64,000 nucleotides of DNA from Cupriavidus taiwanensis LMG 19424. Lineage in GTDB: Bacteria; Pseudomonadota; Gammaproteobacteria; Burkholderiales; Burkholderiaceae. This document shows positions 1-64,000 of this stretch, piece after piece (position 1 is the stretch's first letter; each line of letters starts with the position of its first letter). The DNA lies in contig NC_010528.1 in assembly GCF_000069785.1 (NCBI RefSeq), positions 2,604,001 through 2,668,000 on the forward strand. The letters run 5' to 3'. Position numbers and translations under genes: made by a program. The notes under the pieces were generated by a model, which saw only the letters and a program-made list of their open reading frames with translations, was not told the origin of the DNA and did not search any database.

Positions 1-69
1 GTACCTGCCTTGGTGCGTCGATCTGAACGTGGGGGAAAACTCCGGTCCGGCGTGGTGCGGGCCCGGGCG

Positions 70-786
70 CTACTCTTCGCCGCTCGCCACGCGCAAGGCC
101 GGCGGGGAGCGCACGGCCAGCGCCGGCGGCGCCGCGGCGCTGCCGGCATCGAGGGCCTGCAGCGCCGCGCGCTGGCGCAGCAAGTGGGTCTTCATCATGG
201 CTTCGGCGCCCTCGGGATCGCGGGCCTTGAGCGCGGCGAACACGCTCAGGTGCTCGGTGCAGGACTCCTGGATCCGCCCCGGCAGCTTCAGGCTCTTGTG
301 GCGCGACAACCGCAGCACCTTGCGCAGGTCGCTGATCAGCCCGGTCAGCCAGCGATTGCCCGCCAGCCGCTGGATCGCTTCGTGGATCTGGGCGTTGGTC
401 TCGTAGTAGGCATCGATATCGCCGGCCTGCGCATAACGGGCCAGGTCGGCGTGCAAGCCGTCGAGCGCGTCGAGATCGGCGCGCGTGGCGTTGCGGGCTG
501 CTTCATACGCGCAACGTCCTTCCAGCAACGCCATCAGCGGAAAGATTTCGTCCAGGTCCTGCTCGGACAGTTCATTGACGAAGCAGCCGCGGCGCGGCTC
601 CAGCCGCACCAGGCCTTCGGCGGCAAGCACCTTGAGCGCCTCGCGCAACGGCGTGCGCGAAATGCCCAGCGTTTCGGCCATCGCGGTCTCATCGATCCAT
701 GCGCCCGGCACCAGCGTATGCGCGTCGATCATCGCGCGCAGCCGGTCTGCCACTTCCAGGTACAGCGCCTTTTGGACGATGCGCAT
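70..786 (-). CDS. GntR-family transcriptional regulator (FadR/FCD subfamily)
   Basis: A 238-residue regulator. The N-terminal winged helix-turn-helix (about residues 8-75) has the GntR recognition-helix pattern SRTPLREAL near residue 43-51, and the rest (about 85-215) is a helical FCD ligand domain of the type that binds small carboxylates, often through a metal. The start at 786 is preferred over the longer upstream frame because GntR domains begin close to this methionine. Its target is not evident: the gene reads towards the left edge of the window and the next gene on the right is 760 bp away. A perfect AT-rich palindrome lies 53 bp upstream of its start and could be its own operator. The ligand is unknown. 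Confidence 0.88.
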   Translation of the reverse strand: MRIVQKALYLEVADRLRAMIDAHTLVPGAWIDETAMAETLGISRTPLREALKVLAAEGLVRLEPRRGCFVNELSEQDLDEIFPLMALLEGRCAYEAARNATRADLDALDGLHADLARYAQAGDIDAYYETNAQIHEAIQRLAGNRWLTGLISDLRKVLRLSRHKSLKLPGRIQESCTEHLSVFAALKARDPEGAEAMMKTHLLRQRAALQALDAGSAAAPPALAVRSPPALRVASGEE

Positions 787-838
787 GCCCACTCCTGTCT
801 CGCCTCGGGAGCACACGCGCGTTTGCGCCGGATCCCAT

Positions 839-856
839 AATTCATAATTATGAATT
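839..856. promoter_or_regulatory. 18-bp perfect palindrome, candidate operator
   Basis: AATTCATAATTATGAATT is a perfect 18-bp inverted repeat in otherwise GC-rich DNA, 53 bp upstream of the GntR-family gene. Position and symmetry suit an operator for a dimeric regulator, most simply autoregulation. The family's binding logic is known; the assignment is inference. Confidence 0.5.
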
Positions 857-1549
857 AGGACGCGAACGATACAAGAACTTTCGATGTTGCGCCGCAATGC
901 CGGGCGCTTGAAGCAAAGCCGGGGACGAAGAGATGAGGTGCGGCGGGCGTTCCCTGCCTCCCCGCAAGGAACGCCCGCGCCTGAAAGAACTGCCGGTACT
1001 GCGTGATTATCGCTGGCGAGTTCCGAGTGGGATCCGCCGCGTGGGTCCATGGATTAACCTGGCGCTGGCCCTGCGCCACCCCTGTTGCAAACGCGCCAAG
1101 CGCGTGGATTTTCCCGTGCCCTTTCTCCGTGCAGCGCGGCTAGCGTAACTCTCGACCCGAAGAGCCGTACTCCCCCCTGGCACTGCCGTGGCGGCTGTGG
1201 CTCGCCGCTCATCTTGTAACAAAAACACTAGCGATTTACGTGCCAGTCGGGCTAAGCCCTTGATTTTATGGATGGCACCCAAGCGAAATTTGTTACAGGA
1301 TGGTCATAGTGTAACAGGATGTTTCCGAAGTGTTACGAGGGTTTTCCATGGTGATGTCGTTGAGACACAGGCCGGCAGCAAGCGCTTGTGCGGATTGTGC
1401 GGTATGCGATATTTATCGATGTCAGAATGTGAGGCAGTCGCCCCAATTGCCCCGGCTGGCATCGTTGCGTTTTTGAAACAGCGTTTGCCATCACGGATTA
1501 CCGGCTGGTTTTTTCCTGAATCGATCGCACATCACCTGGAGCTCACGCC
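857..1549. other. Long intergenic region without a supported gene
   Basis: About 690 bp between the GntR gene and yjgN. Open frames here lack family resemblance and typical codon use, and I call none. The right half (about 1200-1500) is noticeably AT-richer than the surroundings and holds a group of GTTAC/GTAAC hexamer-like sites, listed separately. It probably contains the promoter and control region of the yjgN-M48 pair. Confidence 0.6.
1214..1336. promoter_or_regulatory. Cluster of TGTAAC/TGTTAC half-sites upstream of yjgN
   Basis: TGTAAC occurs at 1215-1220 and 1310-1315, and TGTTAC at 1291-1296 and 1331-1336. The last three are 19 and 21 bp apart, close to two helical turns, and two share the extension ACAGGATG. 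Such phased repeats are typical of binding sites for OmpR-type response regulators or other dimeric activators. The binding protein is not identified. Confidence 0.4.
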
Positions 1550-2641
1550 ATGCAAGCTGGCAGCAGCGATTTCACTCTGGCCCCCACCCCGGCAGCCTCG
1601 GCATCACCCACCGCCCCACACCCTGCCGCGCTGCGACCGCTCGCCCTGAGCTTTACCGGTTCGGGCTCGGAGTATTTCCGGATCTGGATCGTCAATGCGC
1701 TGCTGACCCTCGTTACCCTTGGGATCTATTCGGCCTGGGCCAAGGTGCGCACGCTGCAGTACTTCTATCGCAATACGCGGCTGGACGGCGCCAGCTTCGA
1801 CTACCACGGCAAGCCGTCGGCGATCCTGAGAGGCCGGGCCATCGTGTTCGCGCTGGTGCTCGCCTTCCAGTTTGCCTCGACCTTCTCGCCGTTCCTGGCA
1901 CTGGCGATGCTGCTGGTGCTGCTGGCGGTGTTCCCCCTGCTGCTGGTGCGTTCGCTGCGGTTCCGCATGGCCAACTCGGGCTACCGCGGGCTGCGCTTCG
2001 CCTTCACCGGCGGCGATGCCGAGGCCTACCGCGTGTTCGTGCTGTGGCCGCTGGCCGCGGTGGCGACGCTGGGCTTGCTGGGGCCGGTGGCGCACCAGCG
2101 CTTCAAGCGCTACCAGCATAACCACACGCGCTTCGGCACCGCACCGTTCGGCTTCCATGCCACGGCGGGGCATTTCTACCAGGCCTACCTGCGCGCCTTC
2201 GGCGTGGTGCTGGCGGCCACGCTGGTGATGGCCGTGACCGGCTTCCTGATGGCGCCGGGCATCGGCAATTTCGGCGCGGCGGCGCTGCTCGGCTTCGGCA
2301 TCGCCGGCTTCTACCTGGGCATGCTGTCGGTCAGCCCCTACCTGATGGCGCGACTGCAGAACGTGGTGTGGAGCCACACCACGCTGGCGCCGCACGCGTT
2401 CCGCAGCGAGGTGAGCGCCGCGCGCATGGTCTTCATCTTCGTCACCAACCTGATTGCCATCGCGCTGACGCTGGGCCTGTTCGTGCCGTTCGCGCGCGTG
2501 CGTGCAACACGCTACCGCCTGCAGTGCGTGACCATGCTGGCGGCCGGCTCGCTCGACAGCTTCGTCGCCGGCGAAGTCCAGCAAGTGGGCGCACTGGGGG
2601 ATGCGGCAGTAGACTGGTACGACATCGACATCGCGCTCTGA
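1550..2641 (+). CDS. YjgN family (DUF898) multi-pass membrane protein
   Basis: A 363-residue inner-membrane protein. After a short Pro/Ala-rich N-terminal stretch it shows the DUF898/YjgN pattern of paired hydrophobic helices with conserved short motifs: a segment ending in YSAWAKVR after the first helix, TRLDG in the linker, and a repeat of the same layout in the C-terminal half (LFVPFARVRATRY). At least six hydrophobic segments are visible. YjgN proteins have no established function. The stop is 6 bp before the M48 peptidase start, so the two are co-transcribed and probably act together at the membrane. Confidence 0.88.
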   Translation: MQAGSSDFTLAPTPAASASPTAPHPAALRPLALSFTGSGSEYFRIWIVNALLTLVTLGIYSAWAKVRTLQYFYRNTRLDGASFDYHGKPSAILRGRAIVFALVLAFQFASTFSPFLALAMLLVLLAVFPLLLVRSLRFRMANSGYRGLRFAFTGGDAEAYRVFVLWPLAAVATLGLLGPVAHQRFKRYQHNHTRFGTAPFGFHATAGHFYQAYLRAFGVVLAATLVMAVTGFLMAPGIGNFGAAALLGFGIAGFYLGMLSVSPYLMARLQNVVWSHTTLAPHAFRSEVSAARMVFIFVTNLIAIALTLGLFVPFARVRATRYRLQCVTMLAAGSLDSFVAGEVQQVGALGDAAVDWYDIDIAL

Positions 2642-2647
2642 CGCGCC

Positions 2648-3667
2648 ATGGTTCCGGTCACCTTCTTCGACGGCCGCTCGTCGCGCGCGCATCCGGCCAC
2701 GCTCGCCGTGGAGGCGCAGCAGGCCGTGCTGCGCGACGCCGACGGCACCGAACTGCGGCGCGCGCCGCTGTCGCAGCTGCGCGTGTCGGAACGCGTGCGG
2801 CGCGCGCCCCGGCTGGTCACCTTTGCCGACGGCGCCTTCTGCGAAGTCGCCGACCATGCCGCTTTCGACCGCCTGCTGGCCGCCACCGGCCACCGAGACA
2901 GCCTGGTGGCGCGCGCGCAGAACAGCTGGCGCCTGGCAGGCATGGCCGTGGCGGGCCTGGTGGCGGTACTGGTGCTGGGCTACTACGTCTTGCTGCCGTG
3001 GGGCGCGGGCATGATGGCACGCGCGGTGCCGGCCGAACTGGAGGCGCGGCTGGGTGAACTGACGCTGGCCAGCCTGGACAACGGCGTGGTCGGGCCGACG
3101 CAATTGCCGGCCGCCGAGCAGGCCCGCATCCGCGCCGGCTTCGCGGCGTTGCGGCGCCCGCGCGACGCGGCGCACGACTACCAGATCCTGTTCCGCCAGG
3201 GCGGCGAGATCGGCGCCAATGCGCTGGCCTTGCCGGGCGGCACCATCATCGTCACCGACGAGCTGGTCGGCGTGGCGGGCACCGGCGCCGGCCTGATGGG
3301 CGTGCTCGCCCACGAAGCGGGCCACGTGGCACGCCGCCACGGGCTGCAGCAGGTGATCCAGGGATCGGCACTGGCGGCACTGTCCGCCTACCTGTTCGGC
3401 GATATCTCGTCAGTGCTGGCGGGCGTACCCGCCGCCATGCTGACGTTGCGCTATTCGCGCGACCACGAACGCGAGGCCGACGCCTATGCCATCGACGTCA
3501 TGCAGCGCAACGGCCTGCCGCCGGCGGCGCTGGCCGACGTGCTGGTCGCGCTGGAGCAGCGCGAGGGCAAGCCCGGCGAAGCGCAGGCCAGTCGTGGCGA
3601 AGACTTCCTGTCGACGCACCCGCATACCCAGGCGCGCATCGACACGTTGCGCCGCGCCGGCCGCTAG
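2648..3667 (+). CDS. M48 family membrane metallopeptidase
   Basis: A 339-residue protein with a roughly 90-residue cytoplasmic-looking N-terminal domain, one transmembrane helix (about 97-118) and a C-terminal M48 peptidase domain. The zinc site HEAGH is at 222-226 and the third ligand lies in the EREAD motif at about 274-278, so the enzyme looks catalytically intact. M48 enzymes include HtpX and Oma1-type quality-control proteases; this one has the single-helix layout rather than the four-helix HtpX form. It starts 6 bp after yjgN in the same direction. The substrate is unknown; a role in envelope protein turnover is inference. Confidence 0.9.
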   Translation: MVPVTFFDGRSSRAHPATLAVEAQQAVLRDADGTELRRAPLSQLRVSERVRRAPRLVTFADGAFCEVADHAAFDRLLAATGHRDSLVARAQNSWRLAGMAVAGLVAVLVLGYYVLLPWGAGMMARAVPAELEARLGELTLASLDNGVVGPTQLPAAEQARIRAGFAALRRPRDAAHDYQILFRQGGEIGANALALPGGTIIVTDELVGVAGTGAGLMGVLAHEAGHVARRHGLQQVIQGSALAALSAYLFGDISSVLAGVPAAMLTLRYSRDHEREADAYAIDVMQRNGLPPAALADVLVALEQREGKPGEAQASRGEDFLSTHPHTQARIDTLRRAGR

Positions 3668-3700
3668 CACGGCGCGCGGGCACGGCGGGGGGGGCGGGGC

Positions 3701-4519
3701 TCAGGCCGCCGGCTGCGGCGCCCCGGCGCCGGGCTGGCGGCGGTAGGCCCAGATCACCATGGCAATGCCCGCCAGGATCATCGGCAGGCTCAGCCACTGG
3801 CCCATCGACAGTTTCAGCGCCAGCAGGCCCAGGAAATTATCGGGCTCGCGCGCGAATTCCGCGGCGAAGCGGAACGCGCCGTAGCCGATCAGGAAGACAC
3901 CCGACACCGCGCCCATCGGCCGCGGCTTGCGCGCGAACAGCCACAGGATGACGAACAGCGCCACGCCCTCGCCGGCAAACTGGTAGAGCTGCGACGGATG
4001 GCGCGGGATATTGTCGCCGGCCTGCGGGAAGATCATGCCCCACGGCAGGTCGGTGGCACGTCCCCACAGCTCGCCGTTGATGAAGTTGCCGATGCGCCCG
4101 GCGGCCAGTCCGCAGGGGATCATCGGCGCGATGAAGTCGGTCACTTCCATCCAGTGGCGCCGGCGCAGCCTGCCGAACAGCCACATCGCCACCACCACGC
4201 CGAGGAAGCCGCCATGGAAGGCCATGCCGCCCTCCCACACCTTGAAGATCTCCATCGGATGCGACAGGTAGTACGACGGCTTGTAGAACAGCACATAGCC
4301 CAGCCGCCCGCCCAGGATCACGCCCAGCACGCCGAAGAACAGCATGTCGTCCAGGTCGCGCGTGGTCCAGCCCCTGGCGGCGACATGCGGCTGGCGGATG
4401 CGCAGGCGGCCGAACCACAGGAACATGATGAACCCGGCCAGGTACATCAGCCCGTACCAGCGGATCGCAAGCGGGCCCAGGTGGATGGCAACCGGGTCGA
4501 ACTGGGGATGAATCAGCAT
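3701..4519 (-). CDS. lgt: Prolipoprotein diacylglyceryl transferase
   Basis: A 272-residue inner-membrane enzyme that transfers diacylglycerol from phosphatidylglycerol to the lipobox cysteine of prolipoproteins, the first step of lipoprotein maturation. The Lgt signatures are present: HGGFLG at about 102-107 and [13 protein letters not shown] at about 141-153, with around seven hydrophobic helices. The start at 4519 (MLIHPQ) is the family's usual N-terminus; the open frame extends upstream without similarity. It is convergent with the M48 gene and divergent from ilvD. Clients in this window include LivK and the M48 lipoprotein at 26.2 kb. Confidence 0.97.
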
Positions 4520-4865
4520 GTTGGCGTGAATGGTGGTTGTGGGGCTGCGGCTATGCCGGCTGCGCCAGCTGCCGGGAGCCGCCGGTCTGCGCCATGCGAG
4601 CCGGCATCGGGCAGCGCCAGGTATGACGCGCGGGTGCGGCGAAGGTTGCACGGCAATGCCGACACCTGGCCCGCGCACGCATCGTAGCCCGTAATGATGT
4701 CACAAATCCGCGCCGCGCCCGGCAAGCCCGGCCTGCCGGCCGGGGCCCGCCAGTGCGCGAACAATCCATTTGACACGCCAAAACGCAAGCGTCATTCTTG
4801 GCCCATCCCGGCGCCGGGCGCGCGCCCGCGCGGGGCACAGAACAAGGATCCAGGAGACACCCACC
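4520..4865. other. Divergent intergenic region between lgt and ilvD
   Basis: About 345 bp with no supported gene. It must hold the promoters of both lgt (leftward) and ilvD (rightward). A TTGACA box is seen near 4770. No terminator or leader peptide was recognised. Confidence 0.5.
4770..4798 (+). promoter_or_regulatory. Possible sigma70 promoter of ilvD
   Basis: TTGACA at 4770-4775 followed after 17 bp by CATTCT at 4793-4798, a weak -10. It lies about 70 bp before the ilvD start. The -35 match is exact but the -10 is poor, so an activator may be needed or the match may be chance. Confidence 0.4.
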
Positions 4866-6539
4866 ATGGCATTCAACAAGCGCTCCCGGCACATCACGCA
4901 AGGCGTGGCGCGCTCCCCCAACCGCTCGATGTACTACGCGCTCGGCTACCAGAAGGAGGACTTCGACAAGCCGATGGTGGGCATCGCCAACGGCCATTCG
5001 ACCATCACGCCGTGCAACGCCGGCCTGCAGCGCCTGGCCGACTCGGCCATCGACGCGATCCGCGCCGCCGGCGCGAACCCGCAAGTGTTCGGCACCCCGA
5101 CCATCTCCGACGGCATGTCGATGGGCACCGAGGGCATGAAGTACTCGCTGATCTCGCGCGAGGTCATCGCCGACTGCATCGAGACCGCGGCCCAGGGCCA
5201 GTGGATGGACGGCGTGGTGGTGATCGGCGGCTGCGACAAGAACATGCCGGGCGGCATGATCGCGCTGGCGCGCACGAACGTGCCGGGCATCTATGTCTAC
5301 GGCGGCACCATCAAGCCCGGCCACTGGAAGGGCAAGGACCTGACCATCGTGTCGTCGTTCGAGGCCGTGGGCGAGTTCACCGCGGGGCGCATGAGCGAGG
5401 AAGACTTCGAGGGGGTGGAGCGGAACGCCTGCCCGTCCACCGGCTCGTGCGGCGGCATGTACACCGCCAACACCATGAGCTCGTCGTTCGAGGCGCTGGG
5501 CATGTCGCTGCTGTACTCGTCGACCATGGCCAATCCGGACCAGGAGAAGGTCGACAGCGCCGCCGAATCGGCGCGCGTGCTGGTCGAGGCCGTCAAGCGC
5601 GACCTCAAGCCGCGCGACATCATCACGCGCCGTTCGATCGAGAACGCGGTGGCGCTGATCATGGCCACGGGCGGCTCCACCAACGCGGTACTGCATTACC
5701 TGGCGATCGCGCACGCCGCCGAAGTGGAATGGACCATCGACGACTTCGAGCGCATCCGCCGCAAGGTGCCGGTACTCTGCAACCTCAAGCCGTCGGGCCA
5801 GTACGTGGCGACCGACCTGCACCGCGCCGGCGGCATCCCGCAGGTGATGAAGATCCTGCTCAAGGCCGGCCTGCTGCACGGCGACTGCATCACCATCACC
5901 GGCCGCACCCTGGCAGAGGAACTCGAGCACGTGCCCGACGCCCCGCGCGCCGACCAGGACGTGATCCTGCCGATCGAGCGGGCGCTCTACGCCGAGGGCC
6001 ACCTGGCCATCCTCAAGGGCAACCTCGCCGAGGAGGGCGCGGTCGCCAAGATCACCGGCCTGAAGAACCCGGTCATCACCGGCCCGGCACGCGTGTTCGA
6101 GGACGAGCAGAGCGCGATGGACGCGATCCTGGCGGACCGCATCAACCCCGGCGACATCCTGGTGCTGCGCTATCTCGGCCCCAAGGGCGGCCCCGGCATG
6201 CCGGAGATGCTGGCGCCGACCTCGGCCATCATCGGCAAGGGCCTGGGAGAGTCGGTGGGCTTTATCACCGACGGCCGCTTTTCGGGCGGCACCTGGGGCA
6301 TGGTGGTCGGGCACGTCGCACCGGAGGCCTACGTCGGCGGCACCATTGCGCTGGTGCGGGAAGGGGATTCGATCACCATCGATGCGCACAAGCTGCTGCT
6401 GCAGCTAAATGTATCGGAGCAAGAGCTGGCAAAGCGCCGTGCCGACTGGAAAGCACCGGCGCCGCGCTATACGCGTGGGGTGCTGGCGAAGTTTGCGCGG
6501 CTGGCATCGACAGCGAGCAAGGGCGCGGTGACGGACTGA
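4866..6539 (+). CDS. ilvD: Dihydroxy-acid dehydratase
   Basis: A 557-residue Fe-S enzyme that dehydrates 2,3-dihydroxy-isovalerate and 2,3-dihydroxy-3-methylvalerate to the keto acids of valine and isoleucine synthesis. Cluster cysteines are visible at about C50 (TPCNAG), C123 (GGCDKNMPG) and C195 (STGSCGG), and the C-terminal GRFSGGTWG motif of the IlvD/Edd family is intact. The start at 4866 follows an AGGAG-type site (ccaggagacaccc); the longer frame upstream is unlike the family. Transcribed alone, divergent from lgt. It supplies the same branched-chain pathway whose products the liv transporter at 45.8-50.9 kb imports. Confidence 0.97.
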
Positions 6540-6565
6540 GGCGTCTCGCATGCCGGCGGTCTGCG

Positions 6566-6686
6566 CCCCTCTCCCGCTTGCGGGAGAGGGGCCGGGGGAG
6601 AGGGCCGGCGCACGCAAGAACGACGGTATTCACTTCGTGGAAGCTCCTGCCCTCTCCCCCGCCCCTCTCCCAGAGGGAGCGGGGAG
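6566..6686. repeat. Intergenic inverted repeat, GGGAGAGGG type, copy 1
   Basis: Two arms of about 38-40 bp (6566-6605 and 6649-6686) are near reverse complements. The left arm contains a perfect 11-bp stem (6566-6576 with 6581-6591, loop CTTG). The unit sits between convergent ilvD and the DUF2486 gene, and related units occur at 12.2 and 45.7 kb. It looks like a REP- or MITE-like palindromic element and could also stop transcription from both sides. Confidence 0.7.
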
Positions 6687-6705
6687 AATAGCCGGAGCTC
6701 AAGCT

Positions 6706-7206
6706 TCAATCCCCACCCGGCGCCTTCTCCATCTCCTCCAGCGTCGCGTCGAGCCACTCGACCAGCCGCGCTTCCAGCGACTGCGTCAGCTCGCTGGCGA
6801 GCTGGGCCGCGAGCTGCGGGAGCCGGGACTGCAGCGTGGCTTCGGTGTGCGCCGCGACCACCTGCGGCCATTCGGTGCGAAAGCGCATCATCACGCGGCT
6901 CAGCAGCTCGGTGCGCACCGCGCGCAGGTCGTCGTCGCCGGCGTCCGTCTGCGCGACGGCCGGGGCCGGCACGAGCGCGTCGTCCAGCGCGGCGTCGCCG
7001 GTGTCGCCCACCTGCATCACCATGCCGGCATCGTCCATGCCAAAGGTGTCGATCACGCCGTCGTCCGCCGCGGCGCCCGCCTGCGCCGGCGCTTCGGTGT
7101 CGGCTTCAGTGCCGGCATCCGGCAGTTCGACGACCTCGGTCAGCAGCGGGATGCTGTCGTGCGGTTCCGGCCGCGGGATCACCCGCGAGGTGGTGCGTTC
7201 GCTCAT
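6706..7206 (-). CDS. DUF2486 family protein
   Basis: A 166-residue, acidic, alanine-rich protein of unknown function that resembles the DUF2486 family found beside holC in Burkholderiales. The first 45 residues include the proline-rich segment RVIPRPEPHDSIPLLTEVVE; the C-terminal third (about 110-160) is predicted helical and amphipathic, with repeated AQLASEL/SLEARL-type heptads. There is no signal peptide or transmembrane segment. It overlaps the 3' end of holC by 4 bp, so translation is coupled. A link to the replisome is suggested only by position. Confidence 0.75.
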   Translation of the reverse strand: MSERTTSRVIPRPEPHDSIPLLTEVVELPDAGTEADTEAPAQAGAAADDGVIDTFGMDDAGMVMQVGDTGDAALDDALVPAPAVAQTDAGDDDLRAVRTELLSRVMMRFRTEWPQVVAAHTEATLQSRLPQLAAQLASELTQSLEARLVEWLDATLEEMEKAPGGD

Positions 7207-7637
7207 GCGGCGTCTCCCTTGGGCTGGCCGATGTCGTGGTGCGTCAGCGGATAGCCGCGTTCGCGGTAGAACCGGTAGCGCTGCCGGCCGGCCTCGCGCG
7301 CGGCATCGCCGGCGCCCACCACCTCGATCAGCCGCTCGAAGCTGGCAAACTGCGCCGGGGCTTCTTCAGCCAGGTTGATCAGCAGCTGGTGGTGCGGCAC
7401 GCCCTCGGTGGTGGCGGCCAGCAGGATCGGCGTGACCGCCGCGTTGGGGCTTTCCAGGCCGCAATGCGGCAGGAAGTCCAGCGCGGAAAAGGTCCACAGG
7501 CGCGCGTCCAGGTCCGCCAGCTGCGCCGGCGCACCGTGGATCACCACCTTCTGCCCGGCGCCGTAGGCCTTGCGGACCAGCCGGCAGACATAGCCGAGCA
7601 CGTCCGGCACGTTGCTGTGGAAGTCGATTCGCGTCAT
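7203..7637 (-). CDS. holC: DNA polymerase III subunit chi
   Basis: A 144-residue clamp-loader accessory protein. In other bacteria chi pairs with psi and contacts single-strand binding protein, helping hand the primed template to the polymerase. The N-terminal segment TRIDFHSNVPD and the central HGAPAQLADLDARLW, FLPHCG and PILLA stretches fit the HolC fold, and the length matches the family. It lies 34 bp downstream of pepA in the same direction, the common pepA-holC arrangement of proteobacteria, and overlaps the DUF2486 gene. Confidence 0.92.
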   Translation of the reverse strand: MTRIDFHSNVPDVLGYVCRLVRKAYGAGQKVVIHGAPAQLADLDARLWTFSALDFLPHCGLESPNAAVTPILLAATTEGVPHHQLLINLAEEAPAQFASFERLIEVVGAGDAAREAGRQRYRFYRERGYPLTHHDIGQPKGDAA

Positions 7638-7671
7638 GGACGGTTGCCGCTCCTGCTCCGTGGCGCCGCCG

Positions 7672-9222
7672 TCAGGCCGCGCGGTCCATCAGGAACTGCG
7701 TCAGCAGCGGCACCGGGCGGCCGGTGGCGCCCTTGGCCGCGCCGCTCTTCCACGCGGTGCCGGCGATGTCCAGGTGGGCCCAGTCGTACTTCTCGGTGAA
7801 GCGCGCCAGGAAGCAGGCCGCGGTAACGCTGCCGGCCGGACGGCCGCCGATATTGCCCATGTCGGCAAAGTTGGACTTGAGCTGGTCCTGGTATTCGTCG
7901 TCCAGCGGCATGCGCCAGGCGGTGTCCATGGCGCGGCGGCCAGCCTGCAGCAGCGCATCGGCCAGCGCGTCGGAGCGCGCGTACAGGCCGCTGTTGACGT
8001 GCCCGAGCGCGATGATGCAGGCGCCGGTCAGGGTGGCCACGTCGATCACCGCGGCCGGCTTGAAGCGCTCGACATAGGTCAGCGCATCGCACAGGATCAG
8101 GCGGCCCTCGGCGTCGGTATTCAGGATCTCGATGGTCTGGCCCGACATGCTGGTGACCACGTCGCCCGGCTTGGTGGCGACGCCGCTGGGCATGTTCTCG
8201 CAGGTGGGCACCACCGCGACGACATTGAGCTTCAGGCCCATCTCGGCCACGGCCTGGATCGTGCCCAGCACCGAGGCGGCGCCGCACATGTCGTACTTCA
8301 TCTCGTCCATGCCCTCGCCCGGCTTGAGCGAGATCCCGCCGGTATCGAAGGTGATGCCCTTGCCCACCAGCACCACCGGCGCCTGCCTGGCGCCGCCGCC
8401 GTCGTAGCGCAGCACGATGAACTGGGGCGGCTCGGCGCTGCCCTTGGTCACCGCCAGGAACGCGCCCATGTTCAGGGCTTCGATCTGCTTGCGCCCGAGG
8501 ATCTCGGCCTTGAGCTTGTGGCGCTTGGCGATGCTGCGCGCGGTATTGGCCAGGTAGGTCGGGGTGCAGATATTGGAGGGGAGGTTGCCCAGGTCGCGCG
8601 TCAGCTCCATGCCGTTGGCGATGGCGGTACCGCGCACCGCGGCCTGGGTGGCGGCGCGGGCATCGCCGCTGTCGACCGCGATCACGACCTTGCGCAGCGA
8701 GGACTTGTCATTGCCGTTGGGCTTGCCGCTGGCCGCATTCTGGGCGTTGGCGCGCTTCAGTCCGGGATGGCGCTCGAGCAGGCGGTAGCCGGCTTCGCGC
8801 ACCAGCGTGATGGTGGTGATCACGGCCCACGATACGTCGCGCTGCTGCGGCGCCTGTTGCGCCAGGCACCACAGCGCCGAGGTCGCACGCGTGGACGACA
8901 AGGCACGCACCGCGGTGCGCACCGCATCGGCAAAGGCCTTGTCGGTGAAGTCGGCTTCCTTGCCCAGGCCCACCAGCAGCACGCGGGCGGCGCCCACGCC
9001 GGCGACTTCGTGCAGCATCAGGTGGGTGCCGCGCTTGCCCTCGAAGTCGCCCTGCTTGACCAGCCGTCCCACCAAGCCCTTGGTGGCCACATCGAGGGCC
9101 TTGGCGACGCCGCCAAGGTTCTGGCCTTCGAACAGGCCGACCACCAGGCAGTCGGTCTTGGTCGCCAGGAAACCATTTTGGCCGGCTTTGCTCCAATCCA
9201 GGGCTTTTGTGCTAAATTCCAT
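7672..9222 (-). CDS. pepA: Leucyl aminopeptidase (M17 family)
   Basis: A 516-residue cytoplasmic di-metal aminopeptidase that removes N-terminal residues from peptides; some homologues also bind DNA. The M17 signatures are present in the C-terminal half: the metal and catalytic segment [16 protein letters not shown] and [10 protein letters not shown]. The start at 9222 ([10 protein letters not shown]) fits the family; an upstream methionine at 9264 would add 14 residues without similarity. It leads the pepA-holC-DUF2486 operon and is divergent from lptF across about 190 bp, another arrangement common in proteobacteria. Confidence 0.96.
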
Positions 9223-9409
9223 CGCGCTTCCTTCCAGGGGCTCGTTAGACACGAAAGCCTCCATTATCCGCGATTTTTACCCCGCGACCTGCCGCCGCTG
9301 ATACGCCCCGGTCACGTTGACAGCACGCTGTGCCGTCAGCCAGCCGTTCTGCCAGGCACCTCGCACGGCACATCGCCCGCTCCGGCCGGCAGCCCGGAAC
9401 CGAACCCGC

Positions 9410-10540
9410 ATGATCCTTCAACAAGCCCTGCGACGCGAGCTTGCCTACACCGCCGGGGCGGTGTTCCTGGTGATGCTGACCTTCATGCTCACCTCGCTCG
9501 TGATCCGCATCCTGGGGATGGCCGCCAACGGCAAGGCCAGCCCCAACGACGTGCTGATGCTGATCGGCCTGGCCACCATCGGCTACCTGTCGATCCTGCT
9601 GTCGGCCACGCTGTTCATTTCCACCCTGATCGTGCTGACGCGCTGGTACAAGGACTCGGAAATGGTGGTGTGGTTTTCGGCCGGCATCTCGCTGCGCGAC
9701 CTGGTCAAGCCGGTGCTGCAGTTCGCCGCCCCCTTCATCGTGCTGGCGCTGCTGCTGGGCCTGTTCGCCTGGCCGTGGGCCAACCAGCAGAGCGCGCTGT
9801 TCCGCGACCGCTTCGAGCAGCGCGGGGTGATGTCGATGATCGCCGCCGGCCGCTTCATCGAGCCGGCCAAGGCCAACTACGTGCTGTTCATCGAAGGCAT
9901 CGACGCCGACATGAAGCATGCGCGCAATGTCTTCGTTGCCAACGCCGAAGCCGACAAGATCGGCGTGGCGCTGGCGCACCAGGGCCAGTTCGAGACCATG
10001 CCCAATGGCGACCGCCTGGTGGTGATGGAGAATGGCCGCCGCTATTCCGGCACGCCCGGCCAGATCGACTACCGCATCGTCGAGTTCGAGCGCTATGCGG
10101 TCAAGGTGGACAACAAGCCGCCCGAGTCCGAGGCCAGCCTGCCGCCCAAGAGCCGCGACACCATCGACCTGATCCGCAATCCCACGCGCGAGAACCTGGG
10201 CGAGCTGGTGTGGCGCATCTCGCTGCCGATCCTTGCCTTCAACTTCGTCATGATCGCGATCCCGCTGGCCTACGTTAACCCGCGCCTGGGCCGCTACACG
10301 CCGCTGGTGTTCGCGGTGCTGATCTACCTGACGTACAGCAACCTGATCAACCTGTCGCAGTCCTGGGTGCGCAACGGCTCGATCCCGTTCTGGCTGGCCT
10401 GGTGGCCGATCCACCTGGCCGTGTTCCTGGGCGCGCTGCTGCTGTTCCGCTATCGCCAGAACCGCAGCCTGGGTGGCTGGCGCGCCGTGTTCGGGCTGCG
10501 CAAGCGCGATGCCGCGGCCACGGCCGGAGGCCGGGCATGA
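9410..10540 (+). CDS. lptF: LPS export ABC transporter permease LptF
   Basis: A 376-residue inner-membrane subunit of the LptB2FG complex, which extracts lipopolysaccharide from the inner membrane and feeds the LptC-A-D bridge. It has the YjgP/YjgQ layout: three N-terminal helices (first at about residues 13-35), a large periplasmic beta-jellyroll domain in the middle and three C-terminal helices. The start MILQQALRREL at 9410 matches homologues. Its TGA overlaps the ATG of lptG (ATGA), which ensures equal synthesis of the two partners. Confidence 0.95.
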   Translation: MILQQALRRELAYTAGAVFLVMLTFMLTSLVIRILGMAANGKASPNDVLMLIGLATIGYLSILLSATLFISTLIVLTRWYKDSEMVVWFSAGISLRDLVKPVLQFAAPFIVLALLLGLFAWPWANQQSALFRDRFEQRGVMSMIAAGRFIEPAKANYVLFIEGIDADMKHARNVFVANAEADKIGVALAHQGQFETMPNGDRLVVMENGRRYSGTPGQIDYRIVEFERYAVKVDNKPPESEASLPPKSRDTIDLIRNPTRENLGELVWRISLPILAFNFVMIAIPLAYVNPRLGRYTPLVFAVLIYLTYSNLINLSQSWVRNGSIPFWLAWWPIHLAVFLGALLLFRYRQNRSLGGWRAVFGLRKRDAAATAGGRA

Positions 10541-11715
10541 GGATCCTGCGCGTCTACGAACGCTATTTCGGCCGGCTGGTCTATGGCGTGTTCGCCTTCA
10601 TCCTGTTCGCGGTGCTGTCGCTGTTCGTGTTCTTCGACATGCTCAACGAGCTGGAGAACGTCAACGCCCAGTACACCTCGCTGGTCGCCCTGTTCCACGT
10701 CCTGCTGCAGGCACCCACGCGGGTCTACGAGGTGCTGCCGATCGCGGTGCTGATCAGCGCGATCTATGTGTTTTCGCAGCTGGCCAGCCAGTCCGAGTAC
10801 ACCATCTTCCGCGTCGCCGGCCTGAACACGCGCCAGGCGCTGTTCTCGCTGTTCAAGCTGGCGGTGCCGCTGGCGCTGGTGACCTTTATCTTCGGCGAGT
10901 TCATCGGCCCGCGCGCCGAGCAGTACGCGCAGAAGGTCAAGCTGGAAGCGATCGGCGCGACGGTGTCGTCGGGCTTCCGCTCCGGGGTCTGGGTAAAGGA
11001 CCGCGACAAGGATCCTGCCGGCGATGGCGAGATCACCCGCTTCGTCAACGTCGCCGGCCTGCGGCCGGACCAGACCATTACCGGCATCACCATGTATGAG
11101 TTCGACCCCCAGTACCGGCTGCGCGTGATCCGCGTGGCGCAGGAGGGTCGCTACCAGGGCGGGCAGTCATGGGAGCTGCAGAACGTCAGCGAGACCCGCT
11201 TCGTCGAGCTGGCCCCGCACGCACAGGGCGCCCAGCCGGCAGCCGCCACGCCGCCGCGCGACGCGCTGGCGCCGGACTTCCGCGCCGAGCAGGTCAAGTT
11301 CCCGCGCGTGGCCATGCATTCGGAGCTGACCCCGCAGATCCTGTCGGTGCTGCTGGTCACGCCGGAGCGGATGTCGACGCTGGACCTGTTCCGCTATATC
11401 CGCCACCTGCGCGATAACAAGCAGGACACGCAGCGCTACGAGATCGCATTCTGGAAAAAGGTGATCTACCCCCTCACGCTGTTCGTGATGGTGGCGCTGG
11501 CCCTGCCCTTCGCCTACCTGCACGCGCGTGCCGGCGCGGTGGGCGTGAAGGTGTTCGGCGGCATCATGCTGGGGCTGTCGTTCCACCTGTCCAACACGCT
11601 GTTTTCGCACGTCGGCCTGCTGCATACGTGGCCGCCGATCATCTCGGCGCTGGTGCCGGGCACGCTTTACCTGATGGTGGCGCTGCTGGCGCTGCGTTGG
11701 GTCGACCGGCACTGA
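10537..11715 (+). CDS. lptG: LPS export ABC transporter permease LptG
   Basis: A 392-residue partner of LptF with the same fold: N-terminal helices (about 15-120), a periplasmic domain (about 130-290, with a Pro/Ala-rich insertion near 240-255) and three C-terminal helices, including the conserved segment FWKKVIYPL before the fourth. It is translationally coupled to lptF by an ATGA overlap. The ATPase gene lptB is not in this window, as is usual. Confidence 0.95.
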   Translation: MRILRVYERYFGRLVYGVFAFILFAVLSLFVFFDMLNELENVNAQYTSLVALFHVLLQAPTRVYEVLPIAVLISAIYVFSQLASQSEYTIFRVAGLNTRQALFSLFKLAVPLALVTFIFGEFIGPRAEQYAQKVKLEAIGATVSSGFRSGVWVKDRDKDPAGDGEITRFVNVAGLRPDQTITGITMYEFDPQYRLRVIRVAQEGRYQGGQSWELQNVSETRFVELAPHAQGAQPAAATPPRDALAPDFRAEQVKFPRVAMHSELTPQILSVLLVTPERMSTLDLFRYIRHLRDNKQDTQRYEIAFWKKVIYPLTLFVMVALALPFAYLHARAGAVGVKVFGGIMLGLSFHLSNTLFSHVGLLHTWPPIISALVPGTLYLMVALLALRWVDRH

Positions 11716-11723
11716 GGACGGCC

Positions 11724-12119
11724 ATGGCAAGCGGCGACCGCGCCCTGGTCCTGTTCGCGCATGGCGCGCGCGATGCGCGCTGGCGCGAGCCGTTCGAGCG
11801 TTTGCAGCAGAAGCTGGTTGCCGCCCTGCCCGGCTGCGCGGTACGACTGGCGTTCCTGGAACTGATGTCGCCGCTGCTGGCGGATGCGCTGGCCCAACTT
11901 GCGGCGGAAGGCGTGACCGAGGTCACCGTGGTGCCGGTGTTCTTCGGCCAGGGCGGACATATCCGGCGCGATTTGCCGGCGCTGATCGAGCAATGCCGGC
12001 AGGCGCATCCCGGCTTGCGCATTCATTGCGCGGCGGCGGTGGGCGAGTCGGATGCGGTGCTGGAGGCGATTGCGGCGTATTGCGTGGCGTCGCTGCCTGG
12101 GGCTGCCCCGGAAGCCTGA
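11724..12119 (+). CDS. CbiX/SirB-type sirohydrochlorin chelatase, short form
   Basis: A 131-residue single-domain chelatase of the CbiX-short type. The metal-binding histidine sits in FAHGARDARW (about residue 14) and a second conserved histidine is in PVFFGQGGHIRRDLP (about 79). Proteins of this class insert Fe or Co into sirohydrochlorin, and short forms act as homodimers. It starts 8 bp after lptG, and cobA, which makes the sirohydrochlorin precursor, is convergent 126 bp downstream. An attractive inference is that it provides siroheme iron for the CysI sulfite reductase, although cobalt use cannot be excluded from sequence. Confidence 0.82.
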   Translation: MASGDRALVLFAHGARDARWREPFERLQQKLVAALPGCAVRLAFLELMSPLLADALAQLAAEGVTEVTVVPVFFGQGGHIRRDLPALIEQCRQAHPGLRIHCAAAVGESDAVLEAIAAYCVASLPGAAPEA

Positions 12120-12141
12120 GGTACTGACGACGTCAATGAAA

Positions 12142-12180
12142 AACCCCGTGCCGGAGTATCCGCCACGGGGTTAGTTTTTT
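12142..12180 (+). terminator. Intrinsic terminator after the lptFG-cbiX operon
   Basis: A 9-bp stem (AACCCCGTG at 12142-12150 with CACGGGGTT at 12164-12172) followed by TTAGTTTTTT. It ends the lptF-lptG-chelatase transcript. Confidence 0.85.
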
Positions 12181-12210
12181 CTGCAAGACATCAATGACCG
12201 CTGCACTGCT

Positions 12211-12236
12211 CCCTTCTCCCACTTGCGGGAGAGGGG
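12211..12236. repeat. GGGAGAGGG-type palindromic unit, copy 2
   Basis: A single hairpin unit (CCCTTCTCCC, short loop, CGGGAGAGGGG) nearly identical to the left arm of the element at 6.6 kb. It lies between the convergent chelatase and cobA genes and may also serve as a weak stop for cobA transcription. Confidence 0.6.
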
Positions 12237-12245
12237 AGAAATACC

Positions 12246-13046
12246 TCAGGCAGCGCGCGGCGTGCGTACTTCGGCCACGTCCGCATCCTCCCGCGGCGCC
12301 TCGGTCGCGCGCGCGGCCAGCGCGGCGCCGATCATCAGCAGGCTCGGCTGTACCGGATCGATCCACGCGGCCGCTTCACCGGCCGCCATCTGTCCGAGCG
12401 TGAACTCGCGGCTGCGCTGTTGCGGCGTGGTGGCGGCTTCCACCACCCAGGCCGGCGTCGAGGCGGGCTTTCCGTGCGCGATCAGCTGCGCGGCTATGGA
12501 TGCGGCCTGGTCGCGGCCCATGTAGTAGACCAGCGTATCGGCCCTGACCGCGGCTTCGATATCGGCCGAGCCCTCGCCGTCCGCGGCCTTGGCCTGCGTG
12601 GCAAAGGCCACGCTGCGCGACACGCCGCGTTTGGTCAGCGGCTTGCCGATAGCGGAAGCGGCCGCCAGCGCGGCGGTGATGCCGGGCACCACCTCGTACT
12701 CGATGCCGGCCGCTTCCAGCGCCTGCAGCTCCTCGTCGGCGCGGCCGAACAGCATCGGGTCGCCGCCCTTCAGGCGCACCACGCGCTCATACTTGCTGGC
12801 CAGATCCACGATCTGGCGGTTGATGAACAGCTGCGCGGTGGAGCGCTGGCCGCAGCGCTTGCCGACTTCGACCAGCTCCGCCTGCGAACACCAGGCCAGC
12901 ATCTCCGGCGACACCAGCGCGTCGTGCAGCACCACCTGGGCTTCGCCCAATAGCCGTGCGCCACGCACCGTAATGAGGTCTGCCGCACCGGGGCCTGCCC
13001 CGATCAGGTACACCTTGCCGAAAGTCTTCTGTGCCTGCTTGCCCAT
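12246..13046 (-). CDS. cobA: Uroporphyrinogen-III C-methyltransferase
   Basis: A 266-residue SAM-dependent enzyme that methylates uroporphyrinogen III at C2 and C7 to precorrin-2, the entry to siroheme and cobalamin. Signature segments are GAGPGAADLITVRG near the N-terminus and KGGDPMLFGR at about 90-100. It has only the CysG-A methylase part, without the dehydrogenase/chelatase half of CysG. As the last gene of the sulfate assimilation operon it most likely supplies siroheme to CysI. The start at 13046 is the family N-terminus; about 38 bp separate it from cysN. Confidence 0.95.
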   Translation of the reverse strand: MGKQAQKTFGKVYLIGAGPGAADLITVRGARLLGEAQVVLHDALVSPEMLAWCSQAELVEVGKRCGQRSTAQLFINRQIVDLASKYERVVRLKGGDPMLFGRADEELQALEAAGIEYEVVPGITAALAAASAIGKPLTKRGVSRSVAFATQAKAADGEGSADIEAAVRADTLVYYMGRDQAASIAAQLIAHGKPASTPAWVVEAATTPQQRSREFTLGQMAAGEAAAWIDPVQPSLLMIGAALAARATEAPREDADVAEVRTPRAA

Positions 13047-13084
13047 CTCCAGCCCCTTGTCCGGTCGATCCCGTTCGTTACCGA

Positions 13085-14389
13085 TCAGGAGAACGCACGG
13101 ATCATGCCTGCGGCCACCGTGTGGTTGGTCGCCTCGTCGATCAGCACGAAGGCGCCGGTCGCCGGGTTGTCGCCGTAAGCATCGCACACGATCGGCTTCT
13201 GCAGCGAGATCTGCACCGAACCGATGTCGTTCAGGCGGATGTCGTGGCGGCCGGTCTCGTGCGACAGCGTGTGCACGTCCAGCACGCGCTCCACCGCCGA
13301 CACGCGCGCGAACACGCTGGCCGTGGTGTGCTTGAGCACGTACTTGCGCGACGGGTTCAGCGACTCGTCGTCGAACCAGCACAGGTCGGCCTGCAGCTTC
13401 TTGGCGGAAGCCGCGGTCGCATCGGCGGCGACGAACATGTCACCGCGTGATACATCGACATCCTCGGCCAGGCGCACGGTGACCGTGTCGCCGACGTTGG
13501 CCGATTCCGCCGCGCCGTTCGGGGTCAGCACTTCGGCCACCACCGCTTCGCGGTTGGCGGGCAGCACGCGCAGCTTCTGGCCGACGCGCACGGTGCCGGC
13601 TTCCACGCGGCCGGCATAGCCGCGGAAATCGTCCGACTGCGAACCGTCCTGGCGGATCACCAGCTGCACCGGGAAGCGCAGCGCGGCGTCGTCCTCGGGC
13701 GCGGCTTCTTCCACCGGCAGCTCTTCCAGCAGCGGCAGCAGCGGCTCGCCCTGGTACCACGGCATGGCGTCGCTCTCATGCACGATGTTGTCGCCGCGCA
13801 GCGCGGACACCGGCACATAGCGCACGTCCTTCAGGCCCAGCTGCTCGGCCAGTTCGGCGTAGGCGCTGCGGATCTCGTTGAAGGTCTGTTCGCTGTAGTC
13901 GACCAGGTCCATCTTGTTGACGGCGACGATCACGTGCTGGATTTCCAGCAGCTTCAGGATCGCCGAATGGCGCTTGGTCTGCGCCAGCAGTTCGGCGCGC
14001 CCGTCCGTGACGGTAACGCGGGTGGCATCGACCAGCACGATGGCCGCATGCGCGGTCGAGGCGCCGGTGACCATGTTGCGGGTGTACTGCTCGTGGCCCG
14101 GCGTATCCGCGATGATGAACTTGCGGCGCGCGGTCGAGAAGTAGCGGTAGGCCACGTCGATGGTGATGCCCTGCTCGCGCTCGGCTTCCAGGCCGTCGGT
14201 CAGCAGCGAGAAGTCGATCTGCTCGCCGGCGGTGCGCTTGTTCTTGGCGTTGGCCAGCGCGGTCAGCTGGTCGGACAGCACGGCCTTGCTGTCGTACAGC
14301 AGGCGGCCGATCAGCGTGCTCTTGCCGTCGTCGACGGAGCCGGCGGTGATGAAGCGCAGCAGGCCTTGATGGTTAGATTCGTGGGTCAT
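13085..14389 (-). CDS. cysN: Sulfate adenylyltransferase subunit 1 (GTPase)
   Basis: A 434-residue GTP-binding subunit of ATP sulfurylase; with CysD it makes adenosine 5'-phosphosulfate from sulfate and ATP, driven by GTP hydrolysis. EF-Tu-like G motifs are visible: GSVDDGKST at about 17-25, DTPGH near 95 and NKMD near 150, followed by two beta-barrel domains. The length shows there is no fused CysC APS kinase domain. It is separated from cysD by a 130-bp gap containing an inverted repeat, although both belong to one operon. Confidence 0.96.
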   Translation of the reverse strand: MTHESNHQGLLRFITAGSVDDGKSTLIGRLLYDSKAVLSDQLTALANAKNKRTAGEQIDFSLLTDGLEAEREQGITIDVAYRYFSTARRKFIIADTPGHEQYTRNMVTGASTAHAAIVLVDATRVTVTDGRAELLAQTKRHSAILKLLEIQHVIVAVNKMDLVDYSEQTFNEIRSAYAELAEQLGLKDVRYVPVSALRGDNIVHESDAMPWYQGEPLLPLLEELPVEEAAPEDDAALRFPVQLVIRQDGSQSDDFRGYAGRVEAGTVRVGQKLRVLPANREAVVAEVLTPNGAAESANVGDTVTVRLAEDVDVSRGDMFVAADATAASAKKLQADLCWFDDESLNPSRKYVLKHTTASVFARVSAVERVLDVHTLSHETGRHDIRLNDIGSVQISLQKPIVCDAYGDNPATGAFVLIDEATNHTVAAGMIRAFS

Positions 14390-14410
14390 GGTGCAATCCT
14401 GTATTCGCAT

Positions 14411-14498
14411 GTCGCTCCCGCGAAGGCGGGAGCCCAGCGACTTTCTGCGCGCGCGGGGCGCTGGTAAGACACTGGATTCCCGCCTTCGCGGGAATGAC
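14411..14498. repeat. 27-bp inverted repeat with GCGAAGGC core between cysD and cysN
   Basis: Arms at 14411-14437 and 14472-14498 are near reverse complements built on CCCGCGAAGGCGGG. Each arm is itself a small hairpin. Units of this kind are dispersed in many beta-proteobacterial genomes. Its place inside an operon means any transcript reading from cysD to cysN must carry the structure, which could lower or stabilise downstream expression. Confidence 0.7.
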
Positions 14499-14519
14499 GA
14501 CAATCTCTGGCCGGGGGAC

Positions 14520-15485
14520 TTAGAAGTAGCCTTCCTTCTTGCGGCGCTCCATCGAGGCTTCGCTGGTCTGGTCGTCCATGCGGGTGGCGCCGCGCTCGGT
14601 GATCTCGGTCACCGCGGTCTCGGCGATGATCGCTTCCGGCGAATCGGCAACGCTGGCCACCGGGCAGGTGCAGCTGATGTCGCCGACGGTGCGGAAGCGC
14701 ACCGACAGCACTTCGCTGACGTCGCCGTCCTGCTTGGGCGTGATCGGCGTGACCGGCACCAGCAGGCCGTTCTTGCGCACCACTTCGCGCTGGTGCGCGT
14801 AGTAGATCGGCGGCAGGGCCAGGTTTTCGCGGGCGATGTACTGCCACACGTCCAGCTCGGTCCAGTTCGAGATCGGGAACACGCGCATCTGCTCGCCCTG
14901 CGCCATGCGGGCGTTATACAGGCTCCACAGCTCGGGGCGCTGGGCCTTCGGGTCCCACTGGCCGAACTCGTCGCGGAACGAGAAGATGCGCTCCTTGGCG
15001 CGGGCCTTCTCTTCGTCGCGGCGGGCACCGCCCATGAGCGCGTCGAATTTGTGCGCCTCGATGGTTTCCAGCAGCGTCACGGCCTGCGCCGCGTTACGCG
15101 AATCGGTTTCCTTGCGCAGGCGCACGGTGCCGCGCTTGATCGAATCCTCGACGTGACCCACCACCAGGCGCGCGCCCAGTTCCGCCACGCGCTGGTCGCG
15201 GAACGTGATGACTTCCGGGTAGTTGTGGCCGGTGTCGATATGTACCAGCGGGAACGGCAGCTCGATCTTGCGGTCGCCCAGGCGGAAGGCCTTCAGCGCA
15301 AGGTGCAGCATCACGATCGAATCCTTGCCGCCGGAGAACAGCAGCGCCGGGTTGCGGCACTCGGCCACGACCTCGCGGATGATGTAGATCGATTCCGCTT
15401 CGAGGCGGTCGAGATGGTCGTTCTGTACCTGCAACAGGTGCGCCACGCTGGAGGTGGCTTCTGCGATGTCGTTCATGATGCCCAT
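14520..15485 (-). CDS. cysD: Sulfate adenylyltransferase subunit 2
   Basis: A 321-residue catalytic subunit of ATP sulfurylase. The PP-loop of the adenylyl-transferring ATP pyrophosphatase fold is SGGKDS at about 51-56. The C-terminal region ends in MERRKKEGYF, the usual CysD tail. The start at 15485 is chosen; a second ATG three codons inside (MNDIAEA) is an equally good candidate. It lies 12 bp downstream of cysH and upstream of cysN in the assimilation operon. Confidence 0.96.
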   Translation of the reverse strand: MGIMNDIAEATSSVAHLLQVQNDHLDRLEAESIYIIREVVAECRNPALLFSGGKDSIVMLHLALKAFRLGDRKIELPFPLVHIDTGHNYPEVITFRDQRVAELGARLVVGHVEDSIKRGTVRLRKETDSRNAAQAVTLLETIEAHKFDALMGGARRDEEKARAKERIFSFRDEFGQWDPKAQRPELWSLYNARMAQGEQMRVFPISNWTELDVWQYIARENLALPPIYYAHQREVVRKNGLLVPVTPITPKQDGDVSEVLSVRFRTVGDISCTCPVASVADSPEAIIAETAVTEITERGATRMDDQTSEASMERRKKEGYF

Positions 15486-15497
15486 TTTCTTACGGCC

Positions 15498-16301
15498 TCA
15501 ATGCTTGATGTTCTGTTCGTGGAGCCCGCACTCCTTCGAGTCCTTGCTCTCCCACCACCACCGTCCCGCACGCAAGTCCTCGCCCGCGCGCACGGCGCGC
15601 GTACAGGGCTCGCAGCCGATGCTGGGATAGCCCTTGGCATGCAGGTCGTTGAGCGGCACCTGATGGCGCTTCAGGTAGGCCCAGACTTCGGCTTCGCTCC
15701 AGTCCGCCAGCGGGTTGAACTTGGGGATGCCACGGGCTTCGTCCATTTCCTCGAACGGCAGCTCGGCGCGCGTCACGGCCTGCTCGCGGCGCTGGCCGGT
15801 CAGCCAGGCGTCGGCATGCGACAGCGCGCGGTTGAGCGGCTCGACCTTGCGGATGCCGCAGCATGCCTTGCGCAAGTCGATGCTGTCGTAGAAGCCGTTC
15901 AGCCCGTGCTTCTTCAGGTAGTTCTCGACCGCTTCGGCATCCGGCGTGAACTGCTCGATGGTGTAGCCGTAGTGCGCCTGCACCTTGTCCAGCACCGCCA
16001 GCGTCTCGGCGTGCAGGCGCCCCGTCTGCAGCGTGAACACGCGGATGCCAGCGCGCACGGCTTCGCTGCCGCGCAGGATCGCGTCGGTCAGCACCATGTC
16101 CTCGGCCGCCAGGCTGGAGGCAAAGCGCGCGCGGAAGAAACGGCCGGCGATACCCGCCAGGCGCTCGGCCAGCTCGCGCTCCTTCTGCTCCAGCGCTTCG
16201 ATGCTGCCGGTATACTCCGGCGCGACCCACAGCGCCGGCGGACGCAGCGCCGACACCGCACCGGCATCGACCACCGCGATTTCGCTCAGCACCGTGCTCA
16301 T
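15498..16301 (-). CDS. cysH: Phospho-/adenylylsulfate reductase, probably APS reductase
   Basis: A 267-residue thioredoxin-dependent reductase that forms sulfite. In addition to the catalytic cysteine in KECGLH (about C258) it has the CC pair at 147-148 (KACCGIRKVEPL) and a CxxC at 230-233 (GCEPC). These four cysteines ligate the [4Fe-4S] cluster found in enzymes that use APS directly and absent from E. coli-type PAPS reductases. Together with the lack of a CysC kinase domain in CysN, this suggests a sulfate-APS-sulfite route. Its ATG overlaps the stop of the DUF934 gene (ATGA). Confidence 0.94.
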   Translation of the reverse strand: MSTVLSEIAVVDAGAVSALRPPALWVAPEYTGSIEALEQKERELAERLAGIAGRFFRARFASSLAAEDMVLTDAILRGSEAVRAGIRVFTLQTGRLHAETLAVLDKVQAHYGYTIEQFTPDAEAVENYLKKHGLNGFYDSIDLRKACCGIRKVEPLNRALSHADAWLTGQRREQAVTRAELPFEEMDEARGIPKFNPLADWSEAEVWAYLKRHQVPLNDLHAKGYPSIGCEPCTRAVRAGEDLRAGRWWWESKDSKECGLHEQNIKH

Positions 16302-16882
16302 GCCGTTTCCTTCGACTGCACGGCACCGACTTCGGCGCGCGCGCGGCGGAACAGCGGCAGCGGCTCGTCCACCGACGCCTGGTAGGTCACGGTGAACTCG
16401 GTAAAGCCCTTGATGGCGTCGTCGATGTTCTTGTCGGCACGCACCGCGAATGCATCGAAGCCGCAGCGCTTCATGAAGTTGAGCTGGTCGCGCAGCACGT
16501 CGCCGATGGCGCGCAGCTGGCCTTCCCACTTGTAGCGGGTGCGCAGCAGGTAGGCCGTAGAGAAGCCGCGGCCGTCGCGGAACACCGGGAAATCGACCGC
16601 CACCAGCGACACGCGGTCGAAGTACGCGGCGGCATCGCCCGGCTCGTCTTCGGGCGCCAGCCACACGCCGGTGCGGGCCGCGTCACGGCCCGCCAGCAGC
16701 GCTTCGTTGGCCTTCCACACCGACAGCGGGAACAGCACGGCGTCCTGGCCCTGCGCTGCGGCAGCGACCTGCTCTTCGGTCAGCGGCTGCTCTTCCGTGG
16801 CGCGCAGCACGGTCCAGTTGTCTTCGACGATCACCGGGGTGACGTTCCCACCCTCGCGTTGCAGTTGAATGATCTTTGCCAT
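16298..16882 (-). CDS. DUF934 family protein of the sulfate assimilation operon
   Basis: A 194-residue protein of the DUF934 family, regularly found between cysI and cysH in beta-proteobacteria. The fold and biochemical role are not established; a role as accessory or electron-transfer partner of the sulfite reductase has been guessed from gene neighbourhood only. Recognisable features are an N-terminal IIQLQREGGN stretch and a conserved central segment VDFPVFRDGRGFS (about 98-110) followed by LLRTRYKW. No cysteine motif for a cofactor is seen. It overlaps cysH by 4 bp. Confidence 0.88.
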   Translation of the reverse strand: MAKIIQLQREGGNVTPVIVEDNWTVLRATEEQPLTEEQVAAAAQGQDAVLFPLSVWKANEALLAGRDAARTGVWLAPEDEPGDAAAYFDRVSLVAVDFPVFRDGRGFSTAYLLRTRYKWEGQLRAIGDVLRDQLNFMKRCGFDAFAVRADKNIDDAIKGFTEFTVTYQASVDEPLPLFRRARAEVGAVQSKETA

Positions 16883-16900
16883 GTTCAGTCTCTCCGGTCC

Positions 16901-18583
16901 TCAGGCTTCGGCGCGCTCGCGCGGTTGCTTGTCGGCATAGACGCGCTCCTTGAACGGGGCGATGCCGATGCGGGACAGGGTTTCGATAAAGCGTTCGTCT
17001 TCGATGCGGTTGGCCACGAAGGTGTCGATGATCCGGCTCACCACGTCGGGCATTTCCTCGGCGCTGAACGACGGGCCGATCACCTTGCCCAGCGCGGTCT
17101 GGTTGCCCTGCGCGCCGCCCAGCGTGACCTGGTACCACTCCGAACCGTCCTTGTCGACGCCCAGCACGCCGATATTGCCGACGTGGTGGTGGCCGCAGGC
17201 GTTGATGCAGCCCGAGATGTTCAGCGAGATCTCGCCCAGGTCGTGGACGTAGTCGAGATCGTCGAAGCGGTCCTGGATCGCCTGCGCGATCGGAATCGAC
17301 TTGGCATTGGCCAGCGAGCAGAAGTCGCCGCCAGGGCAGGCGATGATGTCGGTCAGCAGGCCGATGTTGGGCGTCGCCAGGCCGGCCTTCTTCGCCAGTT
17401 GCCACAGCGCGTACAGGTCCTGCTTCTTCACGTCGGGCAGCACCAGGTTCTGCTCGTGCGCGACACGCAGCTCGCCGAAGCCGAACTGGTCGGCGAGGTC
17501 GGCCACGGTTTCCATCTGCGCATCGGTGGCATCGCCCGGGGGCGACACCAAACCCGGCTTGGTCGACAGCGTCACCGCGGCGTAGCCCGGCACCTTGTGG
17601 CCGTGCACGCTGCGGCTGACCCAGCGCGCGAAGGCCTTGTCCTCGAGCAGGTGCTTTTCGTACGAGGCGTCGGTGTCGGCCAGCTTTTCATACGCCGGCG
17701 GCGTGAAGTACTGCGCCACGCGGTCGAATTCGGCCTGCGTCAGCGTGGCCGGGCCGTCCTTGCTGTGCTGCCATTCTTCCTCGACTTCCTGGGCAAACTT
17801 GTCGGCGCCGATGGCCTTCACCAGGATCTTGATGCGGGCCTTGTACTTGTTGTCGCGGCGGCCATAGCGGTTGTACACGCGGATCGCCGACTCGATGTAG
17901 GTCAGCATGTGCTGCCACGGCAGGTCGTCCTTGATCACCGTGCCCAGGATCGGCGTACGGCCCAGGCCGCCGCCGGCCAGGATGCGCAGGCGCACTTCGC
18001 CGTCGGCATTCTTGTAGGCGTAGACGCCGATGTCGTGCATCTGCACCACGGCGCGGTCGTCCGCCGACGCCGAGATCGCGATCTTGAACTTGCGCGGCAG
18101 GAAGGCGAATTCCGGCTGGAACGTGCTCCACTGGCGCAGCAGCTCGGCCAGCACGCGCGGGTCCACCGACTCGTCCGGCGCCACGCCGGCGAAGTGATCG
18201 GTGGTGATGTTGCGCACGCAGTTGCCCGAGGTCTGGATGGCGTGCATCTCGACGCTGGCCAGCTCGGCCAGCACGTCGGGCACGCGCTCCAGTTCCATCC
18301 AGTTGTACTGGATGTTCTGGCGGGTCGAGAAGTGGCCGTAGCCGCGGTCGTACTCGCGCGCGATATGGGCCAGCTTGCGCATCTGCTTTGACGACAGCAG
18401 GCCGTACGGGATCGCCACGCGCAGCATGTAGGCATGGCGCTGCATGTACAGGCCGTTCTGCAGCCGCAGCGGCAGGAATTCTTCCTCGGTCAGCTCGCCG
18501 GACAGGCGGCGGCGCACCTGGTCACGGAACTGGGCGACGCGCTCGGCGACGATGCGCTGGTCATATTGGTCGTACTGATACAT
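16901..18583 (-). CDS. cysI: Siroheme sulfite/nitrite reductase beta subunit
   Basis: A 560-residue siroheme- and [4Fe-4S]-dependent enzyme for six-electron reduction of sulfite to sulfide. The cluster/siroheme cysteines follow the C-x5-C ... C-x3-C pattern: C416 and C422 (ACPGGDFC), and C459 and C463 (GCINAC). The two pseudo-symmetric ferredoxin-like halves are visible. No flavoprotein partner CysJ is encoded nearby, so ferredoxin or another donor is likely. Operon context (cysH, cysD, cysN, cobA, cysB) favours sulfite over nitrite as substrate. Confidence 0.94.
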   Translation of the reverse strand: MYQYDQYDQRIVAERVAQFRDQVRRRLSGELTEEEFLPLRLQNGLYMQRHAYMLRVAIPYGLLSSKQMRKLAHIAREYDRGYGHFSTRQNIQYNWMELERVPDVLAELASVEMHAIQTSGNCVRNITTDHFAGVAPDESVDPRVLAELLRQWSTFQPEFAFLPRKFKIAISASADDRAVVQMHDIGVYAYKNADGEVRLRILAGGGLGRTPILGTVIKDDLPWQHMLTYIESAIRVYNRYGRRDNKYKARIKILVKAIGADKFAQEVEEEWQHSKDGPATLTQAEFDRVAQYFTPPAYEKLADTDASYEKHLLEDKAFARWVSRSVHGHKVPGYAAVTLSTKPGLVSPPGDATDAQMETVADLADQFGFGELRVAHEQNLVLPDVKKQDLYALWQLAKKAGLATPNIGLLTDIIACPGGDFCSLANAKSIPIAQAIQDRFDDLDYVHDLGEISLNISGCINACGHHHVGNIGVLGVDKDGSEWYQVTLGGAQGNQTALGKVIGPSFSAEEMPDVVSRIIDTFVANRIEDERFIETLSRIGIAPFKERVYADKQPRERAEA

Positions 18584-18611
18584 GGCGGGGTCCGTTCAGT
18601 ATTCGTTGAAT

Positions 18612-19385
18612 TCAGGAAACGAGCTTGATGGCGACGAGTGTCAGCGTCGTCGCCAGGGCGGCACGCACCAGCCGCTCGGGCAGCGCCCGCGACAGTTGCG
18701 CGCCCAGCCAGATGCCGGGGATCGAACCCACCAGCAGCGCCAGCAGCAAATTCCAGTCGACCGTGCCGAGCCAAACGTGGCCCAGCCCGGCCAGCGCCGT
18801 CAGCGGGACGGCGTAGGCAATGTCGGTGCCGGCCACTTCGGCCGGCTTCATGTGGGGATACAGCAGCAGGATCAGCGTGGCGCCGACCGCGCCGGCACCG
18901 ATCGACGAGACCGTCACCAGCACGCCGATCACCGCGCCGACGATGACGGTGGCAACGACCTGCTTGCGGCCATGCAGCTGGAAGCGCGGGTTGCGTTCCA
19001 GCCAGGCCAGCATCTGGCGGCGGAACAGCAGCGACAGCACCGTCAGCAGCACCGACACGCCGATGGTCACGCGGATCGCATGCAGCCACCGGCCGTCGAG
19101 TTCGCCGGCGCTCTTCAGGACCAGGATGGCGGCCACCGCCGCCGGCAGGCTGCCGATGCACAGGCGCCGCACCACCTGCCACTGCACGTGGCCGTGGGCG
19201 CGATGCGCAATGGTGCCGAAACCCTTGGTGATGGATGCGAAGGCCAGGTCGGTGCCGACCGCGGTAGCGGGCGAGAAGCCGAACAGCAGCGTCAGCAGCG
19301 GTGTCATCAGCGAACCCCCTCCCACGCCGGTCAGGCCGACGAGGACGCCTACGAACAGACCAGAAACGGTATAGGCCAGGGACAT
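18612..19385 (-). CDS. TauE/SafE family sulfite exporter-like permease
   Basis: A 257-residue membrane protein with about eight hydrophobic segments and the family motif GLTGVGGGSLMTPLL near residues 18-32, repeated in weaker form in the second half. TauE/SafE proteins move organosulfonates, sulfite or related anions. It is the first gene of the cys operon, 28 bp before cysI. It may export excess sulfite or take part in sulfur anion uptake; direction cannot be told from sequence. The start at 19385 (MSLAYTVSG) begins directly with the first helix. Confidence 0.9.
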   Translation of the reverse strand: MSLAYTVSGLFVGVLVGLTGVGGGSLMTPLLTLLFGFSPATAVGTDLAFASITKGFGTIAHRAHGHVQWQVVRRLCIGSLPAAVAAILVLKSAGELDGRWLHAIRVTIGVSVLLTVLSLLFRRQMLAWLERNPRFQLHGRKQVVATVIVGAVIGVLVTVSSIGAGAVGATLILLLYPHMKPAEVAGTDIAYAVPLTALAGLGHVWLGTVDWNLLLALLVGSIPGIWLGAQLSRALPERLVRAALATTLTLVAIKLVS

Positions 19386-19546
19386 GGGGGACTCGGTGTG
19401 GCGTGGCCCGCGGGTCTCGCCGTGCTGGCCGCGGCGAGAAGGCGCACCGAGGGCAGGCCGTTCATTAACAAAGTTCGAGAATCGTAATAAACTGGCCTCA
19501 TACCTCAAACTAATAAGAAGTTGTTTGTTTATACGAACGCAGATAT
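19386..19546. promoter_or_regulatory. Divergent control region of the cys operon and cysB
   Basis: A 161-bp gap whose right part (about 19470-19545) is AT-rich in contrast to its surroundings. An ATAAAC at 19487-19492 and GTTTAT at 19527-19532 form a widely spaced dyad. LysR-type regulators such as CysB usually bind AT-rich divergent regions like this. The exact site cannot be fixed by eye. Confidence 0.5.
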
Positions 19547-20488
19547 ATGAACTTGCACCAGTTTCGCTTCGTGCGGGAGGCCGTCCGGCAGAACTACAAC
19601 CTGACCGAGGCCGCTAAAGCGCTCTACACATCACAACCCGGCGTATCCAAGGCCATCATCGAGCTGGAAGAAGAACTGGGCGTCGACATCTTCACGCGCC
19701 ACGGCAAGCGCATCCGCAGCCTGACGGAGCCGGGCCGCCGCATCCTCAGCTCGGTCGAGAAAATCCTGCAGGAGGTGGAAAGCCTGAAGCGGGTCGGCAT
19801 GGACTATGCGGCACAGGACCAGGGCAACTTCACCATCGCCACCACGCACACCCAGGCGCGCTATGCGCTGCCGCGCGTGATCAGCGAGTTCACCAAGCGC
19901 TACCCCAAGGTGCGGCTGTCGATCCAGCAGGGCAACCCGGCCCAGATCGCCGATATGCTGCTGCACGACCAGGCCGACATCGGCATCGCCACCGAAGGCA
20001 TCTCCAGCGACAAGAACCTGGTGTCGCTGCCGGGCTACCAGTGGACCCATATGGTGATTACGCCGCCCGAGCACCCGCTGCTGGACAAGAAGCACCTGGC
20101 GCTGGAAGACCTGATGGGCTACCCGCTGATCACCTATGACGCCAACTTCGCCGGGCGCACCAAGATCGACAAGGCCTTCGCGCTGCGCCACCTGGCGCCG
20201 GACATCGTGCTCGAGGCCATCGACGCGGACGTGATCAAGACGTATGTGGAAATCGGGCTGGGCGTGGGCATCGTCGCCGGCGTCGCCTATGATGCCGAGC
20301 GCGACCGCAACTTGCGCGGCATTGCCGCCGGGCACCTGTTCGGCAGCAACGTGACCCACCTGGCCGTCAAGCAGGGGGCCTACCTGCGCAGCTTTGTCTA
20401 TACCTTCATCGAGCTGTTCTCGCCGACGCTCAACCGCAAGCTGGTCGAGCAGGCCATGTCCGGCGAACACGAAGCCTACGAACTCTGA
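19547..20488 (+). CDS. cysB: CysB-type LysR transcriptional regulator
   Basis: A 313-residue LysR-family activator of sulfur assimilation genes. It begins MNLHQFRFVREA, as CysB/Cbl proteins do, with the winged HTH at about residues 5-65 (TEAAKALYTSQPGVSKAI) and a periplasmic-binding-protein-like effector domain from about 90; TTHTQARYALP is the CysB/Cbl effector segment. In enteric bacteria the inducer is N-acetylserine. It is divergent from the TauE-cysI-cysH-cysDN-cobA operon, which is its obvious target. The paralogue Cbl cannot be separated by sequence alone. Confidence 0.93.
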   Translation: MNLHQFRFVREAVRQNYNLTEAAKALYTSQPGVSKAIIELEEELGVDIFTRHGKRIRSLTEPGRRILSSVEKILQEVESLKRVGMDYAAQDQGNFTIATTHTQARYALPRVISEFTKRYPKVRLSIQQGNPAQIADMLLHDQADIGIATEGISSDKNLVSLPGYQWTHMVITPPEHPLLDKKHLALEDLMGYPLITYDANFAGRTKIDKAFALRHLAPDIVLEAIDADVIKTYVEIGLGVGIVAGVAYDAERDRNLRGIAAGHLFGSNVTHLAVKQGAYLRSFVYTFIELFSPTLNRKLVEQAMSGEHEAYEL

Positions 20489-20576
20489 AGCGGCCACGCG
20501 GCCGCCCTTCCTATATAAGAAAACCGAATTGCACGATGCCTGCCCTGCACACCCCACCCTGCCGCCCGGAGGTCCT

Positions 20577-21734
20577 GTGAGCGACCTGCCCCGCATCCAC
20601 TGGACGGAAAACGGCGTCGAGCACAGCGCCGCCTGGCGCTCCGAGGCCGGCCTGCCGCCGCCGCGGCGCGTGGTCGTCGCCGACGACACCACCAGCGCCG
20701 ATACCGCCTATCGCCTGGCCTGCGAAGGCACCGCGCTGCTGTGGCGGGGCGATTTCCAGAACGCGCGCCAGCTGCTGAACGCGCTGGCGCGCCGCACCGA
20801 GCGCAAGCCCAAAAAGGCCAGCCGCCCCGGCCACAAGGCCCGGGACAAGAGCCAGGCCGCGTCGCCCACCGAGGCCTTCCACCTGCACCGGCTGGCGCAA
20901 TCGCAGCGCGCCCGCACGCTGGGCATGCTGCTGCTGCCATTCGAGGCCGGCCACCAGATTCCGCTGCGCCGCGCGCCGGATGTGGGCGACGCCTGCGCGC
21001 AGGTCTACGGCCCGGCCGGCGAGCCGTACGTGGCCTCGCTGCGCGAGTTGCTGGGCATGATCGGCGCCTTCGAATGGCGCAGGAAGGGCGTCGAGATCCC
21101 GGCGCTGGAAGACCGCATCCACCCGTGGTACGGCGTGTTCTCGCCGGTGCGCGGCGAGTACATCGACCTGGTCGCTGCCGAGCCGCTGCCGGCCACCACG
21201 CTGGCCTTCGATATCGGCACCGGCACCGGCGTGCTGGCCGCGGTGCTGGCCCGCCGCGGCGTGCATCGCGTGGTGGCGACCGACCAGGATGCGCGCGCGC
21301 TGGCCTGCGCGCGCGAGAACATCGCCCGGCTCGGCTACGCCGCGCAGGTCGAGGTGATCGAGGCCGACCTGTTCCCCGCCGGCCGTGCGCCGCTGGTGGT
21401 ATGCAATCCGCCGTGGGTGCCGGCACGGCCCAGCTCGCCGGTCGAGCGCGCCGTCTATGACCCCGACAGCACCATGCTGCGCGGCTTCCTGCAAGGGCTG
21501 GCCGAGCACCTGGAACCGGGCGGCGAGGGCTGGCTGCTGCTGTCCGACCTCGCCGAGCACCTGGGCCTGCGCCAGCGCGACGAGCTGATGGGCTGGATCG
21601 AGGCAGCCGGGCTGAGGGTGCTGGGCCGCTCCGACATCCGCCCGCGCCACCCGCGCGCAGCCGATGCGGCCGACCCGCTGCATGCGGCGCGCTCGGCGGA
21701 AGTGACCTCGCTCTGGCGCCTGGGCGTACGCTGA
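20577..21734 (+). CDS. Class I SAM-dependent methyltransferase with NPPW motif
   Basis: A 385-residue protein starting at GTG 20577, nine bases after the start of a CGGAGG ribosome site. The N-terminal 180 residues are not recognised and include a basic linker (about 80-105, rich in K and R). The C-terminal half has a SAM-binding glycine loop (FDIGTGTGVLAAVLARRG) and CNPPWVP, the NPPY/W signature of enzymes that methylate planar nitrogens such as glutamine N5 (HemK/PrmB type) or N6-adenine. Probably a protein or RNA modifying enzyme; the substrate is unknown. It follows cysB by 88 bp. Confidence 0.8.
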   Translation: MSDLPRIHWTENGVEHSAAWRSEAGLPPPRRVVVADDTTSADTAYRLACEGTALLWRGDFQNARQLLNALARRTERKPKKASRPGHKARDKSQAASPTEAFHLHRLAQSQRARTLGMLLLPFEAGHQIPLRRAPDVGDACAQVYGPAGEPYVASLRELLGMIGAFEWRRKGVEIPALEDRIHPWYGVFSPVRGEYIDLVAAEPLPATTLAFDIGTGTGVLAAVLARRGVHRVVATDQDARALACARENIARLGYAAQVEVIEADLFPAGRAPLVVCNPPWVPARPSSPVERAVYDPDSTMLRGFLQGLAEHLEPGGEGWLLLSDLAEHLGLRQRDELMGWIEAAGLRVLGRSDIRPRHPRAADAADPLHAARSAEVTSLWRLGVR

Positions 21735-21816
21735 GAAGGCGGCAGCCGGGGCCAGGGGTGCCCCGCCGGCCGAGTTCGGCTATCCTTTCCCGTCACATAT
21801 AAGAACGGAGGAGACG

Positions 21817-22980
21817 ATGCTGAAGCTGCCCCTGCGCCCCTTGCTGCTTGCCGGCGCGCTGTTCGTCGCCGGCGCGGCGCATGCCGACATCCGCGTCGGC
21901 ATCGATGTGTCCACCACCGGGCCCGCCGCCTCCATCGGCATCCCGTCCAAGAACACCGTGCTGATGTGGCCGCAGACGCTGGGCGGGCAGAAGGCGCACT
22001 ACATCATCCTGGACGACGGCACCGATCCCGCCGCCGCGGTGCGCAACGTGCGCAAGCTGATCTCCGAGGAAAAGGTCGACGTGATCGTCGGCCCCAACAT
22101 CACGCCCACCGCCATCGCCGCGCTCGACGCCGTGGCCGAGGGCGAGACCCCGATGGTGGCGCTGGCCGCGTCGGCCGCCATCGTCGAGCCGCAGACCGAC
22201 GCCAAGCGCCGCTGGGCCTTCAAGATGCCGCAGAACGACTCGCACATGGCCACCGTGCTGACCGAGTACATGAGCAACCATGGCGTGCGGACCGTTGGCT
22301 TCATCGGCTTTGCCGACGCCTACGGCGAAAGCTGGTGGCGCGAGTTCTCCAGGCTGGCCGAGCTGCGCAAGATCCGGGTGGTCGCGAACGAGCGTTTCTC
22401 GCGCAACGACACCTCGGTCACCGGACAGGTGCTCAAGCTGATGGCGGCGAACCCGGATGCGATCCTGATCGCAGGCGCCGGCACGCCGTCGGTGCTGCCG
22501 CAGAAGACGCTGGGCGAGCGAGGCTACAAGGGCAAGGTCTACCAGACCCATGGCATCGCCACCTGGGACTTCCTGCGCATGGGCGGCAAGGACGTGGAAG
22601 GCACGCTGTTCCCGACCGGGCCGGTGGTGGTCGCGCGCCAGCTGCCTGACAGCCACCCGGTGCGCAAGGTGGCGCTGGACTTCGTCAACCGCTATGAAGC
22701 CAGGTACGGCGCCGACAGCGTGACGCAGTTCGCCGGCGATGCCTGGGGCGCATGGATGCTGCTCGACGACGCCGCCCGCCGCGCGCTGAAGACCGGCGCC
22801 CAGCCCGGCACGCGCGAGTTCCGCGCGGCCATGCGCGACGCGCTGGAAACCACCACCAACCTCACCATCCCCAACGGCGTGATGAACCTGAACCCGAAGG
22901 ACCACCAGGGCTTCGACCAGCGTTCGCGCGTGATGGGGGTGATCCGCAACGGCAAGTTTGCCTACGCGGGCGACAAGTAG
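21817..22980 (+). CDS. Branched-chain amino acid-type ABC substrate-binding protein
   Basis: A 387-residue periplasmic protein with a Sec signal peptide (hydrophobic core LLLAGALFVAGA, cleavage after AHA near residue 23). The mature part is a type I periplasmic-binding fold of the Peripla_BP_6/LivJ family. No lipobox is present, unlike LivK at 50 kb. No permease or ATPase genes are adjacent, so it must use a transporter encoded elsewhere, possibly LivHMGF. The ligand is unknown; family members bind aromatic acids, amides and urea as well as amino acids. It is followed after 52 bp by a dehydrogenase gene. Confidence 0.88.
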   Translation: MLKLPLRPLLLAGALFVAGAAHADIRVGIDVSTTGPAASIGIPSKNTVLMWPQTLGGQKAHYIILDDGTDPAAAVRNVRKLISEEKVDVIVGPNITPTAIAALDAVAEGETPMVALAASAAIVEPQTDAKRRWAFKMPQNDSHMATVLTEYMSNHGVRTVGFIGFADAYGESWWREFSRLAELRKIRVVANERFSRNDTSVTGQVLKLMAANPDAILIAGAGTPSVLPQKTLGERGYKGKVYQTHGIATWDFLRMGGKDVEGTLFPTGPVVVARQLPDSHPVRKVALDFVNRYEARYGADSVTQFAGDAWGAWMLLDDAARRALKTGAQPGTREFRAAMRDALETTTNLTIPNGVMNLNPKDHQGFDQRSRVMGVIRNGKFAYAGDK

Positions 22981-23032
22981 CCCGCCGCATCGACGCATCA
23001 AGGCAACAACGCATCACGAAAGGAAGCATGGC

Positions 23033-23914
23033 ATGAGCACCACTCCCACCCCCGTTACCGTCGCCTTTATCGGCCTGGGCGCCATGGGCTCGCACATGGT
23101 GCGCCACCTGCTGGCCTCCGGCCACACCGTGCGCGCCTTCGTGCGCCGCCCGGAAGCCGCCGAGGCCGCGCGCGCACTGGGGGCCGAGCCCTTCTTCACC
23201 CCCGCCGAGGCGGCCCGCGGCGCCAGCGTCGTCTTCACCAACGTGACCTCGTCCGAAGACGTGCGCGAAGTCCTGCTGGGCGCGCAGGGCGTGATCCACG
23301 GGGCCGCGCCGGGCACCATCTGCGTGGACCACAGCACCATCTCGCCCATCGTCACGCGCGAGATCGCCGCGGCGCTGGCCGCGCGCGGCATCGAGGCGCT
23401 GGACTGCCCGGTATCGGGCGGCACCATGGGCGCCGAGGCCGGCACGCTGACCATCATGGTCGGCGGCAAGGCCGAGATGCTGCAGCGCGTGCGCCCGCTG
23501 CTCGAGCGGCTGGGCAAGACCATCACCCATATCGGCGACCACGGCGCCGGCCAGGTGGCCAAGCTGTGCAACCAGATCGCCCAGGTGGTCAATATCGAAG
23601 GCATTGCCGAGGCCATGCGCTTTGCCGCCGCGCAGAACGTCGACACCGGCCGCGTGTTCGAGGCCATGGCCACCGGCATGGCCGGCAGCCGCATGCTCGA
23701 CCTGATGGGCCCCAAGATGGTGGCCCGCAACTTTGCCGCCGGCATCGAGGCCCGGCTGCACGACAAGGACTTCGGTCTGGCGCGCGACATCGCCGAGGAA
23801 ATCGGCCTGGAACTGCCGGCAATGCAGGCCACCTCGGCGCAACTGCGCGCGCTGATGGCCAAAGGCTGGGGCAAGGACGATACCTCGTCGCTGCTGCGCG
23901 TGCTGGAGGACTGA
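23033..23914 (+). CDS. 3-hydroxyisobutyrate dehydrogenase-family NAD(P)-dependent oxidoreductase
   Basis: A 293-residue beta-hydroxyacid dehydrogenase. The N-terminal Rossmann loop is GLGAMG at 14-19, the substrate-binding segment is DCPVSGGTMGAE at about 124-135, and the catalytic lysine is in VAKLCNQ near 175. Possible substrates include 3-hydroxyisobutyrate, tartronate semialdehyde (GarR/GlxR) and related acids; sequence by eye does not decide. The start at 23033 follows an AGGAAG site. It probably forms a unit with the upstream binding protein. Confidence 0.88.
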   Translation: MSTTPTPVTVAFIGLGAMGSHMVRHLLASGHTVRAFVRRPEAAEAARALGAEPFFTPAEAARGASVVFTNVTSSEDVREVLLGAQGVIHGAAPGTICVDHSTISPIVTREIAAALAARGIEALDCPVSGGTMGAEAGTLTIMVGGKAEMLQRVRPLLERLGKTITHIGDHGAGQVAKLCNQIAQVVNIEGIAEAMRFAAAQNVDTGRVFEAMATGMAGSRMLDLMGPKMVARNFAAGIEARLHDKDFGLARDIAEEIGLELPAMQATSAQLRALMAKGWGKDDTSSLLRVLED

Positions 23915-23934
23915 GGCGCCGGCGCGCCTGGGGC

Positions 23935-24855
23935 TCAGCGCTCCATCAGCCGCAGCACCGCGCGCGTCAGCGCGCCGTCCGCGCTGGCCAGGCTGTCCAG
24001 CACGTTGAAGTGATGGCAGCCCGGCAGCACCAGGTCGCTCGCCGCCGGATGCGCCACCTTGGCCGGCCACGCCGCGCGGATCAGCGCATGCTGGCGGTGG
24101 TACTCGGCCGCCTCCAGCTCTCCCACCGCGATCGCCAGCGGCGCGCCGCCGGCCGGCGCCATGTACGCGGGCGACAGCCGCGCGACGTCGGCTTCGGACA
24201 GCTGCAGGTCGCACTGCAGGAAGGCCGCGCGCCGCAGCGGCTCCAGGTCGTACAGCCCGCTCACCGAGAGGCCGCCACGGATCAGCCCTGCCGGCAGGTC
24301 GGCGCCAAGCTGCGGCCAGCGCGCGGCCATCAGCATCGCCACCAGGTGGCCGCCCACCGAATGCCCCGCCACGAACAGCCGCTGCGCGTCATGGCCAAGG
24401 CGGTCCGACTGACGATACAGCCAGGCCACGCTGCGCAGCACCTGCCGCACGATCTCCGGCACCGTCGCCGCCGGCACCAGCGTGTAGTTGACCACCGCCA
24501 CCGACACCCCCAGCGCCGGCAGCGCACTGGCGACGAAGCTGTGGTCGTGCTTGTCCAGCGCCCGGTAATAGCCGCCGTGCACGAACACCAGCAGCGGCGG
24601 CAAGGCGCCGTTGGCGCGCCGCGCGGGGAAGTAGTCCAGGGTCTGGCCGGACGCATGGCGCGAGCCCGCGCCGGCATAGCTCAGGTCCGCGAGGAAGTGG
24701 CCGCGTGCGCGCACCTGCGCCGACCACTGCGCCCAGCGCGCCAGATGCGCCGGGTTGTCCTGCACATTGGCACGGTTGTTGTACTCGCGGTCATAGAAGG
24801 AGGGGTCCTGCGAAGGCAGGCTGGCAAGGCGCGCAAGCAAGTCTGGGTCGGTCAT
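23935..24855 (-). CDS. Alpha/beta hydrolase, kynurenine formamidase-like
   Basis: A 306-residue serine hydrolase. The oxyanion-hole motif HGGYYRALDK (about 83) and nucleophile elbow GHSVGGHL (about 153) match the esterase/arylformamidase group, with an aspartate in AIAVGELE-region and a C-terminal histidine in PGCHHFNVLD. Relatives hydrolyse N-formylkynurenine or small esters. The start at 24855 (MTDPDLL) is chosen over one five codons upstream. It is convergent with the dehydrogenase gene and no kynurenine pathway genes are nearby, so a general esterase is as likely. Confidence 0.82.
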   Translation of the reverse strand: MTDPDLLARLASLPSQDPSFYDREYNNRANVQDNPAHLARWAQWSAQVRARGHFLADLSYAGAGSRHASGQTLDYFPARRANGALPPLLVFVHGGYYRALDKHDHSFVASALPALGVSVAVVNYTLVPAATVPEIVRQVLRSVAWLYRQSDRLGHDAQRLFVAGHSVGGHLVAMLMAARWPQLGADLPAGLIRGGLSVSGLYDLEPLRRAAFLQCDLQLSEADVARLSPAYMAPAGGAPLAIAVGELEAAEYHRQHALIRAAWPAKVAHPAASDLVLPGCHHFNVLDSLASADGALTRAVLRLMER

Positions 24856-25020
24856 GGCGGTCGGGGTCAACGCAATCGGTACGGTCGGCGGGCGCAGGAC
24901 TGGACGCCATGCTACCGGATTCGCGCGACCCCGGACCGGCCCGGCGCCGGTTGTCCGGCAGCGGGAATTCCGGCATAATCCCCGGCTCAGCCCGGCATCG
25001 GTTCCGATGCCGTCACACCT

Positions 25021-25105
25021 GCCCGGGTGGTGAAACAGGTAGACGCAGGGGACTCAAAATCCCCCGCCGCAAGGCGTGTCGGTTCGAGTCCGACCCCGGG
25101 CACCA
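25021..25105 (+). tRNA. tRNA-Leu (anticodon CAA)
   Basis: An 85-nt type II tRNA with encoded CCA. The acceptor stem GCCCGGG pairs with CCCGGGC at 25095-25101, the anticodon loop CTCAAAA places CAA as anticodon, the variable arm is long as in all tRNA-Leu, and GGTTCGAGTCC gives the T arm. A possible -10 CATAAT lies about 45 bp upstream. tRNA genes are common integration targets, and the toxin-antitoxin remnants directly downstream fit that, although no direct repeat of the tRNA 3' end was found. Confidence 0.97.
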
Positions 25106-25165
25106 GATTTTTTTCCCAAGCAACAGGCCACTATGCCGTCCACCTAGGCCGGCACCTGCGCATGC

Positions 25166-25312
25166 TCAGACCTCGATTTCGTCGAGCTTGTGCGTCTTCA
25201 GCCAGTCGCGAACCAGCACATTGAGCCGCGTTTGCCAGCGTGGACCGCTTGCCTTCAACGCCTCGAGGACATCGTCATCGACGCGTACCGTCGTGGCAGT
25301 CTTCAGGTCGCG
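25166..25312 (-). pseudogene. BrnA-like antitoxin fragment without start codon
   Basis: On the minus strand a frame ending at 25166 encodes about 47 residues that resemble the C-terminal ribbon-helix-helix of BrnA antitoxins (TVRVDDDVLEALKASG followed by WQTRLNVLVRDWL). Going upstream in this frame no ATG, GTG or TTG is met before a stop, so the N-terminal half and start are missing, as is any brnT toxin gene. The similarity fades at the 3' end of the neighbouring antitoxin gene (its stop is at 25303), which suggests that insertion of that module truncated an older brnTA locus. Confidence 0.6.
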
Positions 25313-25617
25313 TGAGCAGATGTGTTCAATGGCTGCACCGCCAGCCGCATTCCCATCGCCTCGAGAATGGCCGACAGGCTGCTGAGCGCCGGATTGCCCT
25401 TTGGCGACAGCGTGCGATAGAGCTGGGTAGGATTCAGGTGCGCCCGCTCGGCCACAGCCTGAACACCGCCAAAGGCCTGCGCCATCTGGCGCAGCACGAC
25501 CAGCAACTCTGCCTGGTCACCATCGGCCAGGATGCCATTGATGACCTCCAGCGCCAGAGCCGGATCGCTCTGGTACAGCTCGGCCATCGCCTCGTCATGG
25601 GGCCTGCTTCTCATCAT
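25303..25617 (-). CDS. Addiction-module antitoxin, HI1420/HigA-like HTH protein
   Basis: A 104-residue protein. Residues about 45-95 form a small helix-turn-helix (VQAVAERAHLNPTQLYRTLS then a PALSSLSAILEAMGMRL helix pair), the pattern of the probable addiction-module antidote family typified by HI1420. It should bind the adjacent toxin and repress the shared promoter. Unlike classical antitoxin-first operons, the toxin gene comes first and overlaps this one by 23 bp, as in higBA-type pairs. The start could be either of two adjacent ATGs (25617 or 25614). Confidence 0.85.
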   Translation of the reverse strand: MMRSRPHDEAMAELYQSDPALALEVINGILADGDQAELLVVLRQMAQAFGGVQAVAERAHLNPTQLYRTLSPKGNPALSSLSAILEAMGMRLAVQPLNTSAHAT

Positions 25618-25945
25618 CCGATCTCCGTTGCCAGTCGTGCCAACAGCCCACCGCTCGGGCGATATCCGCGTCCTGCGTCCGCTTGTCGCCACCACACAGG
25701 AGCAGCACCACGCGATGACCGGACACGGCGTAATAAACGCGATAGCCCGGTCCGATGTCGATACGCAGCTCCCACACGCCGTCACGGCAGAACTTGTGAT
25801 CGCCGAAATTGCCCAGCTCGAGCCGGGCCACCCGGCGAATCACCGCCACCTTGGCCTGGCTGTCACGCAGCCGCCGAAGCCATTCCAGGTAGAGATCCTG
25901 ATGCTCGCCCGGCGTCAAGTAGTGCTCGATTCGGTAGAGATTCAT
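25595..25945 (-). CDS. RelE/HigB-like toxin (phage-derived Gp49/HI1419 type)
   Basis: A 116-residue basic protein of the RelE/ParE superfamily group typified by HI1419. Typical features are RRVARLELGNFGD (about 37-49), the strand pair WELRIDIGPGYRVYYAV (about 59-75) with the conserved arginine, and VLLLCGGDKRTQ (about 80-91). Relatives cleave mRNA at the ribosome. With its overlapping antitoxin gene it forms a complete module downstream of tRNA-Leu. An AT-rich segment just upstream (about 25945-25975) probably holds the promoter. Confidence 0.87.
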   Translation of the reverse strand: MNLYRIEHYLTPGEHQDLYLEWLRRLRDSQAKVAVIRRVARLELGNFGDHKFCRDGVWELRIDIGPGYRVYYAVSGHRVVLLLCGGDKRTQDADIARAVGCWHDWQRRSDDEKQAP

Positions 25946-26163
25946 TTTCGTCTATAAACGAATAAAGATCAAACCACCGACTCGGGCGTTGCTCAGGCCC
26001 GCTTTGGAAATCTGCCCTGTCACCAGCCGGTTCGGTCACATCGCTTTTACCTGCGATGCCTTCCCCCCAACGTTTCAAAGTGTGTCGGACAGCGCCCACT
26101 GGTGCCCCAGGGCGCGGCTTTCTATCCTATGGCATTGCCATCCCGTTAATCCCCGGAGCGACC

Positions 26164-26907
26164 ATGAGCCGACTGACCCTACCCGCCCTCGCCTGCGCCG
26201 CCCTGCTGGCCGGATGCGCCGGCGCCAACATGGAAAGCCTGACCCAGGCCGGCGGCAGCCTGTTCACCGCCGCCACGCTGTCGGACAGCAACGTCAAGAC
26301 GCTGTCGGACCAGTCCTGCGCCGAGATGGACAAGAAGAACACCATCGCGCCGGCCAGCAGCCCCTACGCGCGGCGGCTGGCCACCGTGATGAGCGGCCTG
26401 GGCAATACCGGGCTGCCGCTCGACGCCAAGGTCTACATGACCAAGGACATCAACGCCTGGGCCATGGCCAACGGCTGTGTGCGCGTCTACAGCGGGCTGA
26501 TGGACCTGCTCAGCGACGACGAAGTGCGTGGCGTGGTCGGCCACGAGATCGGCCATGTGGCGCTGGGCCACACCAAGGCGGCGATGCAGGTGGCCTACAC
26601 CGCGGCCGCGGCGCGCGGCTTGCTGGGCTCGACCGGCATTGCTTCGCTGACGGCGCTGTCGTCGTCGCAGATCGGCGCGCTGGCCGAGCAGTTCGTCAAT
26701 GCGCAGTTCTCGCAGCGCCAGGAAACCGCGGCCGACGATTATTCCTTTGACCTGCTGACGAAGAACGGCGCCAACCGCCAGGCGCTGGCGTCGGCCTTCC
26801 GCAAGATGTCGACACTCGATGGCGGGCAGTCGAGCATGCTGAGTTCGCACCCGGGTTCGCTCGAGCGCGCCAAGCATATCGAAGCGCGCCTCGCCGGCGG
26901 GCGCTGA
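26164..26907 (+). CDS. M48 family metalloprotease lipoprotein
   Basis: A 247-residue secreted lipoprotein. The signal peptide ends in the lipobox LLAGC with C18 as lipidation site. The M48 domain has the zinc motif HEIGH at about 127-131 and the second element QETAADDYSFDLL near 190, so it looks active. It resembles the YcaL/LoiP type of periplasmic lipoprotein proteases that act in outer-membrane protein quality control. A Gly/Ala-rich stretch after the zinc site is an insertion typical of this group. Distinct from the inner-membrane M48 protein at 2.6 kb. Confidence 0.9.
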   Translation: MSRLTLPALACAALLAGCAGANMESLTQAGGSLFTAATLSDSNVKTLSDQSCAEMDKKNTIAPASSPYARRLATVMSGLGNTGLPLDAKVYMTKDINAWAMANGCVRVYSGLMDLLSDDEVRGVVGHEIGHVALGHTKAAMQVAYTAAAARGLLGSTGIASLTALSSSQIGALAEQFVNAQFSQRQETAADDYSFDLLTKNGANRQALASAFRKMSTLDGGQSSMLSSHPGSLERAKHIEARLAGGR

Positions 26908-27263
26908 GCGCGGCACATTCGCCGCTGCCGGTCACCCGTCCGGGTGGCGCCCCCCCTTCCCTCCTGCGGGGATGCGCGCGCATCGTTGCGCCACGCGCCT
27001 CCACCGCTCGACGCAGCCGCGCCCTCCCGGGCGCGCATTGTTGACTGCGCTTAATTCACCGACAAAAGCTTTCACTACGCCCGCCCCGGAGCGGCAGAGA
27101 TAATCCCTCTCGCTGCCTCGACACGGCCATGCCGTCACACGTGTTGGCCGCGTGCGCACCCCGCCAACGGCCAGCGTCGCCGTGATCGCCCCAGCGCCCC
27201 AGCGCCTCCACGCCCGGGTGGCACAACTCGCCCAACCTGCCTCACTCGTTCCAGGAGCCTTCG
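26908..27263. other. Intergenic region upstream of aspT
   Basis: About 355 bp without a supported gene. It must carry the end of the M48 lipoprotein transcript and the promoter of aspT-aspD. No clear terminator or operator was seen; the region is C/G-rich with short AT patches near 27040-27070. Confidence 0.5.
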
Positions 27264-28949
27264 ATGGACTGGTTGCATGAGATTTTTCAGAAATCGCCCG
27301 AATCCGCGCTGTTCCTGTCGCTGGCCGTGGGCTACGCGATCGGCAAGATCACGTTCGGGCGTTTCCAGCTGGGCGGTGTCGCCGGCTCGCTGCTCGCCGC
27401 GGTGGTGATCAGCCAGGTCGGCGTCGAGATCGACAACGGCGTCAAGGCGGTGATGTTCGCCGTCTTCATCTACGCGGTGGGCTATGAAAGCGGCCCGCAG
27501 TTCTTCAACTCGCTGAACCGCAGCTCGCTGCGCGAGATCGCCATGGCGGTGTTCATGGCGGTGTGCGGCCTGGTCACCGTGGTGGTGCTCGCCAAGCTGT
27601 TCCATCTCGACAAGGGTCTGGCAGCAGGCCTGGCCGCCGGCGGCATGACGCAGTCGGCCATCATCGGCACCGCGGGCGATGCCATCACCAAGCTGGGCCT
27701 GCCGCCCGACCAGGTCAAGACCCTGCAGGCCAACGTCGCCATCGGCTATGCCGTGACTTATGTGTTCGGCTCGCTCGGCGCCATCATCGTCTGCGTCAAC
27801 ATCCTGCCGCGCTTCATGAAGGCGGACCTGAAGACGGATGCCAAGAAGGTCGAGGCCAAGCTCAATGGCGGCCTGCCCCAGTTCGGTCCGGGCCAGCGCG
27901 GCGCGCTGCCGCGGCTGGTCGGCCGGCTGTATCGCGTCAACGATGCTTCCGGACAGACCGTCGCGCAGCTCGAGATGAGTGGCGAGGACCTGGTCACCGT
28001 GGAAAAGGTGCAGCGCGCGGGCAAGCAGCTCGACGTCACGCAGGACCTGGTGCTGCAGCACGACGACCTGGTCCTGCTGGTCGGCCGCCGCGATGCCATC
28101 GTGCCGGCGGCCGCGCAGATCGGCGAGGAAGTCGCCGATGCCGACGGCATGGGCGCGGTGATGCAGTCGCGCAATGTGGTGTTCACCGCCAAGGGCATGA
28201 ACAACAAGACCGTGGCGGAGATCGTCGACATGGTTGGGCGGGACATGCGCCATGGCGTCTATATCGAGCGCATCGAGCGCTATGACCACCCGCTGCCGCT
28301 GCTGCCCGAACTGAAACTGCAGCACGGCGACGTCATCACGCTGTATGGCACGCCCGCCGACACCAAGCGCGCGGCCGGGATGGCGGGCTACGAGCTCATG
28401 CCCAGCGAGAAGACGGACTTCGTCTACTTCGGCGCCGGCGTGCTGGTGGGCCTGCTGATCGGCCTGCTGGTCTGGCGCATCGGCTCGATCCCCTTGACGC
28501 TGGGCGCGGGCGGCGGCGCGCTGCTGTCGGGCCTGGTGTTCGGCTGGGCGCGGTCCAAGCACAAGATGTTCGGCGCCATGCCGACGGCCGCGTGCCAGTT
28601 GCTGAAGGACTTCGGGCTGGCCGCGTTCGTCGCCATCGTCGGCATCAACTCCGGCTTGCAGGCCGTGTCGACGCTGCGCCAGAGCGGTCTGACCATCTTC
28701 ATCCTGGGCGCGGTGGTGACGCTGCTGCCGCTGTTCCTGACCATGCTGTTCGGCCGCTACGTGCTGAAGTACGACAACGCCGCGCTGCTGGCCGGCGCGC
28801 TGTCCGGCTCGCGCAGTGCCAACCCGGCCTTCGGCGGCATCCTCGACAAGGCCGAAAGCCCGGTGCCCACGGTGCCGTTCGCCATTACCTACGCGCTCGC
28901 CAACGTGCTGTTGACGCTGCTGGGCCCGCTGGTGGTGGGCCTGGTCTAG
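27264..28949 (+). CDS. aspT: Aspartate:alanine antiporter
   Basis: A 561-residue membrane transporter of the aspartate-alanine exchanger (AAE) family. Two blocks of hydrophobic helices (about residues 10-180 and 385-560) flank a large cytoplasmic region (about 200-380) with two TrkA-C/RCK-C-like domains. The family motif GSRSANPAFGGI is near 515, and GGMTQSAIIGTAGDA near 130 is its counterpart in the first half. AspT swaps external aspartate for internal alanine. It is followed 93 bp later by the aspartate 4-decarboxylase gene, which makes that alanine. Confidence 0.93.
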   Translation: MDWLHEIFQKSPESALFLSLAVGYAIGKITFGRFQLGGVAGSLLAAVVISQVGVEIDNGVKAVMFAVFIYAVGYESGPQFFNSLNRSSLREIAMAVFMAVCGLVTVVVLAKLFHLDKGLAAGLAAGGMTQSAIIGTAGDAITKLGLPPDQVKTLQANVAIGYAVTYVFGSLGAIIVCVNILPRFMKADLKTDAKKVEAKLNGGLPQFGPGQRGALPRLVGRLYRVNDASGQTVAQLEMSGEDLVTVEKVQRAGKQLDVTQDLVLQHDDLVLLVGRRDAIVPAAAQIGEEVADADGMGAVMQSRNVVFTAKGMNNKTVAEIVDMVGRDMRHGVYIERIERYDHPLPLLPELKLQHGDVITLYGTPADTKRAAGMAGYELMPSEKTDFVYFGAGVLVGLLIGLLVWRIGSIPLTLGAGGGALLSGLVFGWARSKHKMFGAMPTAACQLLKDFGLAAFVAIVGINSGLQAVSTLRQSGLTIFILGAVVTLLPLFLTMLFGRYVLKYDNAALLAGALSGSRSANPAFGGILDKAESPVPTVPFAITYALANVLLTLLGPLVVGLV

Positions 28950-30668
<1,719 letters not shown>

Positions 30669-30689
30669 GCCCGCACCGGCAGGCCAGGG

Positions 30690-30714
30690 GCCCGGCATTG
30701 CGCCGGGCTTTTTT
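30690..30714 (+). terminator. Intrinsic terminator after aspD
   Basis: Stem GCCCGGC (30690-30696) with GCCGGGC (30702-30708), short loop, then a T run. Ends the aspT-aspD operon. Confidence 0.85.
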
Positions 30715-30770
30715 GTGTTCAGTGCCGAACGACGGGGTGACGTGCGCGGGGACAAACAACCCGCCGCCCC

Positions 30771-31583
30771 TCACCGACCCTCGACAAACTCCAGCACGGT
30801 CGCCAGCATCCCCCGCAGCGCCGGCTGCAGCGCCGCGGCCCGCGCCTCTTCATAGGCAAACGGATACACCTCGTTCATGTAAGCGCACTGCGCCAACTCC
30901 AGCTGCACCGCGTGCACGCCCTCGGCCGGCTTGCCGTATTGCCGCGTGATGTAGCCACCCTTGAAGCGGCCGTTGAGCACCGCGGTATGCCCCGGCACTG
31001 CGCTGGCCTGTTCCAGCAGCTGGCCGGCAAGCGCGGCGTCGCAGCTGTCGCCGTTGGCGGTACCGAGATTGAAGTCCGTCAGCTTGCCTTCGAAGAACCG
31101 CGGCAGCACTGAACGGATCGAGTGCGCATCCCACAGCGCGACGGTGCCATGCGCTGCCTTGAGCCGTGCCAGCTCGTCGGCCAGCGCCTGGTGGTACGGG
31201 CGCCAGACCGCGTCCCGGCGCGCGGCGATCTCGGTGTCGTCGGGACCGTTGCCGTCGGCATACAAGGGGGTCTTGTCGAAGGTATCGACCGGGCACAGGC
31301 CGGTGGTGTCCTGGCCGGGATACAGGTTGGCGTTGTCGGGCGGACGATTCAGGTCGACCACATAGCGCGAGTGCGTGGCTGCCAGCACCGAAGCGCCGAG
31401 TTCGCGGGCGAAGTCGTACAGGCGTTCCAGGTGCCAGTCGGTATCGGGCACGGTGCGCGCTTCCGCGGTCAGGCGCTGCGAGACCGATGCGGGCAGGTGC
31501 GTGCCGACATGCGGCATCGATACCAGCAGGGGGCGCGTGCCCCGGTGCAGGGTGAAGGCAGGGATATCGGTGGAAAAAGACAT
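30771..31583 (-). CDS. hutG: N-formylglutamate amidohydrolase
   Basis: A 270-residue hydrolase that splits N-formylglutamate to glutamate and formate, the last step of the five-step histidine pathway. It starts MSFSTDIPAFTLHRG and shows the FGase family motifs SMPHVGTHLP (about 23-32), VDLNRPPDN near 74-82 and LWDAHSIRS near 150. It is the terminal gene of the hut operon, after hutF, which makes its substrate precursor. Confidence 0.94.
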   Translation of the reverse strand: MSFSTDIPAFTLHRGTRPLLVSMPHVGTHLPASVSQRLTAEARTVPDTDWHLERLYDFARELGASVLAATHSRYVVDLNRPPDNANLYPGQDTTGLCPVDTFDKTPLYADGNGPDDTEIAARRDAVWRPYHQALADELARLKAAHGTVALWDAHSIRSVLPRFFEGKLTDFNLGTANGDSCDAALAGQLLEQASAVPGHTAVLNGRFKGGYITRQYGKPAEGVHAVQLELAQCAYMNEVYPFAYEEARAAALQPALRGMLATVLEFVEGR

Positions 31584-31616
31584 GGTCGTTGCGATGCAGT
31601 GGGCTTGCGCCCGGTT

Positions 31617-33026
31617 TCAGTCGGCGGCCAGCAGGCTGGCGCGCGCCGCGATGAACAGGCGCCCGGCTTCGGCCTGCAGCGGATGCGCGCCATGCTGCAC
31701 GCGGCTGCGGCCGGCGGTGCGGACTTCCGCTAGTGTCTCATGGCCGTGGCCGGCGAACACGTGCGTGGCCAGCGCCTGTGGCCCGTCGAGCCCCGCCAGC
31801 GTCGGATGCGCGCCGTCCAGCACCACGAAGTCGGCCTGCTGGCCCACTGCCAGTCCGGCCACCGCGCGCCCCGAAGCACGCGCGCCGCCCGCCACCGCCT
31901 CCAGGTACAAACGGTCCGCCACCTGCGCGTGCGTGTCGGACGCCAGCACGTTGCGCCGCTGCAGTCCGAGCCGCTGCCCGTACTCGAACAGCCGCAGCTC
32001 CTCCGCCACGCTGACGCTGGCATGGCTGTCCGAGCCGATGCCCCATGCGCCCTGCTGGGCCAGGTAGGGCGCGGCCTCGAACACGCCGTCGCCCAGGTTG
32101 GCCTCGGTGGTCGGGCAGATGCCGGCCACCGCGCCGCTGTGCGCCAGGCGCCGGCGTTCGTCCCAGTCCATATGGGTCGCATGCACCAGGCACCAGCGCG
32201 CATCGACGTCGACATGGTCGAACAGCCACGTCACCGGGCGCGTGCCCGACCACGCGATGCAGTCGTCGACCTCTTTCTGCTGCTCGGCGATATGGATATG
32301 GACCGGCGCCTGTGCGTCAACCGCGCGCAGTCCCGCCAGCGCATGCAGCAGGCTTGCTTCCGGCACCGCGCGCAGCGAGTGCGGCGCCAGCCCCAGGCGC
32401 GCGCCGGCCTGCGCGCACGCCGGGCGCAGCCGCTCCAGCAGCTTCAGCATCGCATCGGTGTCGTGCAGGAAGCGCCGCTGTCCTTCCAGCGGCGGCTTGC
32501 CGCCAAAGCCCGCGGTCTGGTACAGCACCGGCAGCAGCGTCATGCCGATGCCGGCGCGCTGCGCCGCGCGCAGCAGCCGCAGCGACATCTCGGCGGCATC
32601 GGCGTAGGGCTTGCCGCCTTCGTCGTGATGCACGTAGTGGAACTCGCACACGCTGGTATAGCCCGCGCACAGCATCTCGATATAGAGCTGTGTGGCGACC
32701 GCCTCCAGCGTGTCGGGCGAAAGCCGCTGCGCGAAGCGGTACATCAGCGTGCGCCAGCTCCAGAACGAATCGGCGCCGGCCGGATCGTCGCCCTGCGGGC
32801 GGCTGCGGAACTCGGTCAGGCCGGCAAAGCCGCGCTGGAACGCATGCGAATGCAGGTTGGGCATGCCAGGCAACACCGGGCCGGCCGCCCGCGGCACGCC
32901 GGCGCCGGGCGCCGTCCCCGCCTGCACGGCGGTGAAGCGCCCCGCTGCATCCCAGGCCAGCAGCACGTCGCGGGCCCAGCCCTCCGGCAGCAGCGCATAC
33001 GGGGCGAACAGTTGCGTGCCGCTCAT
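31617..33026 (-). CDS. hutF: Formimidoylglutamate deiminase
   Basis: A 469-residue amidohydrolase that deiminates N-formimidoyl-L-glutamate to N-formyl-L-glutamate and ammonia. The metal-binding HSHAFQRG near residue 60 is the HutF form of the HxH motif, and [12 protein letters not shown] (about 120-135) and GIGSDSHAS near 330 are present. HutF plus HutG defines the formylglutamate branch rather than direct formimidoylglutamate hydrolysis. Its ATG overlaps the hutI stop. The start at 33026 is the family N-terminus; the longer frame is unlike it. Confidence 0.95.
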
Positions 33027-34276
33027 GCCGCGGCTCCCGCGCCGGCGTGGACGCGACCCTGGCGCACCACCGTCGCGACCGGATTGCGGCCGAACCAGTA
33101 CGCCAACTCGGCGGGCGAGTCGATGCGCCACAGCGCGAAATCGGCAACCCGCCCCACGGCCAGCCGCCCATGGCGATCGTCGGCGCCCAGCGCGCGCGCC
33201 GCGTGCGCGGTCACGCCGGCGAGCGCCTCGGGCACCGTCAGCCGGAACAGCGTGCACGCCATATTCATCATCAGCAGCAGCGAAGTCACCGGCGACGTGC
33301 CGGGATTGTGGTCGGTGGAGATCGCCATCGGCACGCCGTACTGGCGCAGCAGCGCGATCGGCGGCAGGTTGGTATCGCGCAGGAAGTAGTAGGCGCCCGG
33401 CAGCAGTACCGCGACCGTGCCGGCTTCGGCCATCGCGGCCACGCCCGCTTCGTCGAGATGCTCGAGATGGTCGGCCGAGAGCGCGCGGTGGCGTGCCGCC
33501 AGCGCGGCGCCGCCGAGGTTGCTGAGCTGCTCGGCATGCAGCTTGACGCGCAGCCCATGGCGCGCCGCGGCGTCGAACACGCGTTCGGTCTGTGCGATCG
33601 AGAAACCGATCGACTCGCAGAAGGCATCGACGGCATCGACCAGGCCCTCGTCGGCCAGTGCCGGCAGCATGGTGTTGCAGACCAGCTCGATATAGTCGTC
33701 GGCACGGTCCGCGTATTCCGGCGGCAAGGCGTGCGCGCCGAGGAACGTGGTGTACACCGAGATCCCGAAGTGCTCGCCCAGCCGGCGCGCCACGCGCAGC
33801 TGCTTGCGCTCGGATTCCAGGTTCAGTCCGTAGCCGGACTTGATCTCGATGGCGGTGACGCCCTCGGCCAGCAGCGGCTGCAGGCGCGCGGCGGCCTGCG
33901 CGAACAGCGTGTCTTCGTCGGCCCCGCGCGTGGCGCGCACCGTCGAGACGATGCCGCCGCCGGCGCGCGCGATCTCTTCATAACCGGCGCCGGCCAGGCG
34001 CATGGCGAACTCGTCGGCGCGCTGGCCGCCGTAGACCAGGTGCGTGTGGCAATCGACCAGCCCGGGCGTGATCCAGGCCCCGTTGGCGTCATGGCGCGGT
34101 GCGCCGCGCCAGGCCTCGGGCAGGTCCGCTGCCGCACCCAGCCACGCGATGCGTCCATGCTCGACCACCAGCGCGCCATCGCGGATCGCGCGAGCGGGAT
34201 CGGCATCGGGCAGCAGGTGGCAGTGGTGCCAGACGCCATCCGCGCTGGGCGCGGACAGCAAGGAATTCGGTGTCAT
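33023..34276 (-). CDS. hutI: Imidazolonepropionase
   Basis: A 417-residue metal-dependent amidohydrolase that opens imidazolone-5-propionate to formimidoylglutamate. Visible motifs are the HxH in [12 protein letters not shown] (about 80-91), EIKSGYGLN near 150-158, KLHAEQLSN near 250 and STDHNPGTS near 325. It overlaps hutF downstream and hutD upstream by 4 bp each, so translation of hutD-hutI-hutF is coupled. Confidence 0.95.
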
Positions 34277-34875
34277 TGGCCAGGCTCCGGCTCGATGGTG
34301 ACGCACAGGCACAGGGCCGCGTCACCATCAGGTTCAAACACGTGCATCGAGGCGGGACCGGCAGCCCGCGACAGCGCCCCTTCTCCCGCCTGCAGCCGCA
34401 GCGCGGCACCCGTTTCCTGCCAGGTGCCGCCGATGGCCAGCAAGCACAGCGTGTGGCTGCCGGTGCTGACCGCAAACCCTGCGCGGAACGCTTCGACGCG
34501 CGCACGGCAGTGTCCGCGCCGCGTCATCACATTGAAGTCGCGCGTGGCGCCGTCGAGCAGCGTCGCCTGCAGGCTGGTATCGCCGGAAAACGCGAACGGC
34601 TCGCCGATGATTGCCAGTCGATGGCTGAAGCTGCCGTCGTCCGCGCGCAGCGTCACGCCGGCGCCGTCGAGCAGCACGATCTGGCGATCGATGCCGGGAA
34701 ACGCCGAAAACGGGCCGTCGCGTTCGATATCGGCCACGCTCAGGCGCCAGACAAAGTCATCCATGCCGGCAGCCGGCGGCCACACCGCGAGCTCGCGCGT
34801 GTTGCCGCCGCCGTTCTTCCAGCGCGTGGGCGCGATGTCGGCCAGCGCGAAGGATTGAAACAGCGATGAACTCAT
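34273..34875 (-). CDS. hutD: HutD family protein
   Basis: A 200-residue cupin-like protein of the HutD/Ves family. The conserved N-terminal [17 protein letters not shown] (about 17-33) and [22 protein letters not shown] segments are intact. In Pseudomonas HutD affects the level of histidine catabolism, probably by sensing a pathway intermediate, but no enzyme activity is established. It overlaps both neighbours (hutU and hutI) by 4 bp. Confidence 0.93.
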
Positions 34876-36572
34876 ACGCCCTTCACCATCGGCAGGTCCA
34901 GGCCCTTCTCGCGCGCGCAGTCGATGGCCAGGTCATAGCCCGCGTCCGCATGGCGCATCACGCCGGTGGCCGGATCGTTCCACAGCACGCGCTCGATGCG
35001 CTTTGCCGCCGCGTCGGTGCCGTCGCACACGATCACCACGCCGGAGTGTTGCGAGAAGCCCATGCCCACGCCGCCGCCATGATGCAGGCTGACCCAGGTG
35101 GCGCCGCCGGCGGTGTTCAGCAATGCGTTGAGCAGCGGCCAGTCCGACACCGCGTCTGAGCCGTCGCGCATGGCTTCGGTCTCGCGGTTGGGCGAGGCGA
35201 CGGACCCGCAGTCCAGATGGTCGCGCCCGATCACGACCGGCGCCTTCAGTTCGCCCGACTTCACCATCTCGTTGAAGGCCAGCCCGGCGCGATGGCGCTC
35301 GTCCAGCCCCACCCAGCAGATCCGCGCCGGCAGGCCCTGGAAGGCGATGCGGTCGTGCGCCATGTCGAGCCAGCGGTGCAGGTGCTTGTCCTCGGGGAAC
35401 AGCTCCTTCATCTTGGCGTCGGTTTTGTAGATGTCCTCGGGGTCGCCCGACAGCGCGACCCAGCGGAACGGCCCCTTGCCGCGGCAGAACAGCGGGCGGA
35501 TATAGGCCGGCACGAAGCCGGGGAAATCGAAGGCGTTCTGCACGCCCTCGTCGAACGCCACCTGGCGGATGTTGTTGCCGTAGTCGACCGTCGGCACGCC
35601 CATCTTCTGGAAGTCGAGCATGGCCTGCACGTGCCTGACGATGGAAGGACGCGCGGCGGCTTCCACCGACTTGGGATCGTGCTGGCGCGCATGCTCCCAC
35701 TGCGCGACGGTCCAGCCTTGCGGCAGGTAGCCGTTGACCAGGTCATGCGCCGAGGTCTGGTCGGTGACAATATGCGGCCGCATGCCGCCGGCCTGCGCGC
35801 GCTTGGCCAGTTCCGGCACGATGTCGGCGGCGTTGCCGAGCAGGCCGACCGAGATCGCCTCCTTCTTTGCCGTGGCGTCGGCGATCATCGCCAGCGCCTC
35901 GTCCAGCGTGGTGGCCTTCTTGTCGAGATAGCGCGTGCGGATGCGGAAGTCGATGCGCGATTCCTGGCATTCGATGGCGAGCACGCAGGCACCCGCGAGC
36001 ACGCCGGCCAGCGGCTGCGCGCCGCCCATGCCGCCGAGGCCGGCGGTCAGGATCCACTTGCCCGACAGGTCGCCGCCGTAGTGCTGGCGGCCGGCTTCGA
36101 CAAAGGTCTCGTAGGTGCCCTGCACGATGCCCTGCGTGCCGATGTAGATCCACGAACCCGCCGTCATCTGGCCGTACATCATCAGGCCGGCGCGGTCGAG
36201 TTCATTGAACTTGTCCCAGGTGGCCCAGTGCGGCACCAGGTTGGAGTTGGCGATCAGCACGCGCGGCGCGTCCGGGTGCGTGCGGAACACGCCGACCGGC
36301 TTGCCCGACTGCACCAGCAGCGACTCGTCCTCGCCCAGGCGGCGCAGGCTGTCGAGGATCGCATCGAAGCATTCCCAGTTGCGCGCCGCCTTGCCGATGC
36401 CGCCGTACACCACCAGGTCCTGCGGGCGCTCGGCCACGTCGGGGTCCAGGTTGTTCTGGATCATGCGGTAGGCGGCTTCGATCAGCCAGTTCTTGCAGTG
36501 CAGCCGGGTGCCGCGCGGAGCGCGGATCTCGCGCTGGCCGCGTTGGAGGGATTGGGATTCGGGAGCATTCAT
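34872..36572 (-). CDS. hutU: Urocanate hydratase
   Basis: A 566-residue enzyme that hydrates urocanate to imidazolonepropionate with a tightly bound NAD used as electrophile. The NAD-binding glycine stretch [15 protein letters not shown] lies near 177-191, and [14 protein letters not shown] near 415 contains part of the active site. Its stop overlaps the hutD start. A short poorly coding gap of 86 bp separates it from hutH. Confidence 0.96.
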
Positions 36573-36658
36573 GTGTTGTTCTCCTTAGGATGGCGCTTTT
36601 GACGCGATCGCTTGCTGTTGCCAATTGGTGCGTGATTGCGGCTGGATGCGCTGGCGCA

Positions 36659-38233
36659 TCAGCCCGCGTTGGTCGGCAGAATCGCCCGCACGGCAGCGGG
36701 CCATCCCGCCCCGGCATCCCCCTGCACCACCCATTGCTTCATCGCTTCGATATCCGGCGCCAGGTAGCGGTCGCCTTCGACAAAATCCACCCGCGCACGG
36801 ATACGCGCCAGTTCCTGCTCCACCAGCGGCGACGACTTCAGCGGCCGGTGGAATTCGATGCCCTGCGCCGCGGCCATGGCCTCGATGCCGACCACCACCG
36901 CGGTATTCGCCGCCATGTCGCCCAGCCGGCGCGCGCCGTAGGTGGCCATCGACACATGGTCTTCCTGGTTGGCCGAGGTCGGCAGGCTGTCGACGCTGGA
37001 CGGATGCGCCAGCGACTTGTTCTCCGACGCCAGCGCGGCCGCGGTCACCTGCGCGATCATGAAGCCCGAATTCAGCCCGCCGTCGCGCACCAGGAACGGC
37101 GGCAGGCCGGACAGGCCGGTATCGAGCAGCAGCGCCAGTCGGCGCTCGGAGATCGCGCCGATCTCGGCGATCGCGAGCGCGATGATGTCGGCGGCGAAGG
37201 CCACCGGCTCGGCGTGGAAATTGCCGCCGGAGACCACGTCGCCCTGCTCGGAGAACACCAGCGGGTTGTCCGACGCCGCATTGGCTTCGATCTGCAGGAT
37301 GCGGGCGGCGTGCTGCAGGTTGTCCAGGCACGCGCCCATCACCTGCGGCTGGCAGCGGATCGAGTACGGGTCTTGCACGCGGCCGCAGGCCTTGTGCGAG
37401 TCGACGATCTCGCTGCCGTCCAGCATCGCACGCACCGCGCCGGCCACGGCAATCTGGCCGGCCTGCCCGCGGGCTTCATGGATGCGGGCGTCGAACGGCT
37501 TGACCGAGCCCTTGATCGCCTCCAGCGACAGCGCGCCGGCGACCAGGCCCGCGGCAAACGCGTCTTCGGCGGCGAACAGCCCTGCCAGCGCCAGAGCGGT
37601 CGACACCTGGGTGCCATTGAGCAGCGCCAGGCCCTCCTTGGGGCCCAGTTCGAAGGCCTGCAGGCCGGCATGCGCCAGGCCTTCGGCGGCCGGCACGCGC
37701 TTGCCGCCGACCATCACCTCGCCCACGCCGATCAGCGTGCACGACATATGCGCCAGCGGCGCCAGGTCGCCGGAGGCGCCGACCGAGCCCTTGGCCGGGA
37801 TGCACGGCGTCACGCCGTGGTTGACCAGCGCCAGCAAGGCCTCGATCAGTTCCGGGCGCACGCCGGAATGGCCGCGCGCCAGGCTGACCGCCTTGGTGGC
37901 CAGGATCAGCCGCACCGTGTCCTCGGCCAGGTCCGGGCCGGTGCCCACGCTGTGCGACAGCACCAGGTTGCGCTGCAGCTGCGCCAGCTTGTCGTTGGGG
38001 ATGCGGGTCTGCGCCAGCTTGCCGAAGCCGGTGTTGATGCCGTAGACCACGGCGTCGGCGTCGATGATGTCCTGCACCGTGGCCTGCGCGGCGCGAACGC
38101 CGGCCCAGGCAGAGTCAGCCATGGCCAGGCGCACTTCGCCGCGGTAGATGCGGCGCAGCTCGGCCAGGGTGACTTGGCCCGGCTGCAGGGTCAGCAGCGG
38201 ACGGGAGGCTTGGTCATGTAGGCTGGCAGTCAT
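36659..38233 (-). CDS. hutH: Histidine ammonia-lyase
   Basis: A 524-residue lyase that removes ammonia from L-histidine to give urocanate. The Ala-Ser-Gly triad that cyclises to the MIO electrophile is at 153-155 in [12 protein letters not shown]. The start at 38233 is 11 bp from a CTGTCTATACAG palindrome, the likely HutC operator, so the catabolic genes can have their own promoter separate from the upstream transporter-hutC segment. Confidence 0.96.
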
Positions 38234-38243
38234 TTGTATGTTC

Positions 38244-38255
38244 CTGTCTATACAG
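38244..38255. promoter_or_regulatory. Putative HutC operator in front of hutH
   Basis: CTGTCTATACAG, an imperfect dyad matching the TGTATA-type sites that HutC proteins recognise. Its exact reverse complement occurs at 41949-41960 and a close relative at 41795-41807, in front of the transporter. Confidence 0.65.
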
Positions 38256-38277
38256 CTTAGGTAAACAGCTTAGGTAA
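38252..38277. repeat. 13-bp tandem duplication upstream of hutH
   Basis: ACAGCTTAGGTAA occurs twice without a gap (38252-38264 and 38265-38277). The first copy begins inside the putative HutC operator, so the duplication may reproduce half of the site or reflect a replication-slippage event in the promoter. Confidence 0.8.
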
Positions 38278-38309
38278 AAATTTGAGTTAGCAGGCGGATT
38301 CGTGTGGAA

Positions 38310-39071
38310 TCAGCCGAACGCGGGGTTGCCGTCGGCGCGGAAGCGGCTGCCGAGGCGATAGCGGTTGCCGGGATGCAGGCAACGGACAAAGGTCACCGGC
38401 ACGCCGTTGGTCCAGGTGCGGCGCGTCAGCATCAGGCACGCCTGCGTGGGCGGCATTTCCAGCTGCGCGGCCTGCTCCGGCGTGGCGGCGATGGCGTCGA
38501 CCACATGCTCGACCTGGTCATAGGGCACGTGGCGCAGCAGGTATTCGCCGGGCTGGGTCTCGCTGAAATCCTGCGTGATGAAATCGGGCGCCACGCGCGG
38601 GTTGACGTAGCGGTCCTCCAGCTGCACCGGCACGCCGTCCTCGCGGTGCACGCACACGGAGTGGAACACCGACTCGCCGGTGCGCAGCTCCAGCGCCGCG
38701 GCCACCTCGATCGACGCCGAGACGCGCTCAACCAGGATCACGTCGCAGGCGTAGTCATGCCCGCGCATGCGGATCTCGTCCTGCAGGTTGACCACCGACA
38801 GCAGCGTCGACTGCGGCTTGTGCTCCGCGACGAAGGTGCCGACGCCGGCCACGCGCACCACCCGGCCCTGCTCCTGCAGTTCGCGCAGCGCCCGGTTCAC
38901 GGTCATGCGCGAGACGCCGAAGCGGTTCACCAGTTCCTGCTCCGACGGTACCCGGTCGCCCGGCTGCCACGCGCCGCTCTGGATCTGGCGGGCGATGTAC
39001 TCCTTCACCTGCTGGTAGAGCGCGGTGGGAGAGGCAGAAGCGGAAGTCGGGGTACCGGCGGCGTGGTTCAT
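38310..39071 (-). CDS. hutC: Histidine utilization repressor
   Basis: A 253-residue GntR-family repressor of the HutC subfamily: winged HTH at about residues 22-88 (VPSEQELVNRFGVSRMTVNRAL) and a UTRA effector domain from about 110, which in characterised HutC binds urocanate. It sits between the ABC ATPase gene and hutH in the same direction. It starts 6 bp after the ATPase stop, so it is made with the transporter, and probably controls both segments through the TGTATA-like palindromes. Confidence 0.94.
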   Translation of the reverse strand: MNHAAGTPTSASASPTALYQQVKEYIARQIQSGAWQPGDRVPSEQELVNRFGVSRMTVNRALRELQEQGRVVRVAGVGTFVAEHKPQSTLLSVVNLQDEIRMRGHDYACDVILVERVSASIEVAAALELRTGESVFHSVCVHREDGVPVQLEDRYVNPRVAPDFITQDFSETQPGEYLLRHVPYDQVEHVVDAIAATPEQAAQLEMPPTQACLMLTRRTWTNGVPVTFVRCLHPGNRYRLGSRFRADGNPAFG

Positions 39072-39077
39072 ATGCGC

Positions 39078-39857
39078 TTAGTGCTCGGCCGCGGCCATGG
39101 CCTCGGCGCGGATTTCCTCGGTCAGCCGCGCCTTGAGCGCGGAGAACTCCGGAGTGGTCTTGATCGTGTAATGGCGCGGGTGCGGGAAATCGACCGCGAT
39201 CTCGCTCTTGATCCGACCCGGCCTGGCGGAAAACACCGCCACCCGGTTGGCCATGAAAATGGCCTCGTCGATATCGTGGGTCACGAATAATACCGTCTTG
39301 CGCGACGCCTCCCAGATGCCCAGCAGCAACTCCTGCATCAGCACGCGGGTCTGGTTGTCGAGCGCGCCGAACGGTTCGTCGAGCAGCAGGATCTTGGGAT
39401 CGTTGGCCAGCGCGCGCGCGATCGCTGTGCGCTGCTGCATGCCGCCGGACAGCTGCTTGGGAAAATGGTGCTCGAAGCCGCGCAGCCCCACGCGCTGGAT
39501 AAAGAAGTCGCTGCGCTCCTTCTGCTCGGCCGCGCTCATGCCGCGCTCGCGCAGGCCGAAGCGCACGTTCTGCTCGATGGTCAGCCACGGAAACAGCGTG
39601 TACGACTGGAACACCATGCCGCGGTCGGCGCCGGGCGCGAACACCGGCTGGCCGTCGAGCAGCACGCGCCCGCTGGTCGGGGTATCCAGGCCCGCGACGA
39701 TGCGCAGCAGCGTGGACTTGCCGCAGCCCGACGGGCCCAGGATGGTGACGAAGTCGTTGTCGCGCACTTCGAAATCGACCGGCTGCAGCGCCAGCGTCTG
39801 GCCGCCGCGCGGGTTGGAGAAGGTCCGCGAGACCTGCTGGATGGATAGTGCGCTCAT
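39078..39857 (-). CDS. ABC transporter ATP-binding protein (TauB/SsuB type) of the hut locus
   Basis: A 259-residue ATPase with Walker A GPSGCGKST at 41-49, signature LSGGMQQR near 145 and Walker B ILLLDEPFGALD near 165. It belongs to the nitrate/sulfonate/taurine type group. With the permease and binding protein upstream it forms a complete importer. Context argues for uptake of histidine, urocanate or a related imidazole. Its start overlaps the permease stop by 4 bp. Confidence 0.93.
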   Translation of the reverse strand: MSALSIQQVSRTFSNPRGGQTLALQPVDFEVRDNDFVTILGPSGCGKSTLLRIVAGLDTPTSGRVLLDGQPVFAPGADRGMVFQSYTLFPWLTIEQNVRFGLRERGMSAAEQKERSDFFIQRVGLRGFEHHFPKQLSGGMQQRTAIARALANDPKILLLDEPFGALDNQTRVLMQELLLGIWEASRKTVLFVTHDIDEAIFMANRVAVFSARPGRIKSEIAVDFPHPRHYTIKTTPEFSALKARLTEEIRAEAMAAAEH

Positions 39858-40720
39858 TGGATCGAACTCCACGGGAACAGGCGCTGGTTGGCGCGCTTGA
39901 AGACAAGGTCGGAGACCAGGCCGATGCAGCCGATCACGATGATGCCGAAGATGATCTGCCCGGTATTGAGCAGCGCCTGGCTGTCGGTGATCATGTGGCC
40001 GATGCCCGACGACGAGCCGATCAGCTCGGCCACGATCACGTAGGTCCAGGCCCAGCCCAGCACCAGCCGCAGGATCTCGGCGATTTCCGGCGCCGCGCCC
40101 GGGATCAGCACGCGCCGCACGATGCCGGCGCTGTTCGCGCCCAGCGTGTACGCGGCCTCGACCAGGTCCTTGCGCGCCCCGCCAACCGCCACTGCCACCA
40201 TCAGCACGATCTGGAAGAACGAGCCGATGAAGATCACCAGCAGCTTCTGGGTCTCGCCGATGCCGGCCCACAGGATCAGCAGCGGGATGAAGGCCGACGC
40301 GGGCAGGTAGCGGCAGAACGAGACGAACGGCTCGAAGAAGGCCTCGGCCGCCTTGTACGCACCCATGAAGATGCCCAGCGGCACCGCGATCACCGCCGCC
40401 AGCACAAAGCCGCCGACCACGCGCCACACGGTCATGCCGATGTCGCCGATGAAGTTGTACTCGGTGAACAGGGTCATGCCCTCCCTGGCCATCGTCATCG
40501 GGTCGGCCAGGAACGTGCGCGGCACGAAGCCGCCCAGCGTCACCACGGCCCACACGCCGAAGAACAGCACGAAGAAGGACAGGCCCAGCATCCAGCGGGT
40601 GTTGGGCGCCACCGGCACCAGCGGTGCCAGCCACGGATGGCGCCGGCGCTGCGGCGCTTCCCCGGCGGGGGCCGCCACGGCGGCGGCCGGGGCGGGTGAA
40701 CCAATACGGGCTTGCGTCAT
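39854..40720 (-). CDS. ABC transporter permease of the hut locus
   Basis: A 288-residue membrane protein. After an Ala/Pro-rich N-terminal tail it has about six helices and the BPD_transp_1 cytoplasmic loop (EAAYTLGANSAGIVRRVLIPGAAPEI, here described by its EAA...G core at about 183-200). SsuC/TauC-like. It should work as a homodimer with the ATPase encoded downstream. Confidence 0.93.
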   Translation of the reverse strand: MTQARIGSPAPAAAVAAPAGEAPQRRRHPWLAPLVPVAPNTRWMLGLSFFVLFFGVWAVVTLGGFVPRTFLADPMTMAREGMTLFTEYNFIGDIGMTVWRVVGGFVLAAVIAVPLGIFMGAYKAAEAFFEPFVSFCRYLPASAFIPLLILWAGIGETQKLLVIFIGSFFQIVLMVAVAVGGARKDLVEAAYTLGANSAGIVRRVLIPGAAPEIAEILRLVLGWAWTYVIVAELIGSSSGIGHMITDSQALLNTGQIIFGIIVIGCIGLVSDLVFKRANQRLFPWSSIQ

Positions 40721-40748
40721 GACGTCACGCCTCCTGAGAGCTGCCGGG

Positions 40749-41717
40749 TTACTTGAGGAAACGCGCGTCGTACAGCTTGGTCACGTCAGGCACCTGGCGG
40801 ATCACGCCGATGTCCATCAGCACCGCGGCGGCTTCCTTGCTGAAGCTGGCAAGCTCGCCCTCGAAGAACTTCTTGTTGGCCTCGCGGTCCTGCCAGCGCA
40901 GGTAAGCCGACGACTTGGCGAACTGCTCGCCGGTCTGCTTGACCGCCGCACCCATGATGTCGTTGGCCTTGGCCGGCTCCTTGCGAATCATCTCGAGCGC
41001 CTCGAAGTAGCTGTCGACCAGCGCCTGAGCGGCCTTGGGATTGTCCTTGAGCCACTTGGGCGCGCAGCCCAGCGTGTCGGTCACCATCGGATAGTCGAGC
41101 GTGGTGGCCAGGATCTTGCCCTTGTCCGGGTTCTGGCGCACCGTCGACAGGTACGGCTCGTAGGTCATGGCGCCGTCGTTCTGGCCCGCGACGAAGGCCT
41201 GCGCCGCCGCCTGCGGCGACAGCGTGGTGGTCTTGACGTCCTTGAGCGACATGCCATTTTTCTTCAGCATCCAGGCCAGCCCGAAGTACGGCGCGGTGCC
41301 CGGCGCATCGACGCCGATGGTCTTGCCCTTCAGGTCGGCAAAGCTCTTCACGTCGGCGCGCACGGCCAGGCCGTCGGCGCCGTAGGACTTGTCGAGCTGC
41401 ACGATCTGGGTGATGGGCACGCCGTTCGCATTCCAGGCCACATGGGTTTCCACGGTCGTCGCGGCGCACTGGATCGCGCCGGAGGCCAGCGCCAGGTGGC
41501 GGTCCTTCTGCGGGATCATCTTGATTTCGACGTCGACGCCGTTTTTCTTGAAGATGCCGGCCTTGTCGGCCAGCGTCAGCGGCGCAAAGCCGGTCCAGCC
41601 GCTCATGCCCAGCGTCACCGGCGTGTTCTGCGCCTGGGCCGCGCCGGCTGCCAGGGCCGTAGCCAGCATCGCCACCTGAGCTGCCATCCGACCGCGAAAC
41701 CTGCTTGGATACCTCAT
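40749..41717 (-). CDS. ABC substrate-binding protein (NMT1/TauA-like) of the hut locus
   Basis: A 322-residue periplasmic protein with a Sec signal peptide (MAAQVAMLATALAAGAAQA, cleavage near residue 29) and a type II binding fold of the NMT1/THI5/TauA group. Family members bind taurine, sulfonates, nitrate or pyrimidine precursors; here the neighbouring hut genes suggest an imidazole compound. It is the first gene of the transporter-hutC-hut cluster, with a TGTATATACA palindrome about 78 bp before its start. Confidence 0.9.
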   Translation of the reverse strand: MRYPSRFRGRMAAQVAMLATALAAGAAQAQNTPVTLGMSGWTGFAPLTLADKAGIFKKNGVDVEIKMIPQKDRHLALASGAIQCAATTVETHVAWNANGVPITQIVQLDKSYGADGLAVRADVKSFADLKGKTIGVDAPGTAPYFGLAWMLKKNGMSLKDVKTTTLSPQAAAQAFVAGQNDGAMTYEPYLSTVRQNPDKGKILATTLDYPMVTDTLGCAPKWLKDNPKAAQALVDSYFEALEMIRKEPAKANDIMGAAVKQTGEQFAKSSAYLRWQDREANKKFFEGELASFSKEAAAVLMDIGVIRQVPDVTKLYDARFLK

Positions 41718-41794
41718 CTGTACGCTCCTTTGGTGTGTCCGTCGACGGCAGGCCATGCGTGTGGCCGTGCTCGTTTTCGGGCATTAAACAATGC

Positions 41795-41807
41795 CTGTAT
41801 ATACAAG
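41795..41807. promoter_or_regulatory. Putative HutC operator upstream of the hut transporter
   Basis: CTGTATATACAAG with the perfect 10-bp palindromic core TGTATATACA (41796-41805), 78 bp before the binding-protein start. The best of the three similar sites in the locus. Confidence 0.65.
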
Positions 41808-41948
41808 TCAACGTAGGGCTTCCACCAAGCAACCAGGCGGATAATCGCCTCAAAAAGCGCATTCCATCACAGAACCCGGCGCAGGTGATGCACCGCCCTG
41901 GGCCCGGCCGCGAAGTGCCGGCACCACTCAGGCGCGTGCAATGTGTTG

Positions 41949-41960
41949 CTGTATAGACAG
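41949..41960. promoter_or_regulatory. Second putative HutC operator, distal
   Basis: CTGTATAGACAG, the exact reverse complement of the site in front of hutH. It lies 154 bp from the site at 41795, about 15 helical turns, and could allow looping or cooperative repression. Confidence 0.55.
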
Positions 41961-42024
41961 GATCAAGACGACGCCGTGAGTCAGCAAGCCCCGTGCCAGC
42001 GGCACGGGCACCACGATGGAGGTA

Positions 42025-43041
42025 TCAGGCGCCGAAGAAGTCGGCGACGGTGGGATAGCGCAGCCGCAGGCGCAATTCGCGCTTGAGCCGCCGGTTGTCG
42101 AGTCGGCGCGACTCGCTCATGAAGCTCAGCAGGGTCTTGTCGATCACCTGGAGCGCCTCGCCACGCGTGATGCGCGGCGGTCGCGGCAGGCCGCGGCGCT
42201 CGGCAACGAGGTCGAAATAGTCCGCCATGCGCAGCTCGGTATCGTCGCTGGCATGGACCACGCGCTGCGGGCGGCCGCGGAACAGCGCCGCCACCATGAT
42301 GCGCGCGAGGTCGTCGGCATGGATGTGGCTGGTGTAGACGTCGTCCTGCGGCACCAGCGCCGGCGTGCCGCGCCTGAGCCGCGCCAGCGGGAGGCGATCC
42401 TCGGCGTAGATGCCGGGGATGCGCACCACGCTGGCGCGCCAGCCGGCGTCGCGGCCGAAGGCCCGCACCGCCTGTTCGGCCGCCACGCGGCGGCGCGCGC
42501 GCGCGGTCTGCGGCCGCACCGCATGGAATTCGGCCACGCGCGCGCCCTGGCGGTCGCCGTAGACGCCGGTGGTGCTGGCATAGACAAACGCAGCGCGGGG
42601 CCAGGTACGGTCGGGTAGAATGGCGGGCTCGCCGGGCAGCGTGCCGGCGGCCGTCCTGGCGCCGCGCCACGCGGTCCGACGCAATATGGCGAGCAGCGCA
42701 CGCGTGCGCGGATCGCCTTCGCCCTGCCCGGGTGGCGGCGCCAGGTCCAGCACCCGCGTGGCCACCCCGCGCAGCCGTGCCAGCGTGGCCGGCCGGTCCA
42801 GGTCCGCCACCAGCGGCACCGCGCCGGCGGCACGCAGTTCGGCGCGGCGTGCCGGCTGCGAGGTCACGGCGAAGACACGCATGCGCGACGACAGGATTCG
42901 CAGGCAGCGCGTCCCCACATCCCCGCAGCCGACGATCAGCAGGCGCGGGCGGCCCAGCCGGCGCGATGGCGCCGGCAGCCGCGAGGGTTGCGGTGGTTGG
43001 GGGAATCGCGCGGGCTGCAGCTTCGACAGAATTTGGCTCAT
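42025..43041 (-). CDS. NAD(P)-binding SDR-type epimerase/dehydratase (YeeZ-like)
   Basis: A 338-residue protein of the extended SDR superfamily. The nucleotide-binding glycine motif VGCGDVGTRCL is at about 36-46 and the Tyr of the catalytic region is in YASTTGVYGDR near 165. It resembles YeeZ-type proteins, whose substrate is not known. The start at 43041 gives a 30-residue Pro/Arg-rich extension before the Rossmann fold, so a later start is possible. The start codon is only 9 bp from that of the divergent flavoprotein gene and has no clear ribosome site. Confidence 0.75.
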   Translation of the reverse strand: MSQILSKLQPARFPQPPQPSRLPAPSRRLGRPRLLIVGCGDVGTRCLRILSSRMRVFAVTSQPARRAELRAAGAVPLVADLDRPATLARLRGVATRVLDLAPPPGQGEGDPRTRALLAILRRTAWRGARTAAGTLPGEPAILPDRTWPRAAFVYASTTGVYGDRQGARVAEFHAVRPQTARARRRVAAEQAVRAFGRDAGWRASVVRIPGIYAEDRLPLARLRRGTPALVPQDDVYTSHIHADDLARIMVAALFRGRPQRVVHASDDTELRMADYFDLVAERRGLPRPPRITRGEALQVIDKTLLSFMSESRRLDNRRLKRELRLRLRYPTVADFFGA

Positions 43042-43050
43042 AGACCGATT

Positions 43051-44109
43051 ATGGCTTATCAAGTAACCGTCATGCCCAGCGGCCACAAGTTTGAAGTGGC
43101 CGCGGACGAAACCATCCTCGGCGCGGCCCTGCGCCACAGCATCGGGCTGCCCTACGGCTGCAAGAACGGCGCCTGCGGGTCATGCAAGGGCCGCGTGCTC
43201 GAAGGCAGCATCGTGCAGGGCGACCATGCCCCGTCGGCGCTGACCGCCCAGGAAAAGACCGAAGGCCGCGCGCTGTTCTGCTGCGCCAATGCCGCCTCGG
43301 ACATCACCATCGAATGCCGCGAGGTTCACGGCGCGGGCGACATTCCCATCAAGAAGGTGCCGTGCCGCGTGACCTCGCTGGAGCGCCTGGCCGACGATGT
43401 GATCGCGATCAAGCTGCAGCTGCCCGCCACCGAGCGCATGCAGTACCTGGCCGGCCAGTATGTCGAGTTCCTGCTGCGCGACGGCAAGCGCCGCAGCTAT
43501 TCGATCGCCACGCCGCCGCACGAGGACGGCCCGATCGAACTGCATATCCGCCATATGCCGGGCGGCGCCTTCACCGACTACGTGTTCGGCGCGAAGGAAG
43601 GCCAGCCGGCCATGAAGGAGCGCGACATCCTGCGCTTCGAAGGCCCGCTGGGCAGCTTCTTCCTGCGCGAGGAATCCGAAGCGCCGATCATCCTGCTGGC
43701 GTCCGGCACCGGCTTCGCCCCCATCAAGGCCATCGTCGAGCATGCCGCCTACACCGGCATCCAGCGCCCGATGACGCTGTACTGGGGCGGCCGCCGGCCC
43801 AAGGACCTGTACATGCACGCGCTGGCCGAGCAGTGGGCGCGCGACCTGCCCAACTTCAGCTACGTGCCGGTGGTCTCCGACGCGCAGCCGGAAGACAACT
43901 GGCAGGGCCGCACCGGCTTCGTCCATCAGGCGGTGATGGCCGATTTCCCCGACCTGTCGGGCCACGAGGTCTACGCCTGCGGCGCGCCGGTGATGATCAA
44001 CGCCGCGCGCGGCGACTTCACCCGGCAATGCAAGCTGCACGAAGACGCGTTCTTCGCCGACTCGTTCACCTCCGAGGCCGACATGCACGCGGCCCCGCCG
44101 GCGGCCTGA
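43051..44109 (+). CDS. CDP-6-deoxy-delta-3,4-glucoseen reductase-like ferredoxin:NAD oxidoreductase
   Basis: A 352-residue electron-transfer protein. An N-terminal plant-type [2Fe-2S] ferredoxin domain (C-x4-C-x2-C in CKNGACGSCKG near 34-44 and a fourth Cys in CCANAAS near 75) is followed by FAD-binding (RRSYSIATPP near 150) and NAD-binding (LASGTGFAPIKAI near 215) domains. AscD-like proteins reduce a dehydrated CDP-sugar, but most homologues in Burkholderiales have no sugar genes beside them and probably act as general reductases. Divergent from the SDR gene by 9 bp. Confidence 0.88.
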   Translation: MAYQVTVMPSGHKFEVAADETILGAALRHSIGLPYGCKNGACGSCKGRVLEGSIVQGDHAPSALTAQEKTEGRALFCCANAASDITIECREVHGAGDIPIKKVPCRVTSLERLADDVIAIKLQLPATERMQYLAGQYVEFLLRDGKRRSYSIATPPHEDGPIELHIRHMPGGAFTDYVFGAKEGQPAMKERDILRFEGPLGSFFLREESEAPIILLASGTGFAPIKAIVEHAAYTGIQRPMTLYWGGRRPKDLYMHALAEQWARDLPNFSYVPVVSDAQPEDNWQGRTGFVHQAVMADFPDLSGHEVYACGAPVMINAARGDFTRQCKLHEDAFFADSFTSEADMHAAPPAA

Positions 44110-44166
44110 GGCCGCCCGCGCGCCGTTCCGCCAGCGCAACAATGCCCGGGCCCGCCAAAATTCGTT

Positions 44167-44195
44167 TTGACACCCGGGGCCGTGCGCCTTATATT
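44167..44195 (+). promoter_or_regulatory. Strong sigma70-type promoter of the argD leader
   Basis: TTGACA at 44167-44172, a 17-bp spacer and TATATT at 44190-44195, the best promoter match noticed in the window. Predicted transcription start is about 44202, which puts an intrinsic terminator about 100-130 nt downstream and argD about 200 nt downstream. Confidence 0.75.
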
Positions 44196-44202
44196 TGCCC
44201 GC

Positions 44203-44271
44203 ATGCACATGACCTTCAACCGACGCCGCAGCTTCCGTACGTCGCTCCCCGCTGGGGTGCCGCGCGGCTGA
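44203..44271 (+). CDS. Putative arginine-rich leader peptide upstream of argD
   Basis: A 22-codon reading frame from ATG 44203 to TGA 44269-44271. Five of 22 residues are arginine (positions 7, 8, 9, 12 and 21), with three in a row. The ATG lies at the predicted transcript 5' end, so it would be read as a leaderless message; a second ATG two codons later is an alternative. It precedes an intrinsic terminator and argD, an arginine biosynthesis gene. Arg-rich short frames arise by chance in high-GC DNA, so translation is unproven. Confidence 0.4.
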   Translation: MHMTFNRRRSFRTSLPAGVPRG

Positions 44272-44300
44272 CCGTCGACTGCGTCTGTTCATGTCAACGA

Positions 44301-44343
44301 GCCACGGGCAACCCCCGTGGCTTTTTGTTTTTGTTTTTGTTCT
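44301..44343 (+). terminator. Intrinsic terminator in the argD leader
   Basis: An 8-bp GC-rich stem (GCCACGGG at 44301-44308 with CCCGTGGC at 44314-44321) followed by CTTTTTG and repeats of TTTTTG. It lies before argD, not after it. An upstream segment GGGGTGCC (44254-44261) can pair with GGCAACCCC in the stem and loop, an alternative fold that would prevent the terminator. Confidence 0.8.
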
Positions 44344-44400
44344 TGTTGCGTCTTTCGCGCCCGTCCGTCCATCGTTACACGCCGACCCCTGGAGTCCGCC

Positions 44401-45588
44401 ATGGCATTTGCTGAGTATCCCGTCCAATCCCTGATGTACATCACCAACCGCCCCGAACTCGTGTTCACCGAAGGCAAGGGCTCCTGGCTGACGGATCACA
44501 ACGGCAAGCGCTACCTCGACTTCGTGCAGGGCTGGGCGGTGAACTGCCTGGGCCATTCCAACCAGGGCATGATCGACGCGCTGGTGGCCCAGTCGCACAA
44601 GCTGATCAACCCCAGCCCGGCCTTCTACAACGAGCCGATGCTGAAGCTGGCCAAGCAGCTGACCGACCACAGCTGCTTCGACAAGGTCTTCTTCGCCAAC
44701 AGCGGCGCCGAGGCCAACGAGGGCGCGATCAAGCTGGCGCGCAAATGGGGCCGCAAGCACAAGGATGGCGCCTTCGAGATCATCACCATGGACCACAGCT
44801 TCCATGGCCGCACGCTCGCCACCATGAGCGCGTCGGGCAAGGCCGGCTGGGACACCATCTTCGCGCCGCAGGTGCCGGGCTTCCCGCGCGCCGAACTGAA
44901 CGACCTCGCCTCGGTGGAAAAGCTGATCACCGGCAAGACCGTCGGCATCATGCTCGAGCCGGTGCAGGGCGAAGGCGGCGTGATCCCCGCCACGCGCGAA
45001 TTCATGCAGAGCCTGCGCGCGCTGGCCGACAAGCACAAGCTGCTGCTGATCGTCGATGAAGTGCAGGCCGGCTGCGGCCGCTGCGGCACGCTGTTCGCCT
45101 ATGAGCTGGCGGGCGTGGAGCCGGACATCATGACGCTGGGCAAGGGCATCGGCGGCGGCGTGCCGCTGTCGGCGCTGCTGTGCAAGGCCGAGGTCGCCAG
45201 CTTCGAGGCCGGCGACCAGGGCGGCACCTACAACGGCAACCCGCTGATGACCGCGGTCGGCAGCGCCGTGATCGAACAGCTGACCGCGCCCGGCTTCCTG
45301 GACGAGGTCAAGGCCAAGGGCGACTACCTGAAGGAGCAGCTGCTGGCGCTGTCGGCCGAGTTCGGCCTGGGCGGCGAACGCGGCGAAGGCCTGCTGCGCG
45401 CGCTGCTGCTGGGCAAGGACATCGGCCCGCAACTGGTGGAGGAAGCGCGCGACATGGCCCCGCAGGGCCTGCTGCTGAACGCCCCGCGCCCCAACCTGCT
45501 GCGCTTCATGCCGGCGCTGAACGTCACGCGCGAAGAGATCGACCAGATGATCGGCATGCTGCGTACGCTGCTGAAGAAGCTGGCCTGA
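44401..45588 (+). CDS. argD: Acetylornithine aminotransferase
   Basis: A 395-residue PLP-dependent class III aminotransferase that makes N-acetylornithine from N-acetylglutamate semialdehyde in arginine synthesis; family members often also serve lysine synthesis. The PLP lysine is K248 in [12 protein letters not shown], with DEVQAGCGR at 219-227. The start at 44401 follows TGGAGT and is the family N-terminus. The only clear promoter upstream (44167) is separated from the gene by a strong terminator, so expression probably depends on read-through. Confidence 0.93.
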
Positions 45589-45612
45589 TCTTCGCGGGTA
45601 TCCGCGGACAGC

Positions 45613-45645
45613 AAAAAGCCTCGCATTGCGCGAGGCTTTTTGCTT
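45613..45645 (+). terminator. Intrinsic terminator after argD
   Basis: An 11-bp stem (AAAAAGCCTCG at 45613-45623 with CGAGGCTTTTT at 45631-45641) with U-rich tail, 25 bp after the argD stop. Confidence 0.9.
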
Positions 45646-45666
45646 TGCGGCCGGATCCGGGATCCG

Positions 45667-45806
45667 TGCCGCAGAGGAGTGAGGGAGAGGGCCAGCGCCG
45701 CAGAACCGGTGCAGCCGGCCGGAGCCGGCCTGCCCGGGACCCCGCGGCAAGGGGAAAGGCCTTGCGCCTGCGAGCGCCCGCCCTCTCCCTCACCCCTCTT
45801 GCGGCA
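45667..45806. repeat. Intergenic inverted repeat, GGGAGAGGG type, copy 3
   Basis: Arms 45667-45692 and 45780-45806 are reverse complements apart from one mismatch and one inserted base, enclosing about 87 bp. Sequence relation to the units at 6.6 and 12.2 kb is in the CTCTCCC/GGGAGAG core. It lies between convergent argD and livF and resembles a small non-autonomous palindromic element. Confidence 0.7.
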
Positions 45807-45840
45807 GCGGGGTGTCGGAGCCGGAGCGGCGGCGCGCCGC

Positions 45841-46572
45841 TTACTCGCCCAGGTAGGCGGCCCGCACCTTGGGATCGTCCAGCATCTGGCTGGCCTCCCC
45901 GCTCATGGTGATCAGGCCGGACTCCATCACGTAGCCCCGGTGCGCGGCCTGCAGCGCCAGGCGCGCGTTCTGCTCGACCAGCAGCACGGTCACGCCCTGC
46001 GCCGAGATGTCGCGCACGACCTCGAAGATCTTCTCCACCATGATCGGCGACAGGCCCATCGACGGCTCGTCCAGCAGCAGCACCTTGGGCTGGCTCATCA
46101 GCGCGCGCGCCATCGCCAGCATCTGCTGCTCGCCGCCGGACATGGTGCCTGCCAGCTGGTTGGCGCGCTCCTTCAGTCGCGGAAAGATGCCGAACATGCG
46201 CTCGACGTCGGCCTTGATGCCGGCGTCGTCGTTGCGCGTGTAGGCGCCCATCTGCAGGTTCTCGGTGATGGTCATGCGCGCGAACACGCCGCGGCCTTCC
46301 GGCACCATCGCCAGGCCCTGCTTGAGCAGCGCGTAGCTGGGCACGCCCTTGATCGACTTGCCCATGTATTCCACGTCGCCGCCGGCCCAGCCCTGCAGGC
46401 CGGTGATGGCCTTCATGGTGGTGGTCTTGCCGGCGCCGTTGGCGCCGATCAGCGTGACCAGTTCGCCGTCGCGGATTTCCAGGTCGATGCCCTTGACGGC
46501 CTGGATGCCGCCGTAGGCAACCTTCAGGCCGGAGATCTTCAGTACTGTCTGTTTCATTGCAGGCTGATTCAT
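45841..46572 (-). CDS. livF: Branched-chain amino acid ABC transporter ATP-binding protein LivF
   Basis: A 243-residue ATPase with Walker A GANGAGKTT near 43-51, signature MSGGEQQML near 140 and Walker B VLLLDEPSMGLSP near 160. LivF and LivG form the ATPase pair of the high-affinity branched-chain amino acid importer. The start at 46572 (MNQPAMKQTV) has a GGGAG site 8 bases upstream; an alternative at 46590 overlaps the livG stop as TGATG and would add six residues by coupled translation. Last gene of the liv operon. Confidence 0.95.
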   Translation of the reverse strand: MNQPAMKQTVLKISGLKVAYGGIQAVKGIDLEIRDGELVTLIGANGAGKTTTMKAITGLQGWAGGDVEYMGKSIKGVPSYALLKQGLAMVPEGRGVFARMTITENLQMGAYTRNDDAGIKADVERMFGIFPRLKERANQLAGTMSGGEQQMLAMARALMSQPKVLLLDEPSMGLSPIMVEKIFEVVRDISAQGVTVLLVEQNARLALQAAHRGYVMESGLITMSGEASQMLDDPKVRAAYLGE

Positions 46573-46589
46573 TACGTCCGCTCCCGCCA

Positions 46590-47366
46590 TCAGTGCGCCG
46601 AGGTGCCGAGGTAGGCCTCGATCACCGCGGGGTTGTTCTGCACCTCGTGCGGCAGGCCCTGGGCAATCACCTTGCCGTAGTCCAGTACCGTCAGGCGGTT
46701 GCACAGCCCCATCACCAGCTTCACGTCGTGCTCGATCAGCAGGATGGTCCGGCCATCGTTCTTGATCTTGTCGAGCAGGCCGCGCAGTTCCACCTTCTCG
46801 GTCGCGTTCATGCCCGCGGCCGGCTCGTCCAGCGCCAGCAGCTTGGGTTCGGTGGCCAGCGCGCGCGCGATCTCGAGCCGGCGCTGGTGGCCGTACGAGA
46901 GGTTGCGCGCGGTGAAGTTGGCGTACTTGCCGATGCCGACGTAGTCGAGCAGGTCATGCGCCATGTCTTCGATGCCCTCTTCTTCGCGCCGCACCGAGGG
47001 CGGGCGGAAGATCGCGCCGAACACGCCGGCCTTGGAGCGCACGTGGCGTCCGACCATCACGTTCTCGAGCGCGGTCATGTCGCCGAATAGGCGGATGTTC
47101 TGGAACGTGCGCGCAATGCCGGCCTTGGCCACCTCATGCACGGCGGTCGGCTGGTAGGGCTTGCCGCCCAGCACGAATTCGCCCGAATCCGGCGTGTACA
47201 GGCCGGTGATGACGTTGAAGAACGTGGTCTTGCCGGCGCCGTTGGGGCCGATCAGGCCGTAGATCTCGCCCGGCTTGATCTGCAGGCCCACGTCTGACAG
47301 GGCCTGCAGGCCGCCGAAACGCTTGTTGACCCCCTGCACGGACAGGAGGAAATCGTTGTTGCTCAT
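46590..47366 (-). CDS. livG: Branched-chain amino acid ABC transporter ATP-binding protein LivG
   Basis: A 258-residue ATPase. Walker A GPNGAGKTTF is at about 39-48, the LivG-type insertion (about 100-130) separates it from the signature LSYGHQRRLE near 153, and LALDEPAAGMN is the Walker B. The Y in place of S at the signature's second position (LSYG) is normal for LivG. It lies 13 bp after livM. Confidence 0.96.
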   Translation of the reverse strand: MSNNDFLLSVQGVNKRFGGLQALSDVGLQIKPGEIYGLIGPNGAGKTTFFNVITGLYTPDSGEFVLGGKPYQPTAVHEVAKAGIARTFQNIRLFGDMTALENVMVGRHVRSKAGVFGAIFRPPSVRREEEGIEDMAHDLLDYVGIGKYANFTARNLSYGHQRRLEIARALATEPKLLALDEPAAGMNATEKVELRGLLDKIKNDGRTILLIEHDVKLVMGLCNRLTVLDYGKVIAQGLPHEVQNNPAVIEAYLGTSAH

Positions 47367-47379
47367 GTCTTCCTCCGGT

Positions 47380-48537
47380 TCAGAGACGGCCGATGTTGCC
47401 CGCGCGGCGCACCACCGGGCGGTCTTCCTTGCGCGGCGACGGCCAGATGCCTGCCGGGCGGTACAGCATCACGCCGACCAGGGCCAGGCCGAACAGCAGC
47501 TGGCGCAGCACCTCGGCATCGACGATCACGTGGCCGAACAGGCCGGTCTGCATCGGCTCGGCCACCACGCGCAGCAGTTCCTGGAAGCCCACCAGCAGCA
47601 CGCCGCCCAGGATCACGCCCGGGATATGGCCCATGCCGCCCAGCACCACGATCGCCAGCACGTAGATCGATTCCCACAGCGTGAACGACTCCGGCGAGAC
47701 GAAGCCCTGGAATGCGCCGAACACCGCGCCCGAGGCGCCGCCGAACGACGCGCCCATGGCGAAGGCCAGCAGCTTGATGTTGCGGGTGTTGATGCCCATC
47801 GCCTTGGCGGCGATCTCGTCCTCGCGGATGGCGACCCAGGCGCGGCCGATGCGCGAGGTCTGCAGGCGCAGGCACACGAACACGATCACGATCACCAGGA
47901 ACACCAGCAGGTAGTAGTACATGAACACCGGCGAGAACTTGAGCCCGAAGATCTCGTGCGACTTCGAGAAGTCGAAGCCGAAGATGTGGACCGGGTCCAC
48001 CGCCGTGATGCCCTTGGGCCCGTTGGTGATGTTCACCGGACGGTCCAGGTTGTTCATGAAGATGCGGATGATCTCGCCGAAGCCTAGCGTGACGATGGCC
48101 AGGTAGTCGCCGCGCAGCTTGAGCGTCGGCGCGCCCAGCAGCACGCCGAAGGTGGCGGCCACCAGGATCGCCAGCGGCAGCACGAACCACATCGACAAAT
48201 GGATGCCGGTCGGGAACAGCTGCTGGATCCACTCGAACTGGTTCGCCAGGTGCGGCGAGCCGAGCAGCGCCATCATGTAGGCGCCCACCGCGTAGAACGC
48301 GATATAGCCCAGGTCGAGCAGGCCGGCAAAGCCGACCACGATGTTCAGGCCGAGCGCCAGCATGATGTACAGCAGCGCAAAGTCGAGCACGCGCACCCAG
48401 TAATTGCCGCCCAGGGTCTGGACGATGAACGGGGCGCACAGCGCCACCACCAGGAAGCCAATCAGTGCGGCCAGGGTCTTGGCCGGCACCTTGGTCGGTG
48501 CCGCGACGGCGGCCGTGGATGGAATCGGAGTATTCAT
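47380..48537 (-). CDS. livM: Branched-chain amino acid ABC transporter permease LivM
   Basis: A 385-residue permease with about ten hydrophobic helices and the LivM motifs GLNIVVGFAGLLDLGY near 65-80 and AWVAIREDEIAAKAMGIN near 243-260. It starts 13 bp after livH. The C-terminal tail beyond the last helix is basic and poorly conserved. Confidence 0.96.
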   Translation of the reverse strand: MNTPIPSTAAVAAPTKVPAKTLAALIGFLVVALCAPFIVQTLGGNYWVRVLDFALLYIMLALGLNIVVGFAGLLDLGYIAFYAVGAYMMALLGSPHLANQFEWIQQLFPTGIHLSMWFVLPLAILVAATFGVLLGAPTLKLRGDYLAIVTLGFGEIIRIFMNNLDRPVNITNGPKGITAVDPVHIFGFDFSKSHEIFGLKFSPVFMYYYLLVFLVIVIVFVCLRLQTSRIGRAWVAIREDEIAAKAMGINTRNIKLLAFAMGASFGGASGAVFGAFQGFVSPESFTLWESIYVLAIVVLGGMGHIPGVILGGVLLVGFQELLRVVAEPMQTGLFGHVIVDAEVLRQLLFGLALVGVMLYRPAGIWPSPRKEDRPVVRRAGNIGRL

Positions 48538-48550
48538 GGATTCGCTCTCC

Positions 48551-49486
48551 TCAGGCGCGATCCGCCACGCGTTCGCCCATGATGCCGGACGGACGGAAGA
48601 CGAGCACGGTAATCAGTACGATGAAGGCAAAGACGTCCTGGTAGTTCGAGCCGAACACGCCATTGGTCAGGTCGCCGATATAGCCGGCCCCGAGCGCCTC
48701 GATCAGGCCCAGCAGCATGCCGCCGACCATGGCGCCCGCCAGGTTGCCGATGCCGCCCAGCACCGCGGCGGTAAACGCCTTCAGGCCGGGGATGAAGCCC
48801 ATGTAGAAGTGGGCGTTGCCATAGTTGGTGGCCATCATCACGCCGGCCAGCGCGGCCAGCGTGGCGCCGATCATGAAGGTGGCGGAAATGACGAAGTTGG
48901 GGTTGACGCCCATCAGGCCGGCCACCTTCTGGTTCTCGGCGGTGGCGCGCATGGCGCGGCCGAGCTTGGTGCGGTTGACCAGGGCCAGCAGGCCGGACAT
49001 CACCATCACGGCCATGCCGATGATGACCATCTCCTTGCCGGTGATGGTGGCGCCGGTGGCGCCGATGTCGATGGGGTCCGACGGCAGCAGCTGCGGGAAG
49101 GTCAGCGGGTTGCGCGACCAGATCAGCATGCCCGCCGTCTGCAGGATGATGGACACCCCGATCGCGGTGATCAGCGGGGCCAGCCGTGGCGCATTGCGCA
49201 AGGGCCGGTAGGCGACCCGCTCGATGGAATAGGACAGGATCGCGCAGACCGGCATGGCGACCAGCGTGGCGATCACCAGCGTCAGCCATTCAGGCAGGCC
49301 GGGGGCGAACTTCTGCAATCCGAGGATGGCTGACAGGGCGGTCAGCGCGCCGATCATCAGCACGTCGCCGTGGGCGAAGTTGATGATCCCGAGAATGCCG
49401 TAGACCATGGTGTAGCCCAGTGCGATCAGCGCATAAATGCTGCCGAGCACCAGACCGTTCACGATCTGCTGGATAAAGATATCCAT
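48551..49486 (-). CDS. livH: Branched-chain amino acid ABC transporter permease LivH
   Basis: A 311-residue permease starting MDIFIQQIVNGLVLGSIY, with eight or so hydrophobic helices and the coupling segment RAMRATAENQKVAGLMGVN near 190-208. The start at 49486 is the family N-terminus. It is the first gene after the hairpin that follows livK, so the membrane and ATPase genes are probably made at a lower level than the binding protein. Confidence 0.96.
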   Translation of the reverse strand: MDIFIQQIVNGLVLGSIYALIALGYTMVYGILGIINFAHGDVLMIGALTALSAILGLQKFAPGLPEWLTLVIATLVAMPVCAILSYSIERVAYRPLRNAPRLAPLITAIGVSIILQTAGMLIWSRNPLTFPQLLPSDPIDIGATGATITGKEMVIIGMAVMVMSGLLALVNRTKLGRAMRATAENQKVAGLMGVNPNFVISATFMIGATLAALAGVMMATNYGNAHFYMGFIPGLKAFTAAVLGGIGNLAGAMVGGMLLGLIEALGAGYIGDLTNGVFGSNYQDVFAFIVLITVLVFRPSGIMGERVADRA

Positions 49487-49638
49487 GAAAACTCCTGCTT
49501 CAGTCCCTGACCTTGCGGCATGGTGTGGATGCCGGGGGGACCCTGGTGTGTGATGGGTAACGTTGCGGTGGTTGCTTTGCTGGTGAGCGGCCTGCCCTGC
49601 TCCATCCATGGTAAGGATGCTTCTACATTAGGCGAGGC

Positions 49639-49679
49639 TAAAAAGAACGGCACCGCAAAATACTCACGGTGCCGTTCGG
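49639..49679 (-). terminator. Hairpin terminator between livK and livH
   Basis: Read on the minus strand, GAACGGCACCG and CGGTGCCGTTC (49667-49677 with 49645-49655) form a perfect 11-bp stem followed by TTTTTAG. It lies 20 bp after the livK stop and 150 bp before livH and should attenuate transcription into livHMGF. Confidence 0.85.
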
Positions 49680-49698
49680 ATGGGCCGGTAAGCCCAGA

Positions 49699-50910
49699 TT
49701 ACATCTTCACGACGTCGAGAACGGACTTCTTCTTGTCCTTGTACTCGTACAGCGTGATGGTGCCTTCCTTCATGTCGCCCTTCTCGTCGAAGGCGATGTT
49801 GCCGATCACGCCCTTGTAGTTGGTCTTGGGCATTTCGGCGAGGATGGCAGCCGGTTCGGTCGAGTTGGCGCGCTTCATGGCATCGACGATGACCATCACG
49901 GCGTCATACGTGAACGGCGCGTAGATCTGCACCGGCGCGTTGAAGCGTGCCTGGTAGCGCTTGTCGAAGTCCGCGCCCTGCTCCATGCGCGACAGGGCCA
50001 GGCCCGCCTCGGAGCAGATGATGTTGGTCACGGCTTCGCCGGCCAGCTCGGCCACCTTGTCGGTGCAGACGCCGTCGCCGCCGACGATCTTGGCGCCGAT
50101 GCCCAGTTCCTTGGCCTGCTTGGCGAACGGGCCGCCGGTGGCATCCATGCCGCCGTACATGATCACGTCCGGCTTCTTGCCCTTGATCTTGGTCAGGATG
50201 GCCTTGAAGTCGGTGGCCTTGTCGTTGGTGGCCTCCCGCGCGACCACGTTCACGCCGGCAGCCTTGGCGGTCTTCTCGAACTCGTCGGCCAGGCCCTTGC
50301 CGTAGGCGGTGGCATCGTCGACGATCGCCACGCTCTTGGCGTTCAGGGTCTTGGCGGCGTAGTTCGCCAGCGCCGGGCCTTGCTGGGCGTCGGTGGCCAC
50401 CACGCGGTAGGTGGTCTTGAAGCCCTGCTTGGTGTAGTCCGGGTTGGTCGACGACGGCGAGATCTGCACGATGCCGGCATCGCTGTAGATCTTCGACGCC
50501 GGGATCGACACGCCCGAGTTCAGGTGGCCGACCACGGCCACGACCTTGGCATCGACCAGCTTCTGCGCCACGGCGGTGCCGGTCTTCGGATCGGCCGCAT
50601 CGTCTTCGCCGACCAGTTCCAGCTTGACCTTCTTGCCACCGACTTCCAGGCCGGACTTGTTGACTTCTTCCACGGCCAGGCGGGCGCCGTTTTCGTTGTC
50701 CTTGCCAAGGTGCGCGATGCCGCCGGTCAGCGGGGCCGCGTGGCCGATCTTGACGACGGTCTCGCCGCCACCGGCCGCGGGCGCCGCGGGAGCCGCTGCC
50801 GCCGGCGCCGAAGAGGCCGCATCCGCCGGCTTGTCTTCCTTCTTGCCGCAAGCTGCGACCAGCGCCACTGCGGCCGCGATCGGCAGAATCTTGGCAAACG
50901 TGATTTGCAT
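49699..50910 (-). CDS. livK: Branched-chain amino acid ABC transporter binding protein (lipoprotein form)
   Basis: A 403-residue binding protein of the Leu/Ile/Val family. The signal peptide ends LVAAC, making C21 the lipidation site, so it is tethered to the membrane, unlike the soluble LivJ/LivK of enteric bacteria. An Ala/Pro-rich flexible linker (about 32-52) leads into the type I binding fold (VKIGHAAPLTGG). The start at 50910 has GGAGATCACTC before it. First gene of the liv cluster and separated from livH by a terminator hairpin. Confidence 0.94.
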   Translation of the reverse strand: MQITFAKILPIAAAVALVAACGKKEDKPADAASSAPAAAAPAAPAAGGGETVVKIGHAAPLTGGIAHLGKDNENGARLAVEEVNKSGLEVGGKKVKLELVGEDDAADPKTGTAVAQKLVDAKVVAVVGHLNSGVSIPASKIYSDAGIVQISPSSTNPDYTKQGFKTTYRVVATDAQQGPALANYAAKTLNAKSVAIVDDATAYGKGLADEFEKTAKAAGVNVVAREATNDKATDFKAILTKIKGKKPDVIMYGGMDATGGPFAKQAKELGIGAKIVGGDGVCTDKVAELAGEAVTNIICSEAGLALSRMEQGADFDKRYQARFNAPVQIYAPFTYDAVMVIVDAMKRANSTEPAAILAEMPKTNYKGVIGNIAFDEKGDMKEGTITLYEYKDKKKSVLDVVKM

Positions 50911-50985
50911 GAGTGATCTCCTAGGATTCACAAAAACAGGGATTTGCAACGCCTCCCGGACGTTTCCCTGGACCGCCTTTGTTTA

Positions 50986-51000
50986 GTTTCAATTTGAAAC
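50986..51000. promoter_or_regulatory. 15-bp perfect palindrome at the livK transcription start
   Basis: GTTTCAATTTGAAAC, two 7-bp arms around a central T. It lies directly downstream of the predicted -10 box of livK, at about +1 to +15, the usual position for a repressor operator. Confidence 0.5.
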
Positions 51001-51006
51001 GCGCGC

Positions 51007-51034
51007 ATTGTATCCCCTTTCTTAGTCGATGCAA
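51007..51034 (-). promoter_or_regulatory. Predicted sigma70 promoter of livK
   Basis: On the minus strand TTGCAT (51029-51034) is followed after 16 bp by TACAAT (51007-51012). Predicted start near 51000, giving a leader of about 90 nt before livK. Confidence 0.55.
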
Positions 51035-51390
51035 TACGCGACGCAACATCCTTGACGATTTACCGCGCATTTGAGCTAGGGAATTTCCCCAATGCACAGA
51101 TTGCGGCAATTCCCGCCCACATGACGCGGTCGCCCCTCCTGCTTACAAGAACCGTGCCTGCGCGGCTCCAGGCGGCAAAGAAGCATCGCCGGCACCACCT
51201 ATAATGCACCATTATTAATTAGGCGTTTCATTTATATAGCGTGGCGCTTCTCTCTAATGTGCAGAATGTAGCGCCGCACCATAATAGGGAAAACCCCAGC
51301 TTCGGGGATTACCCTGATTAGCCCCGGCGGCACGAATGGCGGGCGTTCCCGGCACCAGGCGCGGGCATTATTCGGAAAGCGGGAAACAAA
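51035..51390. other. Intergenic stretch between livK promoter and ispH terminator
   Basis: About 355 bp without a supported protein gene. The part from about 51195 to 51300 is unusually AT-rich, with a TATAAT at 51200-51205, a TAATG-N3-CATTA dyad at 51202-51214, an imperfect hairpin of GTGGCGCT with AGCGCCGCAC, and a CCCC-AGCTTC-GGGG hairpin near 51297-51310. It might encode a small RNA or be a multi-site control region; the evidence is only structural. Confidence 0.35.
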
Positions 51391-51420
51391 AAGGGCGCCG
51401 CGACTGCGGCGCCCTTTTAT
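51391..51420. terminator. Bidirectional intrinsic terminator after ispH
   Basis: A 9-bp stem (GGGCGCCGC at 51393-51401 with GCGGCGCCC at 51406-51414, loop GACT) flanked by A-run and T-run, so it can work in both directions. On the minus strand it ends the fkpB-ispH transcript. Confidence 0.88.
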
Positions 51421-51457
51421 CAGGCAAGGCATTCAGGCCGGCGGGCCCGCGGCGCAC

Positions 51458-52423
51458 TCAGGCGGCCGCGCTGGTGGGCAGCAAGCCGCGCGGCAGCGGG
51501 AACGCCATGTTCTCCTGGATACCGTCGAGCGGACGCACCTGACGCGCACCCAGTTCGCGCAGGCGCTCGACGATGGACTGGGCCAGCGCCTCCGGCGCCG
51601 AGGCCCCGGCGGTCAGGCCGATGCGGCGCTTGCCGGCAATCCACTCGGGCCGCACCTGCTCGGGCGCGTCCACCATGTAGGCCGGCACGCCCAGGCGCTC
51701 GGCCAGTTCGCGCAACCGGTTGGAATTGGAACTGTTGGGGCTGCCGACCACGATCACCACCTCCACCTGCGGCGCCATGAACTTCACTGCGTCCTGGCGG
51801 TTTTGCGTGGCATAGCAGATGTCCTGCTTCTTGGGCTCGCGGATCTCCGGGAAGCGGGCCTTGAGCGCGGCAACGATCTCGCTGGTCTCGTCCACCGACA
51901 GCGTGGTCTGGGTGACGTAGGCCAGCCGCGACGGATCGGCGATCTGCAGCGCCTGGACATCATCCACGGACTCCACCAGCACCATGCCGCCATTGGCCTG
52001 GCCCATCGTGCCTTCGACTTCCGGGTGGCCGCGATGGCCGATCATCACGATCTCGCACCCCTGGGCGCGCAGCTTGCTGACTTCCACATGCACCTTGGTC
52101 ACCAGCGGGCAGGTGGCATCGAACACGTGCAGTCCGCGCCGTGCCGCGTCTTCGCGCACTTCGCGCGACACGCCATGGGCGCTGAAGATGACGGTGGCGC
52201 CGGCCGGCACCTCGTCGAGCTCGCCCACGAACACCGCGCCCTTGCGGCGCAGGTCGGCCACCACGTAAGCGTTGTGGACGATCTCGTGGCGAACGTAGAT
52301 GGGGGCGCCAAAGCGCTCGAGCGCGCGCTCGACGATTTCGATGGCGCGGTCCACGCCGGCACAGAAGCCGCGTGGCTGCGCCATCAGGATTTCTGCGTCG
52401 GGTACGGGGGTCAGGTCAGGCAT
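51458..52423 (-). CDS. ispH: 4-hydroxy-3-methylbut-2-enyl diphosphate reductase
   Basis: A 321-residue [4Fe-4S] enzyme, the last step of the non-mevalonate isoprenoid pathway, giving IPP and DMAPP. Cluster cysteines are C21 ([11 protein letters not shown]), one near 105 ([10 protein letters not shown]) and one near 205 ([10 protein letters not shown]); the substrate loop NSSNSNRL is near 232. It follows fkpB in the same direction by 37 bp, the same pairing as in E. coli. Confidence 0.96.
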
Positions 52424-52460
52424 GCTGCGGTATCCGGGACAGGTTCGACGTGGCGACGGG

Positions 52461-52949
52461 TCAGAGAATGCCGATCAGCTGCACGTCGAACAGGATGGTC
52501 TGCCCAGCCAGCGGATGGTTGAAGTCGAACAAGGCGGCGGTCTCGCCGATCTCCTTGAGCACGCCGGCGTACTTGCCGCCGCCGGGCGCGTTGAACTCCA
52601 CCAGGTCGCCCGGGCTGTAGTCCTCCTCGAACGAACTGTTCTCGCGCAGCGTGGCCAGCGACACCCACTGCAGCAGTTCGGCGTTGCGAGGGCCGAAGGC
52701 CTGCTCCGGCGCCAGGCGATAGGTCATGCGCTCGCCTTCCGGCATGCCCAGCAGCGCCTGCTCCAGCGTCGGCGCGAACTGGCCCTGGCCCAGCAGCAGC
52801 GTGGCGGGCTTTTCCTCGAACGTGCTGACGACCTCGGTGCCGTTCTCGAGCGCGATGCTGTAGTGCAGGGTCAGGAAGGAGTCGGCCTGGACAGTCTTGC
52901 GGCCAGCCGTGCCGCCGTCGGCTTCCGACGCGAAAGTTTGCAAATTCAT
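52461..52949 (-). CDS. FKBP-type peptidyl-prolyl cis-trans isomerase (SlyD/FkpB-like)
   Basis: A 162-residue isomerase of the SlyD/FkpB branch. An N-terminal FKBP half ([12 protein letters not shown]) is interrupted by an IF-type chaperone insertion (about 95-145) and resumes with [18 protein letters not shown] at the C-terminus. There is no signal peptide and no histidine-rich tail, so it is cytoplasmic and more FkpB- than SlyD-like. It acts in proline isomerisation and folding. Upstream of ispH and divergent from radC. Confidence 0.9.
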
Positions 52950-53045
52950 GGGTGATCAACCAAGGAACAACCCGTATTGTATTCGACTGGCCCCTGGCCC
53001 GCCGCCCCAGAGCCTCAGGCCCTGTTCCCGACGCGACCTCCCTGG

Positions 53046-53738
53046 ATGCCCATGACCATTTCCAAATGGCCCGCCTGCGAGCGGCCCCGCGAAAAACTGC
53101 TGGAAAGCGGCGCTGCCGCCCTGTCTGATGCTGAACTGCTGGCCGTCCTGCTGCGCGTGGGCGCCGCCGGCAAAAGTGCCGTGGACCTGGCACGCGAGCT
53201 GCTGCACCGCTTCGGCTCGCTGACCGCGCTGTTCGCGGCGCAGGGACAGGCACTGGCCGGCGTGCGTGGCATGGGCGCGGCCAAGTTCGCCCAGGTGCAG
53301 GCCATCCCGGAACTGGCCCGCCGCGCGCTGGCCGAGTCGCTGCGGCTGCCTTCCGGCTTCGACTCGCCGGACTCGGTGCGCAGCTACTTGCGCCTGACCC
53401 TGGCCCCGCTGCAGCACGAGGTCTTCATGTGCCTGTTCCTGGATCCCGGCAACCGCATGGTGGCCAGCGAAGAGCTGTTCCGCGGCACACTCACGCGGAC
53501 CTCGGTCTATCCGCGCGAGGTGGCGCGCCAGGCCCTGGCGCATAACGCCGCCGGCATCATCGTCGCCCACAACCACCCGCGCGGCACCACCGCCCCCAGC
53601 CAGAGCGACATCCACCTGACGCGCGAGCTGGCGCGCACGCTCGACCTGATCGACGTGCGGCTGCTGGACCATTTCATCGTGGCGGGGCACGAAATCCGTT
53701 CCCTGGCGGAGTCGTGCGAGCGCCTGCCCGGGCTGTGA
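53046..53738 (+). CDS. radC: RadC family JAB-domain protein
   Basis: A 230-residue protein with an N-terminal helix-hairpin-helix region (about 15-95, VRGMGAAKFAQVQA) and a C-terminal JAMM metallo-domain with the metal motif HNHPRGTTAPSQSD near 174-187. The name comes from an old mis-assigned E. coli repair mutant; a real function is not established. It starts at 53046 or at the next ATG at 53052. This chromosomal copy next to ispH and rpmB is in the position common in beta- and gamma-proteobacteria. Confidence 0.93.
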   Translation: MPMTISKWPACERPREKLLESGAAALSDAELLAVLLRVGAAGKSAVDLARELLHRFGSLTALFAAQGQALAGVRGMGAAKFAQVQAIPELARRALAESLRLPSGFDSPDSVRSYLRLTLAPLQHEVFMCLFLDPGNRMVASEELFRGTLTRTSVYPREVARQALAHNAAGIIVAHNHPRGTTAPSQSDIHLTRELARTLDLIDVRLLDHFIVAGHEIRSLAESCERLPGL

Positions 53739-53797
53739 CGCCTACGCCACGACAGGAGCCGGGCCGCAACACTGCCTGTTCCGGGCCACAGAAAGCA

Positions 53798-53827
53798 TTG
53801 ATTCGCCGGGGGAATCCGGTCTATAAT
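53798..53827 (+). promoter_or_regulatory. Promoter of rpmB-rpmG
   Basis: TTGATT at 53798-53803, an 18-bp spacer and a perfect TATAAT at 53822-53827. It leaves a leader of about 95 nt before rpmB, which is preceded by AGGAG. Confidence 0.7.
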
Positions 53828-53928
53828 GCCCGTTTTGCTGAAGTCTCAACCGCTGCAGTCCGGGCCCGCGCGCCTTTTGTTGATCTGTTGCGAACATTGT
53901 CCACGAATAGAAGATTTAGGAGTGCTTC

Positions 53929-54162
53929 ATGGCACGCGTCTGTCAAGTGACCGGGAAAGCGCCGATGGTCGGCAACAACGTTTCCCACGCAAACAACAAG
54001 ACCAAGCGCCGTTTTCTGCCCAACCTGCAGAATCGTCGTTTCTTCGTTGAATCCGAAAACCGCTGGGTGAGCCTGCGCGTCTCGAACGCCGGCCTGCGCC
54101 TGATCGACAAGAAAGGCATCGACTCCGTGCTCGCCGACCTGCGCGCACGCGGCGAAGTCTAA
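53929..54162 (+). CDS. rpmB: 50S ribosomal protein L28
   Basis: A 77-residue basic protein of the large ribosomal subunit, with the L28 N-terminus [20 protein letters not shown] and the [15 protein letters not shown] core. Length and sequence fit the bacterial family exactly. Preceded by AGGAGTGCTTC. Followed 13 bp later by rpmG, the standard pair. Confidence 0.98.
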
Positions 54163-54175
54163 TTAGGAGCACATC

Positions 54176-54346
54176 ATGGCAAGCAAGGGCGGCCGCGACA
54201 AGATCAAGCTGGAATCGACCGCAGGTACCGGTCACTTCTACACCACCACCAAGAACAAGCGCACCATGCCGGAAAAGATGGAGATCATGAAGTTCGATCC
54301 CGTTGCCCGCAAGCACGTCGCTTACAAGGAAACCAAGATCAAGTAA
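54176..54346 (+). CDS. rpmG: 50S ribosomal protein L33
   Basis: A 56-residue protein of the large subunit near the E site. The sequence begins [13 protein letters not shown] and ends YKETKIK. It has no CxxC zinc pairs, so it is the cysteine-free form common in proteobacteria. Ribosome site TTAGGAGCACATC. Second gene of the rpmB-rpmG operon, followed by a strong terminator. Confidence 0.98.
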
Positions 54347-54367
54347 TTGATCCGGTATCCCGCCAGA

Positions 54368-54396
54368 AAGCCCCGCCCTGTTGCGGGGCTTTTTGT
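54368..54396 (+). terminator. Intrinsic terminator after rpmG
   Basis: Stem AGCCCCGC (54369-54376) with GCGGGGCT (54383-54390), then TTTTTG. Ends the ribosomal protein operon 20 bp after the stop. Confidence 0.9.
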
Positions 54397-54509
54397 TGCC
54401 CATCGATGGCACAGCGGCGCTGCACCTTGATGCACGGGAGCGCGCGCCGGGTGTAGACTTTGCCGTTTCCCCCATCTGCCCAGCGCCCAGCCGGCGCTCT
54501 CCTTGCACC

Positions 54510-56102
54510 ATGAATTTCGACGTCGCCATCGTCGGCAGCGGCCTGGCCGGCCTTACGGTCGCATTGCAACTGGCCGACACCCACCGGGTGGCCATCCTCA
54601 GCAAGCGCGCCATGACGCAGGGCGCCAGCGACTGGGCACAAGGCGGCATCGCCGCGGTGCTGGACTCCGGCGACAGCCACGACGAACACACCCAGGACAC
54701 GCTCGTTGCCGGTGCGGGGCTGTGCGATGAAGAGGCCACGCGCTTTATCGTGGAGCATGGGCGCGAGGCCATCCAGTGGCTGATCGACCGCGGCGTGCCG
54801 TTCACCCGCGACGCGCAGGCCGAACTGGGCTTCCACCTGACGCGCGAAGGCGGCCACAGCCGCCGGCGCATCATCCATGCCGCCGACGCCACCGGCCATG
54901 CCGTGGTCAGCACGCTGCTGCAGCAGGCCACGCAGCACCCGAACATCACCATCCTGGAAGACCATTTCGCGATTGACCTGATCACCTCGCGCAAGATGGG
55001 ACTGCCGGGCAACCGCTGCTATGGCCTCTACGTGCTGGATGACCGCACCGGTGCGGTGCACACCATCACCGCCACGCACACCGTGCTGGCCGCCGGCGGT
55101 GCAGGCAAGGTCTACCTTTACACCACCAACCCGGACACGGCCACCGGCGACGGCATCGCCATGGCCTGGCGCGCGGGCTGCCGGGTGTCGAACATGGAGT
55201 TCATCCAGTTCCACCCGACCTGCCTGTACCACCCGTATGCCAAGTCCTTCCTGATCTCCGAAGCGGTGCGCGGCGAAGGCGGCCTGCTCAAGCTGCCCGA
55301 CGGCACGCGCTTCATGCCCGAACACGACACGCGCGCCGAACTGGCGCCGCGCGACGTGGTCGCGCGCGCGATCGACTTCGAAATGAAGAAGCGCGGACTG
55401 GACTGCGTCTATCTCGATATCACGCACCAGCCCGAGGCCTTCCTGAAGGAACACTTCCCGACCATCCACGCGCGCTGCCTGGAACTGGGCATCGACATCA
55501 CGCGCGAGCCGATTCCGGTGGTGCCGGCCGCGCACTACACCTGCGGCGGCGTGGTGACGGACACCATGGGGCGCACCGATATCGGCGGCCTCTACGCCGT
55601 CGGCGAGACCGCCTGCACCGGCCTGCACGGCGCCAACCGGCTGGCGTCGAACTCGCTGCTCGAATGCATGGTGATCGGCCGCGCCGCCGCGGCAGACATC
55701 GCCTCGCAGGACAAGGCCGGCGTGCCCAATATCACGCTGCCGGCGTGGGACGAGAGCCGCGTATCCGACGCCGACGAAGAAGTCGTGGTGTCGCACAACT
55801 GGGACGAGCTGCGCCGCATGATGTGGAACTACGTCGGCATCGTGCGCACCAGCAAGCGGCTGGAACGCGCGCAGCACCGCATCGTGCTGCTGCGCGAGGA
55901 GATTGCCGAGTACTACGCCAATTTCCGCGTCACCACCGACCTGCTGGAATTGCGCAATCTGGTGGAAGTGGCTTCGCTGATCGTGGACAGCGCATACTCG
56001 CGCCATGAAAGCCGCGGCCTGCATTTCAGCCGGGACTATCCGGAGGCGTTGCCCAAGGCGCTGCCGACGGTGATGCAGCCGCCCGCCGTCCGCAAGCGTT
56101 GA
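54510..56102 (+). CDS. nadB: L-aspartate oxidase
   Basis: A 530-residue FAD enzyme that oxidises L-aspartate to iminoaspartate for quinolinate synthesis. The dinucleotide-binding motif VGSGLAGLT is at about 9-17, and the fumarate-reductase-family segments [11 protein letters not shown] and [16 protein letters not shown] (about 370-385) are intact. The start at 54510 is the family N-terminus (MNFDVAIVG). It is convergent with nadC-nadA, so the three genes for quinolinate are clustered but not in one operon. Confidence 0.96.
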
Positions 56103-56120
56103 CGAAGCGTTTGCCAGGCA

Positions 56121-56156
56121 AAAACGGGGTGGCGCCGCATGGCCCACCCCGTTATT
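56121..56156. terminator. Bidirectional terminator between nadB and nadC
   Basis: A 10-bp stem (AACGGGGTGG at 56123-56132 with CCACCCCGTT at 56144-56153) with T-rich flank on each side after reading in either direction. It serves the convergent nadB and nadA-nadC transcripts. Confidence 0.75.
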
Positions 56157-56175
56157 CGTTCGGCCGGAACAACTC

Positions 56176-57039
56176 TCAGCCGATGATCCGCAGCGAGTAA
56201 TCCGTCGCCCGCACGTCCTTGGTCAGTGCACCCACCGAGATGCGATCCACGCCGGTCTCGGCGAAGGTGCGGATGGTATCGGCATTGACGCCACCCGATA
56301 CCTCCAGCAGCGCCCTGCCCTGGTTGATCTTCACGGCATCCTGCATCATCGGCACCGTGAAGTTGTCGATCAGCACCGACGTGGCACCGGCTGCCAGCGC
56401 TTCCTCCAGCTCGGCCAGGCTCTCGACCTCGATCTGCACCGACGCCTGCGTATCGAGCGCCAGCGCCGCCCGCATCGCCGCGCCGATGCTACCGGCCGCG
56501 GCGATATGGTTTTCCTTGATCAGGATGCCGTCATACAGCGCCAGGCGCTGGTTCTCGCCGCCGCCGATACGGACCGCGTACTTCTGCGCCAGGCGCAGGC
56601 CGGGCAGCGTCTTGCGGGTGTCGAGCACGCGCGCACGGGTGCCGGCGATCAGGTCGGCATAGCGGCGCGTGGCGGTCGCCACGCCGGACAGCAGCTGCAG
56701 GAAATTCAGCGACGGGCGCTCGGCGGTCAGCAGCGAGCGGGCCGGGCCCGTGATCTCGCACACCACCGAATCCGGCGCCATGCGCTCGCCTTCCTGGTGC
56801 AGCCAGCGCACTGCCAGGGCCGGGTCGACCGCGCGCATGCACGCATCGAACCACGGCTGGCCGCACAGCACCGCCGACTCGCGCACGATCACGCGCGCGT
56901 GCGCCACCTTGCCTGCGGGCACCAGCAGGCCGGTCAGGTCGCCGCTGCCGACATCCTCCGCGATGGCGGCCTGCACGTTGGCCTGCAGCGCTGCCTGCAG
57001 CGCCGGGCCGTAGCTATCGAAAATCGGATTCACGCTCAT
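56176..57039 (-). CDS. nadC: Nicotinate-nucleotide diphosphorylase (carboxylating)
   Basis: A 287-residue quinolinate phosphoribosyltransferase that makes nicotinate mononucleotide from quinolinate and PRPP. Typical segments are the DVGSGDLTG start of the N-terminal domain, [12 protein letters not shown] near 105-116, TRKTLPGLR near 140 and the C-terminal EVSGGVN near 240 that ends a TIM-barrel strand. Its ATG overlaps the nadA stop by 4 bp. Confidence 0.96.
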
Positions 57040-58190
57040 GCCGGGCCGATCCCCTGGAACAGCGCCTGCTCGTTGGCCAGGTCGGCCGACGGACGTACAT
57101 TGCGCTTCTGCGCGGCAGCGAAATCCAGCATGCGGTTGATGCACGTTACCGCCTGGCGGCCGATCACGGGATCGACATGGATCTCGTTGCGGCCAGTCTC
57201 CAGCACCTCGGCCAGGTTGGTCAGCGCGTTCATCGCCATCCACGGGCAATGCGCGCAGCTCTTGCAGGTGGCACTGTTGCCGGCGGTCGGCGCTTCGATG
57301 AAGTGCTTGCCGGGCGCAGCCATGCGCATCTTGTGCAGGATGCCGTTGTCGGTGGCAACGATGAACTCGGTCGCGTCCAGCTTCTGCGCGGCCTCGATCA
57401 GCTGCGAGGTCGAGCCGACCACGTCGGCCTGCGCCACCACGTTTTCCGGCGATTCCGGATGCACCAGGATCTTGGCGTTGGGGAATTCACGCCGCAGCAG
57501 GTCCAGCTCGATGCCCTTGAACTCGTCGTGCACCAGGCACGAGCCCTGCCACAGCAGCATGTCGGCGCCGGTCTGCTTCTGGATATAGCTGCCCAGGTGC
57601 TTGTCGGGTGCCCACAGGATCTTCTTGCCCTGCGCGTGCAGGTGCTCGACGATCTTCAGGCCGATGCTGGAGGTCACCATCCAGTCAGCGCGCGCCTTCA
57701 CCGCGGCGCTGGTGTTGGCATAGACCACCACGGTGCGATCCGGGTGCGCGTCGCAGAAGGCGGCAAACTCGTCGGCCGGGCAGCCCAGGTCGAGCGAGCA
57801 GGTCGCGTCCAGGTCCGGCATCAGCACGGTCTTTTCGGGGCTGAGGATCTTGGCGGTCTCGCCCATGAAGCGCACGCCGGCCACGACCAGCGTCCTGGCT
57901 TCGTGGTCGCGGCCGAAGCGGGCCATTTCGAGGGAGTCGGAGACGCAGCCGCCGGTTTCTTCGGCGAGGTCCTGCAGGTCGGCGTCGACGTAGTAATGCG
58001 CCACCAGCACTGCGTTGCGCTCCTTCAGCAAGCGGCGGATACGCGCCTTCAGCGACTGCCGCTCATCCGGCGACAGCACCGGCGGCACCTTGGCCCAGGC
58101 ATGGGCCACACAGCTGGCGCCAGCGGCGTTTTGGGCACCCGCCAGGTTCGGCTTCTCGAACTCGACGGTCTTGATCGATTGTGGGGTCAT
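57036..58190 (-). CDS. nadA: Quinolinate synthase
   Basis: A 384-residue [4Fe-4S] enzyme that condenses iminoaspartate with dihydroxyacetone phosphate. Three cluster cysteines are expected; candidates are in [12 protein letters not shown] (near 130), [11 protein letters not shown] (near 215) and KSCAHCPWM (near 310). [17 protein letters not shown] near 65 is the substrate-binding region. It is translationally coupled to nadC. Note that iminoaspartate must come from the convergent nadB. Confidence 0.96.
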
Positions 58191-58251
58191 CTCCGGGTAC
58201 TCCTCTAGACCTCCGCCAACAGGGTGCGGCCGGCCAGAACATGGGGGAGTT

Positions 58252-58288
58252 TATCTAAAACAAAAGCCCCGCCATGGGCGGGGCTTTG
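58252..58288 (-). terminator. Terminator after the desaturase gene
   Basis: Stem AAAGCCCCGCC with GGCGGGGCTTT (58263-58287), then TTTGTTTTAG on the minus strand. It ends the desaturase transcript 30 bp after the stop and lies just upstream of nadA. Confidence 0.8.
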
Positions 58289-58316
58289 TCAAACCATACG
58301 GCGCGGCCGAATTGTA

Positions 58317-59507
58317 TCAGGCGTAGCGGCGCAGGCGCAGCGAGAAATCGTGCAACGCCTGGATCCCGCTGGCCTCGGCACGGTGGCACCAGGCCTGCAG
58401 CTGCTGCAGCAGCTGCTCGCGCGTCAGGTTGGAACGGCCCCAGATGGCGGCCAGTTCACGGCGCATTTCGACGAAGGTCTGCAGCGCCTTGTTCTGCTCG
58501 ACGATGCTTGCCAGCTGCTCGCGCTGCTGCGCGGCCAGCTTGGTTTCTTCGCGGTGGAACCACTTGCTGGCGGGCTTGAAGCTGCGGTACTCGGCCACGC
58601 CGCCTTCCTTGAGCTTGTCCAGCTCCTGGCGGAACGCGCCCTTGACGGCCTTGGCGTAGCGCGCCATCACGTCGTAGCGGTTGGCGATGATGGCTTCCAG
58701 CGTGTTGTGGTCGACCGGACGGGCTTCCACCAGGCGCGCCTTGGGCGGGGTCTTCTTGACCTTGGCCAGCCCCACCGCCTGCATCGCGCGGATATAGCCC
58801 CAGCCCACGTCGAACTCATACCACTTGATCGAGAACTTGGCCGAGGTCGGGTAGGTGTGATGGTTGTTGTGCAGCTCTTCGCCGCCGATGATCAGGCCCC
58901 ACGGCGACACGTTGGTCGAGGCGTCCTCGCAATCGTAGTTGCGGTAACCCCACCAGTGGCCCAGGCCATTGATGATGCCGGCGGCGTGGATCGGGATCCA
59001 CAGCATCTGCACCGCCCACACGGTCATGCCGATCACGCCGAACAACGCCAGATCGATGATCAGCATCAGGCCGACGCCCTGCCAGGTGAAGCGCGAGTAC
59101 AGGTTGCGCTCGATCCAGTCATTGGGACAGCCATGGCTGAACTTGGCGATGGTTTCCTTGTTCTTGGCCTCGGCGCGGTACAGCTCGGCGCCTTCCAGCA
59201 GCACCTTGCGGATGCCGCGGGTCTGCGGGCTGTGCGGATCGTCTTCGGTTTCGCACTTGGCGTGGTGCTTGCGGTGGATGGCGGTCCACTCGCGGGTGAC
59301 CATGCCCGTGGTCAGCCACAGCCAGAAGCGGAAGAAGTGCTGCGCGATGGGATGCAGGTCCAGCGACCGGTGCGCCATGCAGCGGTGCAGGAAGATGGTG
59401 ACGCCGGCGATCGTGATATGCGTCATCACCAGCGTGTAGATGACGATCTCCCACCAGGTCCAGTTGGCAAGGCCGTTGGCGGCCCAGTCAAGAATAGTGT
59501 CGAACAA
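58317..59507 (-). CDS. Fatty acid / acyl-CoA desaturase
   Basis: A 396-residue integral-membrane di-iron desaturase. The three histidine boxes are complete: HRCMAH at 41-46, HRKHH at 78-82 and HNNHH near 216. Four transmembrane segments lie in the first half, and a long helical C-terminal tail (about 260-396, TRAEASGIQAL at the end) is soluble. It should place a double bond (delta-9 in relatives) in fatty acyl chains for membrane fluidity. It stands alone as a single gene. Confidence 0.92.
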   Translation of the reverse strand: MFDTILDWAANGLANWTWWEIVIYTLVMTHITIAGVTIFLHRCMAHRSLDLHPIAQHFFRFWLWLTTGMVTREWTAIHRKHHAKCETEDDPHSPQTRGIRKVLLEGAELYRAEAKNKETIAKFSHGCPNDWIERNLYSRFTWQGVGLMLIIDLALFGVIGMTVWAVQMLWIPIHAAGIINGLGHWWGYRNYDCEDASTNVSPWGLIIGGEELHNNHHTYPTSAKFSIKWYEFDVGWGYIRAMQAVGLAKVKKTPPKARLVEARPVDHNTLEAIIANRYDVMARYAKAVKGAFRQELDKLKEGGVAEYRSFKPASKWFHREETKLAAQQREQLASIVEQNKALQTFVEMRRELAAIWGRSNLTREQLLQQLQAWCHRAEASGIQALHDFSLRLRRYA

Positions 59508-59856
59508 ACTGTTCTCCGTCGGTTAAACAGGGAATTTCAGGGAATTTTCCCGTGCAAGCCGGCAGGGCCGGTACACACAACGCGCAGAAAAAATAGCTGC
59601 GAATCTATTTGATTGCGATAGCTGTCTGGCGCCGGCCGTGGCTAGCGGCTCATCGTGCGAGCCAGGTACGAGCCGCTGCAATCTGGCGGCTGTCTGATGT
59701 GGGGGCGGGATATTTCAACCCGCGACAACCCGGCATTCTACCGGATCGCCGAGGGCGCAAGCATACGCTATTTCCCGGATTTGGACGGGGCGCAACGGTT
59801 TTCGTTCCACGGGTGCCGGATCCGTCGCCCGCCCAATCAGATGCGGTGCCGGGCAC
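59508..59856. other. Intergenic region upstream of the desaturase gene
   Basis: About 350 bp between the desaturase start and the 3' end of the mscS-like gene, both on the minus strand. No gene is supported. AT-richer sequence near 59590-59625 holds a direct repeat of ATAGCTG (about 59594 and 59618) and probably the desaturase promoter. Confidence 0.5.
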
Positions 59857-61251
59857 TCAGGAGGCGTTGGCGGCCTCGGGCAACGGGTTCGCCTTCGGTG
59901 CGCCAGGACCAGGCAGCGTCTCATGCATCACACGCAACTCGCGCTGCGGATACGGGATGGAGATGCCGTGCTCGCGCAGCGTGCGCCAGATGGCGCGGTT
60001 CATCGCCGATTGCACGCCGAGCTTGCCGTTTTGCGGATCGGCCACGAACACCGCGACTTCGTACTCGATGCCGCTGTCGGCGAACAGCACCAGGAAAGCC
60101 GCCGGCTCAGGGTCCGGGAGCACGCGCGGCAGGGTGCGCACGCAGTCAGTCAGCAGAGCGATCACGGTTTCGGGATCGGCGCTGTAGTCGGCCTGCACGC
60201 GTGTCGCCACGCGCACATTGGTATTCGAGAACGAGTGGTTTTGCACCGACTGCGCCACCAGCTGCTCGTTCGGCACTAGCGTCTCGCCGTCGCCGTTGCG
60301 CACCACGGTGTAGCGGGTGCGGATCTGCGACACGATGCCGGTGTACTTGTCGACGGTGATCTGGTCGCCCAGCTTGACCGAGCGGTCCAGCAGGATGATG
60401 AAGCCCGAGATGTAATTGCTGGCGATCTTCTGCAAACCCAGCCCCAGGCCCACGCCCAGCGCGCCGCCGAAGACCGACAGCACGGTCAGGTCGATGCCCA
60501 CCAGAGACAGGCTCAGCAGCAGCGACACCAGCAGCAGCAAGGCCTTGGAAATCCGCGTCAGCACTACCTTCAGGTTGCCGTCGAGGTTGGCCGAGCGCAT
60601 CAGCCGCTCTTCCAGCCACGAGCCGAACCACAGCGCCACCAGCACCGTCAGCAGGATCCAGACCACCGCCATCAGGGTATCGGCCACGCTGATCTTCTGC
60701 TTGCCGCCGATAGAGAAGCGCACGCTCTCCATCCAGCCCACCACGTCGCCGAGCACACCCAGCACGTACAGCGCCATGCCCACCCAGACCAGCGTGGTCA
60801 GCACCTTTTCCACCAGCAGCAGCATGCCGTGCAGCTGGCCGCTGCCGGACATCACGCGGCGCAGCACGTAGAAGGTGAAGTTCAGCGCGGTGATGCCGAA
60901 CAGCGGCACCAGCGCGAGCCGCAGCACGCTGACCGGGATCAGCGGCGCCAGCGCAAAGCGGGCCACCAGCACCAGCGCCCAGCCGGCCAGCGGAAACATC
61001 GCGCGCTCGAGGCTGGCGGCGGCGAAGCGCACCGAGAAACTCGAGTCTTCGTAGCGCGCCTCCAGCCGCCGCACCACGAAGCGCGCCAGCGGCCACGCCA
61101 CCAGCAGGCAGCCGGCCAGCACCAGCAATTGCCAGAAAAAGCCGGGGCCGCCCGCATCACGGACCAGGTCGTCCAGCATCTTGCCGAACATCGAATGCGA
61201 GGCTTTCAGGTCTTTCAGGCCGCCGAGGTCGGACAGGGTTTCACCGTTCAT
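59857..61251 (-). CDS. MscS-family mechanosensitive ion channel
   Basis: A 464-residue membrane protein. Four or five N-terminal helices precede the MscS pore helix and beta domain: the Gly/Ala-rich pore segment GGALGVGLGLGLQKIASNYISG at about 262-283 (key residues G and A spaced along one face), then the LGDQITVDKYTGIV strand region and a mixed alpha/beta C-terminal domain. It releases solutes on osmotic downshock. The start at 61251 leaves an N-terminal soluble stretch of about 30 residues. Confidence 0.92.
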   Translation of the reverse strand: MNGETLSDLGGLKDLKASHSMFGKMLDDLVRDAGGPGFFWQLLVLAGCLLVAWPLARFVVRRLEARYEDSSFSVRFAAASLERAMFPLAGWALVLVARFALAPLIPVSVLRLALVPLFGITALNFTFYVLRRVMSGSGQLHGMLLLVEKVLTTLVWVGMALYVLGVLGDVVGWMESVRFSIGGKQKISVADTLMAVVWILLTVLVALWFGSWLEERLMRSANLDGNLKVVLTRISKALLLLVSLLLSLSLVGIDLTVLSVFGGALGVGLGLGLQKIASNYISGFIILLDRSVKLGDQITVDKYTGIVSQIRTRYTVVRNGDGETLVPNEQLVAQSVQNHSFSNTNVRVATRVQADYSADPETVIALLTDCVRTLPRVLPDPEPAAFLVLFADSGIEYEVAVFVADPQNGKLGVQSAMNRAIWRTLREHGISIPYPQRELRVMHETLPGPGAPKANPLPEAANAS

Positions 61252-61309
61252 GGTGGCGATTCAGTGTGGGCCGCCCGCGCGCGGCGGGCGGCGCGGCCGC
61301 AAGCCGCGA

Positions 61310-62713
61310 TCAGCTGGTGCGCTCCAGCACCGCGGCAAAGAAGCCATCGGTCTGGTGCAGGTGCGGATACAAGGCGAACATGCCATTGTCCGGCAGCCCC
61401 GGCACTTCGATCTTCTGGTCGGCCAGCACCTCGGCCGCAGGCACCAGGCGGAAGTTCGGGTGCGCGGCGAGGAAGTCGCGCACGATCTGCTCGTTCTCGG
61501 CTTCGAGCACGCTGCAGGTCGCGTACACCACGCGGCCGCCGCCCTTCACCAGCCGCGCCGCGGAGTCCAGGATCGCGCTCTGCTTGGCGGTCAGCTCCAG
61601 CACCGACTCCGGCGATTGCCGCCACTTCAGGTCCGGGTTGCGGCGCAGCGTGCCCAGCCCGCTGCACGGCGCATCCACCAGCACGCGGTCGGCCTTGCCC
61701 GCCAGGCGCTTGATCTTGGCGTCGCGTTCGGAGTCGATCAGCACCGGATGGACGTTCGACAGGCCGCTGCGCGCCAGCCGCGGCTTCAGGTTGGCCAGGC
61801 GTTTTTCCGATACGTCGAAGGCATAGAGGCGGCCGGTCGAGCGCATCGCCGCGCCCAGCGCCAGGGTCTTGCCACCCGCACCGGCGCAGAAGTCGACCAC
61901 CATCTCGCCGCGCCGGGGCGCGACCAGGCTGCACAGCAGCTGGCTGCCTTCGTCCTGCACCTCCACCAGGCCATTGACGAAGATCGGCAGCTGGTTCAGC
62001 GCCGGCTTGCCTGTCATGCGGATGCCGGCCGGCGCCATCGGCGTGGGCTCGGCGCCGAGGCCCGCGGCCTGCAGTTCGGCCAGCGCGGCCTCGCGGCTGG
62101 TCTTGCCGAGGTTGACGCGCAGGTCCAGCGGTGCCGGGCGCAGCCAGGCGTCGCCCAAGGCCGCCGCAAAGGCTTCGCCATGCTGGCGCACCAGTTCGTC
62201 GTACAGCCACTCGGGCAGGTTGGCGCGCACGCGCGGCGCCAGGCTGGAGCGCTCGATGGTGGTCAGGCGGTCCAGCCACTCGGCCTCATCGGGGTAGAGG
62301 AACGGCGACAGCGCATCGCGGCCCAGCGTCGCCGCCAGCCCCAGCAGCGCCAGGCGGCGCGAGGCCGCGCCGGTGCCGCTCTCGGCAAACTGGGCAAACT
62401 CGACGCGCCGGCGCAGCACCGCGTAGATCGCTTCGGCAATGATGCCGCGCTCGCGATGGCCCAGCTTGGCGTTTTCGCGGAAGTAGTAGCTGACCACCGC
62501 ATCGGCGGGTCTCGCGAACAGCATGACCTTGCCCAGCAGGCGATCGATATGCTGGATATGGGTGGCATGCAGCCCGCCATGCGCGCGCGCCGGCGCGCCG
62601 TTGGCGCCACTGGCATTGGGCGACCTGCGGATCGGGCTGCTCTTGCCCTTGCTGCGCGCGGGGGCGCGGCCCTCGCCGCGCGGGGACCGGTTTCCTGCCT
62701 GGGTACGGCTCAT
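61310..62713 (-). CDS. RsmB-family RNA (cytosine-5) methyltransferase
   Basis: A 467-residue SAM-dependent enzyme of the NOL1/NOP2/Sun family. A basic, low-complexity N-terminal tail (about 1-50) precedes an NusB-like RNA-binding region (about 60-190), then the catalytic domain with SAM loop DFCAGAGGKTLAL, motif IV cysteine in DAPCSGLGTLRR and the second cysteine in ATCSVLEAENE. Homologues methylate C967 of 16S rRNA; whether this is RsmB itself or a paralogue (no classical sun/fmt context) is open. It overlaps purN by 4 bp. Confidence 0.9.
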   Translation of the reverse strand: MSRTQAGNRSPRGEGRAPARSKGKSSPIRRSPNASGANGAPARAHGGLHATHIQHIDRLLGKVMLFARPADAVVSYYFRENAKLGHRERGIIAEAIYAVLRRRVEFAQFAESGTGAASRRLALLGLAATLGRDALSPFLYPDEAEWLDRLTTIERSSLAPRVRANLPEWLYDELVRQHGEAFAAALGDAWLRPAPLDLRVNLGKTSREAALAELQAAGLGAEPTPMAPAGIRMTGKPALNQLPIFVNGLVEVQDEGSQLLCSLVAPRRGEMVVDFCAGAGGKTLALGAAMRSTGRLYAFDVSEKRLANLKPRLARSGLSNVHPVLIDSERDAKIKRLAGKADRVLVDAPCSGLGTLRRNPDLKWRQSPESVLELTAKQSAILDSAARLVKGGGRVVYATCSVLEAENEQIVRDFLAAHPNFRLVPAAEVLADQKIEVPGLPDNGMFALYPHLHQTDGFFAAVLERTS

Positions 62714-63378
62714 GCCTGGACTCCTGCCGCCGGGGTCGCGGCGGAGACGGCCATCAGCAATTGCGGTTCGGCCGGGTTGATAACATTGACGACGCCGTTC
62801 TGGAGCTGCAGCCGGTCCTCGACGAACCACTGCACGGCGCGGGGGTAAATCACGTGCTCGCACGCAAGCAGGCGCTCGGCCAGGGTCTCGGGGGTGTCCG
62901 CCGGCTGCACGTCGAGCGCGGCCTGGATCACGATCGGGCCATGATCCAGCTCCGGGGTCACGAAATGCACCGTGGCGCCATGCAGCTTGACACCCGCATC
63001 CAGCGCCTGCTTGTGGGTGTTCAGCCCCGGGAAGCACGGCAGCAGCGACGGATGGATATTCAGCAGCCGGCCCGCGTAGCGGTCGACAAAGCCGGGCGTG
63101 AGTATACGCATGAAACCCGCCAGCACCACCAGGTCCGGGGCGTAGGCGTCGATGGCCTGGGCCAGCGCCGCGTCGAAGGCGGCGCGGTCAGGGTGCTGGC
63201 GATGGTCGACCACGCCGGTTTCGATGCCTTGCTGGCGCGCAAACTGCAGGCCCGCGGCATCCGGCCGGTTCGACAGGACCGCGGCCACGCGGGCCGGCCA
63301 GCCGCCCCCCGCGCAGGCCCGGACGATGGCTTCCATATTGGAGCCTCGCCCGGAAATCAAGATGACAATTTTTTTCAT
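62710..63378 (-). CDS. purN: Phosphoribosylglycinamide formyltransferase
   Basis: A 222-residue GAR transformylase that uses 10-formyl-tetrahydrofolate in the third step of purine synthesis. The substrate loop GRGSNMEAI is at about 10-18, the catalytic Asn-His-Asp set appears as NIHPSLLPCFPG near 108 and HFVTPELDHGPI near 138. First gene of a two-gene unit with the RNA methyltransferase, divergent from the response regulator. Confidence 0.96.
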   Translation of the reverse strand: MKKIVILISGRGSNMEAIVRACAGGGWPARVAAVLSNRPDAAGLQFARQQGIETGVVDHRQHPDRAAFDAALAQAIDAYAPDLVVLAGFMRILTPGFVDRYAGRLLNIHPSLLPCFPGLNTHKQALDAGVKLHGATVHFVTPELDHGPIVIQAALDVQPADTPETLAERLLACEHVIYPRAVQWFVEDRLQLQNGVVNVINPAEPQLLMAVSAATPAAGVQA

Positions 63379-63631
63379 CGCGCAATTCTACCAAGGCGAG
63401 GCGCTAAACTCCGGTAAAGCCAAACCAGTACGTGCTTAATTCACGTGATCCGGACAGGCGCCGCATTGGTGGCCTGTGGTAGCGAGGCCGTATAACCCGA
63501 TTGATGGATTGTGACGCTTCGCCCCCTCTGATAGAGTGGGCCCTACGTCCACGCGCCATTCCTGTGCACGACACAGGTTCTCCGGAGAGGTGACAACAAG
63601 GACGAAACGGGATATTTGAACGGGACTTCGC

Positions 63632-64000
63632 ATGTCGAACGCTGCACCGACGTTGTTGGTGGTCGATGATCATCCTATGGCCTTGTCAGGGACCACCGCC
63701 TTCCTGGCCGAAGTCATGCCGGATGTGGCAGTCCATGCCGCCGGCAGCGCCCGCGAGGCCCTGGCCAGCCTGCAGCAAGGCCTGCGCCCCGATATCGTGC
63801 TGCTCGATATCTGGCTGAACGACGGTACCGGCTTCGATGCCATGCAGACGTTCAAGACCGTCATCCCGGGCGCGCGCTTTATCTTCATGTCGGCGGAGGC
63901 CACCCCTGAAATCGTCGGTCGCGCCCGCGCGCTGTCGGCGTGCGGCTTCGTCGGCAAGCATCTGGATGCCAACGCCTTCACCGCCGCCGTGCGCAAGGTG
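63632..64000 (+). CDS. Response regulator, N-terminal part (cut by window end)
   Basis: The first 123 residues of a two-component response regulator, a complete receiver domain: acidic pair D12-D13, phosphoacceptor D59 in LLDIWLNDG, S87 in FMSAEA and K109 in FVGKHLD. The output domain lies beyond position 64000; LuxR/NarL-type HTH is common for such receivers but cannot be seen. It starts 254 bp from the divergent purN. Confidence 0.88.
   Translation, partial: MSNAAPTLLVVDDHPMALSGTTAFLAEVMPDVAVHAAGSAREALASLQQGLRPDIVLLDIWLNDGTGFDAMQTFKTVIPGARFIFMSAEATPEIVGRARALSACGFVGKHLDANAFTAAVRKV

Follow-up and report, generated by a model that had tools for sequence, protein, structure and literature searches.

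A candidate arginine-responsive transcription attenuator with a leaderless leader frame upstream of argD in Cupriavidus taiwanensis and other Burkholderiales

Here, we present a comparative sequence analysis of the region upstream of argD in Cupriavidus taiwanensis LMG 19424. The analysis follows up a first-pass annotation of a 64,000-nt stretch of this genome (hereafter, the window; contig NC_010528.1, positions 2,604,001 to 2,668,000), in which a promoter, an Arg-rich frame, and a terminator in front of argD had been read as a candidate attenuator with the logic of classical amino acid attenuators. The observation was confirmed, and the attenuator reading is well supported at the level of sequence: we propose, with a probability of roughly 0.86, that transcription of argD is controlled by ribosome-mediated attenuation in response to arginine, through a leader frame that is itself leaderless. 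The anatomy of the locus, a conserved Arg run, and the co-variation of the antiterminator strand with the terminator carry this proposal and support the parallel with the classical systems. An arginine leader on argD had been noted as not being a standard textbook case; the attenuator reading of this case stood, but its scope is order-wide and it is no single case.

Anatomy of the argD leader and its conservation in the genus

The features of the locus are listed in Table 1. The promoter described earlier is present, and a sigma-70 consensus scan of both strands of 43500-46000 found no second promoter-like site (shuffles, mean 0.1), in agreement with the earlier remark that argD has no other obvious promoter; the promoter sequence aligns across the genus. 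The leader frame also reads as claimed, with five Arg residues, three of them consecutive, and its ATG lies 7 nt beyond the −10 box. We infer that the transcript starts at this ATG or within 1-2 nt of it. The terminator in front of argD has a G+C-rich stem, the 5' arm of which (44300-44310) is the partner of the antiterminator strand. A terminator-like site by itself is no rarer than chance (1 in the scan versus a mean of 1.5 in shuffles); thus, the evidential weight of the terminator comes from its conservation and not from its rarity in a consensus scan. The argD product scored 785 bits against the NCBIfam equivalog NF002985 (cut-off 568). In an Rfam search of the window at gathering score, the leader matched no family, the T-box family included, and the only match was a tRNA (25021-25102). 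Because no Rfam family matched, many genomes of the order probably lack an annotation of the element.

Table 1. Features of the argD leader region, with positions in the window
Feature	Positions	Strand	Details	Basis
Promoter	44167-44172 (TTGACA); 44190-44195 (TATATT)	+	17-nt spacer	consensus scan, 11/12 matches
Leader frame	44203-44271	+	MHMTFNRRRSFRTSLPAGVPRG, 22 codons, UGA stop at 44269-44271	
Arg run, proposed stall site	44221-44229	+	CGA-CGC-CGC, codons 7-9	run kept between genera
Predicted protector hairpin	44240-44264	+	−12.3 kcal/mol	RNAalifold genus consensus
Predicted antiterminator strand	44258-44269	+	UGCC-G-CG-C-GGCU, bulge 44262	pairing, energy, invariance, cross-family co-variation
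Intrinsic terminator	44299-~44343	+	10-bp stem 44299-44308/44314-44323, loop 44309-44313, T-rich tail	
argD, acetylornithine transaminase, regulated gene in the proposal	44401-45588	+		NCBIfam NF002985

In a DNA search of 40 genomes, including the genome of origin, 24 gave a match. One of these matches lies outside the genus, spans 21 bases, and is put down to chance; the others are from the genus, where 23 of 24 genomes matched and the sole exception (G012) is 54% complete. In all 23 same-genus leaders, the ATG is located 7 nt past the −10 box, the frame is open, and the terminator stem is present. Thereby, both the frame and the terminator, whose lack of conservation had been named as grounds for abandoning the attenuator, are conserved, as is the spacing that had placed the ATG at the predicted transcript end. 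The frames comprise 21 or 22 codons with RR or RRR, and the alignment gaps within them are three-base gaps across the genus. The distance from the terminator to argD varies from 41 to 101 nt, and in some same-genus relatives the stem ends just 47 nt upstream of the argD ATG. GTGCCnCGCGGCT is invariant in the genus except for n, which is base 44262, i.e., the bulge of the antiterminator and also the wobble position of a Pro codon; we attribute this invariance to the pairing of the antiterminator strand with the terminator 5' arm, in which n is bulged. The end of the leader peptide, VPRG, is invariant as well, and this constancy is best read as an RNA constraint from the pairing. Among the 27 pairs of the fold, none had changed on both sides inside the genus.

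Spread of the element and codon choice in the Arg run

A covariance model built from the genus alignment was searched in 299 family genomes and matched 116 of them, representing 8 of 25 genera, with the weakest matches near an E value of 0.01. From these, 40 loci were retrieved; 35 carry argD and the leader precedes argD in each, while the five loci lacking argD (L078, L079, L080, L083, and L093) were dropped. In the window, further matches to the model were not accepted as leaders; the next best after the leader, with E values of 0.0027 and 0.015, are weak and fall on a second intrinsic-terminator-like hairpin located right after argD (45613-45645).

argD was sought across the order at two cut-offs: E ≤ 1e-100 yielded it in 22 of 150 genomes, and E ≤ 1e-80 in 118 of 399. 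About half of the 118 have a more distant ArgD class without a leader in the examined loci. At 18 loci of this class (~40-45% identity; L173-L190), the argD start was placed in 10 and a nearby terminator was found in none. The leader together with the terminator is present in 11 families of the order (f1, f3, f5, f8, f11, f15, f20, f21, f24, f35, and f39). Of 80 named genomes, 65 have the full element, including those of Cupriavidus, Paraburkholderia, Caballeronia, Burkholderia, Trinickia, Mycetohabitans, Undibacterium, Herminiimonas, Collimonas, and Herbaspirillum; two have an RRRR frame without a terminator inside the distance limit, and 13, among them six Polynucleobacter, have neither. By ArgD, the seven closest named relatives of the window (90-95% identity) comprise six Cupriavidus and one genome labelled Ralstonia sp., in keeping with a Cupriavidus origin. 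By scan, neither leader nor terminator was found at argD in L097, L098, L123-L125, and L127 or in the Polynucleobacter loci L250, L254, L255, and L268-L270; in those loci that were read, argD is located close behind the upstream gene, a pattern that would fit either loss of the attenuator or its absence from the outset.

The order set comprises 127 loci, of which 122 have argD and 89 a leader, repeats included (L095 is identical to L001, L117 to L003, and L118 to L018), and distinct sequences were counted where possible. The script called no leader at 33 of the 122 argD loci; one of these, L069, has a leader by eye that was passed over owing to the distance limit. The frame choice for L170 is doubtful, and L101 has a terminator-like stem without an Arg frame. 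Because the leader call for the 122 loci required a frame to have an Arg run of two or at least four Arg, a co-occurrence test with one rule for all loci is fairer. By this rule, 69 of 85 distinct loci with a terminator and an Arg frame have an RRR frame before argD, versus 3 of 33 loci without, and one of these three is the true leader of L069. In 72 of 75 distinct frames, 6-8 nt separate the −10 box from the ATG, arguing that leaderlessness is a conserved property.

The frames of different genera have little in common beyond the Arg run (compare MHMTFNRRRSFRTSLPAGVPRG in the window with MNQALHLRRRRTLLPPGSRAAVC, MNLIAIASIRRRRTLPQPGCRAARYRLR, MNRIQSELRRRRSPLP (Paraburkholderia), MNTKFNDALRRRITTSGMRSCGRRQP, and MHSLFLRRRRIPQHGRRLCVRRRS). 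A comparison of the Arg codons with the neighbouring codons had been suggested as a check of the attenuator; between genera, the ends of the peptide vary, while an Arg run of 2-4 codons persists. At least three consecutive Arg residues are present in 98 of 118 distinct frames, compared with a mean of 20.5 and a maximum of 35 when residues were shuffled within each peptide; the other two reading frames of the same leaders have such a run in only 2 and 1 cases. In Undibacterium and relatives (L121, L122, L126, L246, L247, L252, L253, L256, and L264), the stretch SSPNI that precedes the Arg run varies unusually little for a leader peptide.

Codon choice in the run is strongly skewed. CGA is the first codon in 112 of 118 distinct Arg runs (44221-44223 in the window), and the argD genes use it for 47 of their 1470 Arg codons; CGG accounts for 2 of 392 codons in the runs versus 128 of 1470 in argD, where the 1470 codons derive from all 89 leader loci, repeats included. 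CGA, CGC, and CGT are all read by a single inosine-bearing tRNA-Arg, which reads CGA poorly. A tentative extension of the proposal, to which we give clearly less than even odds, is that the leader could be a charging sensor for this one tRNA-Arg species, with a run built from these three codons, CGA as the trigger, and CGG avoided, and could act as a leaderless substitute of the order for ArgR on argD as the arginine control point. ArgR (PF01316) was searched for in 60 family genomes and matched in none of them; among 14 control genomes, 9 were positive, including E. coli. A regulon survey (PMC5343134) describes ArgR as strongly conserved among gamma-proteobacteria and as lacking from the remaining classes.

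Other arginine genes of the same genome were also inspected. A second candidate Arg leader, a 29-residue Arg-rich frame before argF, was rejected: when eight genomes of the genus and two others of the family were aligned, the frame proved not to be conserved; its ATG sits in a conserved TATGAT resembling a −10 box, and an Arg-rich frame is present at 7 of 59 argF loci screened. The region upstream of argF (L279, G000:C1:2688213-2689121, minus strand; L309-L315) contains inverted repeat arms (AAGGCGGC... / ...GCCGCCTT) with a T-rich stretch behind them, and this element ends right before the ATG. It is shared by the eight same-genus genomes, with a loop that differs greatly in length among them; a conserved frame was not found at this repeat. 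A scan found no intrinsic terminator before argG, carA, or two argC-like matches, both of which score below the family cut-off. A pattern search of the same genome for other leaderless promoters gave 14 matches versus 9 in the reversed control.

Alternative folds, proposed mechanism, and competing explanations

The earlier proposal of mutually exclusive folds holds in that there is an alternative pairing that co-varies with the terminator; however, the segment assigned to it, 44254-44261, is not the best antiterminator and was replaced by 44258-44269. The predicted antiterminator is formed by U44258-C44261, C44263-G44264, and G44266-U44269 on one side and A44300-C44303, C44305-G44306, and G44307-A44310 on the other. 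The G run at 44254-44257 is instead predicted to pair with 44247-44250 in the protector hairpin, in which 44240-44242, 44244-44245, and 44247-44250 face 44254-44257, 44259-44260, and 44262-44264; this hairpin is predicted to hide part of the antiterminator strand and has no covariation in the genus.

In every leader, a strand downstream of the Arg run can pair with the terminator 5' arm. Considered singly, these pairings are modestly better than those of shuffled sequences (mean z −1.45), and the pairing in the window itself is unexceptional (z −0.69; 19 of 100 shuffles equally good). By contrast, when 31 representatives, hand-chosen as about one or more per genus, were compared with permuted combinations of leader and arm, the sum of their own pairings was −471.5 kcal/mol versus −403.1 kcal/mol (sd 12.2), and none of 20,000 permutations reached the observed sum. 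The same was the case outside f1 (0 of 20,000), while 2 of 20,000 did so without family f24; inside f1, the family of the window, 5892 of 20,000 reached the observed value, the arms being too alike to discriminate. Three control stretches from the same loci gave z values of 0.58, 0.19, and 0.09 in the same test. The co-variation is illustrated by f24, in which the leader CGTGCGGCC faces the arm GGCCGCA in L109 and the arm GGCCACGAG faces the leader CTCGTGCGCC in L113.

Based on 138 leaders, the antiterminator strand begins a median of 19 nt (range, 10-56) after the end of the Arg run. A modelled ribosome with the second Arg codon in the A site overlapped the strand by more than 30% in none of the 138 leaders, and a modelled ribosome at the stop codon did so in 104. 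In the remaining 34, the stop codon is located beyond the strand and masking at the stop, therefore, cannot be the off-state; in these leaders, argD could be shut off only if the protector hairpin formed anew in the wake of the ribosome.

Folding of the window's leader was also predicted with a modelled ribosome. As long as the terminator 3' arm is unmade, an A site at 44224 or 44227 gives as the lowest-energy fold the antiterminator beside a CCCC/GGGG hairpin (−25.1 kcal/mol); for an A site at 44221, the terminator 5' arm is occupied as well, but by a partly different pairing. The upstream region is predicted to fold on itself if no ribosome is present, whereas a ribosome at the stop codon leaves the terminator as the sole remaining fold (−18.5 kcal/mol). 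In all ribosome states tried, the terminator has the lowest energy as soon as its 3' arm is available, which argues that the switch must be kinetic. The leader with the terminator folds better than shuffles (z −2.16); the leader without the terminator does not (z +1.23).

We suggest the following model. Transcription would begin at or beside the leader ATG, and a ribosome would load on the leaderless message. If Arg-tRNA is ample, the ribosome would clear CGA-CGC-CGC, reach the UGA, and cover the antiterminator strand; the terminator would then form and transcription would end near 44343. If Arg-tRNA is scarce, the ribosome would stall on the Arg run, its leading edge would disturb the protector hairpin, and the free antiterminator strand could pair with the terminator 5' arm before the 3' arm is made, allowing the polymerase to enter argD. 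In the case of no translation, the protector hairpin would form and the terminator would prevail.

Three other explanations were weighed against this model. In fungal AAP and bacterial SpeFL, a peptide mediates stalling inside the ribosome exit tunnel, and the leader peptide could similarly stall the ribosome together with free arginine or ornithine rather than through a shortage of Arg-tRNA. The VPRG end that is invariant in the genus would fit this idea; however, this end is not conserved between genera, where the Arg run alone is shared and the peptide conservation of the AAP/SpeFL type is lacking. Moreover, the invariance also fits RNA pairing, only the bulged base at the Pro wobble position being variable, and the codon bias of the run points to codons over residues, making peptide arrest very unlikely. 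We consider it just as improbable that the element is a general sensor of translation speed, in which ribosomes are slowed, regardless of the amino acid supply, by a rare CGA with further Arg codons behind it, and the leader reports on overall translation or on one tRNA instead of arginine. CGA is indeed rare in argD and yet opens nearly all runs; in 11 families, however, the run encodes the very amino acid that the regulated pathway yields as its end product, which would be needless for a general sensor.

The first-pass annotation had also considered that the product is a stand-alone small RNA; with a length of ~140 nt, it would act in trans and argD would be transcribed from elsewhere. The promoter and terminator are self-contained, the leader folds with its terminator better than shuffles, and short transcripts from attenuated 5' UTRs are reported for B. 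cenocepacia (PMC5688073), all of which would be compatible with such an RNA. As the main function, it is nevertheless disfavoured and, if anything, slightly less probable than the two preceding explanations: argD has no other promoter-like site in front of it in 43500-46000, the stem ends close to argD in some same-genus relatives, the element stays with argD in all 35 retrieved family loci that carry the gene, and between genera only the Arg run and the pairing strands are conserved. A role in trans alongside attenuation may exist.

Relationship to known regulatory systems

Leader-peptide transcription attenuators are known for the trp, his, leu, ilv, thr, and phe operons. As in these, the argD leader combines a short frame at the (predicted) transcript start, a run of codons for the end product, and an intrinsic terminator before a biosynthetic gene with a predicted antiterminator that competes with the terminator and a predicted protector hairpin. 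It differs from them in its amino acid, arginine, in its target, argD, in the leaderless frame, and in a run that nearly always starts with CGA and avoids CGG. The his, thr, and phe attenuators are named in PMC1262725, which lists arginine among the amino acids regulated in other species by T-boxes and not by attenuators.

Arginine-sensing leader frames have been described in other contexts. In Salmonella orf34-speF (PMC6386406), a leader frame also has consecutive Arg codons and the arginine-dependent rate of translation decides the fold of the RNA; in contrast to the argD leader, the excerpted report describes two Arg codons, Rho-dependent termination, and decay by RNase G, reports no intrinsic terminator, and has as its target ornithine decarboxylase, a polyamine gene. 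Similarly, S. aureus rbfL-rbf (PMC13009471) is reported to have a frame with Arg codons that senses arginine shortage via ribosome pausing, but this system blocks translation of a biofilm regulator, uses AGA/AGG codons, and has an ordinary ribosome-binding site. The carA (SRC-12-1) motif of beta-proteobacteria (PMC8632094) is a structured leader of an arginine/pyrimidine synthesis gene in the same bacterial group; according to its excerpted description, it is an extended hairpin found mostly in Polynucleobacter, and an Arg-rich frame is not mentioned there. Elsewhere, the same control problem is solved by the repressor ArgR, i.e., by a DNA-binding protein. As for leaderless frames, 72 genes of B. 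cenocepacia have a mapped transcript start exactly at the start codon (PMC4603805). In addition, 82 short 5' UTRs are reported for B. cenocepacia (PMC5688073), and these may include the argD leader.

None of the literature matches listed describes an arginine attenuator on argD. As far as these matches reach, the kind of regulation is known, while the amino acid, the target, the leaderless frame, and the CGA-first signature are new. With no ArgR found in 60 family genomes, the attenuator offers a specific, testable answer to how arginine synthesis could be controlled. Moreover, the element would be a natural system for dissecting how a leader frame without a 5' leader, a run opened by a rare codon, and a defined antiterminator work, and, if our proposal is true, arginine joins the amino acids with a leader-peptide transcription attenuator.
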